A DNA stretch of 64,000 nt. Source: Anaerolineae bacterium (GTDB lineage Bacteria > Chloroflexota > Anaerolineae > Aggregatilineales > UBA2796). Positions 1 to 64,000 of the stretch are shown here, piece by piece. Location: positions 62,001 to 126,000 of the forward strand of contig JAHBVJ010000022.1 in the NCBI GenBank assembly GCA_019637615.1, in the 5' to 3' direction. A model generated the notes under the pieces. That model did no database searches, had not been told where the DNA came from, and saw only the letters and a program-made list of their open reading frames with translations. The first letter of the stretch is position 1, and each line of letters begins with the position of its first letter. A program made the translations under genes and the position numbers.

Positions 1-2549
1 GTGCCTCCGCTGCACTCCGCGTCGCCACCTTCAACGTCGAAAACCTCACACCGCAAGACCCGCCGAGCAAATACGCCGCGCTCGGTTCGCAGATCGTCAA
101 CAACTTGCTCGCGCCCGACGTTATCGTGATCGAAGAGATTCAAGATAATAACGGCACTACCAACGACGGCACCGTGGATGCCAGTAACACATGGAACGCG
201 CTGATCAATGCCGTTGTGACCGCTGGTGGCCCAACCTACCAGTATCGTCAGATCGATCCGGTCAACGGTCAGGATGGCGGCGCGGGCGGCGGCAACATCC
301 GTCAGGGTTTCCTGTTCAATCCAGCGCGTGTAACCTTCGTTGATCGTGCGGGCGGCACATCCACCACGCCCAACGCTGTGGTATGCACCGCTGGTGAAGC
401 GCAGTTGCAGTACAGTCCGGGGCGCATCGATCCCGCCAACACGGCATGGTCGAGCAGCCGCAAACCACTGGCAGGCGAATTCCTCTTCAACGGACAACGC
501 CTGATTATCATCGGCAACCACTTCAATTCCAAAGGTGGCGATAGTCCGCTGTTCGGGCATATCCAACCACCCGTCCTGAGTTCGGAGGCGCAGCGTGTCA
601 ATCAGGCGATCGTCGTCCATGACTTCGTTTCGCAAGCCCTGACGTGCGAACCGAACGCTAATGTGGTGGTGTTGGGTGATTTGAACGACTTCGAGTTTTC
701 GCTGCCCATCCAGACCTTACGTGGCGCGCTCCTCGATAATATGATCGAAACCTTGCCTGCCAATGAACGCTACAGTTATGTGTACACGGGCAACTCGCAG
801 GTGCTCGATCAGATTCTAGTCAGTCATCACCTGACCACAGCAGCCTCGCCGGAGTATGATGTCGTTCACATCAACGCCGAGTTCTTCGACAACGCGCTCC
901 CCGGTTCTGTCCGGACGAGCGATCATGATCCTAGTGTGGTCGCGCTGAACCTGCTTGCGCCGACGCCTACACCGACCAATACGCCTACGGCCACTGCCAC
1001 CGACTTGCCGACGAATACACCGACGGCAACCAGTACGCCGACAGCCACCGATACCGCCACTGACTTGCCGACGAGTACATCAACGCCGACAGCCACCGAT
1101 ACCGCCACTGACTTGCCGACGAGTACACCGACGGCGACAGCCACCGACACTGCCACTAACTTGCCGACGAGCACATCAACGGCAACAGCGACTGATACGG
1201 CGACTGATCTACCGACGGCAACCAGTACGCCGACAGCCACCGATACCGCCACTAACTTGCCGACGAGCACACCGACGGCAACAGCCACCGATACGGCGAC
1301 TGATCTACCGACGGCAACTAGCACGCCGACAGCTACCGATACCGCCACTAACTTGCCGACGAGCACACTAACAGCGACAGCAACCAATACTGCTGTGCCG
1401 GATACTGCGACGCCGAGCAATACGCCTGTACCGCCGACAGAGACGTCATCAGCAACGCCGTCCAATACAGCGTTGCCATCGATGAGTTTCTATCGAGCCA
1501 TCAATCTGGGTGGTGCGGCGCAGGTCATCGATGGTCACAACTGGGAAGCGAACACAGGCTCAACGCCGAACTTCGCGACCAATGGTTCAGCGACGTGCAA
1601 CCCGTACCAGCCACTGACGCCGACCACGGACGCCAGCCGCACCGCCATGATCCAGTGCTATCGTGAACACTGGGCCTTCAACGTGCGTATGACGAACGTG
1701 CCCGCCGGAACCTATGTGGTCTACTTGTACGTGTGGCAAAACTGGAATGATCCGTCAACGGGTAGCTACGGCATCACGTTGGAAGGTCAATCCGTCGCCA
1801 CCTACGACCCCGGTCATGTTGCAGGCGTCTGGACAAAACTCGGCCCGTGGACAGTGAATGTCACGGACGGCACGCTCAATCTGACCACGACAGGGCCGCG
1901 TTTGGCGAACCTCTCTGGCCTCGAAGTCTACTCGGCCTCCGGTGCGCCGCTGCCCACGGCAACGGTAACGGCCTCGCGTACAGCGACAGCCACTACAGTT
2001 GCTGGCTCCGCCACGCCAACGCGCACGGCGACGGCTACTGGTGTTGCTGCGACATCGACCCCGACGCGCACGCTTACGCAGACGAACACACCGGGTGCGC
2101 CAACGGGCTTCTATCGTGCCTACAATCTTGGTGGGCCGTCTCTCGTGATCGATGGTCACACGTGGTTGGCGGGCAGCGCGTCCGACCTAACCGTAGATAG
2201 TGCGACGACGCAGTGCAAGCAAAATGTCGCGCTTAATCCGGCCACGGATGCGAACCGTGCCCAGATGATCCGCTGCTACGCCACGGGCACAGCACCGAAC
2301 ATCACCATCGACAACGTTACCAACGGTGCATACGATGTCTATCTCTACATCTGGGAAGACAATACGCCGTCTACGTTCTCCGTCTCCATTCAAGGTGGGC
2401 AGGTCTACGTACCTAACATCAACAGTGGCGCGGCGGGTTCGTGGCAGCGTTACGGGCCATACCCGATCAACGTAACAGGGGGGTGGGTCTCGATCGACAG
2501 CAATGGCGGTCAGGCCAACTTCTCAGGCGTTGAGCTGTATCGCCGCTAA
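1..2549 (+). CDS. Secreted endonuclease/exonuclease/phosphatase-fold protein with two C-terminal malectin-like domains (5' truncated)
   Basis: The frame is open from the window edge, so the true start lies upstream. The protein begins with RVATFNVEN, typical of the first strand of the endonuclease/exonuclease/phosphatase fold. Family hallmarks follow in order: EEIQDN (catalytic Glu, about 132-137), NHFNSK (about 519), GDLND (about 676) and a terminal SDHDP (about 917). A Thr/Pro linker of about 170 residues (958-1476) leads to two homologous modules of about 140 residues, each starting FYRA.NLGG..VIDGH.W. These resemble malectin-like carbohydrate-binding domains; that is inference from pattern. 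Likely an exported nuclease or phosphodiesterase tethered to a glycan. Substrate unknown. Confidence 0.85.
958..1476 (+). repeat. Coding minisatellite encoding a Thr/Pro linker
   Basis: Imperfect tandem units of about 36-60 bp encode blocks such as [16 protein letters not shown]. Units alternate between [16 protein letters not shown] and [10 protein letters not shown] forms, as expected from unequal exchange or slippage. A second, shorter Thr-rich linker lies at about 1957-2095. The reading frame is kept throughout. The same repetition keeps several other frames open, which are not genes. Confidence 0.85.
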
Positions 2550-2567
2550 CATCAACCGCTAACTTAG

Positions 2568-2602
2568 TGCCGCTCTTTGGAACCAAATTCCAAAGGGCGG
2601 CA
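2568..2602 (+). terminator. Hairpin after the nuclease-fold gene
   Basis: A 15-bp stem (2568-2582 with 2588-2602, one T.G pair) with a 5-base loop starts 19 bp after the stop codon. No T-run follows at once; T-rich tracts come at about 2652-2668. Probable transcription end. Confidence 0.55.
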
Positions 2603-2702
2603 GCCTCAGCCCTCCACACGTATACACGTATGATGGGATTTCCTGCCATCAATTTTTACAACTTTTTTATCATGCCTTCACAAAACACAGACAATCAGCC
2701 TC

Positions 2703-2730
2703 TTGACTTCCTGCTGATCGCTGCTAGAAT
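2703..2730 (+). promoter_or_regulatory. Sigma70-type promoter of RNA element copy A
   Basis: TTGACT (2703-2708), 16-bp spacer, TAGAAT (2725-2730). The same TAGAAT box, with a TTGAcc or TTGAta box 17 bp away, sits at the matching place in copies B and C. No coding sequence with a ribosome site follows on this strand. Confidence 0.65.
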
Positions 2731-2736
2731 ATGAAA

Positions 2737-3028
2737 GCTACTCGTTCTATGTCTTGGTGGTAGCTTGGCGGCTCCGCTCAGACCAATGGAAACCGAGGAC
2801 AGCACACATCAGTGGTTGTCACCCCTCCACGCCAGTTACATGCAAGCGCCACACAGGTGCGTAACGGAGGGGGCTGCAATCTCATATCATACGAGCCAAT
2901 GTCAGGTCAACGTCATGCTCGTGCGGAATTTCCGCAAACCCCATTTCAGAACACGCTACGAAACATACGAATGAGATCGCCAATGATCCCATCTTCTCCT
3001 TAGCAATGGATCATTTCAGGGATCATTT
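2737..3028 (+). ncRNA. Candidate structured RNA, family copy A
   Basis: Noncoding stretch aligning over its whole length with copy B (9936-10222, minus) and at both ends with copy C (40826-41127, minus). It holds GTTCTATGTCT (2744-2754), a long interrupted helix (CCCCTCC 2822-2828 with GGAGGGG 2866-2872; GTTAC 2835-2839 with GTAAC 2861-2865), a 44-base block identical to copy B (2881-2924), the hairpin TGCGGA-ATT-TCCGCA (2922-2936) and a terminal hairpin AATGATCC (2982-2989) with GGATCATT (3008-3015). A second GGGATCATT lies at 3019-3027. The start near 2737 is inferred from the promoter. Function unknown. It may be a trans-acting RNA or a mobile noncoding element. Confidence 0.6.
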
Positions 3029-3048
3029 GCCTTGGCTAGGCGTGCCGC

Positions 3049-3918
3049 TCACACCTCGATCTGCATCCCATCGTACGCAAACTCGTAGATCGGCCTTCCG
3101 CCGGATTGCGCGGTCATCTGCTTGCCAAGCTGCTGGAACTGGTCGAATGTGAGCTGATCGGAGTGGTTGAGGTGCATGAACAGCACGCGCTTGGTATCGA
3201 TAGCCTTTAGCATCTCCATCGTTTCGACGTGGGTCGCCTCGCGGATCAGGATCGGATGGTCGGGCGGGATGTGCCGTTTGCCCGTCAGCGGATCGAACTC
3301 GAACACGCCCGCAGGCAGGATGGTCAGATCGAAGTTGCCGAGCCACGCGGGCGGCTCCCAGTTGTTAAGCTCGTCCATGCAGATTAGCACGCGGCGGCTG
3401 GGCGTCTCGAAGATGAAGCCGCACACGTAATCTTCCGCGAGGATGAACGGCGTGATCGTGCAGTCCCGCCACGTGATCTGCTTTCCGGTGGGCACGATCT
3501 GCATTGCCACCACGCCTGCCCGCTCAAGGTACGTCATACGCGTTGTCAGGTCATGATGCTGCGAGAACGTCTCCGCCACGCGTTCCGGCACGAAGACGGT
3601 GGTGCAGTAGCGTTTGGGCGACACCTGCCAACTGATCTCAGGGTCGTAATTCGCCTCGAATACCCGCGATCCAGCCGTGTGGTCGGGGTGCCAATGGCTG
3701 TATAGGGCGGCTTCGACATGGGCGATCTTGGCGCGGTTCAACTGGATGCTGCTTTCCTCCGGCGTATCGATCACCATGCTTAGGTCGTGGATGAATAGCG
3801 ATGGACAATAACGGGTATACGGTGCGCCCTTTTCACGCGCTTCGCTGCATGAAGGGCAAGTACAAAACGGACGCGGGACGGGATGCGCGCCGCCAGCGCC
3901 TAAGACTTCGATCCGCAC
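3049..3918 (-). CDS. PhnP-like MBL-fold metallo-hydrolase
   Basis: A 289-residue cytoplasmic protein of the metallo-beta-lactamase fold. HWHPDH at residues 75-80 is the dinuclear metal motif, and later Asp and His residues (MDELNN, LNHSDQ) fit the remaining ligands. CTCPSC near residues 19-24 resembles the Cys cluster of PhnP-type phosphodiesterases, which act on cyclic phosphate sugars. That resemblance suggests, but does not prove, phosphodiesterase activity. No phn genes are nearby. It is transcribed divergently from the glycosidase-like gene at 4072 and reads toward RNA element copy A. The 153 bp between the divergent genes shows no clear promoter to me. Confidence 0.85.
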   Translation of the reverse strand: MRIEVLGAGGAHPVPRPFCTCPSCSEAREKGAPYTRYCPSLFIHDLSMVIDTPEESSIQLNRAKIAHVEAALYSHWHPDHTAGSRVFEANYDPEISWQVSPKRYCTTVFVPERVAETFSQHHDLTTRMTYLERAGVVAMQIVPTGKQITWRDCTITPFILAEDYVCGFIFETPSRRVLICMDELNNWEPPAWLGNFDLTILPAGVFEFDPLTGKRHIPPDHPILIREATHVETMEMLKAIDTKRVLFMHLNHSDQLTFDQFQQLGKQMTAQSGGRPIYEFAYDGMQIEV

Positions 3919-4071
3919 GGATGCGTTCTCCTCAATTGGCCTGTCATGTGAATCCGGTTAAGATTATGCCAGCAACGAGCAAAAGGCGACTGTGCAATTG
4001 ACCACCGCTCATCCAACTCCGAACGTTGGCGCGGTGATGGTTGGGTAAGGTGATCTAACCCAAGTAAAGTA

Positions 4072-5457
4072 ATGAGGGCGTATGCGTTGAACCGATCTCA
4101 GCGAATTCGAGTATGGCTGTTTATCTGTGTTTGTCTGCTATGCCTCAACGCTGTTCCGGTCAAGGTCACCGCACAAGACCCTCAACCTATCGAGCCGCAC
4201 CTTGGCTACGGCATCCACGTCGGCCCCAACACCAACGTCAATTACACCGATGTCAACGATCTTCGCATGGATTGGGTGAAAATCTACGAGCCGGGGCAAG
4301 CCGGAGCCTTCGGCAACAAGCGCATCTTGCTGCGTCATGATGTGATCTGGCCTCAAGATTGGAACGCCTTCAAAGCCAACCTCGCGGGCTTCGTCGCGGG
4401 CTTGGGATCGCGCATCGACGCCATCGAGTACGGCAACGAGCCAAACCTCGGCAGCGAATGGCATGGGCGCACGCCGAACGCGTGGGAATATGTGCAGGTG
4501 CTGCGGGTCGCCTATCAGGTCACCAAATCCGTCAACCCCAATCTGATCGTTGTCTCGGCGGGACTCGCCCCTACCGTCACGCTGCCCAACCGCGAAGCCA
4601 TCAGCGATCTTGAGTATGCCCGCGAGATGATGGAGAACGGCGCGGGGCAGTGGTTCGACGCCTTCGGCTACCATCCTTATGGCTACAACATGCCGCCGGA
4701 AGCCGATCCGAACGGCAAGCAGCCGCTAGTCTTCCGCCGCACCGAGTTAATCCGCAAGATCATGGAGGAAAACGGCGTCTACAAGCAGATTTGGCTGACC
4801 GAGTTCGGCTGGCTGCGCGATCCCGGTGAGGATGGCGTCGGCTGCTCGGACGCCAACCCCGATTTCAGCGGCTTTGCGTGGTTACGTGTCCCCGGCGTGA
4901 CACAGGCGAACTATCTGGTAGACGCCTTCAAATATGCGCATGAAAACTGGCCTTGGGCGGGGCCAATGTTCGTCTGGAACCTCAATTGGGGGCTGATGAC
5001 GTGGCTACCCCCCTGTGATCATCGCCGTTGGTTCGGCGTGTTGACGCCAAGCGGCGCGCGGACTCCCGCCTTCTTCGCCCTCGCGCGGATGCCGCACTAC
5101 TACAGCAACTACACGCCCAAGATCGAGGTTGAAACCGATGATCTGGTTGTCAAAGCCTCGTTGGCCTGTCCCAAACGCATGTTAATGGGCAATCTCTCCG
5201 TGCAAAACATCGGTTATCCAGCGAACGTCAAATTGGATATTCAGCCCGTCAACGGCATCGATCCGCCCTTCGTGGAAATCAAGCCGAACCAAGCCAAGAT
5301 CGGGGATAAAGTGTCAATCTACGTGAACACGGAAGGAGTCCACACGGCGGGGCAGTATCCCGTCTACATCAACGTCCGCTACTCGATTGGCGGGCAGGTG
5401 AAATCGCAGAGTATGCAGGGCTTCGTCATCATCACCGAAAACGTCAGCGATTGCTAG
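4072..5457 (+). CDS. Secreted clan-A glycoside hydrolase-like protein
   Basis: A 461-residue protein with an N-terminal signal segment (about residues 13-34, ending near VTAQ). The body looks like a TIM-barrel glycosidase of clan A: GNEPN holds a candidate acid/base Glu at about residue 123, and TEFGW a candidate nucleophile Glu at about 244, the usual spacing for two catalytic Glu at the ends of strands 4 and 7. HPYGYN and FVWNLNWG are also typical of the barrel. A beta-sandwich-like tail of about 100 residues follows. The substrate cannot be told. It may act on extracellular polysaccharide. Distant members of such families sometimes bind without cleaving, but both Glu are present here. Confidence 0.75.
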   Translation: MRAYALNRSQRIRVWLFICVCLLCLNAVPVKVTAQDPQPIEPHLGYGIHVGPNTNVNYTDVNDLRMDWVKIYEPGQAGAFGNKRILLRHDVIWPQDWNAFKANLAGFVAGLGSRIDAIEYGNEPNLGSEWHGRTPNAWEYVQVLRVAYQVTKSVNPNLIVVSAGLAPTVTLPNREAISDLEYAREMMENGAGQWFDAFGYHPYGYNMPPEADPNGKQPLVFRRTELIRKIMEENGVYKQIWLTEFGWLRDPGEDGVGCSDANPDFSGFAWLRVPGVTQANYLVDAFKYAHENWPWAGPMFVWNLNWGLMTWLPPCDHRRWFGVLTPSGARTPAFFALARMPHYYSNYTPKIEVETDDLVVKASLACPKRMLMGNLSVQNIGYPANVKLDIQPVNGIDPPFVEIKPNQAKIGDKVSIYVNTEGVHTAGQYPVYINVRYSIGGQVKSQSMQGFVIITENVSDC

Positions 5458-5459
5458 AT

Positions 5460-5487
5460 GTAGCCCACCGAAACCTCGATGGGCTGC
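5460..5487. terminator. Hairpin between convergent genes
   Basis: GTAGCCCA (5460-5467) pairs with TGGGCTGC (5480-5487), 8 bp with one wobble, in the 46-bp gap between two convergent genes. Likely serves both strands. Confidence 0.5.
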
Positions 5488-5503
5488 GGGTAAGCGACTT
5501 CGC

Positions 5504-6802
5504 CTAATTCTGCTGCGAATACTTCAGCACCTCGTTTACCATCACATCCGTGAACTGCGCCATCGTGCCTTCTTCAAGGCCATGTCCGCCGTTTTCAAAC
5601 CAGATCAATTCCTTATGCGGCGCTTGCAGCACATTGAAGTATTCTTCCACGAGTGAGGTCATCGCGTTGACATCGTTCCGCCCCGCGAAGATGTACACAG
5701 GCACATCCAGCTTGGCGGCTTGCGTCGTAAAATCGAGATCGCTCAACTGCGGATACACCGCCTCGAACGACTCGTACAGCCCCCGGAAGTGGTTCACCTT
5801 GTCGATCAGCCCGTATTCCGGCGAAAACATCGGGATCAGCGGCACCACCACCGAATAGGGCAGCGTGCCCATGTATTCGTTCAGCACATCCAGATAGGCC
5901 ACGTACTTCAGCGCCAAGCCATCGCCCACATACGGCGGTGGGCCGTTGCGCCGCAACTGTTCGACGCCAGCCGTATCGCCGCGCTCGGTTAGATACTGGA
6001 TCGCGAACTCGTAGCCCATCACATCGTTCTCGGTCGTATTAATCATCTGACCGTTGCCGATGTAGGCATAATACAAGTCGGGGTGCTGCTGCACCAGCCA
6101 AATGCCGACGATGCTCGTCCACGACACGCCGTATACGTACACTTTCTGCTTGTCGAACCGCTGGCATAGCATCTGCGTCAGCGCGTAGGCATCATCCACA
6201 AACTGCTGCGGCGTCAGCGACTTGATCGGCACGGCGCTATAAGATTTTCCCGTTCCCGGCTCATCCCAACTGACGACGACGAAATGCTCCTCCAACGGCT
6301 CGAACAACGGACGCATGGCGAACCCGCCCGCGCCCGGCCCACCGAGGCCGAGATACAGCAAAATCGGCTTGCTTACGTCCTTACCACGAATCGTGATCCA
6401 CTGTTCGCTGTCGTTGAGGTTGACCTTTTCCAGCAGCGCGATGCTGTTGGGGAGCGGATTGCCCTGCGCGTCTGTGATCGGGGGTGTCAAGGCCAGCACT
6501 TGCGACAGCGCCACCGCCGCTGCTGCCACAAGCAGCGCGCCGCCAAGCATCACGGCGACGCCTTTCAGCGTCCACTTGAACTTGAACGCGAGGATCAGAA
6601 GTGCCAGATCAGCTAATGTCATCAGCGTAATTGCCCATAGGGGGACTCCCGTGCCAAGTAGCAGCAGCAAGACGGGGATCAGCAACACGACGAACACAAT
6701 CGCCGCCAGCAGCCTCAGCACTGCCGTCACGAGGCCGGATAAAACGTGGTTGATCGGGGAGGGATTAACGGTAGGTTTGAGGTAACGAACGTCGGTACTC
6801 AT
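5504..6802 (-). CDS. Membrane-anchored alpha/beta hydrolase (prolyl aminopeptidase-like)
   Basis: Start chosen at the ATG at 6802, because AAAGG on the minus strand lies 6 bases before it. ATGs at 6808 and 6853 are also in frame. The 432-residue product has about three hydrophobic segments in residues 25-105, then a hydrolase domain. GLGGPGAGG (about 152-160) matches the HGGPG oxyanion motif of S33 peptidases. YGVSWTS places the nucleophile Ser at about 227. GRNDVN and NGGHGLEEG supply plausible Asp and His. The family cleaves N-terminal Pro or other small substrates. The active site would face out or in depending on an uncertain segment count. Confidence 0.8.
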   Translation of the reverse strand: MSTDVRYLKPTVNPSPINHVLSGLVTAVLRLLAAIVFVVLLIPVLLLLLGTGVPLWAITLMTLADLALLILAFKFKWTLKGVAVMLGGALLVAAAAVALSQVLALTPPITDAQGNPLPNSIALLEKVNLNDSEQWITIRGKDVSKPILLYLGLGGPGAGGFAMRPLFEPLEEHFVVVSWDEPGTGKSYSAVPIKSLTPQQFVDDAYALTQMLCQRFDKQKVYVYGVSWTSIVGIWLVQQHPDLYYAYIGNGQMINTTENDVMGYEFAIQYLTERGDTAGVEQLRRNGPPPYVGDGLALKYVAYLDVLNEYMGTLPYSVVVPLIPMFSPEYGLIDKVNHFRGLYESFEAVYPQLSDLDFTTQAAKLDVPVYIFAGRNDVNAMTSLVEEYFNVLQAPHKELIWFENGGHGLEEGTMAQFTDVMVNEVLKYSQQN

Positions 6803-7030
6803 AAACATCCTTTGGGTCGGAATCTGTGAATACGGCAGTCGGCTCGCGGGCATCAGGCAAATCGAACTCCCGCCACCTGTATGGTACCGAGCGTCCTAAC
6901 GCTCAGACATGGGAAATCATCGCGGAAAGCAGGTGACATTCATCATGTCTGACATCACGCTGATAACACTCATCAAACGTTGACCAAGTCACTATCGATG
7001 CTGCGTTATAATGCGGCGCAGGTGTCGGCA

Positions 7031-8434
7031 ATGATGAAAGTGTGTGTTTTGCGGATAGAGCGGTTTGATTTAGCGATAATCGCGACGCTGGCAGTGCTGT
7101 TGTCCGGCATTGTGGCTACCGTCGCGGCGGGTGACCGCGCCGGAATCGGGATCACGGATTATGCCCCGCGTGATCTCGCCAACACCCGCACATCGCTGCA
7201 CATCACGTTCAACGAGCCGATGGATACCACTAGCGCCGAAGCCGCCTTGATGATCGATCCCGCCACGCCGGGGAAAATCACATGGACGGGCAATCAACTC
7301 ATCTTCACGCCGAACGTGGCATGGCTGCCAGAGAACAGCTATACCATCACCGTGAAAGCGGGCGCACAGAGTCAGGCCGGACGCAGCCTATTGAGCGATT
7401 TGCGCTGGTCGTTCGGCGTCGATGCGCCCAAAGTGGTGTACCTCGCCCCCGCCTCGCAAGAAAACAATCGGGTGCCGGATTTATGGCTCGTCCCACCCGG
7501 TGCGCCTGACCAAGCCCGCCAGATCACGCATGAACCGCTTGGCGTAGTCAATTTCGCGCCGTCGCCGGATGGATCGAGCATCGCTTACGCCGCTAACATG
7601 CGCGGTGGCACGACCGATCTGTTTTTGCTCATCGTCGCGACGGGCGAGACACGCCGCTTGACGCAATGTATCGAAGCCATCTGCCAAGCGCCGGACTGGA
7701 ACCCTGACGGTGTGCGCATCGCTTACGAGCGTATCGAGCTGAACAAGAACTTGCCGAGTGTAGACGCGGGCGCGGCACGCACATGGATCGTCAATGTGCG
7801 TGATCTATCGACTGCGCCGCTGTTCAGTGAATCGCAACTGCTCGGCACGCTGCCCCATTGGTCGCCGGACGGCAGCAAGATCGTGATGTATGATCGCAAC
7901 CTCGGCGCGACGGTCATCTTCGATGTGACGACGGGCGAGCGCCAGCAGCTTGACAACTACGGCGGCGACACGGGCGAATACCGCTTCGATCCCTCCGGCA
8001 CGTGGCTGGCCTATCCCCGCCTGATCGGGATCGGGCAGTTGTTCACCACCGAGATGTGGATGGCGGATTTCCGTGATAAATCGACGCATTCTCTGAGTGG
8101 CCCCGATGGGACGCCGGTGGAAGACTACACACCCGCGTGGAACCCCGCCGATGGCAAACTGGCAGTCTCGCGCCGCTATCTAGATGGCAGCGGGCCGACC
8201 ACGCGGCAGGTTTACATCATCGATCCGAACACCGACGGCGCAACGCCCTTGTTTGTCGAGGATGGCTTCCACCACACGGCGATTCACTGGTCACCGACAG
8301 GCGATCAACTGGTGATGATGCGGCGACCTGCCGATAACAGTGATGTCGCGCCGGACATCTGGGTTTATGATCAGCGTACAGATAAGCTCACCGAACTGGT
8401 CAAAGATGCCTATCTGCCGCAGTGGATACCGTAG
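7031..8434 (+). CDS. Ig-like plus PD40 (TolB-type) propeller exported protein
   Basis: Start set at the ATG at 7031, which follows AGG at 8 bases and places a signal/anchor segment (IIATLAVLLSGIVATV) near the N-terminus. A TTG at 6980 and an ATG at 6998 are upstream in frame. After the anchor comes a domain of about 100 residues with the SLHITFNEPMD..., FTPN... and YTITV pattern of bacterial Ig-like (Big_5) domains. About six PD40 blades follow, seen as repeated APSPDGSSIAY, PDWNPDGVRIAY, PHWSPDGSKIV and PAWNPADGKLAV. Such propellers bind proteins and have no enzymatic residues I can see. First gene of a probable operon with the thioredoxin-like gene 29 bp downstream. Confidence 0.8.
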   Translation: MMKVCVLRIERFDLAIIATLAVLLSGIVATVAAGDRAGIGITDYAPRDLANTRTSLHITFNEPMDTTSAEAALMIDPATPGKITWTGNQLIFTPNVAWLPENSYTITVKAGAQSQAGRSLLSDLRWSFGVDAPKVVYLAPASQENNRVPDLWLVPPGAPDQARQITHEPLGVVNFAPSPDGSSIAYAANMRGGTTDLFLLIVATGETRRLTQCIEAICQAPDWNPDGVRIAYERIELNKNLPSVDAGAARTWIVNVRDLSTAPLFSESQLLGTLPHWSPDGSKIVMYDRNLGATVIFDVTTGERQQLDNYGGDTGEYRFDPSGTWLAYPRLIGIGQLFTTEMWMADFRDKSTHSLSGPDGTPVEDYTPAWNPADGKLAVSRRYLDGSGPTTRQVYIIDPNTDGATPLFVEDGFHHTAIHWSPTGDQLVMMRRPADNSDVAPDIWVYDQRTDKLTELVKDAYLPQWIP

Positions 8435-8463
8435 AGACCATGTAGTAATCGTGATCAACCACC

Positions 8464-9108
8464 ATGACTGAACTACCCGATCAACCCTCACCCGTTACGC
8501 CACCTGCCACGACTTCAGATGCACCAGCGCGTTTGAGTCCTGCGCTGGTGCTGTTCATAATTCTTCCCCTCGTCGGCCTGATCGCGGCGTTCATCGTCGC
8601 CAGCGGACGCGGGAGCAGCACGACCATCACGCAACAACAGCCACCACCCGTCACCTACATCCCCTACACGCTGATCAACAACCCCGCGCCGGACTTCACG
8701 CTGAACACGTTGGACGGCAAAACCATTAGCCTGAGCGATCTGCGCGGAAAATGGGTCTTCCTGAATTTCTGGGCGACATGGTGTCCACCGTGCGTAGAGG
8801 AAATGCCCGAACTGCAAAAGCTGCACGATGGCGGCTACGATACCGATCCCTCGCAGATCGTAGTGCTGGCGGTGGACAAAGCCGAGGATAAAGCACAGAT
8901 CGAAAAGTTCATGACCGCCAATAACCTCTCGCTACCCGTCGCGATGGACAGTGATAATGTCGTCAGTGGGAAGTACGTCGTGGTGAATTTGCCAATTACG
9001 TATATCATCGATCCACAGGGGATGGTGCGGGCGCAGCATATTTCGCCGTTGACCGCCGAGATCATCCCGCTGTTTCTGGATCGGATCAAGCAAAACAAGT
9101 TTTCATGA
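8464..9108 (+). CDS. TlpA-like membrane-anchored thiol-disulfide oxidoreductase
   Basis: 214 residues. One transmembrane anchor at about residues 28-47 is followed by a periplasm-facing thioredoxin fold. WCPPC at about residues 106-110 is the redox CXXC site, in the FWATWCPPCVEEMPEL context typical of the TlpA/ResA group. The cis-Pro loop is LPITYIID. Members of the group reduce apocytochromes or other exported Cys proteins; no cytochrome maturation gene is adjacent. The stop overlaps the next start by 4 bases (ATGA at 9105), so the two are translationally coupled. Confidence 0.9.
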   Translation: MTELPDQPSPVTPPATTSDAPARLSPALVLFIILPLVGLIAAFIVASGRGSSTTITQQQPPPVTYIPYTLINNPAPDFTLNTLDGKTISLSDLRGKWVFLNFWATWCPPCVEEMPELQKLHDGGYDTDPSQIVVLAVDKAEDKAQIEKFMTANNLSLPVAMDSDNVVSGKYVVVNLPITYIIDPQGMVRAQHISPLTAEIIPLFLDRIKQNKFS

Positions 9109-9878
9109 GCCTAGACATTGGTCGTGCCGTAACTTACCCGTTTGAGGATGCGCAGTGGCGTGCAAAGCTGCTGCCGCTGCTGATCTTGAGCTTCATCCCC
9201 GGCTTGAACGTCCTGACGTGGGGTGGCTACGCCATCAGCGTCGCGCGCAACCTGACGCGGCGGGAAAAATACCCGCTGGCGACATGGGACGAGTGGAGCG
9301 ATATTCTGGTGCGCGGGCTGCTGTCGTGGGTCGCTATGCTCGTGTACTTCTTGCCCGCGATCATCGTCGGCGGCTGCTTCCTGAGCCTCTCGCTCGTATT
9401 CGGGGAGCGCGTCGAGTCGTCTTCGTTCATCGCCATGCGCTGCTTGGCCTATCTGCTCTCCCTTGCCTATCTTTTCTTCACCAATTTTGTGCTCAACGCG
9501 GGGCATCTCAATTTCGTCCGCACCGATCAGTTCAGTGGCTATCTGGATTTGCCCGCCCGTTTTCGCGATCTGCGTCGCGGCGGTTCGCGCATCTTGACGT
9601 TGACCGTTTTGCAGGTCGTCCTCGTACTCCTGATCGGCCTGTTGATCATCGTTGGCGGGGTGGTGTTCCTCGTGTGTATCAACATCGCCGTGCGGACAGG
9701 TGGCATTGCCGTCGTCATCGTCGTGCCGATTCTGCTCATCGCGCTGGTCGCCTTGCTGGCGCTGATGACGCTGGCATTTCTGGCGCACGGTTACTTCATC
9801 GGCGGGACGAGCATCTTGATCGCACGTCAGGCTATGCCCGCGCCGGAGTCACTCCCCGAAATGCAATCTACGTCGTGA
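9105..9878 (+). CDS. DUF4013 polytopic membrane protein
   Basis: 257 residues with several hydrophobic helices and the N-terminal signature of DUF4013: D..RA..YPFED..W..K (about residues 4-20) followed by a helix and the GGY....RN motif. The function of this family is not established. It is coupled by a 4-base overlap to the TlpA-like gene, suggesting a shared role at the membrane. The C-terminal tail is short and polar. Confidence 0.85.
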   Translation: MSLDIGRAVTYPFEDAQWRAKLLPLLILSFIPGLNVLTWGGYAISVARNLTRREKYPLATWDEWSDILVRGLLSWVAMLVYFLPAIIVGGCFLSLSLVFGERVESSSFIAMRCLAYLLSLAYLFFTNFVLNAGHLNFVRTDQFSGYLDLPARFRDLRRGGSRILTLTVLQVVLVLLIGLLIIVGGVVFLVCINIAVRTGGIAVVIVVPILLIALVALLALMTLAFLAHGYFIGGTSILIARQAMPAPESLPEMQSTS

Positions 9879-9935
9879 TGGTCAGTCGCGGTTGAAACGG
9901 TGGCACGTGCTACCTCGTCCCCATACGGTTGATAG

Positions 9936-10222
9936 ATGATCCTTAAAATGATCCCATACAGAGGAGCCAACGGGATCATTGCCGATCAATTCTCATGTTC
10001 CATATAGCGTTCTGAGATGAGAGTGATTGCAGATGGTCTGCACGAGCATGACGTTGACCTGACATTGGCTCGTATGATATGAGGTGTGTAGTCTCCGTTA
10101 CTATTACTAACGCACATGGGCGGTAACTGGCGAAGGAGAGTACACACCACTTTGTAGCTGCTATCGTATTTCCATTGGTCTGGGTAAAAGCCGCCAAGCC
10201 CGCCGAGACATAGAACGATAGC
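9936..10222 (-). ncRNA. Candidate structured RNA, family copy B
   Basis: Minus-strand copy of the element at 2737-3028. On plus-strand coordinates: the shared GTTCTATGTCT lies at 10206-10216; outer helix GTGTGTA (10084-10090) with TACACAC (10141-10147); then TCTCC (10092-10096) with GGAGA (10135-10139) and GTTAC (10097-10101) with GTAAC (10123-10127). The block identical to copy A is 10040-10083. The hairpin TGCAGA-CCA-TCTGCA (10028-10042) replaces TGCGGA-ATT-TCCGCA of copy A, a compensatory change. The terminal hairpin pairs AATGATCCC (9972-9980) with GGGATCATT (9947-9955), and a further partner copy lies at 9936-9942. Function unknown. Confidence 0.6.
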
Positions 10223-10228
10223 TTAAAC

Positions 10229-10257
10229 ATTCTAGCATAGCTCAATAAAAAGGTCAA
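10229..10257 (-). promoter_or_regulatory. Sigma70-type promoter of RNA element copy B
   Basis: On the minus strand TTGACC (10257-10252), 17-bp spacer, TAGAAT (10234-10229). The predicted start near 10222 puts GTTCTATGTCT just inside the transcript, as in the other copies. Confidence 0.65.
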
Positions 10258-10261
10258 GGGG

Positions 10262-10560
10262 ATTAGCCTTGAGACATGCGTAAGGAATCGATGTGAAAGC
10301 ATTGAGAAACGGAATCATTCGAGGTGATGATTATGGTCGGCCTAGTCGCTTAAAACGCGACACCACGAAAACGGCGGCAAGGCAGGCTGCAATACGTCCG
10401 GGATTGGCTGAGGGCAATGGTAGCCATTGTAGTCTGCGGCATTTTTCTCAGTTGTTCCCACAGGGAGGCTGTGCCCTGCTTGCCTCTGCGGAAGTCTCGC
10501 GAACGTGCGACATTCGCCCCTTTACCGCTTACAATCTAACCACTACCCAATAAAGGATAG
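10262..10560. other. Noncoding stretch upstream of AraC-type gene
   Basis: About 300 bp with no gene I would defend. It holds small hairpins, for example CAATGG-TAG-CCATTG near 10416-10431 and CAGGG with CCCTG near 10461-10478. An 86-codon open frame lacks any family resemblance and has an unlikely composition. It could be the regulatory region of the gene at 10566. Confidence 0.4.
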
Positions 10561-10565
10561 GCTGC

Positions 10566-11258
10566 ATGTTTCCTGATTTTGAAGAACGACTCTCCGATTC
10601 GCCGTTTGTTGAACGGATTTGGAGAACGCGGAGTAAGCAAGCTGGTTCCTTTACATCGATTTCGACGGTCTTCTGGTCAATGGTCATCGCGAAATGTCGA
10701 GGGCGAATTTCGATCAGTCTTCACGGCCCGGAAACAGGCGCGACGTGCAAGGAGTTTCCACCCGAAGCGGAATGGTTCGGGATCGCGTTTAAGCTAGGCA
10801 CCTTTGTACCGGCTATCCTACCCGGCTCCCTCATTGACGGGTATATCGTTCTGCCTGATACGTCCGGGCGCGCTTTCTCGTTGTGTCATTCCGCGTGGCA
10901 ATTTCCGAATTATGAAAACGCCGATACCTTTGTCGATCAGTTGGTACGCGCAGGCATCCTCGTGCATGAGCCAATCGCGAACGCCGTCCATCAGAGACGC
11001 TCACAAACGCTGTCGTTGCGCACGGTTCAATATCGTTTCCTGCGTTCCACAGGGTTATCGCAGCGAACCATCCGGCAAATCGAACGTGCTCGCTATGCAG
11101 CAGCCCTTCTTAAACAGGGGGTATCGATTTTCGATACGGTTTACGAAGCTGGCTACAGCGACCAACCACATCTCACCCGATCTCTAAAACATTTTATTGG
11201 GCTTACACCCGCTGAAATCCCATCGACTCCCATCATTGCCCTGCATCACGCCACATAG
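10566..11258 (+). CDS. AraC-family transcriptional regulator (paralogue of 42406)
   Basis: 230 residues. AAAGGA 8 bases before the ATG supports the start. The C-terminal region (about residues 140-220) is an AraC-type double helix-turn-helix: the first helix pair around LRTVQYRFLRSTGLSQRTIRQIERAR, then the second around SIFDTVYEAGYSDQPHLTRSLKHFIGLTPAE, which carries the family's G(Y/F)xxxxhxxxxFxxxxGxxP signature. The N-terminal half is a sensor-like domain shared with the paralogue, with conserved FKLGTF and SWQFP.YEN.DTFVD. The effector is unknown. The next gene downstream is a metallo-hydrolase 100 bp away, a possible target. Confidence 0.85.
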   Translation: MFPDFEERLSDSPFVERIWRTRSKQAGSFTSISTVFWSMVIAKCRGRISISLHGPETGATCKEFPPEAEWFGIAFKLGTFVPAILPGSLIDGYIVLPDTSGRAFSLCHSAWQFPNYENADTFVDQLVRAGILVHEPIANAVHQRRSQTLSLRTVQYRFLRSTGLSQRTIRQIERARYAAALLKQGVSIFDTVYEAGYSDQPHLTRSLKHFIGLTPAEIPSTPIIALHHAT

Positions 11259-11358
11259 CTTGCGTTATTATTCAAGACTTCCCTCCTCTGGCTGTGCTAC
11301 GATCCGAACACCAATGTGACTAATGTGATGGAATATATGCTTCCATGCCGAGGAGAAG

Positions 11359-12066
11359 ATGATGAGCCAGAATGCTCCACAGCGTTTATATCTGATGCAG
11401 GTCGGGTCTATGCCGGAATACCAGATTCCGATTGTGTGCTATCTGGTGCAAACGGGTGATGGCAAGAATATTCTGATTGACAGCGGGCTACCGGAGATTC
11501 TGCCTGAAGGAGAAGCGGAGTTCGAGAATGGGCAGGACGTTATCGAGCAATTGGCGCGTCTTGGCCTAAAACCGGACGATATTGATACCGTCATTTCGAC
11601 GCATTATGATGGCGACCATGCCGGAAGACACGCGGCGTTCACGAAGGCACAGTATGTTGTTCAGCGTGCGCACCATGTGGATGCGGCGAGCAACCCACGT
11701 TTTGCTGACATTCGATCTCAATGGGATCAGCCAATGGAGCGCATTCGGCTGGTGGACGGGGACACGGAACTGCTGCCGGGGCTGGAGCTGATTGAGACAA
11801 GCGGGCATGTGCCGGGACATCAATCGGTGCTGCTGCGGCTGCCCAAAACGGGAGCGATATTATTGACGATTGACGCTGTCCCTTTTGGTGAAGGCTTTAC
11901 CCGTGACGCGCAGGACGACGGTAACAATCCGGATGCGGAAGCGATCCGCGCCAGTACGATTAAACTGCTTGATCTGGTCGAACGGGAGCATATCGGGCTG
12001 GTGATTTTTGGTCATGACGCGGCGCAGTGGGACACACTCAAAAAGGTGCCAGCGTTTTACGCGTGA
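11359..12066 (+). CDS. MBL-fold hydrolase, AHL-lactonase-like
   Basis: 235 residues of the metallo-beta-lactamase fold. The metal motif reads HYDGDH at residues 82-87, where the usual form is HxHxDH. The second His is Asp here, a variation also seen in some members of the lactonase-like subgroup. ETSGHVPGHQS supplies a later metal His, and LTIDAVPF the bridging Asp. The overall layout (short N-terminal strands, NILIDSGLP, SGHVPGH) resembles N-acyl homoserine lactonase-type proteins, but a quorum-quenching role is only one possibility. GAGGAG precedes the tandem ATGs at 11359 and 11362. It is convergent with the rhodanese gene. Confidence 0.8.
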   Translation: MMSQNAPQRLYLMQVGSMPEYQIPIVCYLVQTGDGKNILIDSGLPEILPEGEAEFENGQDVIEQLARLGLKPDDIDTVISTHYDGDHAGRHAAFTKAQYVVQRAHHVDAASNPRFADIRSQWDQPMERIRLVDGDTELLPGLELIETSGHVPGHQSVLLRLPKTGAILLTIDAVPFGEGFTRDAQDDGNNPDAEAIRASTIKLLDLVEREHIGLVIFGHDAAQWDTLKKVPAFYA

Positions 12067-12099
12067 TACGGCACTCACCTTGAAAAGGCTGCCGAGAAA

Positions 12100-12123
12100 G
12101 CGGACGCCCCATGAGGCGTCCGC
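12100..12123. terminator. Perfect hairpin between convergent genes
   Basis: GCGGACGCC (12100-12108) and GGCGTCCGC (12115-12123) form a perfect 9-bp GC-rich stem with a 6-base loop. It lies between the 3' ends of the metallo-hydrolase and rhodanese genes. On the minus strand it is followed by TTTCTC. Confidence 0.65.
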
Positions 12124-12173
12124 ACGAAAGCATGATTAGGAATACGTTTTAGCGGTTGTCAGTGAAGATTGGT

Positions 12174-12497
12174 TTAGTAGCGACCGGGGAAACTCGGATC
12201 GACTTCTTGCGTCCAGCGCATCACGCCGCCGGACATGTTCAGGACGTTGGGGTAGCCTTGCGCGGCAACCCAGTCGGTGACCTGTTCGCTGCGGCGGCCT
12301 GATTTGCACACGAACACTACGGGCTGATCTTTGGGAATTTGATCCAACGAGTCGGGGATGTCATTCATCACGATGTGCGTCGCGCCGTCGATCATCCCGC
12401 GCGCCACTTCCCAGTCCTCGCGCACGTCAATCACGGCGATGGTTTCGCCCGCGTCGAGGCGAGCCTTCAAGTCTTTTGGCGAAATCTCTGCTGTCAT
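12174..12497 (-). CDS. Single-domain rhodanese
   Basis: 107 residues, one complete rhodanese domain with no signal. The active-site loop CKSGRRS starts with the persulfide-forming Cys at about residue 64. IDVREDWEVARGMIDGATHI and the terminal GG...W are typical of the fold. Single-domain rhodaneses move sulfane sulfur between acceptors in the cytoplasm. The partner is not evident from neighbours. A minus-strand promoter-like pair lies 45-73 bp upstream. Confidence 0.9.
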   Translation of the reverse strand: MTAEISPKDLKARLDAGETIAVIDVREDWEVARGMIDGATHIVMNDIPDSLDQIPKDQPVVFVCKSGRRSEQVTDWVAAQGYPNVLNMSGGVMRWTQEVDPSFPGRY

Positions 12498-12541
12498 TGG
12501 TTTGTTCTTCGTACCTTTACTGTACCCTCGTACAGGGGAGG

Positions 12542-12570
12542 ATTATAGTCCCGTCGTGCAAAAATGTCGG
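12542..12570 (-). promoter_or_regulatory. Probable promoter of the rhodanese gene
   Basis: Minus strand: consensus TATAAT (12547-12542), 17-bp spacer, weak -35 CCGACA (12570-12565). It lies 45 bp before the start codon. Confidence 0.45.
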
Positions 12571-12621
12571 CTTCCGCTTACAATACGAAATGTGTATTGG
12601 TAGCATCATGGATATGGCGAC

Positions 12622-14748
12622 ATGGCTGCGGTTGATTTTCAAGATTTCGAACTGAGCATTGACCTTCGCGAGGATGGCGACATCGGCATCACGGTGGTGC
12701 AGTCGCCGTCTGGTACGGCAACCGCGATTGTCCACAATCCGTTCACCAACGATGAAGTGCTGCGCATGTTGGGGATGTTGGATGACAGCGCGAACGCTAG
12801 TCCAGCAGAAGAAGCCCGCTCCGCACGGCAATTTGGTGAGAAGTTGTTTAGAGCGATCTTCACGGGTGACATCGCTACCACCTATAACCACAGCATCCAG
12901 CAGGCGGGCGAGGGCGGACTCCGGCTCCGCTTGAATCTGGAAAAAGCGGGCGAACTGCTGCATCTGCCGTGGGAACTGCTGCGCGATCCACGCGGGGAAG
13001 TCGTCGCCCTCTCGCGCAATATCACCATCGTGCGCGGCGGTCAGTATCCCGCCCCACGTTCCGCCGTCGAATACAGCCTGCCATTTCGAATTTTGGTAAT
13101 GATCGCCACGCCGACCGACCAACCGACGCTCAACGCCACCGAAGAATGGCAAGCCCTGATGGACGCCACCGCTGATCTGCGCGAACGTGGTCTGGTGGTG
13201 GTAGACCGCGTCGAGAGCGGGCAGATGGGCGCGTTGCAGCGCAAACTGCGCGAGGGCAAAGCGTATCAAGCCTTCCACTTCATCGGGCACGCCATCGATG
13301 AAGAGGGACACAGCGGCCTGCTGGCCTTCGAAGACCCGCGCAAACGCGTCTCGCTGCCCGTCGCGGCGGATGATCTGGTGCGGGAACTCGCCATCGAAAA
13401 CAGTGTGCGGTTGGTCGTCTTGGGCAGCGGTCAGTCTTCGCAGCGTGAAGATGTGCGCGATCCGTTCGAGCGTGTTTCGGAAGCCCTGATGTCGAAAGGG
13501 ATGTCCGCCGTCATCGAATTACAATTCGGCATGACCGATGAAGGTAGCAAACTGTTCGCCGCCGATCTGTATCGGCTGCTGGCGGAAGGCTATGCGATGG
13601 AAACCGCCATGAACGAGGTGCGGCGTGGTTTGCAGCGGTCGGCAGGTAGCCTCGAATGGGTCTCGCCGTCGCTGCACCTGAATCCGCAAGCTGGTTTATT
13701 GTTCCCCAAACGCCGCGCCTATGACGGACGGGTTTCGCTCGGCGGTCTGCGTGAACGGGCGGCACTGCTGGCCCTCCCCGTCATCATCGTGATCATCGGC
13801 CTATTGGCAGGTGTCTATTTCGTGGCGCGCAGCATTTTCGAGCCATCCGTCACACCGGGGCCAAAGGTCGATTTATCGGTGGTCGATATGTTCGTCTTCC
13901 CACCAAATCCAGCTCCCGGCGAACCCGTCTCGGTCACGTTCCAGATTCGGAATAACAGTCAGCAAGACTCGGGTAAATTCCAATGGTCGTGGTTCGTAGG
14001 CGACCCCGGCGATACACCCGCGCTCGAAGACTCGGTCGATACGCTCAAGGCGGGCACAACGCTGGTCGTCAAGCGCGAATTCCCGTTCGGTGGATGGGGT
14101 AACTTCCTGACTGTCGTTTTCGTCAACGACAAGCGCTTCGTGCAAGACGACAACACGACCAACGATGTCAAGACTCGCTTGGTCACAACCGATGTCAAGA
14201 AGCCCTTCGCCATCGATTTTCAATTCTTGCCGAACGGTAAGGAGATCAACGAGACGACCAATTTGCAGGGCGATGAATTCAACGTGTGGAACATCAAATT
14301 CGCGCCGGTGATTGAGGCGGGTGACACGGAATGTAAAGATGCCGTGGCGAAGATTAGCGTAGACGATCTGGCGGAAGTTAGACGGCTGATCACGGGCTTA
14401 CCCGGTCAGCTCGGACAGTGCAAATCGCTCCCGCTCCGCATTACATTCGGCAAGCCGATGGGCAATCTGGAATCCAACGCCGCTGAGATCGAATTCGTCC
14501 CGACGGTGGCGGGCACCTATAACCTGACCCTGACCAAAGCCGATGGCACCAGCATCATTACAAGCAGCGAATTAACCGTCAAGCAAGCGGATGTGGATTC
14601 TAGCAAGCCACAGCGCATCAGCGTGAAGGTGCAAGAGGTTACACTGACCGATACCACTCTGATCTTCACGCCGCCGATTGAAGCCATTACGAACCTGAGT
14701 CGGCTCACGCTGACGCCTAAGATTGTTACGCCGACCGTCACACCTTGA
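12622..14748 (+). CDS. Membrane CHAT-domain protein with degenerate caspase site and CARDB-like domain
   Basis: 708 residues. The N-terminal part (about 1-360) is a CHAT (caspase-HetF-associated) domain: LHLPWELLRD (about 113-122), the active-site His strand HFIGHA (219-224, His 223) and the AVIELQFGM strand. The Cys strand, usually LxACxSG, reads VVLGSGQSS (266-273), so Gly 270 stands where the catalytic Cys belongs. One transmembrane helix (about 381-403) follows, then an outward-facing CARDB/Ig-like domain starting VDLSVVDMF.FPPNPAPGEPV (about 416-520) and a further beta-rich tail. This suggests a cytoplasmic pseudo-protease scaffold linked to an exterior adhesion domain, with no peptidase activity predicted. 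aroA begins 13 bp downstream. Confidence 0.85.
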   Translation: MAAVDFQDFELSIDLREDGDIGITVVQSPSGTATAIVHNPFTNDEVLRMLGMLDDSANASPAEEARSARQFGEKLFRAIFTGDIATTYNHSIQQAGEGGLRLRLNLEKAGELLHLPWELLRDPRGEVVALSRNITIVRGGQYPAPRSAVEYSLPFRILVMIATPTDQPTLNATEEWQALMDATADLRERGLVVVDRVESGQMGALQRKLREGKAYQAFHFIGHAIDEEGHSGLLAFEDPRKRVSLPVAADDLVRELAIENSVRLVVLGSGQSSQREDVRDPFERVSEALMSKGMSAVIELQFGMTDEGSKLFAADLYRLLAEGYAMETAMNEVRRGLQRSAGSLEWVSPSLHLNPQAGLLFPKRRAYDGRVSLGGLRERAALLALPVIIVIIGLLAGVYFVARSIFEPSVTPGPKVDLSVVDMFVFPPNPAPGEPVSVTFQIRNNSQQDSGKFQWSWFVGDPGDTPALEDSVDTLKAGTTLVVKREFPFGGWGNFLTVVFVNDKRFVQDDNTTNDVKTRLVTTDVKKPFAIDFQFLPNGKEINETTNLQGDEFNVWNIKFAPVIEAGDTECKDAVAKISVDDLAEVRRLITGLPGQLGQCKSLPLRITFGKPMGNLESNAAEIEFVPTVAGTYNLTLTKADGTSIITSSELTVKQADVDSSKPQRISVKVQEVTLTDTTLIFTPPIEAITNLSRLTLTPKIVTPTVTP

Positions 14749-14761
14749 TAAGGATCATGGA

Positions 14762-16054
14762 ATGCAGCCGACCAACGACCTAGCCCGCCTTGAGATTCGC
14801 CCCATCACGCGCCCGATCAATGCCGTGGTCGATATTCCCGGCTCCAAGAGTATCACCAACCGCGCTCTACTGATGGCGGCACTAGCGGAGGGCGAAAGCG
14901 TGTTGGAACATGCCCTATTTAGCGATGACAGTCATTGGTGCTCGGCATGTTTGCGCGCACTCGGCATCGAGATCGTGGCGGACGAAGCGAATGAGCGTTT
15001 CACAGTGCGCGGCACGGGCGGCAAGTTCAGCGCGGGGCAAGCCGACTGCTTCGTCGGCAATTCTGGCACCACGGCACGCTTCATCACGGCGGCGGCGGCA
15101 CTCGGTCACGGCGAATATCACTTCGACGGCGTAGCGCGGATGCGTCAGCGCCCGATCAGCGAACTGCTGGTTGCGCTCCGGCAGCTCGGCGCAGACATCA
15201 CGGCAGAAGGTGATCGCTTCCCGCTGACCATCCATGCGCACGGACTGCGCGGCGGCACGACCACCATCGACGCGACGGATAGCAGTCAATTGCTATCCGG
15301 TCTGCTGATGGTCGCCCCTTATGCCGATTCGAATGTCACTATCAACGTCACGGGCACGATTGTCTCGCAGCCATATATCGACATTACACTGCGCATGATG
15401 TCCCAGTTTGGGATACAGACTGATAAGGGCAATTATCGGAACTATTCCATCAAAACGGGGCAACGGTACCGCGCGCAGCGCTATTGGATCGAGCCGGACG
15501 CGTCAGGAGCCACGTATTTCTTCGCGGCGGCGGCGATCACGGGCGGGCGGGTGCGCGTCCCCGGTCTGACGGCGGAGGCGCTGCAAGGAGATGCGCATTT
15601 CGTGGATGTGCTGGAAATGATGGGTTGTACCGTCACGCGAGGCGCGGATTATCTGGAAGTGCAGGGGCCGGATCAACTGCGCGGGCTGGACATCAATCTA
15701 AACGCCATGTCGGATACGGCGCAAACCCTCGCCGCCATCGCGCCGTTCGCCAATTCGCCCGTCACCATCCGCGACATCGGGCATAACCGCCTGAAGGAGA
15801 CGGATCGCATCACGGCGGTGATCACCGAACTGCGCAAACTCGGCGTGCGGGCGGAAGAAACCGCCGACAGCATGACCGTTTACCCGTCCGAGGTACACGG
15901 CGCTGAGATCGAGACGTATGACGATCACCGCATGGCGATGGCCTTCGCCGTGATCGGATTGGTCGCGCCGGGGGTGGTGATCAATAACCCGGGCTGCACC
16001 GCCAAGACGTTCCCCGATTTCTTCCAACGCTTCGAGAAGTTATATGGAGCTTGA
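14762..16054 (+). CDS. aroA: 3-phosphoshikimate 1-carboxyvinyltransferase (EPSP synthase)
   Basis: 430 residues, the normal length. It transfers the enolpyruvyl group of PEP to shikimate-3-phosphate in chorismate synthesis. Start set at the ATG at 14762 because AAGG lies 8 bases upstream; an in-frame upstream start at 14723 would overlap the CHAT gene. Motifs visible in order: PGSKSITNRALLMAAL, GNSGTTARF (PEP loop), MRQRPI, DSSQLLSGLL, EPDASGATYF, GHNRLKETDRI, DDHRMAMAF and NPGCTAKTFPDF. No other aromatic pathway gene is in the window, so it is an isolated pathway gene. Its 3' end overlaps or abuts the Uma2 gene. Confidence 0.96.
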   Translation: MQPTNDLARLEIRPITRPINAVVDIPGSKSITNRALLMAALAEGESVLEHALFSDDSHWCSACLRALGIEIVADEANERFTVRGTGGKFSAGQADCFVGNSGTTARFITAAAALGHGEYHFDGVARMRQRPISELLVALRQLGADITAEGDRFPLTIHAHGLRGGTTTIDATDSSQLLSGLLMVAPYADSNVTINVTGTIVSQPYIDITLRMMSQFGIQTDKGNYRNYSIKTGQRYRAQRYWIEPDASGATYFFAAAAITGGRVRVPGLTAEALQGDAHFVDVLEMMGCTVTRGADYLEVQGPDQLRGLDINLNAMSDTAQTLAAIAPFANSPVTIRDIGHNRLKETDRITAVITELRKLGVRAEETADSMTVYPSEVHGAEIETYDDHRMAMAFAVIGLVAPGVVINNPGCTAKTFPDFFQRFEKLYGA

Positions 16055-16058
16055 GGTC

Positions 16059-16619
16059 ATGGCAGCTAATCCCAAGTCAACAGTAATGACGCTGGCAGAA
16101 TTTGAAGAATTCGCTGCCTTGCCAGCAAACCGTGACCGCCGCCTTGAATTCATCGACGGGGAGATGATCGAGTTGGTATCCAATGAAATATCGGGTCATT
16201 TGACGCTGCTACTTAGTTCACTGATCACTATCTACGTTACCCAACACGATCTCGGCTACACGACGAGTGCCGAAAGTGGTTTCCGTATTGGCAACAATGA
16301 TTTCATACCCGATTGTGCCTTTATCGCGAAGGCGACGCGAGAAAAACCTATAGGCGAAACGTGGATCACGGTTGTTCCTGATCTCGTCGTAGAGGTCAAA
16401 TCTCCTACCGACTCGTTTAGTGGGCTGGTGAATAAAGTTGGGCATTACCTCGCGGCGGGTGTGAAACAGGTTTGGGTGGTGTTGCCGGATAAGCGCCGAC
16501 TCGATGTCTACACGCAAGACGATCATCACTCGTTTACGGTTGGCGAGACTGTCACAGGCGGCGACGTGCTGCCCGGTTTCGCACTCCACATCGCTGATCT
16601 ATTCGCCAAGCTCTCGTAA
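16059..16619 (+). CDS. Uma2-family (DUF820) PD-(D/E)XK nuclease-like protein
   Basis: About 186 residues from the ATG at 16059 (GGAG 9 bases upstream). An in-frame ATG at 16044 would overlap aroA by 11 bases. Typical Uma2 layout: TLAEFEEFA at the N-terminus, RRLEFIDGEMIEL, DFIPDCAFI (catalytic Asp) and PDLVVEVKSPTDS (E-x-K), then KVGHYLAAGVKQVWVV and a C-terminal strand. These proteins have the restriction-endonuclease fold. They are common in Chloroflexota and cyanobacteria in many copies, and their role is not settled. Confidence 0.88.
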   Translation: MAANPKSTVMTLAEFEEFAALPANRDRRLEFIDGEMIELVSNEISGHLTLLLSSLITIYVTQHDLGYTTSAESGFRIGNNDFIPDCAFIAKATREKPIGETWITVVPDLVVEVKSPTDSFSGLVNKVGHYLAAGVKQVWVVLPDKRRLDVYTQDDHHSFTVGETVTGGDVLPGFALHIADLFAKLS

Positions 16620-16680
16620 CTCCTCCACATCTCACCGAATTTAATGCGCTAGTGACCGACTGGAATTAGAATAGTACACT

Positions 16681-16700
16681 GAATGTGAGCGCTCACATTC
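16681..16700. promoter_or_regulatory. Perfect LacI/GalR-type operator upstream of araA
   Basis: GAATGTGAGCGCTCACATTC is a perfect 20-bp palindrome centred on GC. Its core TGTGAGCGCTCACA is nearly the ideal lac operator sequence. It ends 63 bp before the araA start. LacI/GalR-family proteins bind such sites with a CpG centre. No LacI-family gene is present in the window, so the repressor must be encoded elsewhere. Confidence 0.8.
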
Positions 16701-16726
16701 GGTGAGTTGTTCCTAGAAATAGGCTT

Positions 16727-16751
16727 GGTTATTTCCAACAATTGAATAACC
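16727..16751. promoter_or_regulatory. Inverted repeat just before the araA ribosome site
   Basis: GGTTATT (16727-16733) and AATAACC (16745-16751) are a perfect 7-bp inverted repeat with an 11-base spacer, directly before the Shine-Dalgarno AGGAG (about 16754-16758). It could be a second operator or a leader hairpin that affects translation. Confidence 0.4.
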
Positions 16752-16763
16752 GCAGGAGTTTTC

Positions 16764-18269
16764 ATGATTGATCTAAAACAATATGAAGTTTGGTTTGTCA
16801 CAGGCAGCCAGCATCTTTACGGGCCGCAGACGCTGGAAACCGTCGCACAGCACTCGCGGGAGATCGCCGGCGCTCTGGGCGCATCGGCGGCGATCCCCGT
16901 CAAGGTCATTTTCAAGCCCGTCCTGACTACGCCGGAAGACATCCGCACGCTGTGTTTGGAAGCCAACTCGACACCGAACTGCGTCGGCCTGATCACGTGG
17001 ATGCACACGTTCTCGCCCGCCAAGATGTGGATCGCTGGTCTGAGCCTGCTCAAGAAACCGTTTCTGCACCTGCACACGCAGTACGGACGGGAAATCCCGT
17101 GGTCAAGCATCGATATGGACTTCATGAACCTGAACCAGTCCGCCCACGGCGACCGCGAATTCGGCTTCATCGTCAGCCGCCTGCGTCTGAACCGCAAAGT
17201 CGTCGTCGGTCACTGGTCGGATGCACAAACGCAGAAGGAAATCGGCGTCTGGGCGCGGGCGGCCTGTGCATGGGCGGACTCGCAAGGCGCGCGGCTGGCT
17301 CGCTTTGGCGACAACATGCGCGATGTCGCCGTGACGGAAGGCAACAAAGTTTCGGCGCAGATTCAGCTCGGCTACGATGTGTACGGCTACGGCGTGGGCG
17401 ATCTGGTGAAGTTGGTGAACGAAGCCACCGAAGCCGAGATCACCGAAACGGTGCAAGCCTATCTCGATGAGTACGATGTGGTTCCGGAACTGCGTCCGGG
17501 CGGGGGCAAGCACGCCTCTCTGCGCGAGGGCGCGGCTATCGAAGTTGGACTACGCAACTTCCTCAAGGCGGGCAACTTTAAGGCGTTCACCACGACTTTT
17601 GAAGACCTGCATGGACTGCCACAACTCCCCGGCCTCGCCGTGCAACGGCTGATGCGCGATGGTTACGGGTTCGGCGCGGAGGGCGACTGGAAAACCTCGG
17701 CGCTCGTCCGCGCGATGAAGGTGATGAACGCAGGTCAGGAAGGCGGCGTCAGCTTTATGGAAGACTACACCTATCACTTCAGCGCGACAGGCGACAAGGT
17801 GCTAGGGGCGCATATGCTCGAAATCTGCGAGTCGATTGCGGTAAGCAAGCCCAAGCTGGAGATCCATCCGTTAGGTATCGGCGGCAAAGCCGATCCGGTG
17901 CGCCTCGTGTTTGACGCGCGGACTGGCAGCGCTGTGTGTGCCTCGATCATGGACATGGGGCAGCGCTATCGGCTCGTCGTCAATGTTGTGGATGTCGTCC
18001 CGACCGACGCGCCGCTGCCGAAACTGCCCGTCGCGCGGGCGTTGTGGTTGCCGCGTCCGAACCTCAAAGTGGCTGCTGCCGCGTGGATCTTCGCGGGCGG
18101 CGCGCATCATACTGGCTTCAGCTACTCGATCACGCCGGAGCACCTGCGCGATTTCGCGGAGATGGCAAATATCGAGTTCTTGCTGATCGATGAGAAGACC
18201 GAAGTAGAGTCATTCAAGGAAAAGCTGCGCTGGAACGACCTGTATTACCATCTAGCGCAAGGTATCTAA
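16764..18269 (+). CDS. araA: L-arabinose isomerase
   Basis: 501 residues, the full family length. It converts L-arabinose to L-ribulose, the first step of bacterial arabinose use. The Mn-binding residues fall almost at the E. coli numbers: Glu 306 in GFGAEGDWK, Glu 333 in FMEDYTYHF, His 350 in VLGAH and a His at about 449 in [11 protein letters not shown]. The N-terminus [13 protein letters not shown] is characteristic. CAGGAG precedes the ATG at 16764. araB and araD are not adjacent. A LacI-type operator lies upstream and pentose/hexose phosphate genes lie downstream, separated by a noncoding stretch and an aldolase relic, so araA may be its own unit. Confidence 0.97.
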
Positions 18270-18454
18270 GACTGCACGAGATTATCGCGGCGTGGGAGAA
18301 GCCTGAGATTGGCACATGCCGCGCTGCGGTCAATCAATCTTGCAGAATGCCCTGAATGGTTCAACCAAGAAGCTGACAAGCCGCTGTCTATCTAGTGTGG
18401 ATGCGGCGAGAAGCTCAATAAGACAATTGGGCATTTAATACTGTTTGTGTGATA
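18270..18454. other. Noncoding stretch after araA
   Basis: About 185 bp without a supportable gene in any frame. Short peptides such as LHEIIAAWEKPEIG can be read, but none extends or is recognised. Possibly decayed coding sequence. Confidence 0.4.
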
Positions 18455-18512
18455 TTCGTAAGTGACTTCAACTGCCTTCAAACCTATATGCAGGGAGTAA
18501 GTCACTTACGAA
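18455..18512. promoter_or_regulatory. 14-bp inverted repeat with palindromic arms
   Basis: TTCGTAAGTGACTT (18455-18468) and AAGTCACTTACGAA (18499-18512) are perfect inverted copies separated by 30 bp. Each arm contains a near-palindrome, AAGT-G/C-ACTT, with centres about 4 helical turns apart. That arrangement suits two dimer sites of one regulator that bridge, as well as a long-loop hairpin. It sits directly upstream of the broken aldolase gene and may once have controlled it. Confidence 0.55.
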
Positions 18513-18569
18513 GTGTGCCCCGGAGTTTCACGAAAATTCATCAAGGACACGCAGCGAAAGAGTGGACTG

Positions 18570-18871
18570 ATGAGGGATCGCGTTCGCGAGATTCTCAGTT
18601 GGTATCGGAGTGAATACCCCGGTGTATTGACAACTCTGTTCCGTCTGGTGTCTCACGGACGACTCGGCGGCACAGGCCAGCTAGTCATTTTCTTCTCTGG
18701 TAGATCTAAGACCAACGAAACTGCCATGCTAGATGAGGTTCGCGCGATTTGCGCCGATGGCGGCTTCGGCTCGATCATTGGGCGGGGCGGAACTCCTCCC
18801 AACGTGAGCAAATGGCAAGGTTGAATCTCCTAGATAAGATCATGCGTATTTACAGAGGGGCAACCCAATAG
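18570..18871 (+). pseudogene. Class I fructose-bisphosphate aldolase (FbaB/DhnA type), internally deleted and frameshifted
   Basis: From the ATG at 18570 the frame reads RVREILSWY...GVLTTLFRLVSHGRLGGTGQLVI, which matches the N-terminus of class I bacterial aldolases just before the VDQG motif. It then jumps at about 18690 to FSGRSKTNETAMLDEVRA...GGFGSIIGR, the family's C-terminal phosphate-binding end. Roughly 200 or more residues, including the Schiff-base Lys region, are missing. At 18781-18790 GGCGG occurs twice in tandem. Removing one copy restores [19 protein letters not shown], the expected C-terminal helix, ending at TAG 18871. It cannot be a working aldolase. pgm follows 14 bp later, so the relic marks an old aldolase-pgm-rpiB-tal operon. 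Confidence 0.85.
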
Positions 18872-18885
18872 CGGCGGAGGAATTA

Positions 18886-20535
18886 ATGGAACTAAACCCT
18901 CGCGCGGGAAAGCTAGCCGATCCAAACTCGCTGGTTAATCTCCCCAAGCTCATTTCTGCCTATTATACGAACGTGCCTGATCCGTCGGTGAGAGAACAAC
19001 GTGTGTCGTTTGGCACTTCCGGACATCGTGGATCGGCACTCAAAACAGCTTTCAATGAATGGCATATTCTTGCTATTAGTCAGGCTATCTGCTTGTACCG
19101 CAAGCACAAGCAGATCGATGGGCCGTTGTTCCTCGGTATGGATACCCATGCGCTCTCGATGCCCGCACTTGCCAGCGCCTTGGAGGTGCTAGCCGCGAAC
19201 GGTGTCGAAGTGATGATTGCCGCCGAGGACGAATACGTGCCGACGCCCGCCATCTCCTTCGCTATTCTGACTTACAACCGTGGACGCAAGACCGGACTCG
19301 CGGACGGGATTGTGATCACGCCTTCTCATAACCCACCAGATGATGGCGGCTTCAAATATAACCCGCCCAATGGGGGGCCAGCAGACGGCAGCGTTACGAG
19401 CTGGATCGAAGCGAGAGCAAATGAGTTTCTGGAAAATGGGCTAAAAGGTGTACAGAGAATCTCTGTACAAAAAGCCTTACACGCATCGACAACGCACCGC
19501 TACGACTATCTCAATGCGTATGTGGCGGCGTTAGCGCAGGTCGTGGATATGGATGTCATTCGCGACTCGAAGCTCAACTTGGGGGTTGATCCGCTCGGTG
19601 GGGCTGGCGTCCATTATTGGGAGCCGATTGCTGACCGCTACCATTTGAACCTGACCGTGGTCAACCATACCGTCGATCCAACTTTCCGCTTCATGACTCT
19701 AGACTGGGACGGGCAAATTCGCATGGATCCGTCCTCGCCCTATGCCATGCAAAGCTTGATCGACTTGAAAGATAAATTCGACCTCGCCTTCGCCTGCGAT
19801 ACCGACCATGATCGGCACGGCATTGTCACACGGAGCGTGGGATTATTGCCGCCCAATCACTACCTTTCGGTACTCGTCTACTACCTCTTTCAACACCGCC
19901 CGCGCTGGAATAAGGCCGCCGCTGTTGGCAAGACCCTAGTAAGCAGTCAGATGATTGATCGTGTCACGGCAAAACTTGGTCGCCCGCTTTATGAGGTGCC
20001 CGTCGGCTTCAAGTGGTTTGTCGATGGCTTACTTGACGGGTCTCTCGGTTTTGTCGGTGAGGAAAGCGCAGGCGCATCTTTTGTCCGCTTCGATGGCGAT
20101 GTGTGGACAACAGATAAGGACGGCATGATCCCATCTTTGGTAGCGGCAGAGATCACGGCCCGCATGGGACATGACCCCGGCGAACTCTATGCCGACCTGA
20201 CGCGCGAATTTGGTGAGCCGGTTTACGAACGATTTGAAGCTCCCGCGACGCCGGAACAAAAAGCAGCACTGGCGAAGCTCTCTCCAGAGCAAGTCAACAG
20301 CAAAGAACTGGCTGGTGAAGCAATCCAAGCCGTCCTCACCAACGCACCGGGGAACGGCGCTGCAATCGGCGGGCTAAAAGTCGTGGTGAAAAGCGGCTGG
20401 TTTGCGGCGCGTCCTTCGGGGACTGAAAACATTTACAAGATCTATGCGGAGAGCTTTCGAGGATCAGATCATTTGCAGCGTCTCCTTGAAGAAGCTCAAT
20501 TAATCGTCAACGAGGCTATCGCCGTCAAACGCTAA
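18886..20535 (+). CDS. pgm: Phosphoglucomutase (alpha-D-glucose phosphate-specific)
   Basis: 549 residues, as expected for the long PGM subgroup. It interconverts glucose-1-P and glucose-6-P. FGTSGHRG near residue 42, the phosphoserine loop TPSHNPP with Ser 147, the Mg site DTDHDRH (305-311), the sugar-binding GEESAGASF and the phosphate-binding [15 protein letters not shown] at the C-terminus are all present. GGAGG lies 7 bases before the ATG. First intact gene of a close-packed run with rpiB, tal and a HAD phosphatase. Confidence 0.95.
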
Positions 20536-20626
20536 CGCCACAGCCTAAGGAGTGTCTTGTCTATCAATCAGGGGTCTCGCTGATAAAACACCACGAAGAC
20601 GCATGATAACATGCGAGGGGAAGCAA

Positions 20627-21085
20627 ATGCACATCGGATTCGCGACGGATCATGGTGGCTATGTTTTGAAGGAACCGATCCTGAAGGCGCTGCATGAGTC
20701 CGGGCATACAGTCAACGATTTCGGCGCTTACGAACTAGACCCCGGTGATGATTATCCGGACTTTGTTATCCCGCTGGCTAAAGTGGTCGCATCCCGCCAA
20801 GTTGACCGTGGAATTGCCATTTGCGGCAGCGGCGTCGGTGCCAATTTCGCTGCTAACAAAATTCCCGGTGTTCGGTCAGCGCTCATCCATGAGAGCTTTT
20901 CTGCCCATCAGGGCGTTGAAGACGACGATATGAACCTGCTGTGCTTAGGCGGGCGGGTGGTCGGGGTAGCGTTGGCACTGGAAATCATTCAAATCTATCT
21001 GGACGCTCACTATCTGAGAACCGAACGGTTTGAACGACGATTGGCAAAGGTAGCTGCACTAGAATCTAAGGAGTCAATCACATGA
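20627..21085 (+). CDS. rpiB: Ribose-5-phosphate isomerase B / LacA-LacB family sugar isomerase
   Basis: 152 residues from the ATG at 20627, which GAGGGGAAG precedes; the open frame upstream of it shows no family match. It belongs to the RpiB/LacAB fold. ATDHGG (substrate Asp and His), DYPDF, the catalytic Cys in CGSGVGANFAANK and GGRVVGVALA are recognisable. RpiB interconverts ribose-5-P and ribulose-5-P, though allose- or galactose-6-P isomerases look alike. Its overlap with transaldolase (ATGA at 21082) favours a pentose phosphate role. Confidence 0.9.
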   Translation: MHIGFATDHGGYVLKEPILKALHESGHTVNDFGAYELDPGDDYPDFVIPLAKVVASRQVDRGIAICGSGVGANFAANKIPGVRSALIHESFSAHQGVEDDDMNLLCLGGRVVGVALALEIIQIYLDAHYLRTERFERRLAKVAALESKESIT

Positions 21086-22224
21086 ATACGAATCCACTCA
21101 TCGGGCTAGAAGCCTTCGGGCAGAGCATATGGCTCGACTTTCTCAGCCGTAAAGCGCTAGATAATGGCGACATCAAGAACTTGATCGATCAAGATGGCGT
21201 CAGTGGCTTGACCTCAAACCCTTCTATCTTTGAAAAGGCCATCGCGGGTAGCCCCGACTATGACGACGCCATACAGGTGATGGCGCGTGAAGGGAAGAGC
21301 ATTGAAAAGATATATGAAGCGCTAACCATAGAAGATATCCAACGCGCCGCTGATCTCTTCCGTCCTACGTATGATCGGCTAGATGGGGCAGATGGCTTCG
21401 TGAGCCTTGAGGTTTCCCCGAAATTGGCGCATGACACCAATGGCACGATTGCGGAAGCCCGTCATCTGTGGGCAGCAGTCAACCGCCCCAACGTCATGAT
21501 CAAAGTCCCCGGCACGCGCGAAGGCATCCCCGCTATCCAACAATTGATCGGAGAAGGGATCAATATCAACATAACACTGCTATTCGGGCTGCCGCGTTAT
21601 CGTGAGGTTGTGGACGCCTATTTGACCGGTCTGGAAACCTTAGCGGCGCATGGTCAACCGCTGAACCGGATCGCGTCGGTGGCGAGCTTCTTCCTGAGCC
21701 GGATTGACGTGCTAATCGACCCCATGCTAGAGAAACTGCGCTTGGCGGACGGCGCTGTCGCGGATATTGTCGCTGGCTTGCATGGGAAAAGCGCGATTTC
21801 CAGTGCCAAAATAGCTTATCAAATCTATCAGGAGAGTTTTGGTGCAGCGCGCTTCCAAAAATTAGCGCGCGCGGGTGCGCATACGCAGCGGCTGCTGTGG
21901 GCGAGCACCAGTACCAAAAATCCAGACTACAGCGACGTTATGTATGTCGAGGCGTTGATTGGTCGCGAGACTATTGATACCGTCCCGCTAGAAACAGTCG
22001 CGGCGTATCGGGATCATGGCAACCCGGCGGCACGCTTGGAAGACGGCATACAAGAAGCTTACCGCGTACTAGAAGGCTTGCGTCAGGCCGGACTTGATCT
22101 AGATGCGCTGACCCAACAACTCGAAGATGAGGGCGTAGCGAAATTTAACCAAGCCTTCGACCAACTGACCACCGCGTTGCGGGACAAACGGAATGCCACC
22201 GTTCAAAAATCGGTGACTTCATGA
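21082..22224 (+). CDS. tal: Transaldolase
   Basis: 380 residues, the longer transaldolase type. It moves a dihydroxyacetone unit between sugar phosphates in the non-oxidative pentose phosphate pathway. The Schiff-base Lys is in NVMIKVPGTREG (about residue 141). SGLTSNPSIFEKAI (42-55) and the ASTSTKNPDYSD...YVEALIG segment are characteristic. Start and stop overlap the neighbours by 4 bases on both sides, so rpiB, tal and the HAD gene are translationally coupled. With pgm and araA nearby, the block links arabinose and hexose phosphates. Confidence 0.95.
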   Translation: MNTNPLIGLEAFGQSIWLDFLSRKALDNGDIKNLIDQDGVSGLTSNPSIFEKAIAGSPDYDDAIQVMAREGKSIEKIYEALTIEDIQRAADLFRPTYDRLDGADGFVSLEVSPKLAHDTNGTIAEARHLWAAVNRPNVMIKVPGTREGIPAIQQLIGEGININITLLFGLPRYREVVDAYLTGLETLAAHGQPLNRIASVASFFLSRIDVLIDPMLEKLRLADGAVADIVAGLHGKSAISSAKIAYQIYQESFGAARFQKLARAGAHTQRLLWASTSTKNPDYSDVMYVEALIGRETIDTVPLETVAAYRDHGNPAARLEDGIQEAYRVLEGLRQAGLDLDALTQQLEDEGVAKFNQAFDQLTTALRDKRNATVQKSVTS

Positions 22225-22847
22225 GTCCATCCGTGCCGGTCACGACCCTATTCTTGGACATCGGCGGTGTTTTGCTCACCAATGGATGGGATCACCATGC
22301 TCGAACCCGCGCGGCGGAAAAGTTCGGCTTGGACTACAACGAAATGAATGAGCGCCACCACTTGACCTTTGATACCTATGAAGAAGGCAAGCTCGGCCTT
22401 GATGAATATCTGGATCGAACCGTGTTTTATCAAGAGCGCTCATTCTCGGTAGATGAGTTCAAGACGTTCATGTACGCGCAGTCTCAACCTTTTCCGGAGA
22501 TGCTTGAGCTGATGCGTGGGCTTAAGCGGCAGTATGGGCTTGAAGTCGCGGCAGTTAGCAACGAAGGGCGTGAGCTTACGATGTATCGCGTTCAGCAGTT
22601 CAACCTGAGGAGCGTGATTGATTTCTTCATCTCATCGTGCTTTGTCCACTACCGTAAACCGGACGCAGACATCTACCGCATTGCCTTAGACATCGCGCAG
22701 GTGCGTCCCGAACAGGTAGTGTACATCGAGGATCGAGCGATGTTTGTCGAGGTAGCGAAAGGGCTAGGGATTCGCAGCATCCTGCATCAGGATTACGACT
22801 CCACCAGAAAACACCTTGAGACACTCGGACTTTTGCTGAAAACGTGA
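22221..22847 (+). CDS. HAD-family sugar-phosphatase-like hydrolase
   Basis: 208 residues. The HAD nucleophile motif is FLDIGGVLL (Asp about residue 11), where the second Asp of DxD is replaced by Gly, as in the GGV type of HAD-IA proteins. AAVSNEGRE is motif II, a Lys in HYRKPDADIYRIA is motif III, and VYIEDRAMFVEVAKGLG is motif IV. The cap helices lie at about residues 25-95. The terminal position in the pgm-rpiB-tal run suggests a sugar phosphate substrate. It could be a phosphatase or a mutase; no beta-PGM signature is evident. Confidence 0.88.
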   Translation: MSPSVPVTTLFLDIGGVLLTNGWDHHARTRAAEKFGLDYNEMNERHHLTFDTYEEGKLGLDEYLDRTVFYQERSFSVDEFKTFMYAQSQPFPEMLELMRGLKRQYGLEVAAVSNEGRELTMYRVQQFNLRSVIDFFISSCFVHYRKPDADIYRIALDIAQVRPEQVVYIEDRAMFVEVAKGLGIRSILHQDYDSTRKHLETLGLLLKT

Positions 22848-23143
22848 GAAAAGCCCGCAAATAGCGGATTAACAATACCAGATTGAGCGAGTGGGTTCGG
22901 ATGTGATGGGGCGCAGTCTGGTATTGAAGGAATGACTTTTATGACACGTCCAGTAGAACCAACGATTCTGGCGATGTTGCCGTCTCGTCCACCGACGAAG
23001 CCTTAAAAAACAGATCGGTAGCCACGAAAAGGCTTGGGGCAGTCCGGCTAATCCTATTCTTTACCTTAGCGACACCGCCCACGCTTGAACTCATGGCGCT
23101 ACTTATCGCCAAGTTTGGCAGGTTTAGTTAACATTAAGCGAAT
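22848..23143. other. Noncoding stretch with inverted repeat and 21-codon reading frame
   Basis: CAATACCAGA (22873-22882) and TCTGGTATTG (22917-22926) form a perfect 10-bp inverted repeat with a 34-base spacer. Nine bases after an AAGGA follows an ATG (22941) opening 21 codons that end at TAA 23006 (MTRPVEPTILAM...). I do not recognise the peptide. It may be a small gene, a leader peptide, or the remains of a further sugar gene. Confidence 0.35.
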
Positions 23144-24484
23144 ATGTTAGGTTTTTCACTATGGAATTTATCTTATATGCCAGCCACATCACAAATCGAA
23201 TTGATCACGGGGATAACAGCAGATGAGATTGCAGCTTCTATTAAAGACGAATCGCTGATTTTATTGTCCCCACGGCTACGCAATCGCAATTCCTTCATAG
23301 CATGGTTTACGTCATTCGGGGTAGCAACATTTTTCCATGCACTTGCGCCATCCGATACAACATTAGTTGAATTCCTGAAAAATGTTGTTGACAAAGGCCG
23401 CGATGTTGATCGTGAGTTTGGTAGCCAGCTTACCCAAGCCTTGAATTCAAGATCGGCAAGTATTGAAGATTATGCCGATGCGTTCGCGATGGATATTAGC
23501 AAGATACGCCCCAAACTGGACTTTGTGGTTCTGGATAACTTCGACTACTTGCAACCATCCAATGATAACGACATGTTCTTCTTGCGGTTAGTGCGCAATT
23601 TCCCGAAGGGAATACGACTTGTCATCAACTCGCGAGTGCTGGCGACGCAACCTTGGGCCACGCTCATTCGGGAACAAAAAGCCGTTGCCCTAGGAGATGA
23701 TAAAACGCTGGATGGCGGGATTTTTGATCCACAAAAACCAAACGAGGCACATCTCGAAGTTTATGCCCTCGCGGGTGGCAACACGTATGTGAATGGCTGG
23801 CCTATCACAACATGGGATGGCCCGTTGCCTAAACAGCTATTCTATTATTTTGTGGATCATCCAATGGCGACGCGGGATGAGATATTTGCGGTATTTTGGC
23901 CCGATCTGCCCACGAAGGAGGCGACGAACGTATTTCATGTCACCAAGCGGAAAATCTCTGAGCGACTAGGGTTTGAATTGACGGCGTATGCAAGCGCATT
24001 CTACCGTCCATCGGGGCAAATGGCGATCCATTACGATGTGCAGAATTTCGAAGCCCTGCTACAGACTGCCTCGTTCGAAGATGAAGATATTACCGAAATC
24101 CCACAAGCGTGGCTTGATCTCATTCGTTTGTATCGCACGCCGTTTTTGCCGCAAATGACTACCCCTTGGATCGAAAAACGCAGAGAGCAGCTTAAGCAAG
24201 CGTATACGGGTGTCTTGATCGGGATCGGGCGGGTTTACAACGCCCGCAACGATGCGACGAACGCTATCACGTATTATATGCGAGCGCTGCGTGAGTATCC
24301 TGAACGTGAAGATGTACATCGCGAACTGATGCGGCTACATGCTGCACACCACGATGTCGATAAGGTCGTAGAACAATATAAAATGCTGACGAGTATTTTG
24401 AAGCGAACACTCAATATTGCACCCTCCAAAACAACACGGCAATATTACGAGGGGTTGATAGGGCATGAACTCGCCTCAAGATGA
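23144..24484 (+). CDS. SARP/BTAD-type transcriptional activator-like protein
   Basis: 446 residues (a start at 23177 is also possible). The C-terminal third shows a bacterial transcriptional activator domain: a winged-helix-like piece around MATRDEIFAVFWPDLPTKEATNVFHVTKRKISERLG, then TPFLPQ...W.E.RREQLKQAYTGVLIGIG, and TPR-like helices around NAITYYMRALREYPEREDVHRELMRLH. The first 200 residues resemble a reduced STAND/LuxR-type ATPase module (LDFVVLDNFDYLQ as a Walker B-like strand, RLVINSR), but no P-loop is visible. So it is probably a non-hydrolysing regulator. Its target is unknown; the gene stands alone with a palindrome-rich region after it. Confidence 0.75.
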   Translation: MLGFSLWNLSYMPATSQIELITGITADEIAASIKDESLILLSPRLRNRNSFIAWFTSFGVATFFHALAPSDTTLVEFLKNVVDKGRDVDREFGSQLTQALNSRSASIEDYADAFAMDISKIRPKLDFVVLDNFDYLQPSNDNDMFFLRLVRNFPKGIRLVINSRVLATQPWATLIREQKAVALGDDKTLDGGIFDPQKPNEAHLEVYALAGGNTYVNGWPITTWDGPLPKQLFYYFVDHPMATRDEIFAVFWPDLPTKEATNVFHVTKRKISERLGFELTAYASAFYRPSGQMAIHYDVQNFEALLQTASFEDEDITEIPQAWLDLIRLYRTPFLPQMTTPWIEKRREQLKQAYTGVLIGIGRVYNARNDATNAITYYMRALREYPEREDVHRELMRLHAAHHDVDKVVEQYKMLTSILKRTLNIAPSKTTRQYYEGLIGHELASR

Positions 24485-24503
24485 TGTGCGTTCGCCTCTG
24501 TGT

Positions 24504-24588
24504 CAGCAGGGATTGGGTCTAGGGCTTGGTGAGTCTTCGCGATCTATGTAGTGGTTGTCCAGCACCGCGAAGACGCGCAGCAGGGATT
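24504..24588. repeat. Direct repeats bracketing an inverted repeat
   Basis: CAGCAGGGATT occurs at 24504-24514 and 24578-24588. Between them GTCTTCGCG (24533-24541) and CGCGAAGAC (24566-24574) are perfect 9-bp inverted copies. It resembles a tiny repeat element or a relic of an insertion. No coding content. Confidence 0.45.
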
Positions 24589-24624
24589 AGGCTCACCGTA
24601 GGCAGTTGACTCTCATGAGCATGG

Positions 24625-24684
24625 AGAAAGTATTATCAGGTTAGGATGTTCTAACTTGATAATACTTTCTATTTACTGTATAAT
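24625..24684 (+). promoter_or_regulatory. Strong promoter with -35 box inside a 46-bp palindrome
   Basis: A 20-bp stem (24625-24644 with 24651-24670, one G.T) and 6-base loop form a nearly perfect palindrome. The right arm contains TTGATA (24656-24661), followed at 17 bp by consensus TATAAT (24679-24684). A dimeric repressor bound to the palindrome would cover the -35 box. The sequence could also form a terminator-like hairpin for the upstream gene, with TTTCTATTT following. Confidence 0.7.
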
Positions 24685-24690
24685 GCATCG

Positions 24691-24960
24691 TCGGCGGATG
24701 GTATGACTTGTTAAGTCGCCGCCACCTCATCCGCTTGATTATTGCGTACCTGATCCTATGTGATCGGTTTGGCTGCTCAAATTGCGATCATAAAACCGAT
24801 CATCACGCGCAACCGTTGCGGCCTTTTATGATCAGTTTCACGCACAACCTTACCCCTATCGATCCTACTTCCGCTGTTTTCTGACCATGGTTATGATCGG
24901 AAAGTACGCATCCAAAGGTCTTGCTGCGTAAGATGAATAACGCTATAAGGTTGTGCATAG
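24691..24960 (+). ncRNA. Candidate RNA downstream of the palindromic promoter
   Basis: The promoter at 24656-24684 points into about 280 bp with no reading frame on this strand, before a convergent gene at 24975. The stretch holds TGATCGGTTT (24761-24770) with AAACCGATCA (24793-24802), CGCAA-CCG-TTGCG near 24808-24820, and repeated ATGATC words. It shows no similarity to the three-copy RNA family. A regulated small RNA is a reasonable guess. No terminator with a T-run was found. Confidence 0.35.
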
Positions 24961-24974
24961 ACAGGGTTTGAAGG

Positions 24975-25229
24975 TCAGTTGCTGAACCAGTTGAGGAGGC
25001 GCTGGACAAGATTGCGCTTGCGCGCACGTTCCTGCTGCAATTCGCGCTGAAGCTGACTAGTCAGCACTTCAAGCTCGTCAATCGACATCCGCGCGCCGTT
25101 GACGAGTACCCAATTATTTCCAATGTCGCGCAGTTCGCTTGGTGGTCGGCGGAACAGCGCTGAATATGCCTCGTGATAGCGAAACATCGCCTTATCTGTC
25201 GTCACGAAACCCTCCGCCATTATTTTCAA
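24975..25229 (-). CDS. Small coiled-coil protein of unknown function
   Basis: 84 residues; a second Met at 25220 is an alternative start. The first half is a compact mixed segment (FVTTDKAMFRYHEAYSALF, NNWVLVNGARMSIDELE). The second half is a charged helix with heptad spacing (LEVLTSQLQRELQQERARKRNLVQRLLNWF), so a coiled coil is likely. I do not recognise a family. The good codon pattern and its position in an otherwise empty gap support a real gene. It lies 118 bp after the convergently ended region and upstream of no operon partner. Function unknown. Confidence 0.6.
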   Translation of the reverse strand: MKIMAEGFVTTDKAMFRYHEAYSALFRRPPSELRDIGNNWVLVNGARMSIDELEVLTSQLQRELQQERARKRNLVQRLLNWFSN

Positions 25230-25347
25230 CGTAAGATTAGGGTGATGGATTAAGATTCATTGTAACACGAAGCTAGTCGCCATGCTGCCTGAATGTCGTG
25301 CATTTTTCATGAAATCCGTACGATTTTCGATCACCCGTTACGATCCA

Positions 25348-26514
25348 TTATTGCTCATCCAACGTGACTTGCACATCAATGATCTGGTTATCTCGCACAA
25401 CACTCATCTTGATGGTGTCGCCGGGACGCGAATTTTCTTCAAGCGCGATCAAAAGATCATTGCGGGTGCTCACGGGCTTCTCATTGACCGATACGATGAT
25501 GTCGCCGCCGGAAAAGACGTAACGCCCACGCTGCGTGGAAACTTGCGCGGCTTTCAGGCCAGCACGATCCGCAGCGCCACCGGGTTGCAGTTGGATGATC
25601 AGCAAGCCGCGTGAGGGGCCGTTAGTGGGCGGGCGTACTTCGTTGCCAAGCTCGGCAACCTGAACATTCAGTGACGGATGTGGATAGCGCCCCTGACTCA
25701 TGAGGACAGGCACTACGCGCTTAACTACGTTGACGGGGACGGCGAACCCGATGCCTACCGAGCCGCCGGACGGTGTACTGATCGAGGCATTGACGCCGAT
25801 CACCTGTCCGCGCAGATTGAGCAGCGGCCCGCCTGAATTGCCGGGGTTGATGGCGGCGTCGGTCTGGATAGCTTGCCCGATGACCGACCCAGAATCCTGC
25901 ACGACTTGACGGTTCAAGGCGCTGACGATACCAAGCGTCAGGGTGCGATCAAGGCCAAACGGGTTGCCGATAGCGATCACACTCTGCCCGATCTGCAAGA
26001 TCGATGAGTCGCCCAGTTCCAGCGGGATCAACTGCTCGGCGGGCGCGTCGATCTGAAGCACGGCAAGATCATAATATTGATCTGCGCCGACGATCTTAGC
26101 CGTGTACGATAGGCTGTTGGCAAGCACGACTTCGACTTCGTCCGCGTCTGCCACGACATGATTATTGGTGACGATGTGTCCCTGCGTGTCGATGATGAAG
26201 CCGGAACCAGTGCCTTCGCTCGGCACAACACCATAGAAGCCGATGGACTGTGTGCGGCTGGTGATGTGTACGACGGACTGGCTGACGCGCTGGTAGAGGT
26301 TAATGACGACCTGATCCTTGGCCTCAACCTCACTGAATACCGAGTCGGGCAAGGGCGTCGGAGTCGGCTGCATGGGTTGCAAGCGCGTTTGACCATTCAC
26401 CTGCATCTGCACCGGCAGCAGCACAAACGCAAAGATCGCCGCCGCTCCTAATAGTCCTCCGGCGAAAAACACGATTAGCAAACGAACGACAGCCAACCAA
26501 CGCGAGCGTAACAT
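25348..26514 (-). CDS. HtrA/DegP-type membrane-anchored serine protease
   Basis: 388 residues. An N-terminal anchor (about residues 10-33) and a short Pro/Thr linker precede a trypsin-like domain. The catalytic triad is His 119 in TNNHVV, Asp 149 in YYDLAVLQID and Ser 227 in INPGNSGGP. A single PDZ domain spans about residues 285-385, with the carboxylate-binding end marked by RGLLIIQL and GGDIIVSVNEKPV. These enzymes degrade or refold damaged exported proteins under stress. It is transcribed divergently from the DUF4342 gene across a 167-bp region. Confidence 0.95.
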   Translation of the reverse strand: MLRSRWLAVVRLLIVFFAGGLLGAAAIFAFVLLPVQMQVNGQTRLQPMQPTPTPLPDSVFSEVEAKDQVVINLYQRVSQSVVHITSRTQSIGFYGVVPSEGTGSGFIIDTQGHIVTNNHVVADADEVEVVLANSLSYTAKIVGADQYYDLAVLQIDAPAEQLIPLELGDSSILQIGQSVIAIGNPFGLDRTLTLGIVSALNRQVVQDSGSVIGQAIQTDAAINPGNSGGPLLNLRGQVIGVNASISTPSGGSVGIGFAVPVNVVKRVVPVLMSQGRYPHPSLNVQVAELGNEVRPPTNGPSRGLLIIQLQPGGAADRAGLKAAQVSTQRGRYVFSGGDIIVSVNEKPVSTRNDLLIALEENSRPGDTIKMSVVRDNQIIDVQVTLDEQ

Positions 26515-26681
26515 GTTGTCACCTTCATCCAGAAATTGAGAGCCGTTTTACCTAAAAAGGTTCACGATGTCATCACATTCACATAAACTAATTTTGCAAC
26601 TCTCCATGGTATGATGCGTATACCAGTATAGTGAATCAAAAGTCCACTCATGGACACTCTACCGTCTAAGGAGAATCGACA

Positions 26682-27014
26682 ATGACTGATCAGAATACCC
26701 CACCCAAGGAAACTTTCAAGACCTTCCAAGAAGAGTTCCAGACCACGGGCAACCAACTGTTGCAGCGCGTGCAAGAACTCATCGAAGCAGGCAACATTCG
26801 CCGCATCATCATCAAGGATCAGCATAACAAGGTGCTGCTCGAAATGCCGCTGACCATTGGCGTGGTAGCGGGCGGCGTGCTGACGGCGTTCGCGCTGCCA
26901 TTGGTCGCCATTGGTGCGGTCGCGGCGCTGGTCGCTCAGGTCAAGATCGTTGTGGAGCGCTATGAAAATCCTGCTGATGCCGAGCGTGACCGCGAAGAGC
27001 GCCTAAAGCAATAA
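26682..27014 (+). CDS. DUF4342 protein
   Basis: 110 residues. The pattern FKTFQEEFQTTGNQLLQRVQELIEAGNIRRIIIKD is the DUF4342 signature: an amphipathic helix, then a basic strand. It continues LLEMPLTIGVVAGGV and a hydrophobic helix to about residue 85 and a charged tail. Small proteins of this family are sometimes fused to UBA-like helices; their role is not known. AAGGAG lies 8 bases before the ATG. An imperfect repeat TGGTAT/ATACCA at 26607-26625 upstream may be a control site. Confidence 0.85.
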   Translation: MTDQNTPPKETFKTFQEEFQTTGNQLLQRVQELIEAGNIRRIIIKDQHNKVLLEMPLTIGVVAGGVLTAFALPLVAIGAVAALVAQVKIVVERYENPADAERDREERLKQ

Positions 27015-27094
27015 GCAGTTAGGGTTCTCCCTTCCTCAAGGTAGACGCGGCAACCCTCCCAACAATGTGGGGTATGGCTTGTGCGCAGCAGACC

Positions 27095-27133
27095 TATAAT
27101 GATAGACAGCCTCCTTCGCGTGAAGGGGGCTGT
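27095..27133 (+). promoter_or_regulatory. TATAAT box and 12-bp hairpin before the zinc-ribbon gene
   Basis: TATAAT (27095-27100) lacks a good -35 partner. Directly after it, ACAGCCTCCTTC (27106-27117) pairs with GAAGGGGGCTGT (27122-27133) with one T.G and a 4-base loop, followed by TGCTTTG. Either a terminator for the DUF4342 gene or a 5' leader hairpin of the next transcript. Confidence 0.5.
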
Positions 27134-27157
27134 TGCTTTGTCGATAGAGGATTTACC

Positions 27158-27472
27158 ATGTTCAGCAGCGATCTGGCTCCTACCAAGCAGAAACATCAGA
27201 TGCCATGTCCGGTGTGCGGTTCCCAAGATTATGATTGGGGCTATATGTACGGGACGGGCTACCAATCTGGCGAGCAATTCAGCATGTGGCGGATGAAACG
27301 CAGTGTGCAAGTGATGAAGGTGCGCCGCTGCAAAGTATGCGATAATGTGCAGCAATTCTTTGACGAAGAGGCATCCAAGAACGTAACGCGCACGACGTGG
27401 CTGGTCGTAGGCATCGCCTTGCTGTTTGTGGTTCTGGGTATCTTGGTGCCGCTCGTCCTCATCCCGATGTAG
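27158..27472 (+). CDS. Small zinc-ribbon membrane protein
   Basis: 104 residues from the ATG at 27158 with GAGG 7 bases upstream. CPVCG (about residues 17-21) and CKVCD (about 59-63) form a four-Cys zinc ribbon. The C-terminal 25 residues are one hydrophobic helix (WLVVGIALLFVVLGILVPLVLIPM), so the ribbon faces the cytoplasm or outside depending on orientation. No enzymatic motif. The methyltransferase begins 19 bp after the stop, so the two are probably co-transcribed. Confidence 0.75.
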   Translation: MFSSDLAPTKQKHQMPCPVCGSQDYDWGYMYGTGYQSGEQFSMWRMKRSVQVMKVRRCKVCDNVQQFFDEEASKNVTRTTWLVVGIALLFVVLGILVPLVLIPM

Positions 27473-27491
27473 TCAGAATTGCAGCGCCTTC

Positions 27492-28646
27492 ATGACGGTT
27501 TCGATCATCCGGCAGACCATTGGCAGCCCACGTGCCACGCAATTCTTCTTCAACCGCGTCGCCCCGTTGTACCGCTGGCTGACCAACAACCCGATGTGGG
27601 TGGGCAGTTTGCAGGAGATGGCGCGGCATTTTCCGCCTAGCCAAGCGCAATTGACACTACTGGACGTGGGTTGCGGGCACGGGAATTCGTCGCGAAAGTT
27701 TCTTCAACTGCGGCAGGATGCGCGCGTGATCGGGGTGGACTTCGCGGCGAATATGCTGACGATGGCGCACAGGATGACGGCTGAAACGCCAATGGACGTT
27801 CAAAAGCGGGTGCGGTGGCTGCAAGCGGATACGGTGCGGCTGCCGCTGCCCGATTCGAGCGTGGACGCGGTGACGGGGCACAGCGTGTATTACATGCTCG
27901 GTGATCGCGAGGGATTCTTGCGGGAGGCACTGCGGGTACTGCGTCCGGGCGGGCGACTGATCCTGCTCGATCCGGCGGCGCGGCGATTCCCCATCGATGT
28001 GATGCGTACCCAGTACAGCTTGCGGGTGAAGATGGCGGTGATGTCGTGGCACGCCGTGAGTCGGGTGCATCAGCGGTACACGCTGGAGCAGATGGCGGCG
28101 CGGTTGACGGCGGCGGGATTCGCGCGGGTGCTGGCGGAAGCGGCAGTAGAAGGCTACGGAATCTTGAGTCGGGGCGAGAAACCCTATGCGGATGGGCTGT
28201 CTACCCTTGAGCGCGTGAGCCAAGTGGCTACGGCGGATGGCGGCGACTTACAAGTGATCGAGGCTGCGCGGTTGGCGGTGGTGGCGAAGGGGCGCAATCT
28301 GTTTTTGCTGGTGCGACAGACCCCGAACAAGCCCGCGTGGAGTATCCAGCCGGGTGAGGTGATCCGCTGGGAAGCCGCGATGATGGAGGAGCAGCCAACA
28401 CAGCATTATCTGCTGGCGTTTTCGTCGCTGCCCAAAGCGGTTGAATTTATGCAAGCGGCGGTCAAGGCGAATGTGCTGGTGGGAATCAATAAGGTCGCCA
28501 AGTTCGATAAGGCCGTCGCGCCCACATGGGAGAGTCCCGCGCTGCTCAATCCGCCATTTGGTGCGCTGCAAGCCTCGGAACGCTTCCGGTTCAGCAAGTA
28601 TATGCTGGTGGTCGATCCTGCTAGCGCGGTGACGGGCGAAGAATAG
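27492..28646 (+). CDS. Class I SAM-dependent methyltransferase
   Basis: 384 residues from the ATG at 27492; frames upstream of it overlap the zinc-ribbon gene. LLDVGCGHGNSSRKFL (about residues 56-71) is SAM motif I, VIGVDFAANML motif II, LPDSSVDAVTGHSVYYM motif III and RVLRPGGRLILLDPAA the post-motif. This is the Methyltransf_11/UbiE-like pattern, acting on small molecules or lipids. The last 130 residues form an extra region (LLAFSSLPKAVEFMQAAVKANVLVGINKVAKFD) not needed for catalysis, perhaps substrate or partner binding. The substrate is unknown. Confidence 0.88.
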   Translation: MTVSIIRQTIGSPRATQFFFNRVAPLYRWLTNNPMWVGSLQEMARHFPPSQAQLTLLDVGCGHGNSSRKFLQLRQDARVIGVDFAANMLTMAHRMTAETPMDVQKRVRWLQADTVRLPLPDSSVDAVTGHSVYYMLGDREGFLREALRVLRPGGRLILLDPAARRFPIDVMRTQYSLRVKMAVMSWHAVSRVHQRYTLEQMAARLTAAGFARVLAEAAVEGYGILSRGEKPYADGLSTLERVSQVATADGGDLQVIEAARLAVVAKGRNLFLLVRQTPNKPAWSIQPGEVIRWEAAMMEEQPTQHYLLAFSSLPKAVEFMQAAVKANVLVGINKVAKFDKAVAPTWESPALLNPPFGALQASERFRFSKYMLVVDPASAVTGEE

Positions 28647-28676
28647 CCCCGACACCGTTGATGGTCAAAATGGAAT

Positions 28677-28706
28677 TGAGAGTAAGCTATTGTTGCTTAA
28701 CTCTCA
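28677..28706. terminator. Hairpin at the meeting point of convergent genes
   Basis: TGAGAGT-AAGC (28677-28687) pairs with GCTT-A-ACTCTCA (28695-28706), 11 bp with one bulged A. It lies between the methyltransferase stop and overlaps the 3' end of the minus-strand gene. Confidence 0.5.
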
Positions 28707-29202
28707 GTGTAATCACACCTCTAGGAGATGGGACTATATTGATCACACAATGCACTTCTAGCTCGGACAAATATGCCTCTGCTAATGACGATGCACTGAT
28801 GGCACCGATAAATTCAGCGGCATGGTCTGTGTTCAGCGGAAACCATTCGCCAACATATGTAAGGGATTCGGGTGAATGTGGCTCAAGAAGCACATAACCA
28901 ACAACTGAATCCCTCCACAAAACGTCTGTGAACACCCTTCCGAGGTTTTCTTGCTCAATAATATAGGTTGCTCTTTCGATAGCAGGTACCAGCGAGGCTT
29001 GAAAATCCTCTATAGATGTATAGACCCCATCAGCCGTTACAGCAACCTCTTTAGCTTCGATAAGCGAAAGACCGAATATTTTCCGCAGGATAATTATGGA
29101 CTCAATCAAATTAAGCCTATCTGATCGTGATGCGAGAAAAACAGATCTGGCTGATGCACCGGATGCTGCTAGTGACTGGTATTTACTTAAGTCGCCACGC
29201 AT
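28687..29202 (-). CDS. Uncharacterised protein with an L7/L12-like helix-turn-helix segment
   Basis: 171 residues, supported by AGAAGGT before the ATG and its own intergenic space. Residues about 27-55 (RLNLIESIIILRKIFGLSLIEAKEVA) resemble the KxxVIKxVRxxTGLGLKEAKxLV unit of ribosomal protein L7/L12 C-terminal domains, a fold also used in unrelated small bacterial proteins. The remainder is beta-rich (GYVLLEPHS..., VHCVINIVPS) with no motif I recognise. Codon use is less GC-rich than the nuo genes next door, which hints at separate ancestry. Function unknown. Confidence 0.65.
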   Translation of the reverse strand: MRGDLSKYQSLAASGASARSVFLASRSDRLNLIESIIILRKIFGLSLIEAKEVAVTADGVYTSIEDFQASLVPAIERATYIIEQENLGRVFTDVLWRDSVVGYVLLEPHSPESLTYVGEWFPLNTDHAAEFIGAISASSLAEAYLSELEVHCVINIVPSPRGVITLRVKQQ

Positions 29203-29339
29203 TGCGCTTTACCTTCTAGAGAGTGCTCATATCATCTTCGGGAAACGAAAACCTATTAGCTAGAACGATACCACTTTTGTCTTTCCAAAGTATGCTCATT
29301 TACTGCATATTCGGGTAGGTACCACTCTACAGTGTCGTT

Positions 29340-29364
29340 GGAGGCGGATGCCTCCCCATTTTTT
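29340..29364 (+). terminator. Intrinsic terminator in the nuo leader
   Basis: GGAGGC-GGAT-GCCTCC (29340-29355) followed by CCATTTTTTGG. It is oriented with the nuo operon and lies about 80 bp before nuoJ. No plus-strand gene precedes it closely, so it may act as an attenuator of nuoJKLMN. Confidence 0.6.
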
Positions 29365-29441
29365 GGCACAACTTGCCGATTGAGATAAACTGAACAAAGT
29401 CTCCTAACCGAATCCTAATTTTGCAGGACGGACTTCGACTC

Positions 29442-30749
29442 ATGTCGGCTGAATTGATACTGTTCATCTTAGTGGCTACCGTCGCCATCGTTTCGGCAGC
29501 CTTCATGCTCATCAGCCGGAACGCCGTTCACAGTGCTTTGTTCCTCGTCTTGAACTTCTTGTGTGTGGCGTTCTTTTACCTGATGCTGGACGCGCCCTTC
29601 TTGGCGGCAATCCAGATCACGGTATATGCAGGCGCGATCATGGTGCTCTTCATGTTCGTGATCATGCTACTCGGCGCAGATAAGCTTGGTGGCCCCGCCG
29701 GAAAATATAGCTGGATGGCTCCGATCGCGGTCGGGATCACGACGATCCTGCTGATCATCGCCTTCATCGCGGTGACGAACAGCAGCATCGGATTGCTCAA
29801 GCCAGTCGCCAAAGCGCCCGAAGTTGGCGTTTTGCACACTGTGCCCGGCGCACCCAACGTCGATGTTTATCTGGACGAAACGCCGCTTGAGAAGAACGTG
29901 GCGTTTGGCGAACACAACGCCTTCGTGGAAGCCCAAGCGGGCGAACATACCTTGGTGATTTTCCCCTCCTGCACCGAGGCTGACTCCGCCAACTGCGCTG
30001 ACCCGATCACCAGCGGCGCAGCTCCTCTGTACGCTCAACCCGTCACGCTAGACGCGGAAAAGCAATACGAATTGGTTGTCGCGGGCACCCCAGCGGCTTT
30101 GCAAGTGATCAATGTTCCGGTTGATCTGTCGCAGGTGGCGAACGACGATACGCTGCGCGTGACGTTTGTGAACGCACTGCCCGGTGAGGATGTGACGGTG
30201 CAGCAGTTCCTGCCGCCCAGCCCGAACAGCAACGACGAACTCCGTCAAGGCTACGGCGTGAGCGAGTTGGAACCAACGCTAGGCTATGGCGCGGTATCCA
30301 CCACGCGCGAACTGGTGAAGGGAATCACCACGTTTGCTTTTAGTCGTGGCGATACACGGTTGTTTACCCTACGCGATGTCGCGCTGAAGGCCAAGACGCA
30401 CGAATTGATCGTATTAGCGCCAGAGTCTGCCGCCGAAGGTGAGACGAGCCGCGTGACCGCTGTCCGGTTCACCGATCCGCCGCTGCGCACTGCCGAGTCG
30501 TATGGCAGCCCTCAAGCGGTTGGCCTGTCGATGTTGAGCACTTTCGTGCTGCCGTTCGAACTGGTGTCGCTGCTGCTATTGGTAGCGCTGATCGGCGCGG
30601 TGATTATGACGCGCGAAGACGTGATCAAGCGCGTGCGTGAGCGCATCGTGGTCAGTCCGGCGATCCGTCACATCAATCGCAATCTCGCAGCACAGCAGCC
30701 GAGTGTCGCGCAAAGCACTGAGCATCCTAGCGAAGCCTCGGCAGACTAG
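29442..30749 (+). CDS. nuoJ: NADH-quinone oxidoreductase subunit J with inserted DUF4397-like domain
   Basis: 435 residues against a usual 160-200. Residues 1-118 give the first four helices of NuoJ (LVLNFLCVAFFYLML, IQITVYAGAIMVLFMFVIMLL). The fifth is at about 367-390 (LPFELVSLLLLVALIGAVIMTR). Between them, residues about 120-345 form a soluble beta-rich insert: VLHTVPGAPNVDVYLDE...AFGEHNAFVEAQAGEHTLVIF matches the DUF4397 pattern, and a second weaker unit starts VTFVNALPGEDVTVQ. In E. coli topology the helix 4-5 loop faces the periplasm, so the insert would be outside. First gene of nuoJKLMN. NuoJ is a membrane subunit of proton-pumping complex I. Confidence 0.9.
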   Translation: MSAELILFILVATVAIVSAAFMLISRNAVHSALFLVLNFLCVAFFYLMLDAPFLAAIQITVYAGAIMVLFMFVIMLLGADKLGGPAGKYSWMAPIAVGITTILLIIAFIAVTNSSIGLLKPVAKAPEVGVLHTVPGAPNVDVYLDETPLEKNVAFGEHNAFVEAQAGEHTLVIFPSCTEADSANCADPITSGAAPLYAQPVTLDAEKQYELVVAGTPAALQVINVPVDLSQVANDDTLRVTFVNALPGEDVTVQQFLPPSPNSNDELRQGYGVSELEPTLGYGAVSTTRELVKGITTFAFSRGDTRLFTLRDVALKAKTHELIVLAPESAAEGETSRVTAVRFTDPPLRTAESYGSPQAVGLSMLSTFVLPFELVSLLLLVALIGAVIMTREDVIKRVRERIVVSPAIRHINRNLAAQQPSVAQSTEHPSEASAD

Positions 30750-30772
30750 CTGCCACAGGAGTTATGTAACAA

Positions 30773-31087
30773 ATGCAACCTGTATCCGTCCCGGTTGAGA
30801 ATTTCGTCCTGTTGAGCGCGGTTCTGTTCATCATGGGCGTGCTTGGCGTGCTCGTGCGTCGCAACGCGATCATGATCTTTATGTCGGTCGAGTTGATGCT
30901 GAATTCCGCGAACCTTGCGCTGGTGGCATTCGCGCGGCAGTGGGGCGACGTTGGTGGGCAGTTGATGGTGTTCTTCGTGATCACCGTCGCCGCTGCTGAA
31001 GTCGCCATCGGTCTGGCGCTGATCGTCGCGATCTTCAAGACCAAGCACTCTACTGACATCGATGAACTGAATACGATGCAAGGCTAA
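30773..31087 (+). CDS. nuoK: NADH-quinone oxidoreductase subunit K
   Basis: 104 residues, three transmembrane helices, normal length. Conserved buried acids are visible: Glu in [12 protein letters not shown] (helix 2, around residue 40) and Glu in [11 protein letters not shown] (helix 3, around 75), both part of the proton path near the E-channel. AGGAG precedes the ATG. It lies 23 bp after nuoJ and 42 bp before nuoL. Confidence 0.96.
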
Positions 31088-31129
31088 TGCCGACGAAGGG
31101 AAAATACGTCCTGTAAGGGAACTCGCACT

Positions 31130-33556
31130 ATGGAACAAATGCAAAATTACGCATCACTCGTTCCCCTGATGATCTTCATCCCCTTTGCCGGGATGTTGCT
31201 GAACTTATTCGCGGGGAAGTACATGAGCGAGCGCATGATCGGCACGGTGGCGGCGGGGGCAGCCGGGTTAGCCTTCACCGTGGCGTTGATCATGACGATA
31301 GCCAGCATTCAATTTGGCTTTCATGCCGTGATCATCGACCCGCCCATCTTCCGCGATTGGATCAGCATCCCATCGGCGGGGGTGTACATCCCGTGGCAGC
31401 AGCGCGTCGATACGTTGAGCTTGACGATGATGCTGGTCGTGACGGGCGTCGGTACGCTGATCCATATCTACGCCATCGGGTACATGCATGGTGATGAGCG
31501 CTTCCAGCGCTTTTTTGTGTACCTCAACATGTTCTTGGCCTTCATGCTGATCCTCGTGACGGGCAACAATTTCTTGATGCTGTTCGTCGGGTGGGAAGGC
31601 GTGGGCTTGGCTTCGTTCACGCTGATCGGCTTCTGGTTCGATAAAAAGAAGGGTGTTGGCTGGAAGAACAGCGACGCCGCCCGTAAAGCCTTTATCGTCA
31701 ACCGTGTGGGCGACTTCGGGTTGATGACGGCAATTTTCTTGATTTTCTGGACATTTGGCACGCTCGATTTTTACAAGCCCGGTGAAATCGCGGTTGTCCA
31801 CGCGGAACACGCGACCACCGAAGAGCACGCGCCAGCCGAGGGCGAAACCCCTGCTACTGGTACAGACGAGCATCCTGCCGAAGCGACGCCAGAAGCAACC
31901 CCGGCGGAGCATTCGAGCATTTCCCGCACCAGTTTCGTGATCACCGAACCGAGTATGAAAGTCGAAGAAGGCGAAACGACGACGGCGATTGGTGTGTTCG
32001 GGCAAGCGCAAAAATGGCTGGATGAGGGCGGGCATGTGGTCAAGTTCGGGACGGTGGAAGTGCCGTTCCAGACCGTACTGACGCTCATTTGCTTGTTCTT
32101 GCTGCTCGGCGCGGCGGGTAAATCCGCACAGATTCCGTTGTTCGTGTGGCTACCGGACGCGATGGCTGGCCCGACGCCAGTATCCGCGCTCATCCACGCC
32201 GCTACGATGGTGACGGCTGGTATTTACCTGATCACGCGATCCAACGTGTTTTACTCAAACGCGCCGTTGGCCTCGGCGGTAGTGACGATCATCGGTGCCT
32301 CGACGGCGCTGATGGCCGGTTTTGTCGCCGTCGGTCAGTGGGATATCAAGCGCGTGCTGGCGTATTCAACTGTCAGCCAGCTAGGGTTCATGATCGCGGC
32401 GGTAGGCTTGGGCGGTTACGCGGCTGGCATGTTCCACCTCGTGACGCACGCCTTCTTCAAAGCCTGTTTGTTCCTCGGCTCCGGCTCGGTGATCCACGCG
32501 ATGGAGCATGGTGAGCATCACGCGCATGAACATGCCGAAGGGCACGGCGATGGTGACGAGCACGAGGAACACCACGAAGAAGAATTCGACCCGCAAGACA
32601 TGCGCAACATGGGCGGTCTCGCTAAGAAGATGCCGATCACGTATTGGACGTATCTGCTCTCGACGCTGGCGCTGGCTGGTATTTTCCCGTTCGCTGGCTT
32701 CTGGTCGAAGGACGAAATCCTCGGCAAGGCGTTCACCGAAGGCTTCGTCAACGGCAAGATCGAAGGCTATCTGGCGCTGGTGCTGCTGATCGTGTCAGCG
32801 GGCTTCACGGCCTTCTACATGTGGCGTCAGATCAAGCTGGTGTTCCACGGGACACCGCGTTCTGAAGCTGCCGTCCATGCACCGGAAAACCCGCAGGTGA
32901 TGACGATCCCGCTGGTGGTGCTGGCCTTCCTCGCGGTATTCGGCGGACTGCTGAACCTGCCTGAAGTGTTGGCTGGAACGGGGCTGCCCGTTGACCGCCT
33001 GACCTTCTGGTTGGAACAAAGCGTGCAATTCGCGCGTCCGGGCATCTTCTACCTCGGTCTGGCGATTTTTGCGCTGCTGATCGCGCTGGTAGCGATTTTC
33101 GCTGCTGATCGTCTGTACGGTGTGTCCAAGCCCGTGACGGCAAAGGGTCGTGACCGCTTGCAGGTCAACCCATCGACGCGGGAACTGTTCCGGCTGGCAA
33201 ATGCCAAACTGTATTGGGACGAGTTCTATTTCGCCGTGATCGTGTACCCGTTCCAACGGGCGTCCAAGTTCCTCGCCAACAAGATCGACTGGGAACTATG
33301 GCACGACGGCTTCCACAACACCATCATCCGCGACAACTTCAACCGCATCTCGCAGTTCCTCGCGAATCCGGTTGATCGCGGCGGCGTGGATGCCTTCTTC
33401 TTGCAGTGGGGCAAGCTGGTCAACTGGATCGGTGCCCGGCTGCGGACTTTGCAGACTGGTTATGTACGTACTTACGCCTTCACGATGCTGCTAGGCGTGT
33501 TGCTCATCTTGATCCTGATCCTGCTGCCGTTGTTCCGCCAACTAGCAGGTCAATAA
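31130..33556 (+). CDS. nuoL: NADH-quinone oxidoreductase subunit L, with long inserts
   Basis: 808 residues, about 150-200 longer than typical NuoL. Antiporter-like core motifs are intact: GWEGVGLASFTLIGFW (helix 5 Glu), PDAMAGPTPVSALIHAATMVTAG with the conserved Lys just before in AGKSAQ, and DIKRVLAYSTVSQLGFM. Two inserts stand out. One of about 75 residues (about 215-300, many Glu, Thr and Pro: EHATTEEHAPAEGETPA) precedes helix 7. The other is His/Glu-rich (about 462-490: EHGEHHAHEHAEGHGDGDE). The C-terminal lateral helix region is present. The His clusters could bind metal, but this is speculation. Confidence 0.95.
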   Translation: MEQMQNYASLVPLMIFIPFAGMLLNLFAGKYMSERMIGTVAAGAAGLAFTVALIMTIASIQFGFHAVIIDPPIFRDWISIPSAGVYIPWQQRVDTLSLTMMLVVTGVGTLIHIYAIGYMHGDERFQRFFVYLNMFLAFMLILVTGNNFLMLFVGWEGVGLASFTLIGFWFDKKKGVGWKNSDAARKAFIVNRVGDFGLMTAIFLIFWTFGTLDFYKPGEIAVVHAEHATTEEHAPAEGETPATGTDEHPAEATPEATPAEHSSISRTSFVITEPSMKVEEGETTTAIGVFGQAQKWLDEGGHVVKFGTVEVPFQTVLTLICLFLLLGAAGKSAQIPLFVWLPDAMAGPTPVSALIHAATMVTAGIYLITRSNVFYSNAPLASAVVTIIGASTALMAGFVAVGQWDIKRVLAYSTVSQLGFMIAAVGLGGYAAGMFHLVTHAFFKACLFLGSGSVIHAMEHGEHHAHEHAEGHGDGDEHEEHHEEEFDPQDMRNMGGLAKKMPITYWTYLLSTLALAGIFPFAGFWSKDEILGKAFTEGFVNGKIEGYLALVLLIVSAGFTAFYMWRQIKLVFHGTPRSEAAVHAPENPQVMTIPLVVLAFLAVFGGLLNLPEVLAGTGLPVDRLTFWLEQSVQFARPGIFYLGLAIFALLIALVAIFAADRLYGVSKPVTAKGRDRLQVNPSTRELFRLANAKLYWDEFYFAVIVYPFQRASKFLANKIDWELWHDGFHNTIIRDNFNRISQFLANPVDRGGVDAFFLQWGKLVNWIGARLRTLQTGYVRTYAFTMLLGVLLILILILLPLFRQLAGQ

Positions 33557-33575
33557 GTGGGGGTTCGTGTAGACG

Positions 33576-35240
33576 ATGGAAAATAACTTTTGGGCTACTG
33601 CTGTTCTTTTCACGCCGCTCATCGGCCTGATCCCGCTGTTGTTCCTGACACGCGGGCGTGAGGAACGGATCAAGTGGATCGCGCTGGCATTTACGCTGCT
33701 GACCGCAGGCGTAACGCTGATCATGCTGGTTCAGTTCGACCCGAATAACGCGGGTATGCAGTTCGTGCATTATCAAGAATGGTTCAAGGTCGCCAATTTC
33801 CCGATTAGTTATCATGTCGGGGTGGATGGCTTGTCGATCTGGTTGATCGTACTGACTGCGTTCATCATGCCGCTGGCGGTGCTGTTCTCGCTGACGCACG
33901 TCAAAGATCGGCAGCGGCTGTACTACAGCTTCATGCTGATCCTCGAATTCGCGATGATCGGCGTGTTCATGGCGCAAGACCTGTTCCTCTTTTACATCTT
34001 CTGGGAAGTCAGCCTCGTGCCGATGTACTTCCTCGTCGGTATCTGGGGATCGGAACAGCGCATTTACGCTGCCGTCAAGTTCTTCCTGTACACGATGACT
34101 GGCTCGATCCTGATGCTACTGGCGATCCTGTGGCTGGGTACCAACCTCGGCACCTTCAACGTGACCGAGATCATCTCCCGCGTTGGCGAAGTCGCCAAGA
34201 CCGGCAAGTCGATCTTCCCGGACTCGACCACTGAAGCGCTGCTGTTCCTCGGTTTCTTCATCGCGTTCGCGATCAAGGTGCCTATTTGGCCCTTCCACTC
34301 GTGGTTGCCGGATGCCCACGTGCAAGCGCCGACGGCTGGTTCGGTAATTCTGGCGGGCGTGATGCTGAAGCTCGGTACTTACGGCCTCGTGCGCTTCTGC
34401 CTCGGCTTCTTCCCGCAAGCCTCCGTGAACGCCGCGCCCATCATCGCGATTCTGGCGGTGATCGGCATCATCTACGGCGCGTGGGTGAGCTACGCGCAAA
34501 CCGACGTGAAAAAACTGGTCGCGTATTCTTCGATCAGCCACCTTGGTTTCGTGGTGCTCGGCATCTTCGCGCTGAACGCGGCTGGCATCAGTGGCGCGAC
34601 CTTGCAAATGGTCAATCACGGCATCAGCACGGGCGGCTTGTTCTTGCTCGTCGGTATGCTGTATGAGCGCCGTCACACCAAGGCGATCGATGCCTTCGGT
34701 GGCGTGTGGAAGTTGATGCCCGTGTTCAGCGGTCTGTCGCTGATCATCACCTTCTCTAGCATGGGTTTGCCCGGTTTGAACGGCTTCGTGGGCGAGTTCT
34801 CGATCCTGCTCGGATCGTTCGGTTCCTCGACGACGGGCTGGTTCCTGACCGCGCTGGCGACGACGGGCGTGATCCTCGCCGCTGTGTACCTGCTGTTCAT
34901 GTGGAACAAGGTATTCATGGGTGAGCCGAAGGTGGCGACGGCGGATGCGCATGGCGACGCTCACGGTGACGCGCATGGTCATGATGATCATGGCGCTCAC
35001 GAGGATGCGCACGCTGCGAACCCGTACACGCCGCTGACGTGGAACGAAGGTACCGCGCTGGCTGTGGTCGTAATTGCGGCGCTGATCGTGGGTCTGTTCT
35101 CTGCGCCGTTCTTCCGCTACATGGATGCGTCCTCAGCGGCGTATGCGGAACATGTCGGGCCGTATATCACGAACTCGACTACCGCTGCGACGACCAGCAC
35201 ATCGCAGCAAATCACAGTGCCAGAGACAGCAGCGAAGTAA
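33576..35240 (+). CDS. nuoM: NADH-quinone oxidoreductase subunit M
   Basis: 554 residues with about 14 transmembrane helices. The proton-antiporter motifs are clear: LFYIFWEVSLVPMYFLVGIWG (helix 5 Glu), KVPIWPFHSWLPDAHVQAPTAGSVILAGVMLKLGTYG (helix 7-8 Lys and family signature) and DVKKLVAYSSISHLGFV. A His/Asp-rich loop (about residues 448-472: DAHGDAHGDAHGHDDHG) lies before the last helices, echoing the NuoL insert. It follows nuoL by 19 bp and is followed by a hairpin repeat before nuoN. Confidence 0.96.
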   Translation: MENNFWATAVLFTPLIGLIPLLFLTRGREERIKWIALAFTLLTAGVTLIMLVQFDPNNAGMQFVHYQEWFKVANFPISYHVGVDGLSIWLIVLTAFIMPLAVLFSLTHVKDRQRLYYSFMLILEFAMIGVFMAQDLFLFYIFWEVSLVPMYFLVGIWGSEQRIYAAVKFFLYTMTGSILMLLAILWLGTNLGTFNVTEIISRVGEVAKTGKSIFPDSTTEALLFLGFFIAFAIKVPIWPFHSWLPDAHVQAPTAGSVILAGVMLKLGTYGLVRFCLGFFPQASVNAAPIIAILAVIGIIYGAWVSYAQTDVKKLVAYSSISHLGFVVLGIFALNAAGISGATLQMVNHGISTGGLFLLVGMLYERRHTKAIDAFGGVWKLMPVFSGLSLIITFSSMGLPGLNGFVGEFSILLGSFGSSTTGWFLTALATTGVILAAVYLLFMWNKVFMGEPKVATADAHGDAHGDAHGHDDHGAHEDAHAANPYTPLTWNEGTALAVVVIAALIVGLFSAPFFRYMDASSAAYAEHVGPYITNSTTAATTSTSQQITVPETAAK

Positions 35241-35241
35241 G

Positions 35242-35280
35242 CCTCACCCCTACCCCTCTCCATTGGCTTGGAGAGGGGAG
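35242..35280. repeat. Dispersed CCTCACCCC hairpin repeat, copy 1
   Basis: CCTCACCCCTA then CCCCTCTCC (35253-35261) and GGAGAGGGG (35270-35278), a perfect 9-bp stem with 8-base loop. It resembles the sequence at 42289-42327. Lying between nuoM and nuoN, it may tune operon mRNA or simply be a palindromic repeat. Confidence 0.65.
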
Positions 35281-35339
35281 ATTTATAGGGATAGAGTAAA
35301 TGAAGAAGTTTTCAACCCTGTATTTAAGGGATGCGGTAC

Positions 35340-36881
35340 ATGAATCCATCTGATATGAATCTTGTGGCGGCACTACCGGGGCTATCGTTGGCCTTGGGGG
35401 CATGTGTGCTGCTGTTCATCGACCTGTTTGTCCCCGCCAACCGGAAGGACATCACCGCATGGTTGGCGATCGCGGGCTTGGTGGTCTCCGCCATCCTGAC
35501 GATCCCGAATTTCGCGGGGAGCACGACAGCCTTCAACGGGATGTACATTTCTGACCCGTTCACCGGCCTGATCAACCTGACGGCACTGGCGACGGCCTTC
35601 GTGAGCATTTTGGCAGCGTTCAATTACATGCAGCGCACCAAGATTGAGAAGGGCGAATATTACGCACTGCTGCTGTTCAGCACGGCGGGCGCGATGTTCA
35701 TGGGTTCCAGCGGCGATCTGGTCATGATCTTCGTGGCGCTGGAGCTGCTATCGATGCCACTGTACATCATGGCAGGGTTCCGCCGTCCTGATCCGAAGTC
35801 CGAAGAAAGCGCGATGAAGTATTTCTTGCTAGGCGCGTTCGCGACGGGCTTCCTCGTGTACGGGATCGCGCTGATGTACGGCGCGACGGGCACGACCAAT
35901 CTCAGCCTGATCTTCACGCGCGTATCGGCGGGGGCACTGTCCTCGTCATTCATCCTGCTACTCGGCGCGGGCTTGGTGCTCGTCGGGTTGGGCTTCAAGG
36001 TGGCGGCGGTGCCGTTCCATATGTGGACGCCGGATGTGTATCAGGGCGCACCCACGCCTGTGACCGCGTTCATGAGCGTGGCGGCGAAAGTAGGCGGGTT
36101 CGCGGCGTTGCTGCGCGTGCTAACCATCGCGGTGCCATCGTTGGTCGTCGTTGGCGCGAAACTCAATCCGGGTGAGACGCTGGTGATGCACGCCGCGTGG
36201 CAAGATGCCGTCGCAGTGATGGCAGGTATCACGGTGATCCTCGGTAATTTCGTTGCCGTGCAGCAAAAAGACATCAAGCGCATGTTGGCCTATTCCAGCA
36301 TCGCACATGGTGGTTACATCATGATGGCGGTGGCGGCGGCTGGCTCGTTCAAGGTGATGATGGATGCCAGCGGTAACCAAACCGTCAGTTTCGACATCGC
36401 CACGAGCGCACTACAAGGGGCAGTGATTTACTTGCTGGCCTACGCGTTCACCAATGTGGGTGCGTTCTCGGTGGCGATTGCCGTCGAGAAGGATGACGCC
36501 ACAGGCACGCTGATCGATGATTTCTCCGGCCTCGGCAGACAAAAACCGCTGCTGGCGCTGGCGATGAGCATCTTCATGTTCAGCTTGGTTGGTATCCCGC
36601 TGACGGGCGGCTTCACGGGCAAGTGGTTCGTGTTCTACTCGGCAGTGAGCGGCGATTTGGTGCTGTTGGCGCTGATCGGCTTCCTGACCAGCATCATCTC
36701 CGCGTACTACTATCTGCGCGTGATCGTGAAGATGTGGTTCGAGAATGGCGAGGCCGATGCGAAGATTCCGTTCCCGCTGTATGGCGCGGTCGGGACTTGC
36801 GTGCTCGGCGTGCTGCTGCTCGGTGTGCTGCCGTTCTTCATCAATTTGGCGCAGTCGGTCACGGCGGTAGCGCTGAAGTAA
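35340..36881 (+). CDS. nuoN: NADH-quinone oxidoreductase subunit N
   Basis: 513 residues from the ATG at 35340, where AAGGG lies 9 bases upstream; the ATG at 35331 touches that site and is less likely. Core features: VALELLSMPLYIMAGFRR (helix 5 Glu), GLGFKVAAVPFHMWTPDVYQGAPTPVTAFMSVAAKVGGF (Lys and signature) and DIKRMLAYSSIAHGGYIM. The last gene of the operon. A hairpin with T-run at 36963-36996 ends the transcript. nuoA to nuoI are not upstream, so complex I genes are split in this genome. Confidence 0.96.
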   Translation: MNPSDMNLVAALPGLSLALGACVLLFIDLFVPANRKDITAWLAIAGLVVSAILTIPNFAGSTTAFNGMYISDPFTGLINLTALATAFVSILAAFNYMQRTKIEKGEYYALLLFSTAGAMFMGSSGDLVMIFVALELLSMPLYIMAGFRRPDPKSEESAMKYFLLGAFATGFLVYGIALMYGATGTTNLSLIFTRVSAGALSSSFILLLGAGLVLVGLGFKVAAVPFHMWTPDVYQGAPTPVTAFMSVAAKVGGFAALLRVLTIAVPSLVVVGAKLNPGETLVMHAAWQDAVAVMAGITVILGNFVAVQQKDIKRMLAYSSIAHGGYIMMAVAAAGSFKVMMDASGNQTVSFDIATSALQGAVIYLLAYAFTNVGAFSVAIAVEKDDATGTLIDDFSGLGRQKPLLALAMSIFMFSLVGIPLTGGFTGKWFVFYSAVSGDLVLLALIGFLTSIISAYYYLRVIVKMWFENGEADAKIPFPLYGAVGTCVLGVLLLGVLPFFINLAQSVTAVALK

Positions 36882-36890
36882 GCAAAAGAA

Positions 36891-36928
36891 AGTGCTAAGT
36901 GCTGGGTGCTTAGTCCTTAGTGCTGAGT
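36891..36928. repeat. AGTGCT-type short repeat cluster
   Basis: Imperfect repeats of AGTGCT/TTAGT words (AGTGCTAAGTGCTGGGTGCT and on) directly after nuoN. Noncoding. Similar simple clusters tend to be scattered between genes in such genomes; function unknown. Confidence 0.5.
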
Positions 36929-36962
36929 AAAGACTCGGCGTTCGGCAAGTGATGATATAAGT

Positions 36963-36996
36963 AAAGCGGGGATGGCGGTAGCTGTTCCCGCTTTTT
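36963..36996 (+). terminator. Rho-independent terminator of nuoJKLMN
   Basis: AAAGCGGG (36963-36970) pairs with CCCGCTTT (36987-36994) and the run continues TTTGTT. Located 80 bp after the nuoN stop. Confidence 0.75.
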
Positions 36997-37038
36997 GTTA
37001 TACTGAGCCTAAAGTGTAGGTAAGGACGCGCGGATATT

Positions 37039-37335
37039 ATGTTTGTGCCGAATAATGGCGGATCGTTTCGGATGGTGATTGACGACGTGTTCTTCATCAA
37101 AGGACGCGGCGTCGTGGTGACAGGAAAAGTGGAGAGTGGGACGGTGAAAATGGGCGATAAGGTCGTGATTTCGGGCGCGAATGGCGTGACGATCATGACG
37201 CAGGTGATTGGGGTGGAGGGCTTTCGTAAGCCTAATTTCGTGGCGCAGGTGGGTGATAACTGTGGTCTGGTGTTGAAGGATGTAGAGAAGGGGCAGCTTA
37301 CAGCGGGTATGGTGGTTACAGAGGCGGACAGATGA
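37039..37335 (+). CDS. Stand-alone EF-Tu domain II-like protein
   Basis: 98 residues, entirely one translation-factor beta-barrel (GTP_EFTU_D2). FRMVIDDVFFIKGRGVVVTGKVESGTVKMGDKVVI corresponds to the start of EF-Tu domain II, and VGDNCGLVLKDVEKGQLTAGMVV to its end. There is no GTPase domain and no sign that one was lost: the gene has its own start and ends cleanly. Orphan barrels of this size occur as small proteins in several bacteria, role unknown. Possible tasks are RNA binding or regulation of a translation GTPase. It follows the nuo terminator by 40 bp. Confidence 0.8.
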   Translation: MFVPNNGGSFRMVIDDVFFIKGRGVVVTGKVESGTVKMGDKVVISGANGVTIMTQVIGVEGFRKPNFVAQVGDNCGLVLKDVEKGQLTAGMVVTEADR

Positions 37336-37659
37336 CTTTTCAGATGCAGGCTGTATGGAACCGCCAACGAATATATCGCTGCTGCATATTCGCGGCGCGT
37401 ACCAAGTGAGTACTTTCGTAAAATTATGGAAATCGTGCCGCCCGTGCATGAAACAGATGCCGATATGAACACGGGTAATACACGAAGCGTCAACATCCGT
37501 TGAAGTCGCGTCGGAACCCGCATTCGATGGCTTGCTATTCAGCGTAATGTATCGTCCTTCGTTCTTGCGCAGCGCAGTTTGATCCCCGTCAAAGTCAGGC
37601 AACCCCACCACGCCTATACTGAGCATAATTATGGCAGCGAAACGGAATTCGAGGGATAC
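37336..37659. other. Noncoding stretch of about 320 bp
   Basis: No gene supported on either strand. Minus-strand frames run through it from the coding regions on both sides, but they have no ribosome site or recognisable domain. No strong hairpin or promoter pair was noticed. Confidence 0.4.
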
Positions 37660-38097
37660 ATGCCAGTTTTGACGCGATGGACGATCCGCACGGCGATGAT
37701 ATACCTGATCGCGGGGTTGGCGGCGGGCGTCTTGTATTGGGCGAATGTGCAGTGGCAGATCGCGCCGATCTTCGGGGCATTCAGCCCGACATACCTGCAC
37801 ATGCTGGTCATTGGCTGGCTGACGCAGCTCATCTTCGGGGTGATCTACTGGATGTTCCCGATCATTCGTAAGGACAATATGCGCGGCGATCCCCGTTTGG
37901 CGTGGGCAGTGTATGGGCTGCTCAACGTTGGCTTGCTGGTGCGCGTGGTGTGCGAACCGTGGCGCGGACTCGACCCGAATGACGTGAACGGAATCGGGCT
38001 GGTCGTGGCAGCTGTGCTGCAAGTGGCGGCGGGCTATTTGTTTATCGTAGTGTGTTGGCCCCGCGTGCGAGAACGCGCAGGCACAGGAACAGCCTAG
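37660..38097 (+). CDS. Four-helix membrane protein, heme-copper oxidase subunit I-like (paralogue of 38757)
   Basis: 145 residues from the ATG at 37660 with GAGGG 5 bases upstream. Four transmembrane helices. The second contains PTYLHMLVIGWLTQLIFGVIYWMFPI, close to the H..hhGW....FG..Y...P pattern of NorB/CcoN-type subunit I and NnrS-like proteins, in which the His binds heme. Only one such His is present, so it is not a full oxidase. The gene at 38757 encodes a related protein of the same size. The two may form a heterodimer. Function unknown. Confidence 0.7.
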   Translation: MPVLTRWTIRTAMIYLIAGLAAGVLYWANVQWQIAPIFGAFSPTYLHMLVIGWLTQLIFGVIYWMFPIIRKDNMRGDPRLAWAVYGLLNVGLLVRVVCEPWRGLDPNDVNGIGLVVAAVLQVAAGYLFIVVCWPRVRERAGTGTA

Positions 38098-38151
38098 CGC
38101 CGCATGATTACAGCGTAATTTACTGAGCGCGGTCTCAGATGAGGAGTCAAG

Positions 38152-38769
38152 ATGCATAAGATGCTGCTGGAGCTGCCGGATCGCCTTGAGACGGAGCGGT
38201 TGATCATCCGCCCGTATCAGGCCGGAGATGGCTCCGCTTATTACCGATTGGCGCAGAATAACAAGGCGCATCTGCTGCCTTTCGAGGAGGGCAACCCCGC
38301 GTTGGCGATCCAGACCGAGAAAGACGCGGAAATCCTGATGCGAGAATTCCACGCGGAGTGGGTCTGCCGCAACGTGTTCTTCGTGGGCGGTTGGGAGAAG
38401 GCTACTGGCACCCTGGTCGTTCAACTGGTCATCTCCGTGACACATTGGGATTGGCGGCAGTTCGAGATCGGGTACTTCGTGGACAAAGATCACGAAGGGC
38501 AAGGGTTCGTCAGCGAAGGCGTCCGCGCGATGCTGTACTTCGCGTTCGAGTGCCTCGGCGCACAACGTGTATCAGCGGGCTGCAACGACACGAACGTGCG
38601 CAGTCAGCATGTCATCGAGCGCAGCGGCTTCACCCGGGAGGCGCACATCCGGCAGAGTAGGTGCCACATCCGATGTGAGGACGGGACGTTCAGCGGCGAT
38701 TATCATTACGGGATGCTGCGCGCCGAGTACGACCGCTTGCCGAAACCGGAGCTAGTATGCCAACCCTAA
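38152..38769 (+). CDS. GNAT N-acetyltransferase (RimJ/RimL-like)
   Basis: 205 residues. ETERLIIRPYQAGDG at the start, FEIGYFVDKDHEGQGFVSEGVRAML (acetyl-CoA loop, the QGF.SEG form of Q/RxxGxG/A) and NVRSQHVIERSGFTREAHIRQ are the hallmarks of the RimJ/RimL branch, which acetylates protein N-termini or small amines. The stop lies inside the next gene (13-base overlap at 38757), so it is coupled to the downstream membrane protein, and a paralogue of that protein precedes it. Confidence 0.9.
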   Translation: MHKMLLELPDRLETERLIIRPYQAGDGSAYYRLAQNNKAHLLPFEEGNPALAIQTEKDAEILMREFHAEWVCRNVFFVGGWEKATGTLVVQLVISVTHWDWRQFEIGYFVDKDHEGQGFVSEGVRAMLYFAFECLGAQRVSAGCNDTNVRSQHVIERSGFTREAHIRQSRCHIRCEDGTFSGDYHYGMLRAEYDRLPKPELVCQP

Positions 38770-39188
38770 GTCGCTACTTCATCCGATCCGCGCTGATTTT
38801 TCTGGGGATCGGGTTCACGTTTGGCGGGCTGATCTTGTCCGCGAAGGGCGGGTACGTCGATCCGCGCGTATGGAACTGGCTGCCGATGCACATCGTGCTA
38901 CTGATCGATGGCTGGCTGATCCAGTTGACGCTCGGCGTGGCATACTGGATTCTGCCGCGCATCCAGCTCAGTGAGCGCGGGCGCGGTGTGTGGGCATGGA
39001 CGGGCTTCGCGGCAATGCAAATCGGGCTGGCGATGACGTTGATCACGGCGCTGACGATGTGGCTGCCCGACGTGCAGGTGTTGTTCGCGCCCGCCGTGAT
39101 CTTGCAAGCAATCGGCGTGTTGCTGTTCGCCGTCCACGCTTGGCCTCGCATCCGTCCGGCGATGGTGCGGGCGGCTTCAGCGGCGTAA
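38757..39188 (+). CDS. Four-helix membrane protein, paralogue of 37660
   Basis: 143 residues with four hydrophobic helices. LPMHIVLLIDGWLIQLTLGVAYWILPRI matches the HMLVIGWLTQLIFGVIYWMFPI segment of the 37660 product. His, the GW pair, G and the Pro are kept. This resembles the heme-His helix of subunit I-type proteins, without the rest of an oxidase. The start overlaps the acetyltransferase by 13 bases. The pair with one acetyltransferase between them suggests a small membrane complex; function unknown. Confidence 0.7.
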   Translation: MPTLSRYFIRSALIFLGIGFTFGGLILSAKGGYVDPRVWNWLPMHIVLLIDGWLIQLTLGVAYWILPRIQLSERGRGVWAWTGFAAMQIGLAMTLITALTMWLPDVQVLFAPAVILQAIGVLLFAVHAWPRIRPAMVRAASAA

Positions 39189-39241
39189 CAGGTGCTCGTG
39201 AGCTTTGTGATAGCCAAAGGGGTTCTCCTACTTTCGATGGA

Positions 39242-39270
39242 TTGACAGCATGGCGGATTCCCCTTACTAT
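39242..39270 (+). promoter_or_regulatory. Strong sigma70-type promoter
   Basis: Consensus TTGACA (39242-39247), 17-bp spacer, TACTAT (39265-39270). The next full gene starts 270 bp on (MFS, 39540). A pseudogene fragment and hairpins such as CGTGTGCTG with CAGCACG near 39459-39486 lie between. Confidence 0.6.
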
Positions 39271-39309
39271 CTGGTCAATTAGCTCGATACCTTACATGGA
39301 GTCTTCCCA

Positions 39310-39459
39310 ATGACAGTCTTCACCGTAATGATCGCATTCCGTGCTGCTTCCGATCGCGTGGAGAGTGCCGGGTAGTTCGCCAGCGAGTCGTACGATCCGC
39401 TGCTGATCCCCCTCAACTGCACACTCCTCCTGATCGATAAGCCCAACCGCACGGGCTGA
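39310..39459 (+). pseudogene. Possible fragment of an isochorismatase-family gene
   Basis: After an ATG at 39310 and an in-frame TAG at 39373, the frame reads SYDPLLIPLNCTLLLIDKP and stops at 39457. The piece YDPL.P.N..LL.ID is the usual start of isochorismatase-like hydrolases, including the first catalytic Asp. Nothing of the remaining 180 or so residues is left. The identification rests on about 18 residues. Confidence 0.4.
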
Positions 39460-39539
39460 TCGTGTGCTGCCGCGCTGCTGACAGCACGTATGCGTGATTC
39501 TCTACTTCGATTCAACTGAATACGCTATCAACTTCAAGG

Positions 39540-40793
39540 ATGGACTCTGTGCATTCCAGAGCATATCGTGTGTATATCGTCTCCGAATTGTTAATGTCGC
39601 TGCTGCTCAGTACGATTTTTGCTGCCAGCACGTTGTTTCGCATTCAAATCGTCCAGATGACTCCACTACAACTGGTGCTCATCGGCACCGCGTTGGAGGC
39701 GTCGGCGTTCCTGTTCGAGATCCCGACGGGCATCGTGGCGGACAGCTACAGTCGCAAACTATCGGTGATCCTCGGCATCGGCACGCTCGGCCTCAGTTGC
39801 GCCTTGAGCGGCCTGTTTCCGATTTTCTGGGTACAAATCGTACTGCAAATCGTGGCTGGCCTCGGCTACACGTTCATCAGCGGGGCACAGCAGGCGTGGA
39901 TCACCGACGAAATCGGTGAGGAAGCCGCCGCCAAAGCTTTCATGCGCTCGTCGCAACTGGGCGCGTTCGGGTCGCTGACGGGCATCATCACCACGATCCT
40001 GCTCGGCAGCATCAACATCGCGATCCCAATCGTACTCGGCGGCGTGCTGATGGTGGCGCTGGCGGTGGTGATGTTCTTCGTGATGCCGGAACAGGGCTTC
40101 AAGCCGACTCCGAAGGGCGAACGCAGCACCTTCCAGCATATGGCGGGCACGTTCAAGGGCGGCCTCAAGGTGGTGCGGGGCAACCGCATCCTCGTGACGA
40201 TCCTCTTGCTGTCCGCGATCATGGGTGCGTGGAGTGAAAGCTATGACCGCATGGGAGAGATTCACTTCATCAACACCATCGGACTGCCGAGCATGTTCCA
40301 ACCCGTCGTGTGGTTCGGGCTGATGGGGATCGTCGGGATGCCCATCCACCTGATCGTGACCGAGATCGCGCGCCGTCGGTTGAAGACGGATAACCATCAG
40401 CGGGTGGTGCGCATCTTGATGAGCCTCGAAATCCTGCTGATCATCAGCGCAGTGACATTCGCGCTGGCGGGCAACCTGCTGGTCGCCTACATCGCCTCGT
40501 TGATCATCGGTCTGGTGCGCAGTGTCGGTGGGCCGATCCGTATGGCATGGCTGAACCAGCATGTGCCGTCCGAGGTGCGGGCGACCGTGATCTCGATGGA
40601 CAGCCAAGCGAACGCCATCGGGCAGATCGCGGGCGGGCCAATCTTCGGCGCGGTGGGCAACTACTCACTGCGGGCGGCGCTGACGCTCGGCGCGGTGCTG
40701 CTGGCTCCGGGGCAGTGGCTGTACTGGCGGTCGCTGAAGGAAGACATCACCGTGTCGCCGGAAGTGGTGGAGGCCGTCGCTGCGGAGGCGTAA
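39540..40793 (+). CDS. MFS transporter
   Basis: 417 residues, about 12 transmembrane helices. FEIPTGIVADSYSRKLSVILG (about residues 60-80) is the G-x-x-x-D-x-x-x-R-K loop between helices 2 and 3, in a form common to drug or metabolite exporters of the DHA type. A cytoplasmic middle loop (FKPTPKGERSTFQHMAGTFKGGLKVVRGN) separates two six-helix halves. AGG touches the ATG at 39540, so the GTG at 39549 is an alternative start at better spacing. Substrate unknown. The nearest promoter is at 39242. Confidence 0.88.
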   Translation: MDSVHSRAYRVYIVSELLMSLLLSTIFAASTLFRIQIVQMTPLQLVLIGTALEASAFLFEIPTGIVADSYSRKLSVILGIGTLGLSCALSGLFPIFWVQIVLQIVAGLGYTFISGAQQAWITDEIGEEAAAKAFMRSSQLGAFGSLTGIITTILLGSINIAIPIVLGGVLMVALAVVMFFVMPEQGFKPTPKGERSTFQHMAGTFKGGLKVVRGNRILVTILLLSAIMGAWSESYDRMGEIHFINTIGLPSMFQPVVWFGLMGIVGMPIHLIVTEIARRRLKTDNHQRVVRILMSLEILLIISAVTFALAGNLLVAYIASLIIGLVRSVGGPIRMAWLNQHVPSEVRATVISMDSQANAIGQIAGGPIFGAVGNYSLRAALTLGAVLLAPGQWLYWRSLKEDITVSPEVVEAVAAEA

Positions 40794-40825
40794 GCCGCCG
40801 TGCCACACTCCCTCACGTTCTGCCG

Positions 40826-41127
40826 AATGATCCCTGAAATGATCCCGTTGGCTGCTGCTGACGGGATCATTGTGATCGATTCTGTGTTCCTCTTTGTGTT
40901 CTCATGATCCCAGTCTTGCCAGTGGTTGGGCGGAACCGCGATTCCCTTTCATCCGAGCAAGCTACAGACTGCAACTGACTATTGGATGATGGCTGCTCAT
41001 TGGCGCGAGGAAGGCGACAAGGCGTTGGTTTGAACAGTCGATCACCACTAGTTGTTAAGGTGCGTGTCCAGCGGTCTAACGGAGGCCGAGACGCCATCCC
41101 AGTGATTCCGTAGACATAGAACAATGT
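40826..41127 (-). ncRNA. Candidate structured RNA, family copy C (diverged)
   Basis: Minus-strand element with the same architecture as copies A and B but little identity in the middle. Kept features: promoter at 41134-41162, GTTCTATGTCT (41112-41122 on the complement), GTTA...TTAAC arms at the place of the GTTAC/GTAAC helix, a GGAA...TTCC hairpin where A and B have theirs, and the terminal hairpin AATGATCCCGT (complement of 40861-40871) with ACGGGATCATT (complement of 40838-40848), 11 perfect pairs. A second GGGATCATT (complement of 40826-40834) follows, as in copies A and B. Retention of ends and pairing with loss of sequence suggests an older family member. Confidence 0.5.
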
Positions 41128-41133
41128 ACCAAC

Positions 41134-41162
41134 ATTCTACGATATATAGAACGGATTATCAA
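41134..41162 (-). promoter_or_regulatory. Sigma70-type promoter of RNA element copy C
   Basis: Minus strand: TTGATA (41162-41157), 17-bp spacer, TAGAAT (41139-41134). TAGAAT is identical in all three copies. Confidence 0.6.
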
Positions 41163-41320
41163 GTTATAGGTCAGATAGGAAATCGTTAGAGATCAGGTTG
41201 AATCGAGACACCCTATTATTCGCCTCTGAATTTTCCCTATCGGCAATGTCATCTAGCCCCGCCCCGCGCTCAACTGCTACAATTTACGATGTGTCGGGTG
41301 GCAATCTACCGAGGGGTAAC

Positions 41321-42259
41321 ATGAAAACTAGAAAAATCGGGGCGTTGGTGGTGTCCGTAGTCGGCCTCGGATGCAATAACTTTGGTCGCCGGATCGATGC
41401 CAGCGCGACGGCAGCGGTGGTGAACGCGGCATTGGAGACTGGCATCAATTTCTTCGATACGGCGGATGTGTACGGGCAAGGCCAGAGCGAAACGTATCTC
41501 GCCCACGCGCTCGGCAATCGGCGCAAGGATGTGATCATCGCGACCAAGTTTGGCAATGAGATGGAAGGGCAAGGCAAAGGCGCGCAGCCAACTTACATTC
41601 GGTTGGCGGTGGAAGCCAGTTTGCGCCGTCTGGAGACGGATTACATCGATCTCTACCAACTGCATAAGCCCGATCCCGCCGTGCCAATCGCGGATACGCT
41701 CGGCGCGCTGGATGAACTGGTCAAGGCGGGCAAAGTGCGCGAGATCGGTTGCTCGAATTTTTCGGCCTCCCAGTTGAGCGCCGCCGAAGCCGCTGCCATC
41801 GCCAAACGTACCGAGAGTTTCGTCAGCGTGCAGAATGAATACAGCCTGTTCAAACGCGACGACGAGCGGGATGTGCTGTCGGAATGCGAACGCACCGAAA
41901 CTGCTTATCTCCCGTATTTTCCACTCGCCAGCGGCCTGTTGACTGGTAAGTATCGCAAGGGGCAACCGCTGCCGGAAGGTACGCGCATCACGACGGGCAA
42001 CAAATGGCTGACGGATGAAAATCTCAACGTGGTGGAAGCACTGATCCAGTTCGCGGAAGCACGCGGGCATTCGATCCTCGATCTGGCGGTGTCGTGGCTA
42101 CTGCGCTGGCCTGCTGTGTCGTCGGTCATCGCGGGCGCGACCAAGCCTGACCAAGTACGTGCCAATGTCGCGGCAGCGGGTTGGCGTTTGACTGACGATG
42201 AACTGGCACAGATCGATATGCTGATCGCGGCGAATCAATCCCAGCCAGCGTCGAACTAA
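41321..42259 (+). CDS. Aldo/keto reductase
   Basis: 312 residues from the ATG at 41321, with GAGGGG 4-5 bases upstream; the frame is open further up to 41198 but without family match. NAD(P)H-dependent reductase of carbonyls with a TIM barrel. The catalytic tetrad is visible: Asp in FFDTADVYG, Tyr in the same motif (DVYG), Lys in IATKFGNE and His in YQLHKPDP. The C-terminal cofactor-binding signature is IAGATKPDQVRANVAA. The subgroup resembles YghZ/general stress 69-like enzymes. The physiological substrate is unknown. Confidence 0.92.
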   Translation: MKTRKIGALVVSVVGLGCNNFGRRIDASATAAVVNAALETGINFFDTADVYGQGQSETYLAHALGNRRKDVIIATKFGNEMEGQGKGAQPTYIRLAVEASLRRLETDYIDLYQLHKPDPAVPIADTLGALDELVKAGKVREIGCSNFSASQLSAAEAAAIAKRTESFVSVQNEYSLFKRDDERDVLSECERTETAYLPYFPLASGLLTGKYRKGQPLPEGTRITTGNKWLTDENLNVVEALIQFAEARGHSILDLAVSWLLRWPAVSSVIAGATKPDQVRANVAAAGWRLTDDELAQIDMLIAANQSQPASN

Positions 42260-42288
42260 AACGGACGTTTGGTTGTGGATTCGGGCAA

Positions 42289-42327
42289 CCTCACCCCTGA
42301 CCCCCTCTCCGCTTCGCAATGAGGGGG
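42289..42327. repeat. Dispersed CCTCACCCC hairpin repeat, copy 2
   Basis: CCTCACCCCTGA then CCCCCTC (42301-42307) and GAGGGGG (42321-42327). Same lead sequence and stem position as 35242-35280, with a different loop. It may end the aldo/keto reductase transcript. Confidence 0.6.
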
Positions 42328-42405
42328 AATCACATGGTACGGAATTCAGATTGTGCTTATCTGGAATTCGTATGAGACAACAACCGACAAGCGAAAGGTC
42401 GGCAG

Positions 42406-43146
42406 ATGACCATTATCTCCGAGGATAGATCATCCGACTCGCCGTATATCGAAACGATTTCGTACGGGTACACAGCGGCGGATGGCACGACCATCCGCCC
42501 TGCCGAATACAACTGGCACCTGATCTTCACGCGAGAACATGGGAGGATGCATCCGATTTTGACGGGGCCGCTGCCGACGGCGGGCGTGGTGTCGTGGACG
42601 GAAGGCGCGGAAATCCTGTGGATCAAGTTCAAGCTCGGCACATTCATGCCACATCTGCCGATCAGAACGCTGTTAGACAGCGAAATCACGCTGCCGAACT
42701 CGGCTAGTCAGTCGTTTTACCTCAACGGCTCATCGTGGCAGTTCCCGACTTATGAAAATGTCGATACGTTCGTGGATCGTCTGGTGCGCGAAGAATTGGT
42801 CGTACGCGATCCGGTGGTGAGCGCTGCGCTGCAAGATGAGCTGCCCGATTTGTCCGCGCGCACGGTGCGACATCGGTTTTTGCAGTCTACAGGGCTGACG
42901 CAGACGTACATCCGCCAGATCGAACGTGCCCGCCATGCTAGAGATTTGCTGATTCAAGGCAAGTCGATCCTTGATGCCGTAGACGAAGCGGGTTATTTTG
43001 ACCAACCGCACATGACGCGGGCGCTCAAGCAGTGGATCGGGTACACGCCCGCGCAGATCATCCGCCTGCATCGGGTTTGCCATTCTGTACAAGACACGAC
43101 CTCGACTCTGGACTATCATGCATCTGAAACAGAGATGATAGTCTAG
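42406..43146 (+). CDS. AraC-family transcriptional regulator (paralogue of 10566)
   Basis: 246 residues, AAAGG 7 bases before the ATG. C-terminal AraC-type double helix-turn-helix (about residues 145-225): SARTVRHRFLQSTGLTQTYIRQIERARHAR and SILDAVDEAGYFDQPHMTRALKQWIGYTPAQI. The N-terminal sensor-like region shares FKLGTF, SWQFPTYENVDTFVDRLVRE with the regulator at 10566, and keeps an extra strand pair (YNWHLIFTREHGRMHPILTGPLPTAG) that the other copy has partly lost. The AHSA1-type gene starts 16 bp later and is likely in the same transcript, so it may be the controlled function. Confidence 0.88.
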   Translation: MTIISEDRSSDSPYIETISYGYTAADGTTIRPAEYNWHLIFTREHGRMHPILTGPLPTAGVVSWTEGAEILWIKFKLGTFMPHLPIRTLLDSEITLPNSASQSFYLNGSSWQFPTYENVDTFVDRLVREELVVRDPVVSAALQDELPDLSARTVRHRFLQSTGLTQTYIRQIERARHARDLLIQGKSILDAVDEAGYFDQPHMTRALKQWIGYTPAQIIRLHRVCHSVQDTTSTLDYHASETEMIV

Positions 43147-43162
43147 CGAAGGAGCACCACCC

Positions 43163-43651
43163 GTGAACGCAGACCACAAAACTCATGAGATGACCCTGAC
43201 CCGCGTGTTTGATGCGCCCGTCGCGCAGGTGTGGCGGGCATGGAGCGAGTCGGAGGCCGTGAGGCAGTGGTGGGGGCCAACGGGCTTCACCGCGCCCGTC
43301 GCCAAGATGGACTTCCGTGAGGGCGGCACCTCGCTGGTGTGTATGCGCACGCCGGATGGGCACGATATGTACAACACGTGGACGTATCAGCAGATCGTGC
43401 CGATGCAGCGGATCGAATTCATCCATCATTTTGCTGACGAGCACGGCAACCAGATTGACCCCGCCGCGATGGGACTGCCGCCCGGTATCCCATCGGCGGT
43501 GCGGCATGTCCTGACCTTCAAGGCGATCAGCAATCAGCAGACGGAATTCACCGTCACGGAGTTCGGTTACACGTCGCCAGAGGTGGTGGAGATGTCCAGA
43601 GCGGGCATGGCACAGTGCCTCGACAAGCTGGCAGAGAGTCTGAGGGAATAA
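43163..43651 (+). CDS. AHSA1/SRPBCC-domain protein
   Basis: 162 residues from a GTG at 43163 with AAGGAG 9 bases upstream. The START-like fold signature is plain: MTLTRVFDAPVAQVWRAWSESEAVRQWWGPTGFTAPVAKMDFREGG, then a hydrophobic cavity strand set and a long C-terminal helix (VEMSRAGMAQCLDKLAESL). Members bind small hydrophobic ligands or act as co-chaperone-like proteins. Often such genes pair with an ArsR- or AraC-type regulator, as here. Confidence 0.88.
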   Translation: MNADHKTHEMTLTRVFDAPVAQVWRAWSESEAVRQWWGPTGFTAPVAKMDFREGGTSLVCMRTPDGHDMYNTWTYQQIVPMQRIEFIHHFADEHGNQIDPAAMGLPPGIPSAVRHVLTFKAISNQQTEFTVTEFGYTSPEVVEMSRAGMAQCLDKLAESLRE

Positions 43652-43688
43652 CCTCAGCTCCGGATCCCCTCTTTCACCCGCCGATGGT

Positions 43689-43962
43689 GATGTTTAAGAA
43701 ATTAGTTAGGCAATCGATCCCCGACAATGATGGTGTTTAAGAAAATAGTCAGGCAAACGCAGATTTGTCGCCAACGCACGCCGCGGGTTAAAACCCCCGG
43801 CTACAATCCCAACCGAGCTGTCCACTAAAGGGACTCAAGAAAATGCGTTAACGTTCGCATCGTATTCCTGCCTTATTTTTTGAAGGACCATCATTGTCGG
43901 GCTTACCCTACGAAGTCCCTGCGGGACTCAAGAATACGTATTAGCGTGAACGTCGTATTCCT
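43689..43962. repeat. Cluster of short direct and inverted repeats
   Basis: First pair: 43689-43713 and 43732-43756 share TGTTTAAGAAA and TAGT.AGGCAA. Then CCGCGGGTTAAAACCCCCGG (43781-43800), a palindromic repeat of a kind scattered through many genomes. Second pair: 43830-43870 and 43923-43962 share GGGACTCAAGAA and CGTATTCCT, about 93 bp apart; GTCCCTGCGGGAC lies just before the second. No gene is supported in 43652-44003. Confidence 0.6.
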
Positions 43963-44003
43963 TCATTACTACTCTACGTTGGATTTAAGCAAGGAGGGGC
44001 AAC

Positions 44004-44591
44004 ATGGGGATAGTGTGCGCCGAATTCACGATGTCGTTGGATGGCTTCATCGCGGGGGCGAATGACGATGTACGGCAGTTATTCAAGTGGTACTCCAGCG
44101 GCGAGGTCGAGATTCCGGTCGCGGCTTCTGGCATGGTGTTCAAGGTCGCCCGCCCAAGCGTCCCGATCATTGAGGAGATGCTCGGCTCGTTCGGTGCGAT
44201 CGTGACGGGACGCCGCGATTTCGAGGTATCCAACGCGTGGGGCGGCAGTTCACCGCTCGGCGTGCCCGTGTTCATCGTGACGCATTCGCCGCCGCCAGAA
44301 TGGCTTGACAAGCAAACGCCGTTCACATTCGTTACGGATGGCGTCGAGAGTGCCGTTGCACAAGCCAAGCAGGTGGCGGGCGATAAGAACATCGTGGTTG
44401 GCGGTACGACGATCACACGGCAGGCGATTCAAGCCGGACTACTCGATGAAATTCGCATCGATCTGGCTGCTATGCTGCTCGGTGAGGGCATCCGTTTGTT
44501 CGACCATCTGGGGCAGTTCGTTGAGTTGGAGATCATGCAGGTAATCCCATCCAAGGATGTGACGCATATTACGTACCGCGTCGTGAAATAG
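44004..44591 (+). CDS. Dihydrofolate reductase-family protein (RibD C-terminal-like)
   Basis: 195 residues. SLDGFIAGANDD at the start, GAIVTGRRDFEVSNAWGG in the middle and VVGGTTITRQAIQAGLLDEIRIDLAAMLLGEGIRLFDHL at the end are the marks of the RibD-C/DHFR-like family. The fold binds NADPH. Proteins of this stand-alone group are mostly uncharacterised reductases, and no folate or riboflavin genes are nearby. GGAGG lies shortly before the ATG. Confidence 0.88.
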   Translation: MGIVCAEFTMSLDGFIAGANDDVRQLFKWYSSGEVEIPVAASGMVFKVARPSVPIIEEMLGSFGAIVTGRRDFEVSNAWGGSSPLGVPVFIVTHSPPPEWLDKQTPFTFVTDGVESAVAQAKQVAGDKNIVVGGTTITRQAIQAGLLDEIRIDLAAMLLGEGIRLFDHLGQFVELEIMQVIPSKDVTHITYRVVK

Positions 44592-44687
44592 CGAGGGCGT
44601 TTCATCGGGGCAGCATATCGATACGTGCCAGATTCCGGTACAATGGACGGTCATCCGCCCGCCCGCAGCCAACCGAAAGGCCGTCTC

Positions 44688-45923
44688 ATGCTCCACATTA
44701 ACGCCGAGCGACTACTCGCTGGCCTCGACACGCTTGCCAAAATCGGGGCGACCTCCGATGGCGGCGTGGAACGCCTCGCGATGTCTGAAGCCGATATGGC
44801 TGGTCGCCGCTGGTTCAAGCAACGCGTGAAAGAAGCGGGATTGGAGTTCCATGCCGACGGTGCGGGAAATTTGTCGGCGGTGCTGCGATGCTCGAAGCCG
44901 GATGCCAAAACTTTCCTCGCGGGTTCGCACCTCGATACCGTGCCCAACGGCGGTCGTTATGACGGCGCGTTGGGCGTGCTGGCGGCGCTGGAAGCTCTAC
45001 GCACGATCCGCGAGGCGGGACTCGATCTGCCCGTGCATCTCGAAGCGATCTCGTTCACCGATGAAGAAGGATCGGTGCTGTATTTGTTCGGGAGCCGCAG
45101 CCTGATCGGAGAATTACAGCCTGAGCAGTTCCAGAATTCGCGCGGCGGGGAACGGGGTGTGCTGGACGGGATGCAGCGGTTGGGTCTGAGCATTGAGGGC
45201 ATGTTGGGCGCGCGGCGGGATACACAGAGTCTGGCGGGCTACGTAGAACTACATATCGAGCAGGGCGCACGGTTGGAAGAGGCGGGCACCAACATCGGGA
45301 TCGTCACGTCCATCGTCGGGATCAGCGATTTCTGGCTGACTTTCACGGGTAAGGCCAACCACGCGGGCACAACGCCGATGGATCGACGGGCGGATGCGCT
45401 GTGGGGCGCGTCGGCGTTCGTGCAGCAGGCCAGTCAACTCGTGCAAACCGAGTTTTCTCCCGGCGTGATGAACGTGGGGGAGATCAGCGCTAAACCGGGC
45501 GCATTCAACATCGTGCCTGCCGAAGTCAAGCTGAGTTTCGAGTTCCGGCACGGCACGCCTGAAGCGCTGGCACAGATGCAAGATCAGTTGTTGGCGCTGG
45601 CAGAAAAAATCGCGGCGGCATATGGCCTCGGCTTAAAGATCGAACCTGCCGGTGGTTACGCGCCCGCGTTGATGGATGAGCGCGTGATGGCGGCGTTTGA
45701 AGCGTCCGCTGATGATCTCGGACTGACGCACACACGCCTACTCAGCTTTGCGGGGCATGATGCCGAGTCGCTCTCGCATGTCGTCCCCAGCGGGATGATC
45801 TTCGTGCCGTCGGTGGCGGGGATCAGCCACAGCCCACGCGAATTTACGCATTCACACGACATCGTACACGGCGCGAATGTGCTGCTGAATACCATCGTGG
45901 AGTTGGCGACCAAGCTGGACTAG
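44688..45923 (+). CDS. M20-type amidohydrolase (allantoate / N-carbamoyl-L-amino acid hydrolase family)
   Basis: 411 residues from the ATG at 44688, with AAAGG 7 bases upstream; an ATG at 44625 is in frame but has no such site. Di-metal enzyme cleaving N-carbamoyl or related amide bonds in purine, pyrimidine or hydantoin use. SHLDTVPNGGRYDGALGVLAALE gives the first metal His and bridging Asp; FTDEEGS the catalytic Glu; HIEQGARLE and a late FAGHDAESL other ligands. GKANHAGTTPMDRRADAL marks the dimerisation lid. The stop TAG shares bases with the stop of the convergent kinase gene (CTAG at 45920-45923). Confidence 0.92.
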   Translation: MLHINAERLLAGLDTLAKIGATSDGGVERLAMSEADMAGRRWFKQRVKEAGLEFHADGAGNLSAVLRCSKPDAKTFLAGSHLDTVPNGGRYDGALGVLAALEALRTIREAGLDLPVHLEAISFTDEEGSVLYLFGSRSLIGELQPEQFQNSRGGERGVLDGMQRLGLSIEGMLGARRDTQSLAGYVELHIEQGARLEEAGTNIGIVTSIVGISDFWLTFTGKANHAGTTPMDRRADALWGASAFVQQASQLVQTEFSPGVMNVGEISAKPGAFNIVPAEVKLSFEFRHGTPEALAQMQDQLLALAEKIAAAYGLGLKIEPAGGYAPALMDERVMAAFEASADDLGLTHTRLLSFAGHDAESLSHVVPSGMIFVPSVAGISHSPREFTHSHDIVHGANVLLNTIVELATKLD

Positions 45924-48900
45924 CGCCAATCGAGGATGATCTTGGCGGCGATGTCGCGCAGATCGGTGCGCTGATTGCCGCGCGTGGCGGCTTCTTTGAA
46001 CTGCTCGGTGGAGAGGCTTGATAACAATTCCGAGCGGAGGGTATTCCATTCTTGCATCAGATCGCCGGGGATCGGATACTGGCTGAGACTCCCCATCAGT
46101 TCCGCCGCCCAGTAAGCATGGCGCGTATAAGCGTAGTACATCGCCACCCCAAGCAGCACACGCACCGTCAGCGTTGGCACTTGCATGGTCTGCGTGATCT
46201 CCAGCGCCTGACGGAGATCGTTCTTGGCGATGTTCATGCTGTTGCCGTTGAGCTTGGAACGCAACCGCACGCGGGCTTGATCTGCCAGCGTGATAGCGAC
46301 CATCATCGGCTCGTGGATGGCACGGAAGACCGCAATGGCATCACCGTAGTACATGAAGGCACGCCCGAAATCTTTGCTCGCCCCCGCGAGATCGCCCTTG
46401 ACCTTGATACCGAGCGCGTCCACCTGATGATCAGAGACGCGCTGCGCAATATGCTGGCTTTGCTCGATCAGCGTGCGGCTTTCATCGTAGCGGCCCTGCA
46501 AACGCGCGATCTCTGCCATGTTCGCCAGCAGGCGGGCGATCTGCCATTGTTCGCCGTTGTCCTGCAAAATATCGAGCGCTTGTGAGGAGTAATTCCACGC
46601 GGCCTCGAAGTCGCCGCGATAGTTCATGATCGGGCCGAGGCTGAGTCCCAAGATTTCCGCGATCATCAACTGGTCGCCGTTGTGCAGCGCTAACCCAAGC
46701 GCATCCTCCGCGAGTGTCTGCGCGGTGGCATAGTCGCCCTCCAAGCTGATCGTCGCTGCCAGTGCCCGCAAAATACGCGCGTGCATGGGCTGATGCTCGG
46801 CTTGTACTGCTAAGGTCGCCGCCTGCGCGAACAACTGCCGCGCCAACGGAATTTCACCCAAGCGGAAGTGTGCCTGTGCTTGCCAGTAGGTCAGATGCAG
46901 GAGGTAATCTAGATGATAGCTATCCGGCTCGGCAGTTTCCAAGCTGGCGCGGGCACGCTGACAGATGCGCTTCATGCGTTGGAAGCTGTTCAATGCCCAG
47001 TATTGATTAGCGGCGATCAGCGCGTAATAGGCTTCGCGCTCGGCGTTGCCCGCCTGATGCCAGTGTTCGACCAAAATCGAGGCGTAATCGGGGTTATCGG
47101 GGTAGAGCGCTTCGATGGCTTCGGCAACCGCCGCGTGCAATGTGGTACGGTAGGTTTCATCTAGGGTATGCAGGACACCTTCGCGCATCATCTCGTGCGT
47201 GAAGCGCCACCGCCCTTGCGAATATTCGAGGATGCCCGCTTCGCTGCATTCCAGCAGCCATTGATCGTAATCCATCAGGTTATCGATGCGCCGCAAAATG
47301 GCGAAGTTCAGCTCCCGCCCGATGACAGCGGCGACTTGCAGCATGGGCTGCGCGGTGGCAGTCAAGCGATTCAGCCGCCGCTGCGCAACATCCATCATGC
47401 CCATCGGCAGCACACGCTCTGGCAAGTCCATCTGCCCGATGGCGTCCAGATGACCGGCTTTTTCGGCTAAGGTGCGCATCACTTCCACGAGGAAATAGGC
47501 ATTGCCATCTGTCTCGCGCGTCAGCAGTTGCAGCAGTTCAGGACGACGCGCTGATTCGCCCATGACGGACGCCGCCACCTGCTCTACTTCAAATTCACTG
47601 AAGCGTTTCAGCGAGATCGGGTGCATCAATGGCAGTTTTTCGGCCAAGTGCGGCGCTTCTTCGCTGTCGAAGCTGCCGACCACCATGACCGGAAGCGCTT
47701 TCAAGACTTCGCACAAGGCTTGCAGCGGGATCAGGCTTTCGTTCAGCCAGTGCATGTTTTCCAGCACGACGAGAAGTTGGCGATCTTGGCGAGTGAAGAG
47801 GTTGGTGATGGTCAAGGCCAAACGCTGCTGCTGATCACGCGCTTCTAGGCGGGTCACATCCGCCACTTCGCGATCAAGCAAACTGTCGATGTCCGGGATG
47901 ATCTCTTTGAGGACACCTGCCTCAAAGTCATTCACATCCGTGTAGAGCAAAAGATGACGGACGATGGTACGCCACGGATGGTAGGGGAGGCCGCCCCCTT
48001 CGGGCGCGACGCCATACAAGACCGTCGCGCCTTCTACGAGCGCCTTGACGCGGAGTTCTTCCAGTAGGCGGGATTTGCCGACACCATATTCGCCGTAGAT
48101 GACCCACGCCGAGCCGTGTCCGTTGAGCGCTTCGACCAAGGCATCGTTGAGCGTGGTCAGTTCTTGCTCACGCCCGATGAATTTGGCAGCTTGTAGAAAG
48201 CTATCGCGGATGCCCTGACTCTCGATAGGGATGGGTTTGCCGATGGCTTCGCACAGCGCCCGAATCACACGCCACGCGGTAGGGTAACGGTTGTCGGGGA
48301 GTTTGTTCAACAGCCGTCCGATGATCGAGCCTAAACGGCGGGCTTGTTCCTCATCATCCACTTGCAAATGAGAGGTATCTACCTTTTTTTCCAGCACCTC
48401 ACGGCGCAACGTATCCATGTTGCTCACGTCGTAGGGATGTGTGCCCGCTAACAGTTCGTAGGCGAGTACGCCCACCGCGTACAGGTCTGCTGCTTCGCTC
48501 GCCATCGCGCCCTGCAATATTTCCGGAGCGACGTAGGCCAGCGTGCCCGCCGCGATGGTGGCTTCCTGACGCTTGGTGGCGACGCCAAAATCGAGCAGTT
48601 TGACGCGCCCGTGTTGATCAACTAACACATTGCCCGGTTTGAGATCGCGGTGGATGATGCCGTGCCGATGTAGATAGGTGAGCGCTTGGAGAATCTGGAC
48701 GAGGAGATCAACGCGGGTTTCTACACTTTCGTGGATGAAGTTGCGCAATGGTTGGGCATCGGCAAGCAGTTCCATCGTGAAATATGGCAGCTCATCGACA
48801 TCAAAGCCGTATTCATAGACATTCACGATATTCGGATGACGCAGCGAGGCTAACGTCCTGAACTCGTGCGCCAGCGACAGACGAAAGTCAAAGGCGGTCG

Positions 48901-49057
48901 GGAATTGTACCAACTCTCCGGTGCGTCCGGTTACGCGTTTGAGCGCGATCGTTTTGCCTGTAGTGCGATCTTTGACCCGATAGACCGCGCCCATCGCCCC
49001 GCGCCCGATCTGACCGAGTATCTCATAGCGGTAGCCAATTGTTGTCAACGTCATCAT
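45920..49057 (-). CDS. Ser/Thr protein kinase fused to AAA ATPase and TPR repeats
   Basis: 1045 residues. Residues about 8-275 are a Hanks-type kinase: IGRGAMGAVY, ALKRV (Lys), HRDLKPGNVL, DFGVAT and APEILQG are intact. Residues about 290-560 are an AAA/STAND-type ATPase with FIGREQEL and P-loop GEYGVGKS; LLVVLENMHWLNE is the Walker B strand. From about 680 on, helical repeats of TPR type run to the end (for example ILRALAATISLEGDYATAQTLAEDAL). The order kinase-ATPase-TPR is that of large signalling proteins in Chloroflexota and cyanobacteria. No transmembrane segment. A divergent gap of 233 bp separates it from the 49291 gene. Confidence 0.93.
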   Translation of the reverse strand: MMTLTTIGYRYEILGQIGRGAMGAVYRVKDRTTGKTIALKRVTGRTGELVQFPTAFDFRLSLAHEFRTLASLRHPNIVNVYEYGFDVDELPYFTMELLADAQPLRNFIHESVETRVDLLVQILQALTYLHRHGIIHRDLKPGNVLVDQHGRVKLLDFGVATKRQEATIAAGTLAYVAPEILQGAMASEAADLYAVGVLAYELLAGTHPYDVSNMDTLRREVLEKKVDTSHLQVDDEEQARRLGSIIGRLLNKLPDNRYPTAWRVIRALCEAIGKPIPIESQGIRDSFLQAAKFIGREQELTTLNDALVEALNGHGSAWVIYGEYGVGKSRLLEELRVKALVEGATVLYGVAPEGGGLPYHPWRTIVRHLLLYTDVNDFEAGVLKEIIPDIDSLLDREVADVTRLEARDQQQRLALTITNLFTRQDRQLLVVLENMHWLNESLIPLQALCEVLKALPVMVVGSFDSEEAPHLAEKLPLMHPISLKRFSEFEVEQVAASVMGESARRPELLQLLTRETDGNAYFLVEVMRTLAEKAGHLDAIGQMDLPERVLPMGMMDVAQRRLNRLTATAQPMLQVAAVIGRELNFAILRRIDNLMDYDQWLLECSEAGILEYSQGRWRFTHEMMREGVLHTLDETYRTTLHAAVAEAIEALYPDNPDYASILVEHWHQAGNAEREAYYALIAANQYWALNSFQRMKRICQRARASLETAEPDSYHLDYLLHLTYWQAQAHFRLGEIPLARQLFAQAATLAVQAEHQPMHARILRALAATISLEGDYATAQTLAEDALGLALHNGDQLMIAEILGLSLGPIMNYRGDFEAAWNYSSQALDILQDNGEQWQIARLLANMAEIARLQGRYDESRTLIEQSQHIAQRVSDHQVDALGIKVKGDLAGASKDFGRAFMYYGDAIAVFRAIHEPMMVAITLADQARVRLRSKLNGNSMNIAKNDLRQALEITQTMQVPTLTVRVLLGVAMYYAYTRHAYWAAELMGSLSQYPIPGDLMQEWNTLRSELLSSLSTEQFKEAATRGNQRTDLRDIAAKIILDWR

Positions 49058-49130
49058 GTACGTCTTGATCTAGCCCAACTCATGAACCCGCATTTGCACG
49101 GATCATCTCGAAATTTGGACAGTTATATAC

Positions 49131-49167
49131 AACTTGTAAAAAATTGATCAGTCTATCTATACAAGTT
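49131..49167. promoter_or_regulatory. Inverted repeat in a divergent promoter region
   Basis: AACTTGTA (49131-49138) and TACAAGTT (49160-49167) are perfect 8-bp inverted copies, 21 bp apart, between the kinase gene and the ScyD-like gene. The position suits a regulator shared by both. Promoter boxes are not clear. Confidence 0.35.
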
Positions 49168-49290
49168 TCACCTTTCAACTGCCTAACATAAAAGAGCGCT
49201 GAGAAGGTTAAATCGCCATGAGAAATTGTCTATTTGAACATCTGATGCTTCTATCATAGGCGATGATTCAACCGGAGGGAATTAACAAAT

Positions 49291-50337
49291 ATGAAACATT
49301 CCGTAATTTTTGGCATTTTGCTGGCGCTGGCCGTGAGCGCGATCTCGCTACCCGTGAGCACCCGCGCACAGGTTACCGAGATCGCCACGAAACTCAATAA
49401 TCCGCGCTTATTGACCTATGGCAGTGACGGGACGCTGTACATTGCCGAAGCTGGCGACGGCGGCACGACCGAGATCGAGGGGCCGTTGGGCAAGGTGAAG
49501 TACAACACCAGTGCGCAGATCACGATGGTCACGAAGGATGGCAAGCAGTCGGTGGCAGTACCCAATCTGATCAGTACGAATGCGGGCTTCGGGCAGATTG
49601 ACGGCGCGTCCAAGGTGCTTGTGACCGAAGATAGTTACTGGATCGCGCTGGGACTCGGCCCCAAGCAAGCGCCGGAAGGAAAGCATGTCGCCGCCGTCGT
49701 GGAGCTTGACCGCAGCAGCGGCGAGGTGAAACAAGCCCTCGATTTGTATGCGTTTGAACTTGCCAATAACCCTGACGGCGGGGAAGAACACGTCTCGAAT
49801 CCGGTTGATCTGGCAATGGCACCGGATGGGACGCTGTATATCGTAGACGCCAGTGCCAACGCCCTGTTGAGCTGGACAAAAGCGGATGGCCTCAAGGTGG
49901 CGGCGGTGTGGCCTGTGGACAAGGAAGGCAAAATTCCCCAGTCCGTCCCCACATCGGTCGCCGTAGGGAAGACCGGACACATTATCGTTGGTTTTCTAGG
50001 CGGCTTCCCGTTCATCCCCGGTTCAGCGCGCATCGAGGTATGGGCAAACGGCAAACTCATCGATACCTATAATAATTTGACGCTCGTGACGGACGTCGAA
50101 GTGGGAGATGACGGATCGATTTATGCGGTGCAGTTAGCAGGCGGGTTTGGCGACCAAGGCTATATCCCGAATTCCGGGAAGATCGTGCAACTGACTGATG
50201 AGGGAATGATTACTGTCGCAGATACCCTGAATTTCCCTTATGGCCTCGCTGTCGCCCCTGATGGCAGTATAGCCGTGAGCGTCAATTCCGCGTTTGGCGC
50301 GCCGAACAGCGGACGCGTGATCAAGGTGTCAAAGTGA
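49291..50337 (+). CDS. Secreted ScyD/ScyE-family beta-propeller protein
   Basis: 348 residues with a signal peptide (residues 1-26, ending near STRAQ). The rest is an NHL-like propeller: NNPRLLTYGSDGTLYIAEAGDGG, NPVDLAMAPDGTLYIVDASANALL, VTDVEVGDDGSIYAVQLAGG, FPYGLAVAPDGSIAVSVNSAFG. This is the pattern of the ScyD/ScyE family, named for cyanobacterial scytonemin genes. No scytonemin gene is here, so only the fold is claimed. GGAGGG lies 9 bases before the ATG. Confidence 0.82.
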   Translation: MKHSVIFGILLALAVSAISLPVSTRAQVTEIATKLNNPRLLTYGSDGTLYIAEAGDGGTTEIEGPLGKVKYNTSAQITMVTKDGKQSVAVPNLISTNAGFGQIDGASKVLVTEDSYWIALGLGPKQAPEGKHVAAVVELDRSSGEVKQALDLYAFELANNPDGGEEHVSNPVDLAMAPDGTLYIVDASANALLSWTKADGLKVAAVWPVDKEGKIPQSVPTSVAVGKTGHIIVGFLGGFPFIPGSARIEVWANGKLIDTYNNLTLVTDVEVGDDGSIYAVQLAGGFGDQGYIPNSGKIVQLTDEGMITVADTLNFPYGLAVAPDGSIAVSVNSAFGAPNSGRVIKVSK

Positions 50338-50462
50338 CCAAACCTGCGTAATTTTCCTCCGATAGGCAGGGTGAGGCATGGAAAAAGCGTGCTTCATCCT
50401 GTACAGTTACCGTGCGTGTTTAATGGTAGTCGTTCCCTAGTTCGATAATTTGTACGAGAGAA

Positions 50463-51179
50463 ATGATGCAATCTTCAAAATCTTCAGCAAGCAGAAGCCA
50501 ACTTCCCTATATTGTCGGTGGGATAATCCTCCTCGGTGTGGTGATTGTCGCCGCTATCTTCGCCTACATCTGGTTTTCGGGCGGTTCCGGTCAGCCGAGC
50601 ACTGCCGTATCTGCACCTACCGTGGATGCGTCCGCCGCGAACGTGTACCATATCGATCCAGAAAACTCGGAAGTGCGCTTTACGCTTACTGAAGATTTGA
50701 TGGGGCAACACACCACGGTCATCGGTAAGACCAACGACGTAGCAGGCGACGTGGCGATAGATTTGAATACGCCAGCCAATTCGAAACTCGGTACGCTGCG
50801 GATTAGCTCCCGTTCGCTGGCGACCGACAACGAATTCCGCAACCGCGCGATTCGTGGTCAGATTTTGCAGTCCAATCAAGATCAGTTCGAATTCATCGAA
50901 TTCACGCCGACCGCCATCGAGGGTTTGCCCGCCGCCGTCAAGATCGGGGACGTGCTGAACTTCAAAGTCACGGGCGATCTCAAGGTACGTGACATTACCC
51001 AAGCCGTCACCTTCGATGTATCCGTGACCGTCACCTCGGATATTCAGATCGAAGGTAAGGGCAGTACCCAAGTGACCCGTGAGCAGTTCGGCCTACAGAT
51101 TCCGAACGCGCCGGGTGTCGCGAACGTTTCCAATGACGTAACGTTGGAGATCGATTTCGTGGCAGACAAAACCGCATAA
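50463..51179 (+). CDS. Membrane-anchored YceI-family lipid-binding protein
   Basis: 238 residues. One anchor helix (about residues 17-39) then a YceI-type lipocalin-like barrel: YHIDPENSEVRFTLTEDLMG, SSRSLATDNEFRNRAIRGQIL, EFIEFTPTAIEGLP and LKVRDITQAVTFDVSVTV follow the family pattern. YceI proteins bind isoprenoid or quinone-like lipids in the periplasm. Tandem ATGs at 50463 and 50466. No partner gene is evident. Confidence 0.88.
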   Translation: MMQSSKSSASRSQLPYIVGGIILLGVVIVAAIFAYIWFSGGSGQPSTAVSAPTVDASAANVYHIDPENSEVRFTLTEDLMGQHTTVIGKTNDVAGDVAIDLNTPANSKLGTLRISSRSLATDNEFRNRAIRGQILQSNQDQFEFIEFTPTAIEGLPAAVKIGDVLNFKVTGDLKVRDITQAVTFDVSVTVTSDIQIEGKGSTQVTREQFGLQIPNAPGVANVSNDVTLEIDFVADKTA

Positions 51180-51310
51180 TGCAAAGTTGATCACTTGCGC
51201 AATATGACAATCTGCAAGCGAACTGGTACACTTGACCCCTCAATTAACACATGAATCGGGTGATCCTGTTCGCTTGTGGAAACCGGGAATCCGAGTGGGG
51301 AGTAAATATC

Positions 51311-52816
51311 GTGTCCGATTCTCTTGATGCGTTGAAATCCAGATTAGGTGATGTCGTCAGCCTGACGAATATCCAAGCGCTTGTCGAGTGGGATCAGCAG
51401 ACGCAGATGCCACCGGGCGCAGCGGCGTCCAAAGCGCGGCATGTCGAGGTGTTGAGCAAGCTGTCACACGAGATGGAAGTTGCCGACGAAACGGGCAGCT
51501 TGATCGCGGCGGCGGAAAAAGAGGTCGCCAGCGCCACTTATGACAGCTTCGACGCCAGCCTCGTGCGGGTGGCACGTCGCGGTTATGACCGCGCCCGTAA
51601 GCTGCCGACCGATCTCGTGGCGGAGATGAGCCGCGTGACGGCGATGGCGCATGAGGATTGGGTAAAAGCCCGCCAGAACGATGACTTTGCCGCGTTTGTC
51701 CCATCGCTCACCAAGATTTTGGAGCTGAAGCAGCGCGAGATCGCGTGCAAAGGCTACAAGGAGCACCCGTATGATGCACTGCTCGACAACTTCGAGATCG
51801 GGCTGACGGCGGCGGACGTGGACTCGATGTTCAGCGAACTGCGTGTCGAGCTGGTGCCGCTGGTCAAGGCGATCACCGAGCGCGCGGATGCCGTCGATGA
51901 CAGCCCAGTGCATCAGGAATTCCCCGAAGATAAGCAGCGCGCCTTCGCAGAGATGGTCGTCAGCAAATATGGCTTCGATTTCTCGCGCGGGCGACAAGAC
52001 AAGTCCGTGCATCCTTTCTGCACCAGCTTCTCGCGCGACGATGTGCGTATTACTACGCGATTCGACCCCAACTGGCTGAACCCCGCACTGTTCGGGACGT
52101 TCCACGAATCCGGACACGGGATGTATGAGCAAGGCTCCGATCCGTCGCTGGAAGGCACGATTTTGTGCGGCGGCGCATCGCTCGGCGTACACGAAAGTCA
52201 ATCGCGCTTGTGGGAAAACGTGATCGGGCGCAGCTACCCCTTCTGGACGCACTTCTATCCGAAACTGCAAGAGACGTTCCCCGGTCAGTTGAAGGATGTC
52301 TCGCTGGACGCGTTCTACCGCGCGATCAACAAGGTGGAACCCTCGTTCATCCGCGTGGAAGCCGACGAAGCGACGTATAACCTGCACATCATGATCCGCT
52401 TCGAGGTGGAACGCGATGTGATCGGCGGCAAGATCGCGGTCAAGGACATCCCCGAAGCATGGAACGCCAAGTCGAAGGAATATCTCGGCATCGTGCCGCC
52501 CACCAATGCACTCGGCTGCTTGCAGGATATTCACTGGTCGTTCGGCGGCTTCGGCTACTTCCCGACGTACTCAATTGGCAATTTGCTGTCGGTGCAGCTC
52601 TACGACACGGCAGTCAAAGCGCACCCTGCGATCCCCGAAGAGATCGCGGACGGCGAGTTTAGCACGCTGCTCGGCTGGATGCGCTCCAACATCCACGTTC
52701 ACGGCGCGAAATACGAGCCGAAGGAACTGATCATGCGAGCGACAGGCGAGCCAATGCAGTCGCGTTCGTATATGAAGTATCTCAAGACCAAGTACAGCGC
52801 CATCTACGGGCTGTAA
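51311..52816 (+). CDS. Metallocarboxypeptidase, family M32
   Basis: 501 residues from the GTG at 51311, chosen because GGGGAG lies 8 bases upstream; an ATG at 51251 is in frame but would add an unlikely 20-residue tail. The zinc site HESGHGMYEQG (HExxH) and the downstream Glu in GVHESQSRLWEN are characteristic, as are FDPNWLNPALFGT and IHWSFGGFGYFPTYSIGN near the end. The family removes C-terminal residues from peptides in the cytoplasm; many members are thermostable. Normal family length. Confidence 0.95.
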   Translation: MSDSLDALKSRLGDVVSLTNIQALVEWDQQTQMPPGAAASKARHVEVLSKLSHEMEVADETGSLIAAAEKEVASATYDSFDASLVRVARRGYDRARKLPTDLVAEMSRVTAMAHEDWVKARQNDDFAAFVPSLTKILELKQREIACKGYKEHPYDALLDNFEIGLTAADVDSMFSELRVELVPLVKAITERADAVDDSPVHQEFPEDKQRAFAEMVVSKYGFDFSRGRQDKSVHPFCTSFSRDDVRITTRFDPNWLNPALFGTFHESGHGMYEQGSDPSLEGTILCGGASLGVHESQSRLWENVIGRSYPFWTHFYPKLQETFPGQLKDVSLDAFYRAINKVEPSFIRVEADEATYNLHIMIRFEVERDVIGGKIAVKDIPEAWNAKSKEYLGIVPPTNALGCLQDIHWSFGGFGYFPTYSIGNLLSVQLYDTAVKAHPAIPEEIADGEFSTLLGWMRSNIHVHGAKYEPKELIMRATGEPMQSRSYMKYLKTKYSAIYGL

Positions 52817-52871
52817 TTCTTCATCATGGATGGGAATCAGATTTCCACTGACTCCCATCCATATCTGTAAA

Positions 52872-53438
52872 TCAACGTGGTGCCTGTGTTGAGAAAATAT
52901 AGGCGTCGGCTGCTTTCACACCGGTGAACGGAATCTGGCGCACAATATCGCCGTATTGGAAGTACCCTTCCACACGTGCAGCCCGTTTGTATAGACCATT
53001 CTCGAAGATAGTGGAACCAGTTGCCCACCACGATACGTGAAGTACGACTTGGTACGATAGCCTATCTGTCCCCACCAGTGATCCTACAAAGTCGAGACCT
53101 GCCCAGCCAAGATCTTGACTGACGGCTAGTTGATCAGCATCTTCCCCTACCTGTACCCCTGTGGCACGAATGTATGGCCCACCGTTGAGACCAAGGTAGC
53201 TGTCAATATCAAAGACAGACGTCTTCGTGCGCCCCTGTGGTGTGATATTGATTGTTTTGGTACCGTTCAGGAGAAGAAAAACATAGGGACGACAATGTAG
53301 CGTACACCCATCCCAGTAGGAAGTAGAGAGATAAGCACCCATTTGCCGCGAAGGGTCGCCTTGAGCAATGGTCGGCGTTGATGTTAGGAGCAGTGACAGG
53401 CAGGCGATCAGGATGAGGATCAAAAGTCGCTTAAACAT
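52872..53438 (-). CDS. Secreted protein of unknown function
   Basis: 188 residues with a clear signal peptide (MFKRLLILILIACLSLLLTS, cleavage after about residue 25). The start is supported by GGAGG 4-5 bases before the ATG on the minus strand. The mature part is beta-rich and contains two Cys spaced by three residues (DGCTLHCRPY), perhaps a disulfide. I do not recognise the family. Codon use is a little less GC-rich than neighbours. Convergent with the carboxypeptidase; 55 bp between stops. Confidence 0.7.
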   Translation of the reverse strand: MFKRLLILILIACLSLLLTSTPTIAQGDPSRQMGAYLSTSYWDGCTLHCRPYVFLLLNGTKTINITPQGRTKTSVFDIDSYLGLNGGPYIRATGVQVGEDADQLAVSQDLGWAGLDFVGSLVGTDRLSYQVVLHVSWWATGSTIFENGLYKRAARVEGYFQYGDIVRQIPFTGVKAADAYIFSTQAPR

Positions 53439-53482
53439 AGTTCCTCCATTTAGTAACAGTCAACGTAGCAAGCTTTGCCACT

Positions 53483-53533
53483 GATGGAGGAACGGTAAGC
53501 AGGAGTTATGCGTGCAACCACCATTCCTCCATC
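53483..53533. promoter_or_regulatory. 10-bp inverted repeat
   Basis: GATGGAGGAA (53483-53492) and TTCCTCCATC (53524-53533), 31 bp apart, upstream of the minus-strand secreted protein gene. The arms echo the GGAGGA of that gene's ribosome site. Possible regulator site. Confidence 0.35.
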
Positions 53534-53728
53534 TCACCTATGCCAAGTATACACCCACTAGCTGCTTAAAATGCTTGTGCCTTTTCAGTCAGTGCATCTG
53601 GTAGCAGTCAAATTCCATACTCACTTATGCACTTAATGTTGTGAAGTGATTCAAAGGCCGGATTTAACTCCCAGCCATAACTACCCCCAACTTTTAGGGG
53701 TCAACAAGCCCCCCCGTATTGTGATAAG

Positions 53729-53858
53729 TTTGGTCAATCGGCTGACCAAGTAGTGGATAACGCTTCCGCTTTTTTCAATTGGAAATGCTCCACCGCGAAG
53801 TGGCTGACACTCCCTTACCTAGCTATCTGATAAGGAATTAGTGTCGGCTTTTTCGTTT
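53729..53858 (+). promoter_or_regulatory. Attenuator-like leader of the P-type ATPase gene
   Basis: Hairpin TTGGTCA (53730-53736) with TGACCAA (53743-53749), then GTGGA (53753-53757), which can pair with TCCAC (53789-53793). The latter's CCAC can instead pair with GTGG (53800-53803). Next comes an intrinsic terminator: GCTGACACT (53803-53811) with AGTGTCGGC (53840-53848), inner CCTTA/TAAGG, then TTTTTCGTTT. The ATPase start is 42 bp beyond. Competing pairings before a terminator suggest a sensing leader, perhaps for metal ions. It matches no riboswitch class that I could confirm by eye. Confidence 0.5.
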
Positions 53859-53899
53859 ATAGCCAGCAATTTGACATCATCACACAAGAGGTGACGTAA

Positions 53900-56716
53900 T
53901 TGGCAACGCCAACACTCGTAAAAACGGCTACTCCTTCCCCAACGACGCCAACACCTACGGTCTGGCATACGTTGGAGGTTGATCAGGTACTCAGCTCACT
54001 GACGGTGAATCCCGCCGAGGGCTTAGACCCGGCTGAGATCAAAGTACGGCAGGAAAAGTATGGCACGAACGAACTCGTCGAAAAGCCGCTGAAAAGCCCG
54101 CTCGCCATTTTATGGGAGCAGATCACCGGCCCTTTGGTGCTGCTGCTGATTGGCGCGGCGATCATCTCCGGCATATTGGGCAAATGGGACAGCGTGATCG
54201 CGATCATGGCGATTGTGATCATCAACGCGATCCTCGGCGTGGTGCAGGAATACCGCGCCGAACAGGCGATGGCAGCACTCAAGAAAATGGCAGCACCGTT
54301 GGTCAGAGTACGGCGCGGCGAGCGCGTGATCGACGTGGAGGCGCGCGACCTCGTGCCGGGGGATGTGGTGCTGCTGGAAGCGGGCAGCATCGTGCCTGCT
54401 GACTCGCGCCTGTACGAAACCGCCAATTTGCGGGTGATGGAAGCCTCGCTCACAGGCGAATCCGAACCCGTCGAGAAAGACCCGTCCCCGATTGAAGCGA
54501 CGGACGCCCCGTTGGGGGATCGCCACAACATGGTGTACATGGGCACATCGGTGACGTATGGGCGCGGAAATGCCATCGTGGTCGAGACAGGGATGCAGAC
54601 GCAGTTGGGGCGCATCGCCACCTTGATCCAAGATGACGAGGACGAAGAAACCCCGCTGCAACGCCGCATGAAGGAAGTGGGCAAAGCGCTGCTGGCGATT
54701 GCACTGGTGGTGATGGTCATCGCGGGCATCATCGGCTTGATCGAAGGCGAACCCGTGCAGGACGTGCTAATCAACGCGGTGGCGATTGCCGTCGCCGTGG
54801 TGCCGGAAGGGTTGCCTGCCGTGGTGACCATCGCGCTGGCGCTGGGCGCACAACGAATGCTTCGTCGCCGTGCCCTGATCCGCAAACTGCCCGCCGTCGA
54901 GACGCTCGGCTCGGTGACGACGATTTGCTCGGATAAAACAGGCACGCTAACCGAAAACAAGATGACAGTCGTCACCGTCGATGTGGCGGGCAAGAGCGAG
55001 TCGATCCATGAGGCGATCAAGGACGGCGTGGCGAACTTAATGGCGGAGAATAAGGACGTCGAAGCGCCCGACCGCGCACAGGGCTTGATGCTGGTCGCCA
55101 GCGCGTTGTGTAATGATGCCATCCTTGAGCGCGGCGAGTCGATGACAGATTTCAAAGCAGTAGGCGACCCGACCGAGGGTGCTCTAGTCATCGCGGCGGC
55201 GAAGTTCGGGTTGCTCAAGTCGTCATTGGAACAAATCTTTCCGCGTGTGGGCGAAGTGCCGTTTGACTCGGATCGCAAGCGGATGAGCACGGCACACACA
55301 CTCGATACGCGCCGTCAACTGGATGACGTGGAAGAATTCGTGGCGGATCAATTTGCGGCTGCCAACGTGTCAGACATCCTATTCACCAAGGGCGCGGTGG
55401 ACAGCTTGCTCGAGGTGGCTGACCGCGTGTGGATTGATAATCAAATCCTGCCGATGACGCCTGCCAGCCGCGAACGCATCACCGCTGCCAATAATGACCT
55501 CGCTAAGAATGGACTGCGCGTGCTCGGCGTGGCACTGCGGGCGCTGGATGAACTCCCGCATACGTGGACGCCGGAAGCCGTCGAGCAAAATCTGGTTTTC
55601 GTGGGCATGGTCGGCATCATCGACCCGCCGCGTGCCGAAGTCAAACAAGCCGTGCTCACCTGCCGTGAGGCGGGCATCCGCCCCGTCATGATCACAGGCG
55701 ACCATCCGCTGACGGCGCTCAACATCGCCAAGCAGTTGAATATCGCTAACGAGGGCGACCGTGTGATGACCGGACAGGAACTTTCGGCGCTGTCACAGGC
55801 TGAACTCGAAGGTACTGTCGAGAAGGTGTCGGTGTATGCGCGCGTCTCGCCGGAAAACAAACTGCAAATCGTGCGGGCGCTCCAGAAGAAGGGGCATATC
55901 GTGGCGATGACGGGCGACGGCGTCAATGACGCACCTGCCCTCAAGCGCAGCGACATCGGCGTGGCGATGGGCATCACGGGCACGGCGGTCTCCAAAGAGG
56001 CCTCCGACATGGTGATCCTCGATGATAACTTCGCCACCATCGTGAGCGCCGTCGAGGAAGGCCGCACGATCTATGAGAATGTACGCCGCTTCATCAAGTA
56101 TCTGCTGGCGAGTAACACAGGTGAATTATTCGTGCTGCTCTCGACGCAGTTGGCGGGCTTGGCGCTACCGTTGACCACGCTGCAAATATTGTGGATGAAT
56201 CTGATCACGGACGGTGTGCCCGCACTGGCGCTCGGCGTGGAAGGCTCCGAGAAGGGTGGCATGAAACGTGCCCCGTATCCACCCACCGAGAGCATTTTCG
56301 CGCGCGGGATGTCGCGGCACATCATCTTGATCGGGCTGGTGATGGGCATCACGGGTTTGGCGCTTGGTCTGTGGGCGCATGGCAGCAACCAACTGGCAAC
56401 GAACGGCAACCCCGCGTGGAATACCATGGTGTTCATCTTCCTGACCATCGCGCAGATGGGGCACGCGTACGGGCTGCGATCCCACCGCGAGACGGTGTTC
56501 CGGCTAAATTTCTTCGGCAACAAGCTGCTGCTCGGCGCGATTGTGGTGACGTTGGCGGCACAGCTTTTGGCGACGTATCTGCCGTTCTTCAACCAGATTT
56601 TCGGCACTAATCCGCTGACGTTGGGGCAACTGGCGATCTGCCTCGTCCTGAGCACGGTCGTGTTCTGGGTGGTCGAGTTCGAAAAGCTGCTGATGCGGCG
56701 CGGCGTGTTGAAGTAA
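53900..56716 (+). CDS. Cation-transporting P-type ATPase, Ca2+ (IIA) type
   Basis: 938 residues from a TTG start (53900) with GAGGTG about 6 bases upstream. Complete P-type pump: actuator TGES (about 185), phosphorylation site DKTGTLT with Asp 345, hinge MTGDGVNDAPAL near 675. Ion-site residues match the SERCA pattern: PEGLP in helix 4, ASNTGE in helix 5 (Asn and Glu), NLITDG in helix 6 (Asn, Thr, Asp), so Ca2+ export is the best guess; Mn2+ is possible. The first 20 residues are Thr/Pro-rich, an odd tail for this family. A leader with a terminator precedes it. Confidence 0.93.
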   Translation: MATPTLVKTATPSPTTPTPTVWHTLEVDQVLSSLTVNPAEGLDPAEIKVRQEKYGTNELVEKPLKSPLAILWEQITGPLVLLLIGAAIISGILGKWDSVIAIMAIVIINAILGVVQEYRAEQAMAALKKMAAPLVRVRRGERVIDVEARDLVPGDVVLLEAGSIVPADSRLYETANLRVMEASLTGESEPVEKDPSPIEATDAPLGDRHNMVYMGTSVTYGRGNAIVVETGMQTQLGRIATLIQDDEDEETPLQRRMKEVGKALLAIALVVMVIAGIIGLIEGEPVQDVLINAVAIAVAVVPEGLPAVVTIALALGAQRMLRRRALIRKLPAVETLGSVTTICSDKTGTLTENKMTVVTVDVAGKSESIHEAIKDGVANLMAENKDVEAPDRAQGLMLVASALCNDAILERGESMTDFKAVGDPTEGALVIAAAKFGLLKSSLEQIFPRVGEVPFDSDRKRMSTAHTLDTRRQLDDVEEFVADQFAAANVSDILFTKGAVDSLLEVADRVWIDNQILPMTPASRERITAANNDLAKNGLRVLGVALRALDELPHTWTPEAVEQNLVFVGMVGIIDPPRAEVKQAVLTCREAGIRPVMITGDHPLTALNIAKQLNIANEGDRVMTGQELSALSQAELEGTVEKVSVYARVSPENKLQIVRALQKKGHIVAMTGDGVNDAPALKRSDIGVAMGITGTAVSKEASDMVILDDNFATIVSAVEEGRTIYENVRRFIKYLLASNTGELFVLLSTQLAGLALPLTTLQILWMNLITDGVPALALGVEGSEKGGMKRAPYPPTESIFARGMSRHIILIGLVMGITGLALGLWAHGSNQLATNGNPAWNTMVFIFLTIAQMGHAYGLRSHRETVFRLNFFGNKLLLGAIVVTLAAQLLATYLPFFNQIFGTNPLTLGQLAICLVLSTVVFWVVEFEKLLMRRGVLK

Positions 56717-56733
56717 ACAGCGCTAAGTTCATG

Positions 56734-56759
56734 AGAGGCGAGTCACACGGCTCGCCTCT
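56734..56759. terminator. Bidirectional hairpin after the P-type ATPase
   Basis: AGAGGCGAG (56734-56742) and CTCGCCTCT (56751-56759), 9 perfect pairs, 8-base loop, in the 52-bp gap between convergent genes. Confidence 0.6.
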
Positions 56760-56768
56760 GCGATTCTC

Positions 56769-57716
56769 TCAGGCAGCATTGATGGCGGCCTCAAGCTCAT
56801 GCAACAGTGCCAGCAAGTCGCGCAACACTTCGTCCTCCAAGGCCAGCCACGGCGCGTAAAAGTAAGCATCCGTCAACTGCTCGGCCTCGGCGTGGATGGC
56901 GCGGCCTAATTCGGTGGGGACGGCTCCTTCAGACGGCATGGTGATCCAAGCGCGGTTGGCAAGTGCTGCGAGCGCGTTCACGAAATCCTCACGCGCGTAG
57001 CCACGATAAGCAAGCTGCTGGAATAGACTATCGGCGGTGGACGCCGTGCCACGCACCACATGGCTGAAGGATTCCCACACATAGCCATCGATCTGATGCT
57101 TGTGCCACGCCGCCATGTGCGAATCGTCGCGGAAGGCGTTCAGGTCGGTGAAGGCGTAGAAAATCCTCAACAACCTTGGCGCGGATTCAGTCGGCGCACG
57201 ATGCTGCGAATAGCGCAGACACCATGTGCCGGGCGGTTCCGCGCTGCGCAGACTGGTCGCGATCACCTGCGTGAGCAGCGCGGCTAGGCGGTCAAGCCGA
57301 TCAGCCGGCATGGATAACACGGCGTGACCGAGCACATCGAGGCGGCGGGCATTGCTCCGGTCAAGGATCGCGCGTCCTGCTTCGGCTAGATGGTATTCAC
57401 TGCCATGTCGATCAAGCCACTGTTCACTCGCCATCAGTTCCAGCAAGGCGGCGACTAGCGCGGGCGCTGACCAGATGGCACGCACGCGCAGTCTATCGAT
57501 GGTCAGCGGTTCGGGGGCGAATTCCTCCGCCTGCACCAAATACCAGCCCGGACTTTCCGCATAGCCGGAGCGCAGTTGCAGCAGCACAGGCGGCGTTGGG
57601 CGAGGGCTATCGGTGCGGTTGGCGTGCTGATTCAAGGCTGCCGTCCACAGCGCACCTTGCAAATTCTGCGTGAAATCGTAGAGTTCCGCCGTTAAGGCCG
57701 TAGTCGTCGTCGCCAT
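56769..57716 (-). CDS. SCO6745-like protein of unknown function
   Basis: 315 residues from the ATG at 57716 with GGAGG 5 bases upstream on the minus strand. Nearly all-helical. Two segments look like winged helices, VAALLELMASEQWLDRHGSEYHLAEAGRAIL (about residues 90-125) and FVNALAALANRAWITMPSEGAVPTELGRAIHAEAE (about 245-280), the repeated layout seen in SCO6745-type proteins. No DNA target or ligand is known to me. About 340 bp of upstream space is shared with the divergent gene at 58061. Confidence 0.7.
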   Translation of the reverse strand: MATTTTALTAELYDFTQNLQGALWTAALNQHANRTDSPRPTPPVLLQLRSGYAESPGWYLVQAEEFAPEPLTIDRLRVRAIWSAPALVAALLELMASEQWLDRHGSEYHLAEAGRAILDRSNARRLDVLGHAVLSMPADRLDRLAALLTQVIATSLRSAEPPGTWCLRYSQHRAPTESAPRLLRIFYAFTDLNAFRDDSHMAAWHKHQIDGYVWESFSHVVRGTASTADSLFQQLAYRGYAREDFVNALAALANRAWITMPSEGAVPTELGRAIHAEAEQLTDAYFYAPWLALEDEVLRDLLALLHELEAAINAA

Positions 57717-57892
57717 GACTGCCTCCCCAGTGATCCCCATAACTCATTGATCTCGATGATAGGCTGATTGGATGCGCGCCGACTGCGCCGAACGGGGGGA
57801 TACATGGGTTGTGCGGGGTGTGGACATGTAGGTGTTGGCACACAAATTTGGCACGCGGCGCATTTTTCGCGGCACCTTGCGCGGAAGTGGCT

Positions 57893-57920
57893 TTGACAGA
57901 TATGAGGACTCGCATATGAT
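57893..57920 (+). promoter_or_regulatory. Promoter of the secreted-protein gene at 58061
   Basis: TTGACA (57893-57898), 16-bp spacer, TATGAT (57915-57920). The predicted start near 57927 gives a leader of about 134 bases to the ATG at 58061 and argues against a GTG at 57932 as the start. Confidence 0.6.
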
Positions 57921-58060
57921 AGAAACTAATCGTGGTTTCCAAGAAGAAGCGGGGTCGCGCGGCGCGCAGGAGGGACGCGGACGAAGGCTTTTTCGGCGTG
58001 GAAATTGCCTCTCAACTTAGTAACGACAGCATGGCACTTGGCATCGGGGAAAAGAGCATT

Positions 58061-58642
58061 ATGCAGTTCAAACGCTTGGGGTTGCTGGCACTCGTGTTGA
58101 TCGGTCTGTTTTTGGGCGTGCATGTCGGGCGCACGGTGTTGGCACAGGACATCAATCCGCCGCCGATTAAGCTGTACGTGGGCACGATCACGGATAACGC
58201 CGACTTGTTTGTCGGGATCACGATTTTCGATGGACGCGCCACCATCTATATTTGTGACGGGCAGGCGGATAAAGGTACGGTTTCAACGGCGGAATGGTTC
58301 ATCGGCGCGGTCAAGGACAGCGCGATTGACGTGACCGCACCGAGCGGCAACAGCGTTCACGTTGACCTCACCGATACCGACGCGATCGGACAGTTCACCT
58401 TCAAGGATGGGACGATCAAGAAGTTTGACCTGAAGCGCGGCGATGGGCAGGCGGGCTTGTTCCGTTCCGAGTTCACGCTGGCAGATGTGAGTTATGTGGG
58501 CGGGTGGCTGACGCTGCCGGATGGAACGGTGCGCGGCGCGATTCGCCGTGTGGGCGATGGCACGTCGAACACAAGTATCCTCTCCCCCGCTTCATTCGCC
58601 GCGTTCAGACCCGCGCCTATCGTCGGTGGGCCGCCCGCCTAG
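58061..58642 (+). CDS. Secreted protein of unknown function
   Basis: 193 residues from the ATG at 58061, which is preceded by GGGGAAAAG and followed at once by a signal peptide (MQFKRLGLLALVLIGLFLGV, cleavage after LAQ). The mature part is beta-rich: KLYVGTITDNADLFVGITIFDGRATIYICDG, VDLTDTDAIGQFTF, FRSEFTLADVSYVGGWLTLPDGTVRGAI. It reads like a small exported lipocalin- or calycin-like domain, but I recognise no family. The C-terminus is Pro/Ala-rich. Confidence 0.7.
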   Translation: MQFKRLGLLALVLIGLFLGVHVGRTVLAQDINPPPIKLYVGTITDNADLFVGITIFDGRATIYICDGQADKGTVSTAEWFIGAVKDSAIDVTAPSGNSVHVDLTDTDAIGQFTFKDGTIKKFDLKRGDGQAGLFRSEFTLADVSYVGGWLTLPDGTVRGAIRRVGDGTSNTSILSPASFAAFRPAPIVGGPPA

Positions 58643-58683
58643 CTATCGGGCAGTGATTCTGCCCTCACGAGGACACAATAGAG

Positions 58684-58714
58684 TCCCTCTCCACATAGGA
58701 TGCGTGGAGAGGGA
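58684..58714. terminator. Perfect 11-bp hairpin between convergent genes
   Basis: TCCCTCTCCAC (58684-58694) and GTGGAGAGGGA (58704-58714). A smaller hairpin GGGCAG-TGATT-CTGCCC lies at 58648-58664. Both fall between the stops of the 58061 gene and the GlyA-GcvT gene. Confidence 0.65.
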
Positions 58715-58728
58715 GGTTGGTAGCTGTG

Positions 58729-61700
58729 TTACTTCTTTTTCACGGGGAATTTGGTCAAGACGGTGGCGGCGTCGGGCACGCTGACCTTATCTCCGAAGGT
58801 GAGCGCGTCTTTGCCGTTGCTGCCGGGTGTGCTGGTCACGACGAAGACAGCAGTTCCATCGTTGGCGTAATCTTCCTTCAGATAGGCTTGCCCCGTCTGG
58901 AAGCCATCCGAGTCGATGCTGCACGAGGTGACGATCCCGACGACTTTGCCGCGCCGATCCACCAACGCGGTGCCGGACTGCGGCGGACGTACGCCCTTGT
59001 TATCCATGCGGAAGCGCGTGATGACGGCATCGCGCATGATCTCGCGGGCGACGTAGGGACTCTTGCCGATAAAGAACGGCTTCCACAGCTTGACGTAGCT
59101 GGCAAAACCCGCATCACCCGGCGTCAGTTCGTGGTCGCCGCCGAGTTCGTGACCATACAGCGGGAGTCCGGCTTCGGTGCGCAGACTGTCGCGCGAGGCG
59201 AGGCCGCACGGCGTCGCCCCTGCCGCGATCAACGCCTCAAACAGCTTGACGGCGTGATCGGGATGGATGAATAACTCGAAGGCGATGCGCTCACCCGTGT
59301 AACCCGTACGCGAGACGATCAAATCGAAGCCGCCGAGCGTAACGTGCGTGACATGTGACCATCCCAAGCCCGACACCTTTTTCACATCGGTGTCCGTGCC
59401 GCCCAGACTGAGCAGAATATCCTTGCTTTTTGGCCCTTGCAGCGCGATGTCTACACGGCGGTCGGTGGTGCTGCCCAATGAGCGCAGATCGCGCAGCGTG
59501 ACCTGATCGGGGCGTTCAAGCAGGCGCGCCCCGGGGCGTGAGGGATCGATCATGATCTTGCCTTCACGCACTGCCGTCGCCCAAGCCCAATCTTTGTCGT
59601 TGTTGCTGGCGTTGACGACCATCATGTACTTTTGCACGTCCAGCTTGTAGACGTAAATGTCATCCAGCGGGACGCCATCGGTGCCGAGCAGGTAACTATA
59701 GTGCGCCTCGCCTACGTCCAACTGCGCCACATCGTTGGTGGTCAGGCCGTTGAGGAACATCTCGCTGGCTGGCCCGCTGATCTCCCAGACGCCCATATGC
59801 GTTACATCGAAGATGCCCGCGCTGGTGCGGACGGCGGCGTGTTCCTGACTGACGCCCTTGTACCAGACTGGCATATCGTAGCCCGCGAAGGGGACGAGTT
59901 TGGCACCGAGTTTGTCCTTGTGTAGTTCGTAGAGCACGGTGCGCTTGAGCGTCCCATCTTTCGGCTCTGACCATGTATCGTGGAAATCGGGCAGCGCGGG
60001 GGATTTGACGCCCTTGTAATTCGCGCCGTTGCAGCCGACGAAGTAATCCTTGTTTGTCGCGTAGCCGTCTTCCGGCTTGATCGAGGCTAGATCGAGGTGC
60101 ATGGTGACGCCCTCGTGAACGCGGATCACGACGGGGCCGGGGAGCTTGCCGTAAATATCGGCCTCATCGTGGATCACGAAGCCGTCCGAGAGGGCTTGCA
60201 GCCACGCCGCCGTGCGCAGCCCGTTGGAGCCGACGTAGAGCGTGTAAATCTGCGATCCGGTGCGGATCAGGACGCCGTGCGCCATGATCGTGCCATCGGG
60301 CGTCAGGACGTTGGTCGGCTGGCGTTCGCCCACGTTGAGCGCTTCGATGTCGCTGGTGACGGCATAGTGCAAGAATTCGTCCGCCATGTCGCCCGTTACT
60401 TCGATGGCGGTGAAGCCTTCGCCGCGTGCGTTCGGGCGCGGAACGCTGAAATGCATTCGCCCGTAGAAGGGACGGCGTTTACCCACGACGGGCAGTTGGT
60501 AATCGATGCCTGCTTCGTCGCATAACTGCGCGACGTCTTGCTGCGCCTTGAGGAAGGTGTCGAAATCGAGTTTGGCACGCGCATCGGCTTTGCCACCCTT
60601 GCCATCGTAGCTGAACGGCTTGGCGGCTTTGACCACCGAGGCGATGATGGCGGCGAGGCGCTCGATCTCTGGTTCGCGGAAACCACGCTGCGTGATCCAA
60701 GGTGTGCCCAGACGGACGCCCGACGGACGTGCCGCCGAGTCGTCGCCGGGGAGCGTGTTGCGGTTCGCCGTGATGCCGATCAGGTCGAAGATGCGGGCGG
60801 CGATGTCGCCGCTGAAGTGCGTGCCGTCCGCGCCGACGACAGGACGCAGATCGATGTTCAGCATGTGCGTGTCGGTGCCGTGATAGGCCACTTTGACGCC
60901 CTGCAACGTCAGCGCTTCCGCCAGCTTGGTCGAGTTCTTGACCGTTTGTGCTTGCAGCTCACGATATTGGCGCGAATTCGCCAACTTTGCCGCCACCGCA
61001 ATCGCCGCGATGGTGTTGACATGCGGGCCGCCCTGTTCGCCGGGGAAGACGCCGCGATCCAGCTTCTTGGCGAGGTCGGCGCGATGGGTGATCATGACCG
61101 CGCCGCGTGGCCCACCGAAGGTCTTGTGCGTGGTAAAGTTGACGACATCTGCGTAGCCGATGGGCGAGGGAAAGACGCCGCCGATAACCAAGCCCGCCAC
61201 ATGCGCGATGTCGGCCATGAGGATCGCGCCCGCCTCGTCCGCGATTCCGCGCAGTTTCGCCCAGTCTGGTGCCCACGGGTAGGACGTGTAACCGCCAACG
61301 ATGATCTTGGGCTTGGTACGCAGCGCAATCTCGCGGATGCTGTCATAATTCAGTTTTTCGGTCTGTGGATCGATGCCGTACCACTCTACATGATACTGCT
61401 TGCCGCTGCGGGCGACGGGACTGCCATGCGTCAGATGCCCGCCGTGCAGCAGGTTCATGCCCATGATGGTGTCGCCGGGATTGATCAACGCCGTGTAGAC
61501 CGCGCTGTTGACGGGCGCGCCGGAGAGCGGCTGCACGTTGACCCACAGCTTGTCGATGGGCACGCGGTCATTGGCGAAGAGTTCCGCCACACGCCGCCGC
61601 GCAAGGGCTTCGATCAGGTTGGCAAACTCGGTACCCTTATAGTAGCGCGGATCGGAATAGCGGCGGAAGTGCGCCAGATGCCGATCCACATCCATGATCT

Positions 61701-61923
61701 GGTCTTCCGTCATCCAGCGGGTAGCGTCGTCAGGATAGCCTTCCGCGTAAATATTGTGGAAGGCAGACGTGAGCGCTTCCCGCACCGCATAGGGAATCGT
61801 GGATTCGGAAGGAATCATGATCAGGCGGCGGACTTGGCGCTCCGCCTCAAGGTTGATCAGGTCGGCAACCGCCGGATCAAGTTCAGCCAACGTGCCGCGA
61901 AACAAAAAATCCTTTAGTGGCAT
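58729..61923 (-). CDS. Fused serine hydroxymethyltransferase and aminomethyltransferase (GlyA-GcvT)
   Basis: 1064 residues. Residues about 1-450 are serine hydroxymethyltransferase: MIPSES, YAEGYP, RYYKGTEFANLIE, VNVQPLSGAPVNSAVY, and the PLP Lys 267 in FTTHKTFGGPRGA. An insert of about 25 residues follows YAEGYP. Residues about 660-1064 are a complete glycine cleavage T protein: VPFAGYDMPVWYKG, EHAAVRTSAGIFDVTHMG, GVPLDDIYVYKL, SRTGYTGERIAFELF, GLASRDSLRTEAGLPLYGHEL. Between them (about 500-645) lies a degenerate GcvT/YgfZ-like half (IEVTGDMADEFLHYAVTSDIEALNVG). Both enzymes handle methylene-tetrahydrofolate, so the fusion may pass it directly. gcvH and gcvP are not in the window. Confidence 0.93.
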   Translation of the reverse strand: MPLKDFLFRGTLAELDPAVADLINLEAERQVRRLIMIPSESTIPYAVREALTSAFHNIYAEGYPDDATRWMTEDQIMDVDRHLAHFRRYSDPRYYKGTEFANLIEALARRRVAELFANDRVPIDKLWVNVQPLSGAPVNSAVYTALINPGDTIMGMNLLHGGHLTHGSPVARSGKQYHVEWYGIDPQTEKLNYDSIREIALRTKPKIIVGGYTSYPWAPDWAKLRGIADEAGAILMADIAHVAGLVIGGVFPSPIGYADVVNFTTHKTFGGPRGAVMITHRADLAKKLDRGVFPGEQGGPHVNTIAAIAVAAKLANSRQYRELQAQTVKNSTKLAEALTLQGVKVAYHGTDTHMLNIDLRPVVGADGTHFSGDIAARIFDLIGITANRNTLPGDDSAARPSGVRLGTPWITQRGFREPEIERLAAIIASVVKAAKPFSYDGKGGKADARAKLDFDTFLKAQQDVAQLCDEAGIDYQLPVVGKRRPFYGRMHFSVPRPNARGEGFTAIEVTGDMADEFLHYAVTSDIEALNVGERQPTNVLTPDGTIMAHGVLIRTGSQIYTLYVGSNGLRTAAWLQALSDGFVIHDEADIYGKLPGPVVIRVHEGVTMHLDLASIKPEDGYATNKDYFVGCNGANYKGVKSPALPDFHDTWSEPKDGTLKRTVLYELHKDKLGAKLVPFAGYDMPVWYKGVSQEHAAVRTSAGIFDVTHMGVWEISGPASEMFLNGLTTNDVAQLDVGEAHYSYLLGTDGVPLDDIYVYKLDVQKYMMVVNASNNDKDWAWATAVREGKIMIDPSRPGARLLERPDQVTLRDLRSLGSTTDRRVDIALQGPKSKDILLSLGGTDTDVKKVSGLGWSHVTHVTLGGFDLIVSRTGYTGERIAFELFIHPDHAVKLFEALIAAGATPCGLASRDSLRTEAGLPLYGHELGGDHELTPGDAGFASYVKLWKPFFIGKSPYVAREIMRDAVITRFRMDNKGVRPPQSGTALVDRRGKVVGIVTSCSIDSDGFQTGQAYLKEDYANDGTAVFVVTSTPGSNGKDALTFGDKVSVPDAATVLTKFPVKKK

Positions 61924-62031
61924 TACGCAACTCCATGATCGGCAGCCGGAACTGGCTTTACGCGCCGAGCAGCCTAATAAAGCAATCTAACATGAGGGGA
62001 ATTGTAGCATGGCGCGGCGTGGCGGGGAAAT

Positions 62032-62059
62032 GGGGAGACAACTTACTCGAAGTCTCCCC
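62032..62059 (-). terminator. Hairpin after the WD40 gene
   Basis: GGGGAGAC (62032-62039) and GTCTCCCC (62052-62059), 8 perfect pairs, 18 bp beyond the stop of the minus-strand gene at 62077. ATTTCC follows on that strand. Confidence 0.5.
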
Positions 62060-62076
62060 TGTGATGGAGGGTTTGC

Positions 62077-64000
62077 CTATTTCTTCGGCAGGAAGGTGGG
62101 CGACGGCGGGAATTGGAACGCCAGCGTCGGCAGCGGCGCAGCAGTAGCCACCATGACTTTTTCTGTCAGCAGTGCCTCGATCAATTCTTTGACCAAGGCC
62201 ACATCCGCTTTGCCGTCTTGCGAGATTATGTTCACTTCCACGTTGTTTTTCACGAACATGAAATAGCGGACGGTATCCCCCGTCAACGCTTTGGCATTGA
62301 AATCCAGCACATCGATCCCTTGGAGTGTGAAATATTCAGCCACGCCCGGAATGGTTTTCTTAATGTTTAGATTGTGTTCAGCCAGCTCATGCGCATCGGC
62401 AAAGGCAGTCTGATACTGGACGACTTTGAGTTGTAACGCACCGTTTTCGTAGGTCAGCGCAAGCACTTTGCCCGTCACTTTTTCGACGCTAGCGGGGCCG
62501 AAGATGTCGCTGGCATTGGCCTTCAACACATCAGTTAGCTGCCAGTGAGGTGTACCGCGCGAAAGATAAGGGCTAAAGTTGAGATCGGACAGGGTAACTG
62601 CGATCTCAGCATCGCTGACGACACGCACAGGATTGACGGTCGGGAAGATGGCCCCGGTTGGTGTAACGGTGGGCGTTACCGGGGTCGCCGTCGGTACTTG
62701 TACCACGACCGACGAAGCAGGCACCAACGTAACAGGCGAGGCATCAACTGGTGTGCGCCCAAGGAACGGAGTGCGCGTCGGCGCGAGACCAGCCGCGTCA
62801 CACCGCAGCGTCAGCGCAAATTGCACACGTTCGGTGCAGGTAAGTTCACGGATGTAATGGTGCGCCAGTGCCCATGTGACCAAGTCATCGCCCACCAGCG
62901 GCATTTGCCACGTGCGCACCGTGCCATCGCGCCCGACAGAAAGCAAGCGCCGTCCATCCGCGAGGAACAGGACATCGATAATCGCGCTGGTATGCCCCGT
63001 AAACGCCATGATTTTCGTACCAAGTTCGCGATCCCACAGGATGATCTGTGAATCGCGTCCGGCTGTGATGAGATAGCGTCCATCGGGGCTGAAGTCTGCC
63101 GAATACACGTAATCGAGATGTCCCCCGACGCGCCGAATCAGAGTCAAGGTTTGCGCGTCCCATAGGGCGGTGGTGCGATCATGAGAAGTCGTGAGCAAGA
63201 ATTTGCCATCCGCACTGAACACAATATTGTTGACGAAGGTGTTATGCCCGAATACGCGCTTAAGCTGGTTGCCTGTGGCGAGTTCCCACAGGAGGATGCC
63301 GCCCTCGTCATTGAACAAATCTTTGGCTTCGCTCGGCCCGCTAAAGCCAGCCGCTACGTACCTGCCATCGGGCGAAATACGCGCCATCGTCACGGTATCG
63401 AGGTTATCGTCGCGCAACTCGCGCAGTTCTGCCCACGACTCGATGCTCCACACCTTGCCAGCGCAAATCGTACTCACATCCCCTTCTTGGCAGAAGAAGA
63501 AAATGGCCTGTTTGTCGTCGGGAGTAAGCGCGACGGTGGTAATAATGCTATCTTTGCCCAAGTCGTGGCGTTTCAGTTCTTGCCCCGTTTGCCGATCCCA
63601 CCAGCGCAAACTGCCATCAAAACCGCCCGACAGCACGTACTTGCCATCGCGGCTGACGGCGACCGAGGCAACCCGCGTGCTATGCCCGATCAACTGTCGT
63701 GTCTGTTTGCCCGCTTGCAGATCAATGTCGAGAATCGTGCCCTCGTCCGTACCGATCAGGATCGCGTTGCCATCGGCGGTCACCATACTGCTGGCTGGCA
63801 CGTAGCCGATGGTATCATAGCGAGTCAGCTCGTTGTAGCTGGTTACTTGCCACAGTCGCACTGTCGTATCCCATGAGGCGGTAGCGACGGTTTTGCCATC
63901 GGGGCTGAAGGCGACGCTGACGATGGAGCCTGAATGCCCGAGCATATTGGCGATGCGCTGCCCCGTTGACAAATCCCAGAGCTGCAAGGTTTGCCCGTTG
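62077..64000 (-). CDS. WD40-repeat protein (N-terminus beyond the window)
   Basis: At least 640 residues; the frame runs off the window edge (NGQTLQLWDLSTGQ...), so the start lies beyond 64000. About seven WD40 blades are visible from repeats such as GHSGSIVSVAFSPDGKTVATASWDTTVRLWQ, GHSTRVASVAVSRDGKYVLSGGFDGSLRWWD and GHTSAIIDVLFLADGRRLLSVGRDGTVRTWQ. A Thr/Pro linker (about residues 428-450) leads to a C-terminal domain of about 180 residues that I do not recognise (LSDLNFSPYLSRGTPHWQLTDVLKANASDIFGPASVEKVTG...). It ends PPSPTFLPKK. Such proteins often carry a kinase or ATPase at the missing N-terminus. Confidence 0.9.
   Translation of the reverse strand, partial: NGQTLQLWDLSTGQRIANMLGHSGSIVSVAFSPDGKTVATASWDTTVRLWQVTSYNELTRYDTIGYVPASSMVTADGNAILIGTDEGTILDIDLQAGKQTRQLIGHSTRVASVAVSRDGKYVLSGGFDGSLRWWDRQTGQELKRHDLGKDSIITTVALTPDDKQAIFFFCQEGDVSTICAGKVWSIESWAELRELRDDNLDTVTMARISPDGRYVAAGFSGPSEAKDLFNDEGGILLWELATGNQLKRVFGHNTFVNNIVFSADGKFLLTTSHDRTTALWDAQTLTLIRRVGGHLDYVYSADFSPDGRYLITAGRDSQIILWDRELGTKIMAFTGHTSAIIDVLFLADGRRLLSVGRDGTVRTWQMPLVGDDLVTWALAHHYIRELTCTERVQFALTLRCDAAGLAPTRTPFLGRTPVDASPVTLVPASSVVVQVPTATPVTPTVTPTGAIFPTVNPVRVVSDAEIAVTLSDLNFSPYLSRGTPHWQLTDVLKANASDIFGPASVEKVTGKVLALTYENGALQLKVVQYQTAFADAHELAEHNLNIKKTIPGVAEYFTLQGIDVLDFNAKALTGDTVRYFMFVKNNVEVNIISQDGKADVALVKELIEALLTEKVMVATAAPLPTLAFQFPPSPTFLPKK

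Follow-up and report, generated by a model that had tools for sequence, protein, structure and literature searches.

A species-restricted family of dispersed, promoter-bearing elements with a conserved RNA fold in an Anaerolineae genome

Results and discussion

The genome of an Anaerolineae bacterium carries dozens of intergenic copies of an element with a conserved promoter, upstream 11-bp repeats and a conserved covarying fold, generally placed convergent to the next gene and with no dead copies among them. The data demonstrate selection on an RNA at many loci. With roughly even probability, these copies constitute a lineage-restricted and very large paralogous family of small RNAs that is driven by a response regulator and probably acts in trans or as part of a ribonucleoprotein (RNP).

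Three paralogous elements within 64 kb

The window, i.e., the whole stretch of 64,000 nucleotides that was analysed, contains three elements, A (2703-3028, + strand), B (9936-10257, − strand) and C (40826-41162, − strand). All three had been reported in a first-pass annotation of this DNA, and each was recovered at those coordinates, between genes. The shared promoter form was borne out (TTGACT-N16-TAGAAT in A, TTGACC-N17-TAGAAT in B and TTGATA-N17-TAGAAT in C), and the window has precisely three occurrences of GTTCTATGTCT, one in each copy, with an expectation of 0.37 in shuffled sequences when up to one mismatch is allowed. The 44-base block common to A and B is exact (2881-2924 equals 10083-10040), and A, B and C all contain the terminal hairpin ATGATCCC...GGGATCAT with a third GGATCAT after it. 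The features of the three elements and their convergent genes are as follows:

2653..2692, + strand: copy A, putative site for a response regulator of the OmpR/PhoB type; four 7-mers with an 11-bp period, upstream of the promoter
2703..2730, + strand: copy A, promoter TTGACT-N16-TAGAAT, recognized by sequence
2737..3027, + strand: copy A, predicted RNA, with the start placed approximately 7 nt after the −10; covariance model match at 2731-3027, 289 bits
2766..2770, + strand: copy A, pseudoknot arm 1, TGGCG in the 5' hairpin loop, pairing with 2830-2834
2830..2834, + strand: copy A, pseudoknot arm 2, bulge CGCCA, pairing with 2766-2770
2881..2924, + strand: 44-base block identical in A and B, holding an ACGAGC...GCTCGT helix (sequence and pairing test)
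2983..3026, + strand: copy A, 3' module; ATGATCC arm, GGATCAT arm, 4-nt spacer and third GGGATCAT
9936..10257, − strand: copy B; promoter 10257-10229, predicted RNA ~10222-9936, 3' module 9979-9936
40826..41162, − strand: copy C, distant member; promoter 41162-41134, GTTCTATGTCT hairpin and 3' module kept, middle different
3049..3918, − strand: gene convergent to A, MBL-fold hydrolase; stop codon ~21 nt from the hairpin
9105..9878, + strand: gene convergent to B, membrane protein
39540..40793, + strand: gene convergent to C, MFS-type transporter, by inspection

The scores from the family covariance model make A (289 bits) and B (247 bits) close paralogues and C (68.9 bits, E value of 6.7e-18) a distant one that has the 5' hairpin and the 3' end in common with them and differs in the middle. 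Relative to dinucleotide shuffles, the folding of A and B gives z scores of −4.0 and −2.8, whereas that of C alone is not outstanding (z of −1.0).

Size and divergence of the family

The expectation of dozens of copies per genome proved right, as the host genome (8.2 Mb in 76 contigs, with an estimated completeness of 85% and contamination of 6.9%) contains 36 full-length copies. For one protein encoded in the window, the nearest named relatives belong to Anaerolineae/Aggregatilineales MAGs of the Chloroflexota. A blast search with copy A retrieved approximately 31 near-complete and 10 partial copies. The covariance model, built on an alignment of the 36 copies, returned 36 full-length matches above 180 bits, followed by a gap and then by about nine weaker full-span matches. 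Window copy C (69 bits) is among the latter, as are L084, L038 and L036, and some of this group belong to other body types with nothing but the two ends in common. The copies are scattered across most contigs, and none are in tandem.

Among the type I copies, as members of this family are termed here, the median pairwise identity is 67% and the highest is 86%, so that no near-identical pair was found, and no dead or degraded copy was found among the 36. Because the copies differ by a median of 33%, selection acts on many separate loci.

A conserved fold with a covarying pseudoknot

Pairing was tested over 15 hand-defined helices, comprising 56 pairs, in the 36 copies. Standard pairs fill 94.5% of all cells, and two-sided changes occur in 25 pairs, versus 11.3 ± 2.1 after shuffling and 6 to 13 when the partner strand is slid by 1 to 3 columns. 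The covarying helices in further copies, which the first-pass annotation had named as evidence that would support it, are present. Individual copies retain 79 to 100% of the pairs, and in 26 of the 36 the number retained exceeds what would be left if the stem changes of that copy were placed at random; the unpaired regions are 16 to 45% off consensus.

Among single covarying features the best is a pseudoknot in which the UUGGCG loop of the 5' hairpin pairs with a CGCCA bulge. This helix is 97% paired over the 36 copies, and three of its five pairs have changed on both sides, with the compensated forms UUGACG/CGUCAG, UUGGUG/CACCAG and UUGGCA/UGCCAG or UGCCAA.

Promoters and upstream 11-bp repeats

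Of 32 aligned copies, 31 have the motif TTGAC and 31 have TAGAAT, with a spacing of 16 to 17 bp. Three different-looking blocks lie just upstream of the −35, every one with direct repeats of an 11-bp period; in copy A the 7-mers are arranged as TTTTTAC-AACT-TTTTTAT-CATG-CCTTCAC-AAAA-CACAGAC (2653..2692). Over 24 non-redundant upstream regions, the self-match at lag 11 is 0.373, compared with 0.288 ± 0.013 in shuffled sequences (z of 6.3; 0 of 1000 as high), and lag 22 ranks second. An 11-bp direct repeat is a usual form of the sites of OmpR/PhoB-type response regulators. The site of CiaR, an OmpR-family regulator, is such a repeat, TTTAAG-N5-TTTAAG (PMC8186281). A link to the phosphate regulon was discarded, as the PstS-like genes of the host genome lack matching boxes, and therefore no named regulator is claimed.

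An extra ATGATCCC is found approximately 60 nt upstream of the −35 in L015, L017, L019, L022-L025, L027 and L028. Because it marks the upstream border in this one group of copies, it gives them, together with the 3' end, the look of an inverted repeat.

A 3' module shared with unrelated elements

The 3' module has the form ATGATCCC-N16-GGGATCAT-N4-GGGATCAT, spans 44 to 45 nt overall and is present by exact pattern in at least 102 copies in the host genome, where a reversed control pattern gives zero matches; the exact pattern is likewise absent from 12 relatives. It ends the type I RNAs, their distant members and a sequence-unrelated repeat, type II. The 3' hairpin is consequently not confined to the family, as had been supposed, and many other elements end in the same hairpin, a situation that fits a mobile role and a termination role equally well.

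The hairpin had also been called a terminator, but no U-tract or T-run follows it, and a terminator scan does not report it. Since the U-tract is lacking, any role in termination is putative. What stands of the first-pass description is a multicopy, promoter-bearing, structured noncoding RNA with covarying helices; its 3' hairpin does not qualify as an ordinary intrinsic terminator, and transcription itself is predicted from sequence features.

The hairpin loop is inverted in several copies, and template switching in palindromes can produce inverted hairpin loops. In L008, L009, L035 and L088, the loop of the ATGATCCC hairpin is seen either as GTTCGCTCCTCAAC or as the reverse complement of this sequence, and some copies are hybrids.

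The type II repeat, GCCTGTTTTTGCCTGTTA...TATCAGGCAAAACAGG, was found 35 times in the host genome (L085, L086, L094, L109, L131 and ~30 others, e.g., G000:C2:49943-50149). Its CCTGTT direct repeats are able to form a long hairpin and are followed by a Shine-Dalgarno sequence, an ATG, a short open reading frame (ORF) without conserved sequence and the ATGATCCC hairpin end. A Shine-Dalgarno sequence and start codon stand ahead of the hairpin in 19 of the 35, versus 1.9 expected. In L102 and L136, the sequence upstream of the 3' module is a further body type, CTGAGTCTGATAAG...GCCGAAACAGATCGACAGG, which bears what seems a superficial likeness to a hammerhead-type core and contains CACCTTAACAnC, common to other distant members. 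Short interspersed TTAGCACTCAGCACTAAGGACT repeats with a 7-bp period are often situated just ahead of the 3' hairpin, at many loci (e.g., L138 and L143).

Gene neighbourhood and coding potential

The gene downstream of type I copies is convergent in 28 of 30 cases (one-sided binomial, ~4e-7), and its stop codon is usually 4 to 200 nt from the hairpin. Type II repeats display no convergent bias (20 of 34), and their hairpin precedes a same-strand gene in 14 of 34 cases. In search of a linked partner gene, neighbours on the right (86) and on the left (79) were scanned with Pfam, which retrieved diverse families, each present in three neighbours at most, and no transposase or reverse transcriptase (RT) family is enriched among the neighbours of ~90 copies. 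Such diverse and ordinary neighbours are expected if the copies are stand-alone RNA genes.

Two further candidates were rejected. Protein coding was discarded because the long ORFs across the 3' hairpins are, by codon usage, mostly antisense shadows of the convergent genes. A role as cis-antisense guide for the adjoining gene was discarded because complementarity to the copy's own gene equals that with other genes, without excess.

Absence from known RNA families and from relatives

No known RNA family had been recognized in the first-pass annotation, and Rfam agrees, with zero matches at gathering score in the window. For the element itself, nothing was found up to an E value of 0.5, and one meaningless partial match (E value of 0.99) lies outside it. 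The element is neither coding sequence nor a known insertion element. Group II intron, 6S, HEARO and retron RNA were each considered and dropped, being without Rfam or positional support.

Copies had been expected in related Chloroflexota, an expectation that failed in the samples of the same genus, family, order, class and phylum. Searches by blastn, two covariance models and patterns, from the same genus to the phylum and in phages, viral contigs and GTDB contigs, returned only chance-level fragments. The relatives searched form overlapping samples of 60 and 100, with 38 at sensitive settings, 395 others of the class and 399 others of the phylum; in these class and phylum searches few candidates were scored per genome, and for this reason very divergent homologues would be missed there. 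A pattern scan of 84,980 species genomes gave no credible match outside the host. In a genome of the same genus, a 385-kb sample holds no dispersed repeat like this RNA family, and another gene directly follows the orthologue of copy B's convergent gene. The lack of the family in that genome is odd for so large a regulatory set.

A regulatory family and its alternatives

As a regulatory family, each copy would be a small-RNA gene with its own sigma-70-type promoter, producing a compact RNA of ~290 nt. This RNA would comprise a long 5' hairpin with its loop pseudoknotted to a downstream bulge, a variable central hairpin, two more hairpins, a single-stranded AGAAC/GAACA stretch and the fixed 3' hairpin module. 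The tandem repeats just upstream of the −35 would be read by one or more OmpR/PhoB-family response regulators, so that a single signal would switch on dozens of loci together. Action of the RNAs may be in trans: they could regulate by base pairing, or they could provide the RNA of a common RNP or of a protein sponge, and the part that binds protein in all of them would be the invariant pseudoknot core plus the 3' module. Within this reading, we infer that the copies are transcribed, that a regulator drives them, that the RNAs act in trans and that they have a binding partner. It explains the promoters, the repeats, the intact copies and the unrelated neighbours, but does not by itself explain the single-species burst and the shared 3' module.

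Those two features are explained by the main rival, a non-autonomous mobile element of the SINE or MITE type, which is considered a possible but somewhat unlikely origin. The shared 3' module (AGAAC...ATGATCCC hairpin plus GGGATCAT) would then be the recognition end for a mobilizing enzyme acting in trans, the type I, type II and other bodies would be different passengers with the same end, and the convergent bias would reflect selection against promoter read-through into same-strand genes. Restriction to one species with none in the same genus, dispersal over most contigs, the fixed spacing with which the same 3' end closes sequence-unrelated elements, the ATGATCCC at the upstream border of several copies, and the gene that directly follows the orthologue of copy B's convergent gene in the same-genus genome are all in its favour. 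A mobile origin does not account for the absence of recent or dead copies, with no type I pair above 86% identity, nor for promoters and compensatory changes maintained throughout; moreover, no target-site duplication is visible by eye, where element borders are uncertain, and the neighbours lack an enriched transposase or RT family. Both explanations may apply, the elements having spread first and been kept later. A bacterial counterpart of SINEs, with over 100 self-transcribed elements of several unrelated bodies and one 3' end, copied by an enzyme in trans and partly domesticated, with dozens kept functional by selection, is a more speculative proposal and appears quite unlikely.

A role as the RNA component of an enzyme that is RNA guided or RNA templated and works in trans (a retron RT, a TnpB/IscB-like nuclease or another) is improbable. 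The compact pseudoknotted fold with a variable central loop would suit such a role, and the one retron-type RT and three TnpBs of the genome could serve RNAs in trans. However, HEARO, group II introns and the other Rfam families yield no match, the RT and TnpB loci are without a family RNA within the fetched flanks, neither end of the RNA has a guide-like variable segment, and there is no excess match to the adjoining gene. Equally improbable is a unit at the DNA or 3'-UTR level, in which the hairpin, as a repetitive extragenic palindrome or as a bidirectional 3'-end element belonging to the convergent gene, would be the working part and everything else accessory. The position of the hairpin after the convergent stop codon in 28 of 30 type I cases, the precise 44- to 45-nt layout of at least 102 exact copies, and the loop found in both orientations, as in small hairpin inversions, are consistent with it, but the covarying body, the pseudoknot, the promoter and the 11-bp repeats are left unexplained, type II hairpins stand before same-strand genes in 14 of 34 cases, and a U-tract is absent in either direction.

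Comparison with known systems

The csRNAs of streptococci are likewise several homologous RNAs with their own promoters and an OmpR-family regulator acting on a repeat of 11-bp period, but number five copies in Streptococcus pneumoniae, versus at least 36 here, and differ in repeat sequence, with no sequence relation seen (PMC8186281). In contrast to csRNAs, the host family has a large pseudoknotted body and no U-tract after the 3' hairpin. FopS, a set of 14 multicopy sibling small RNAs of Bacteroides, is similar in its many dispersed paralogues per genome; its 14 members are conserved across the Bacteroidaceae, whereas at least 36 occur here in one species, and phylum and fold differ (PMC11697453). 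MITEs and REP elements are also dispersed intergenic repeats with a palindrome, but the host family has a conserved promoter and a covarying fold, and neither a transposase partner nor near-identical copies were found for it. The 6S RNA (RF00013) is a regulatory RNA of a similar order of size that does not match the host family.

If transcribed, the host family would be a paralogous regulatory-RNA family much larger than FopS and the csRNAs, every copy being conserved in fold despite a median sequence difference of 33%, and the whole family being found in a single species. It raises the questions of why dozens of sibling RNAs are kept, how new structured RNAs arise and spread in a genome, and whether RNA-borne repeats with a common 3' end exist in bacteria. 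The covarying pseudoknot offers a ready model for structure work.

Other RNA and repeat features of the host genome

The sole RT found in the genome (G000:C8:9303-9836; L144) is of the retron type (PADLOC, RT_III-A best), with an SPFH-type protein encoded upstream and no recognized noncoding RNA. No family RNA lies within the fetched flanks of this RT or in those of the three TnpBs, where a retron-like or omega-RNA-like location was looked for, and no HEARO match was obtained. A separate, true 6S RNA gene is situated close to one family copy (L028:3001-3181, − strand; 67.1 bits, versus a 46.4-bit cutoff). Sub-threshold matches to Acido-Lenti-1 (RF01687; 28 to 30 bits, versus a 37-bit cutoff) lie near some copies, at L017:1279-1325, L030:1274-1320, L084:1353-1399 and L102:1986-2032. 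A repeated hairpin pair, GAGTCCC...GGGACTTCGT...CGACGTTTCAACGTCGGG, is common in the host genome.
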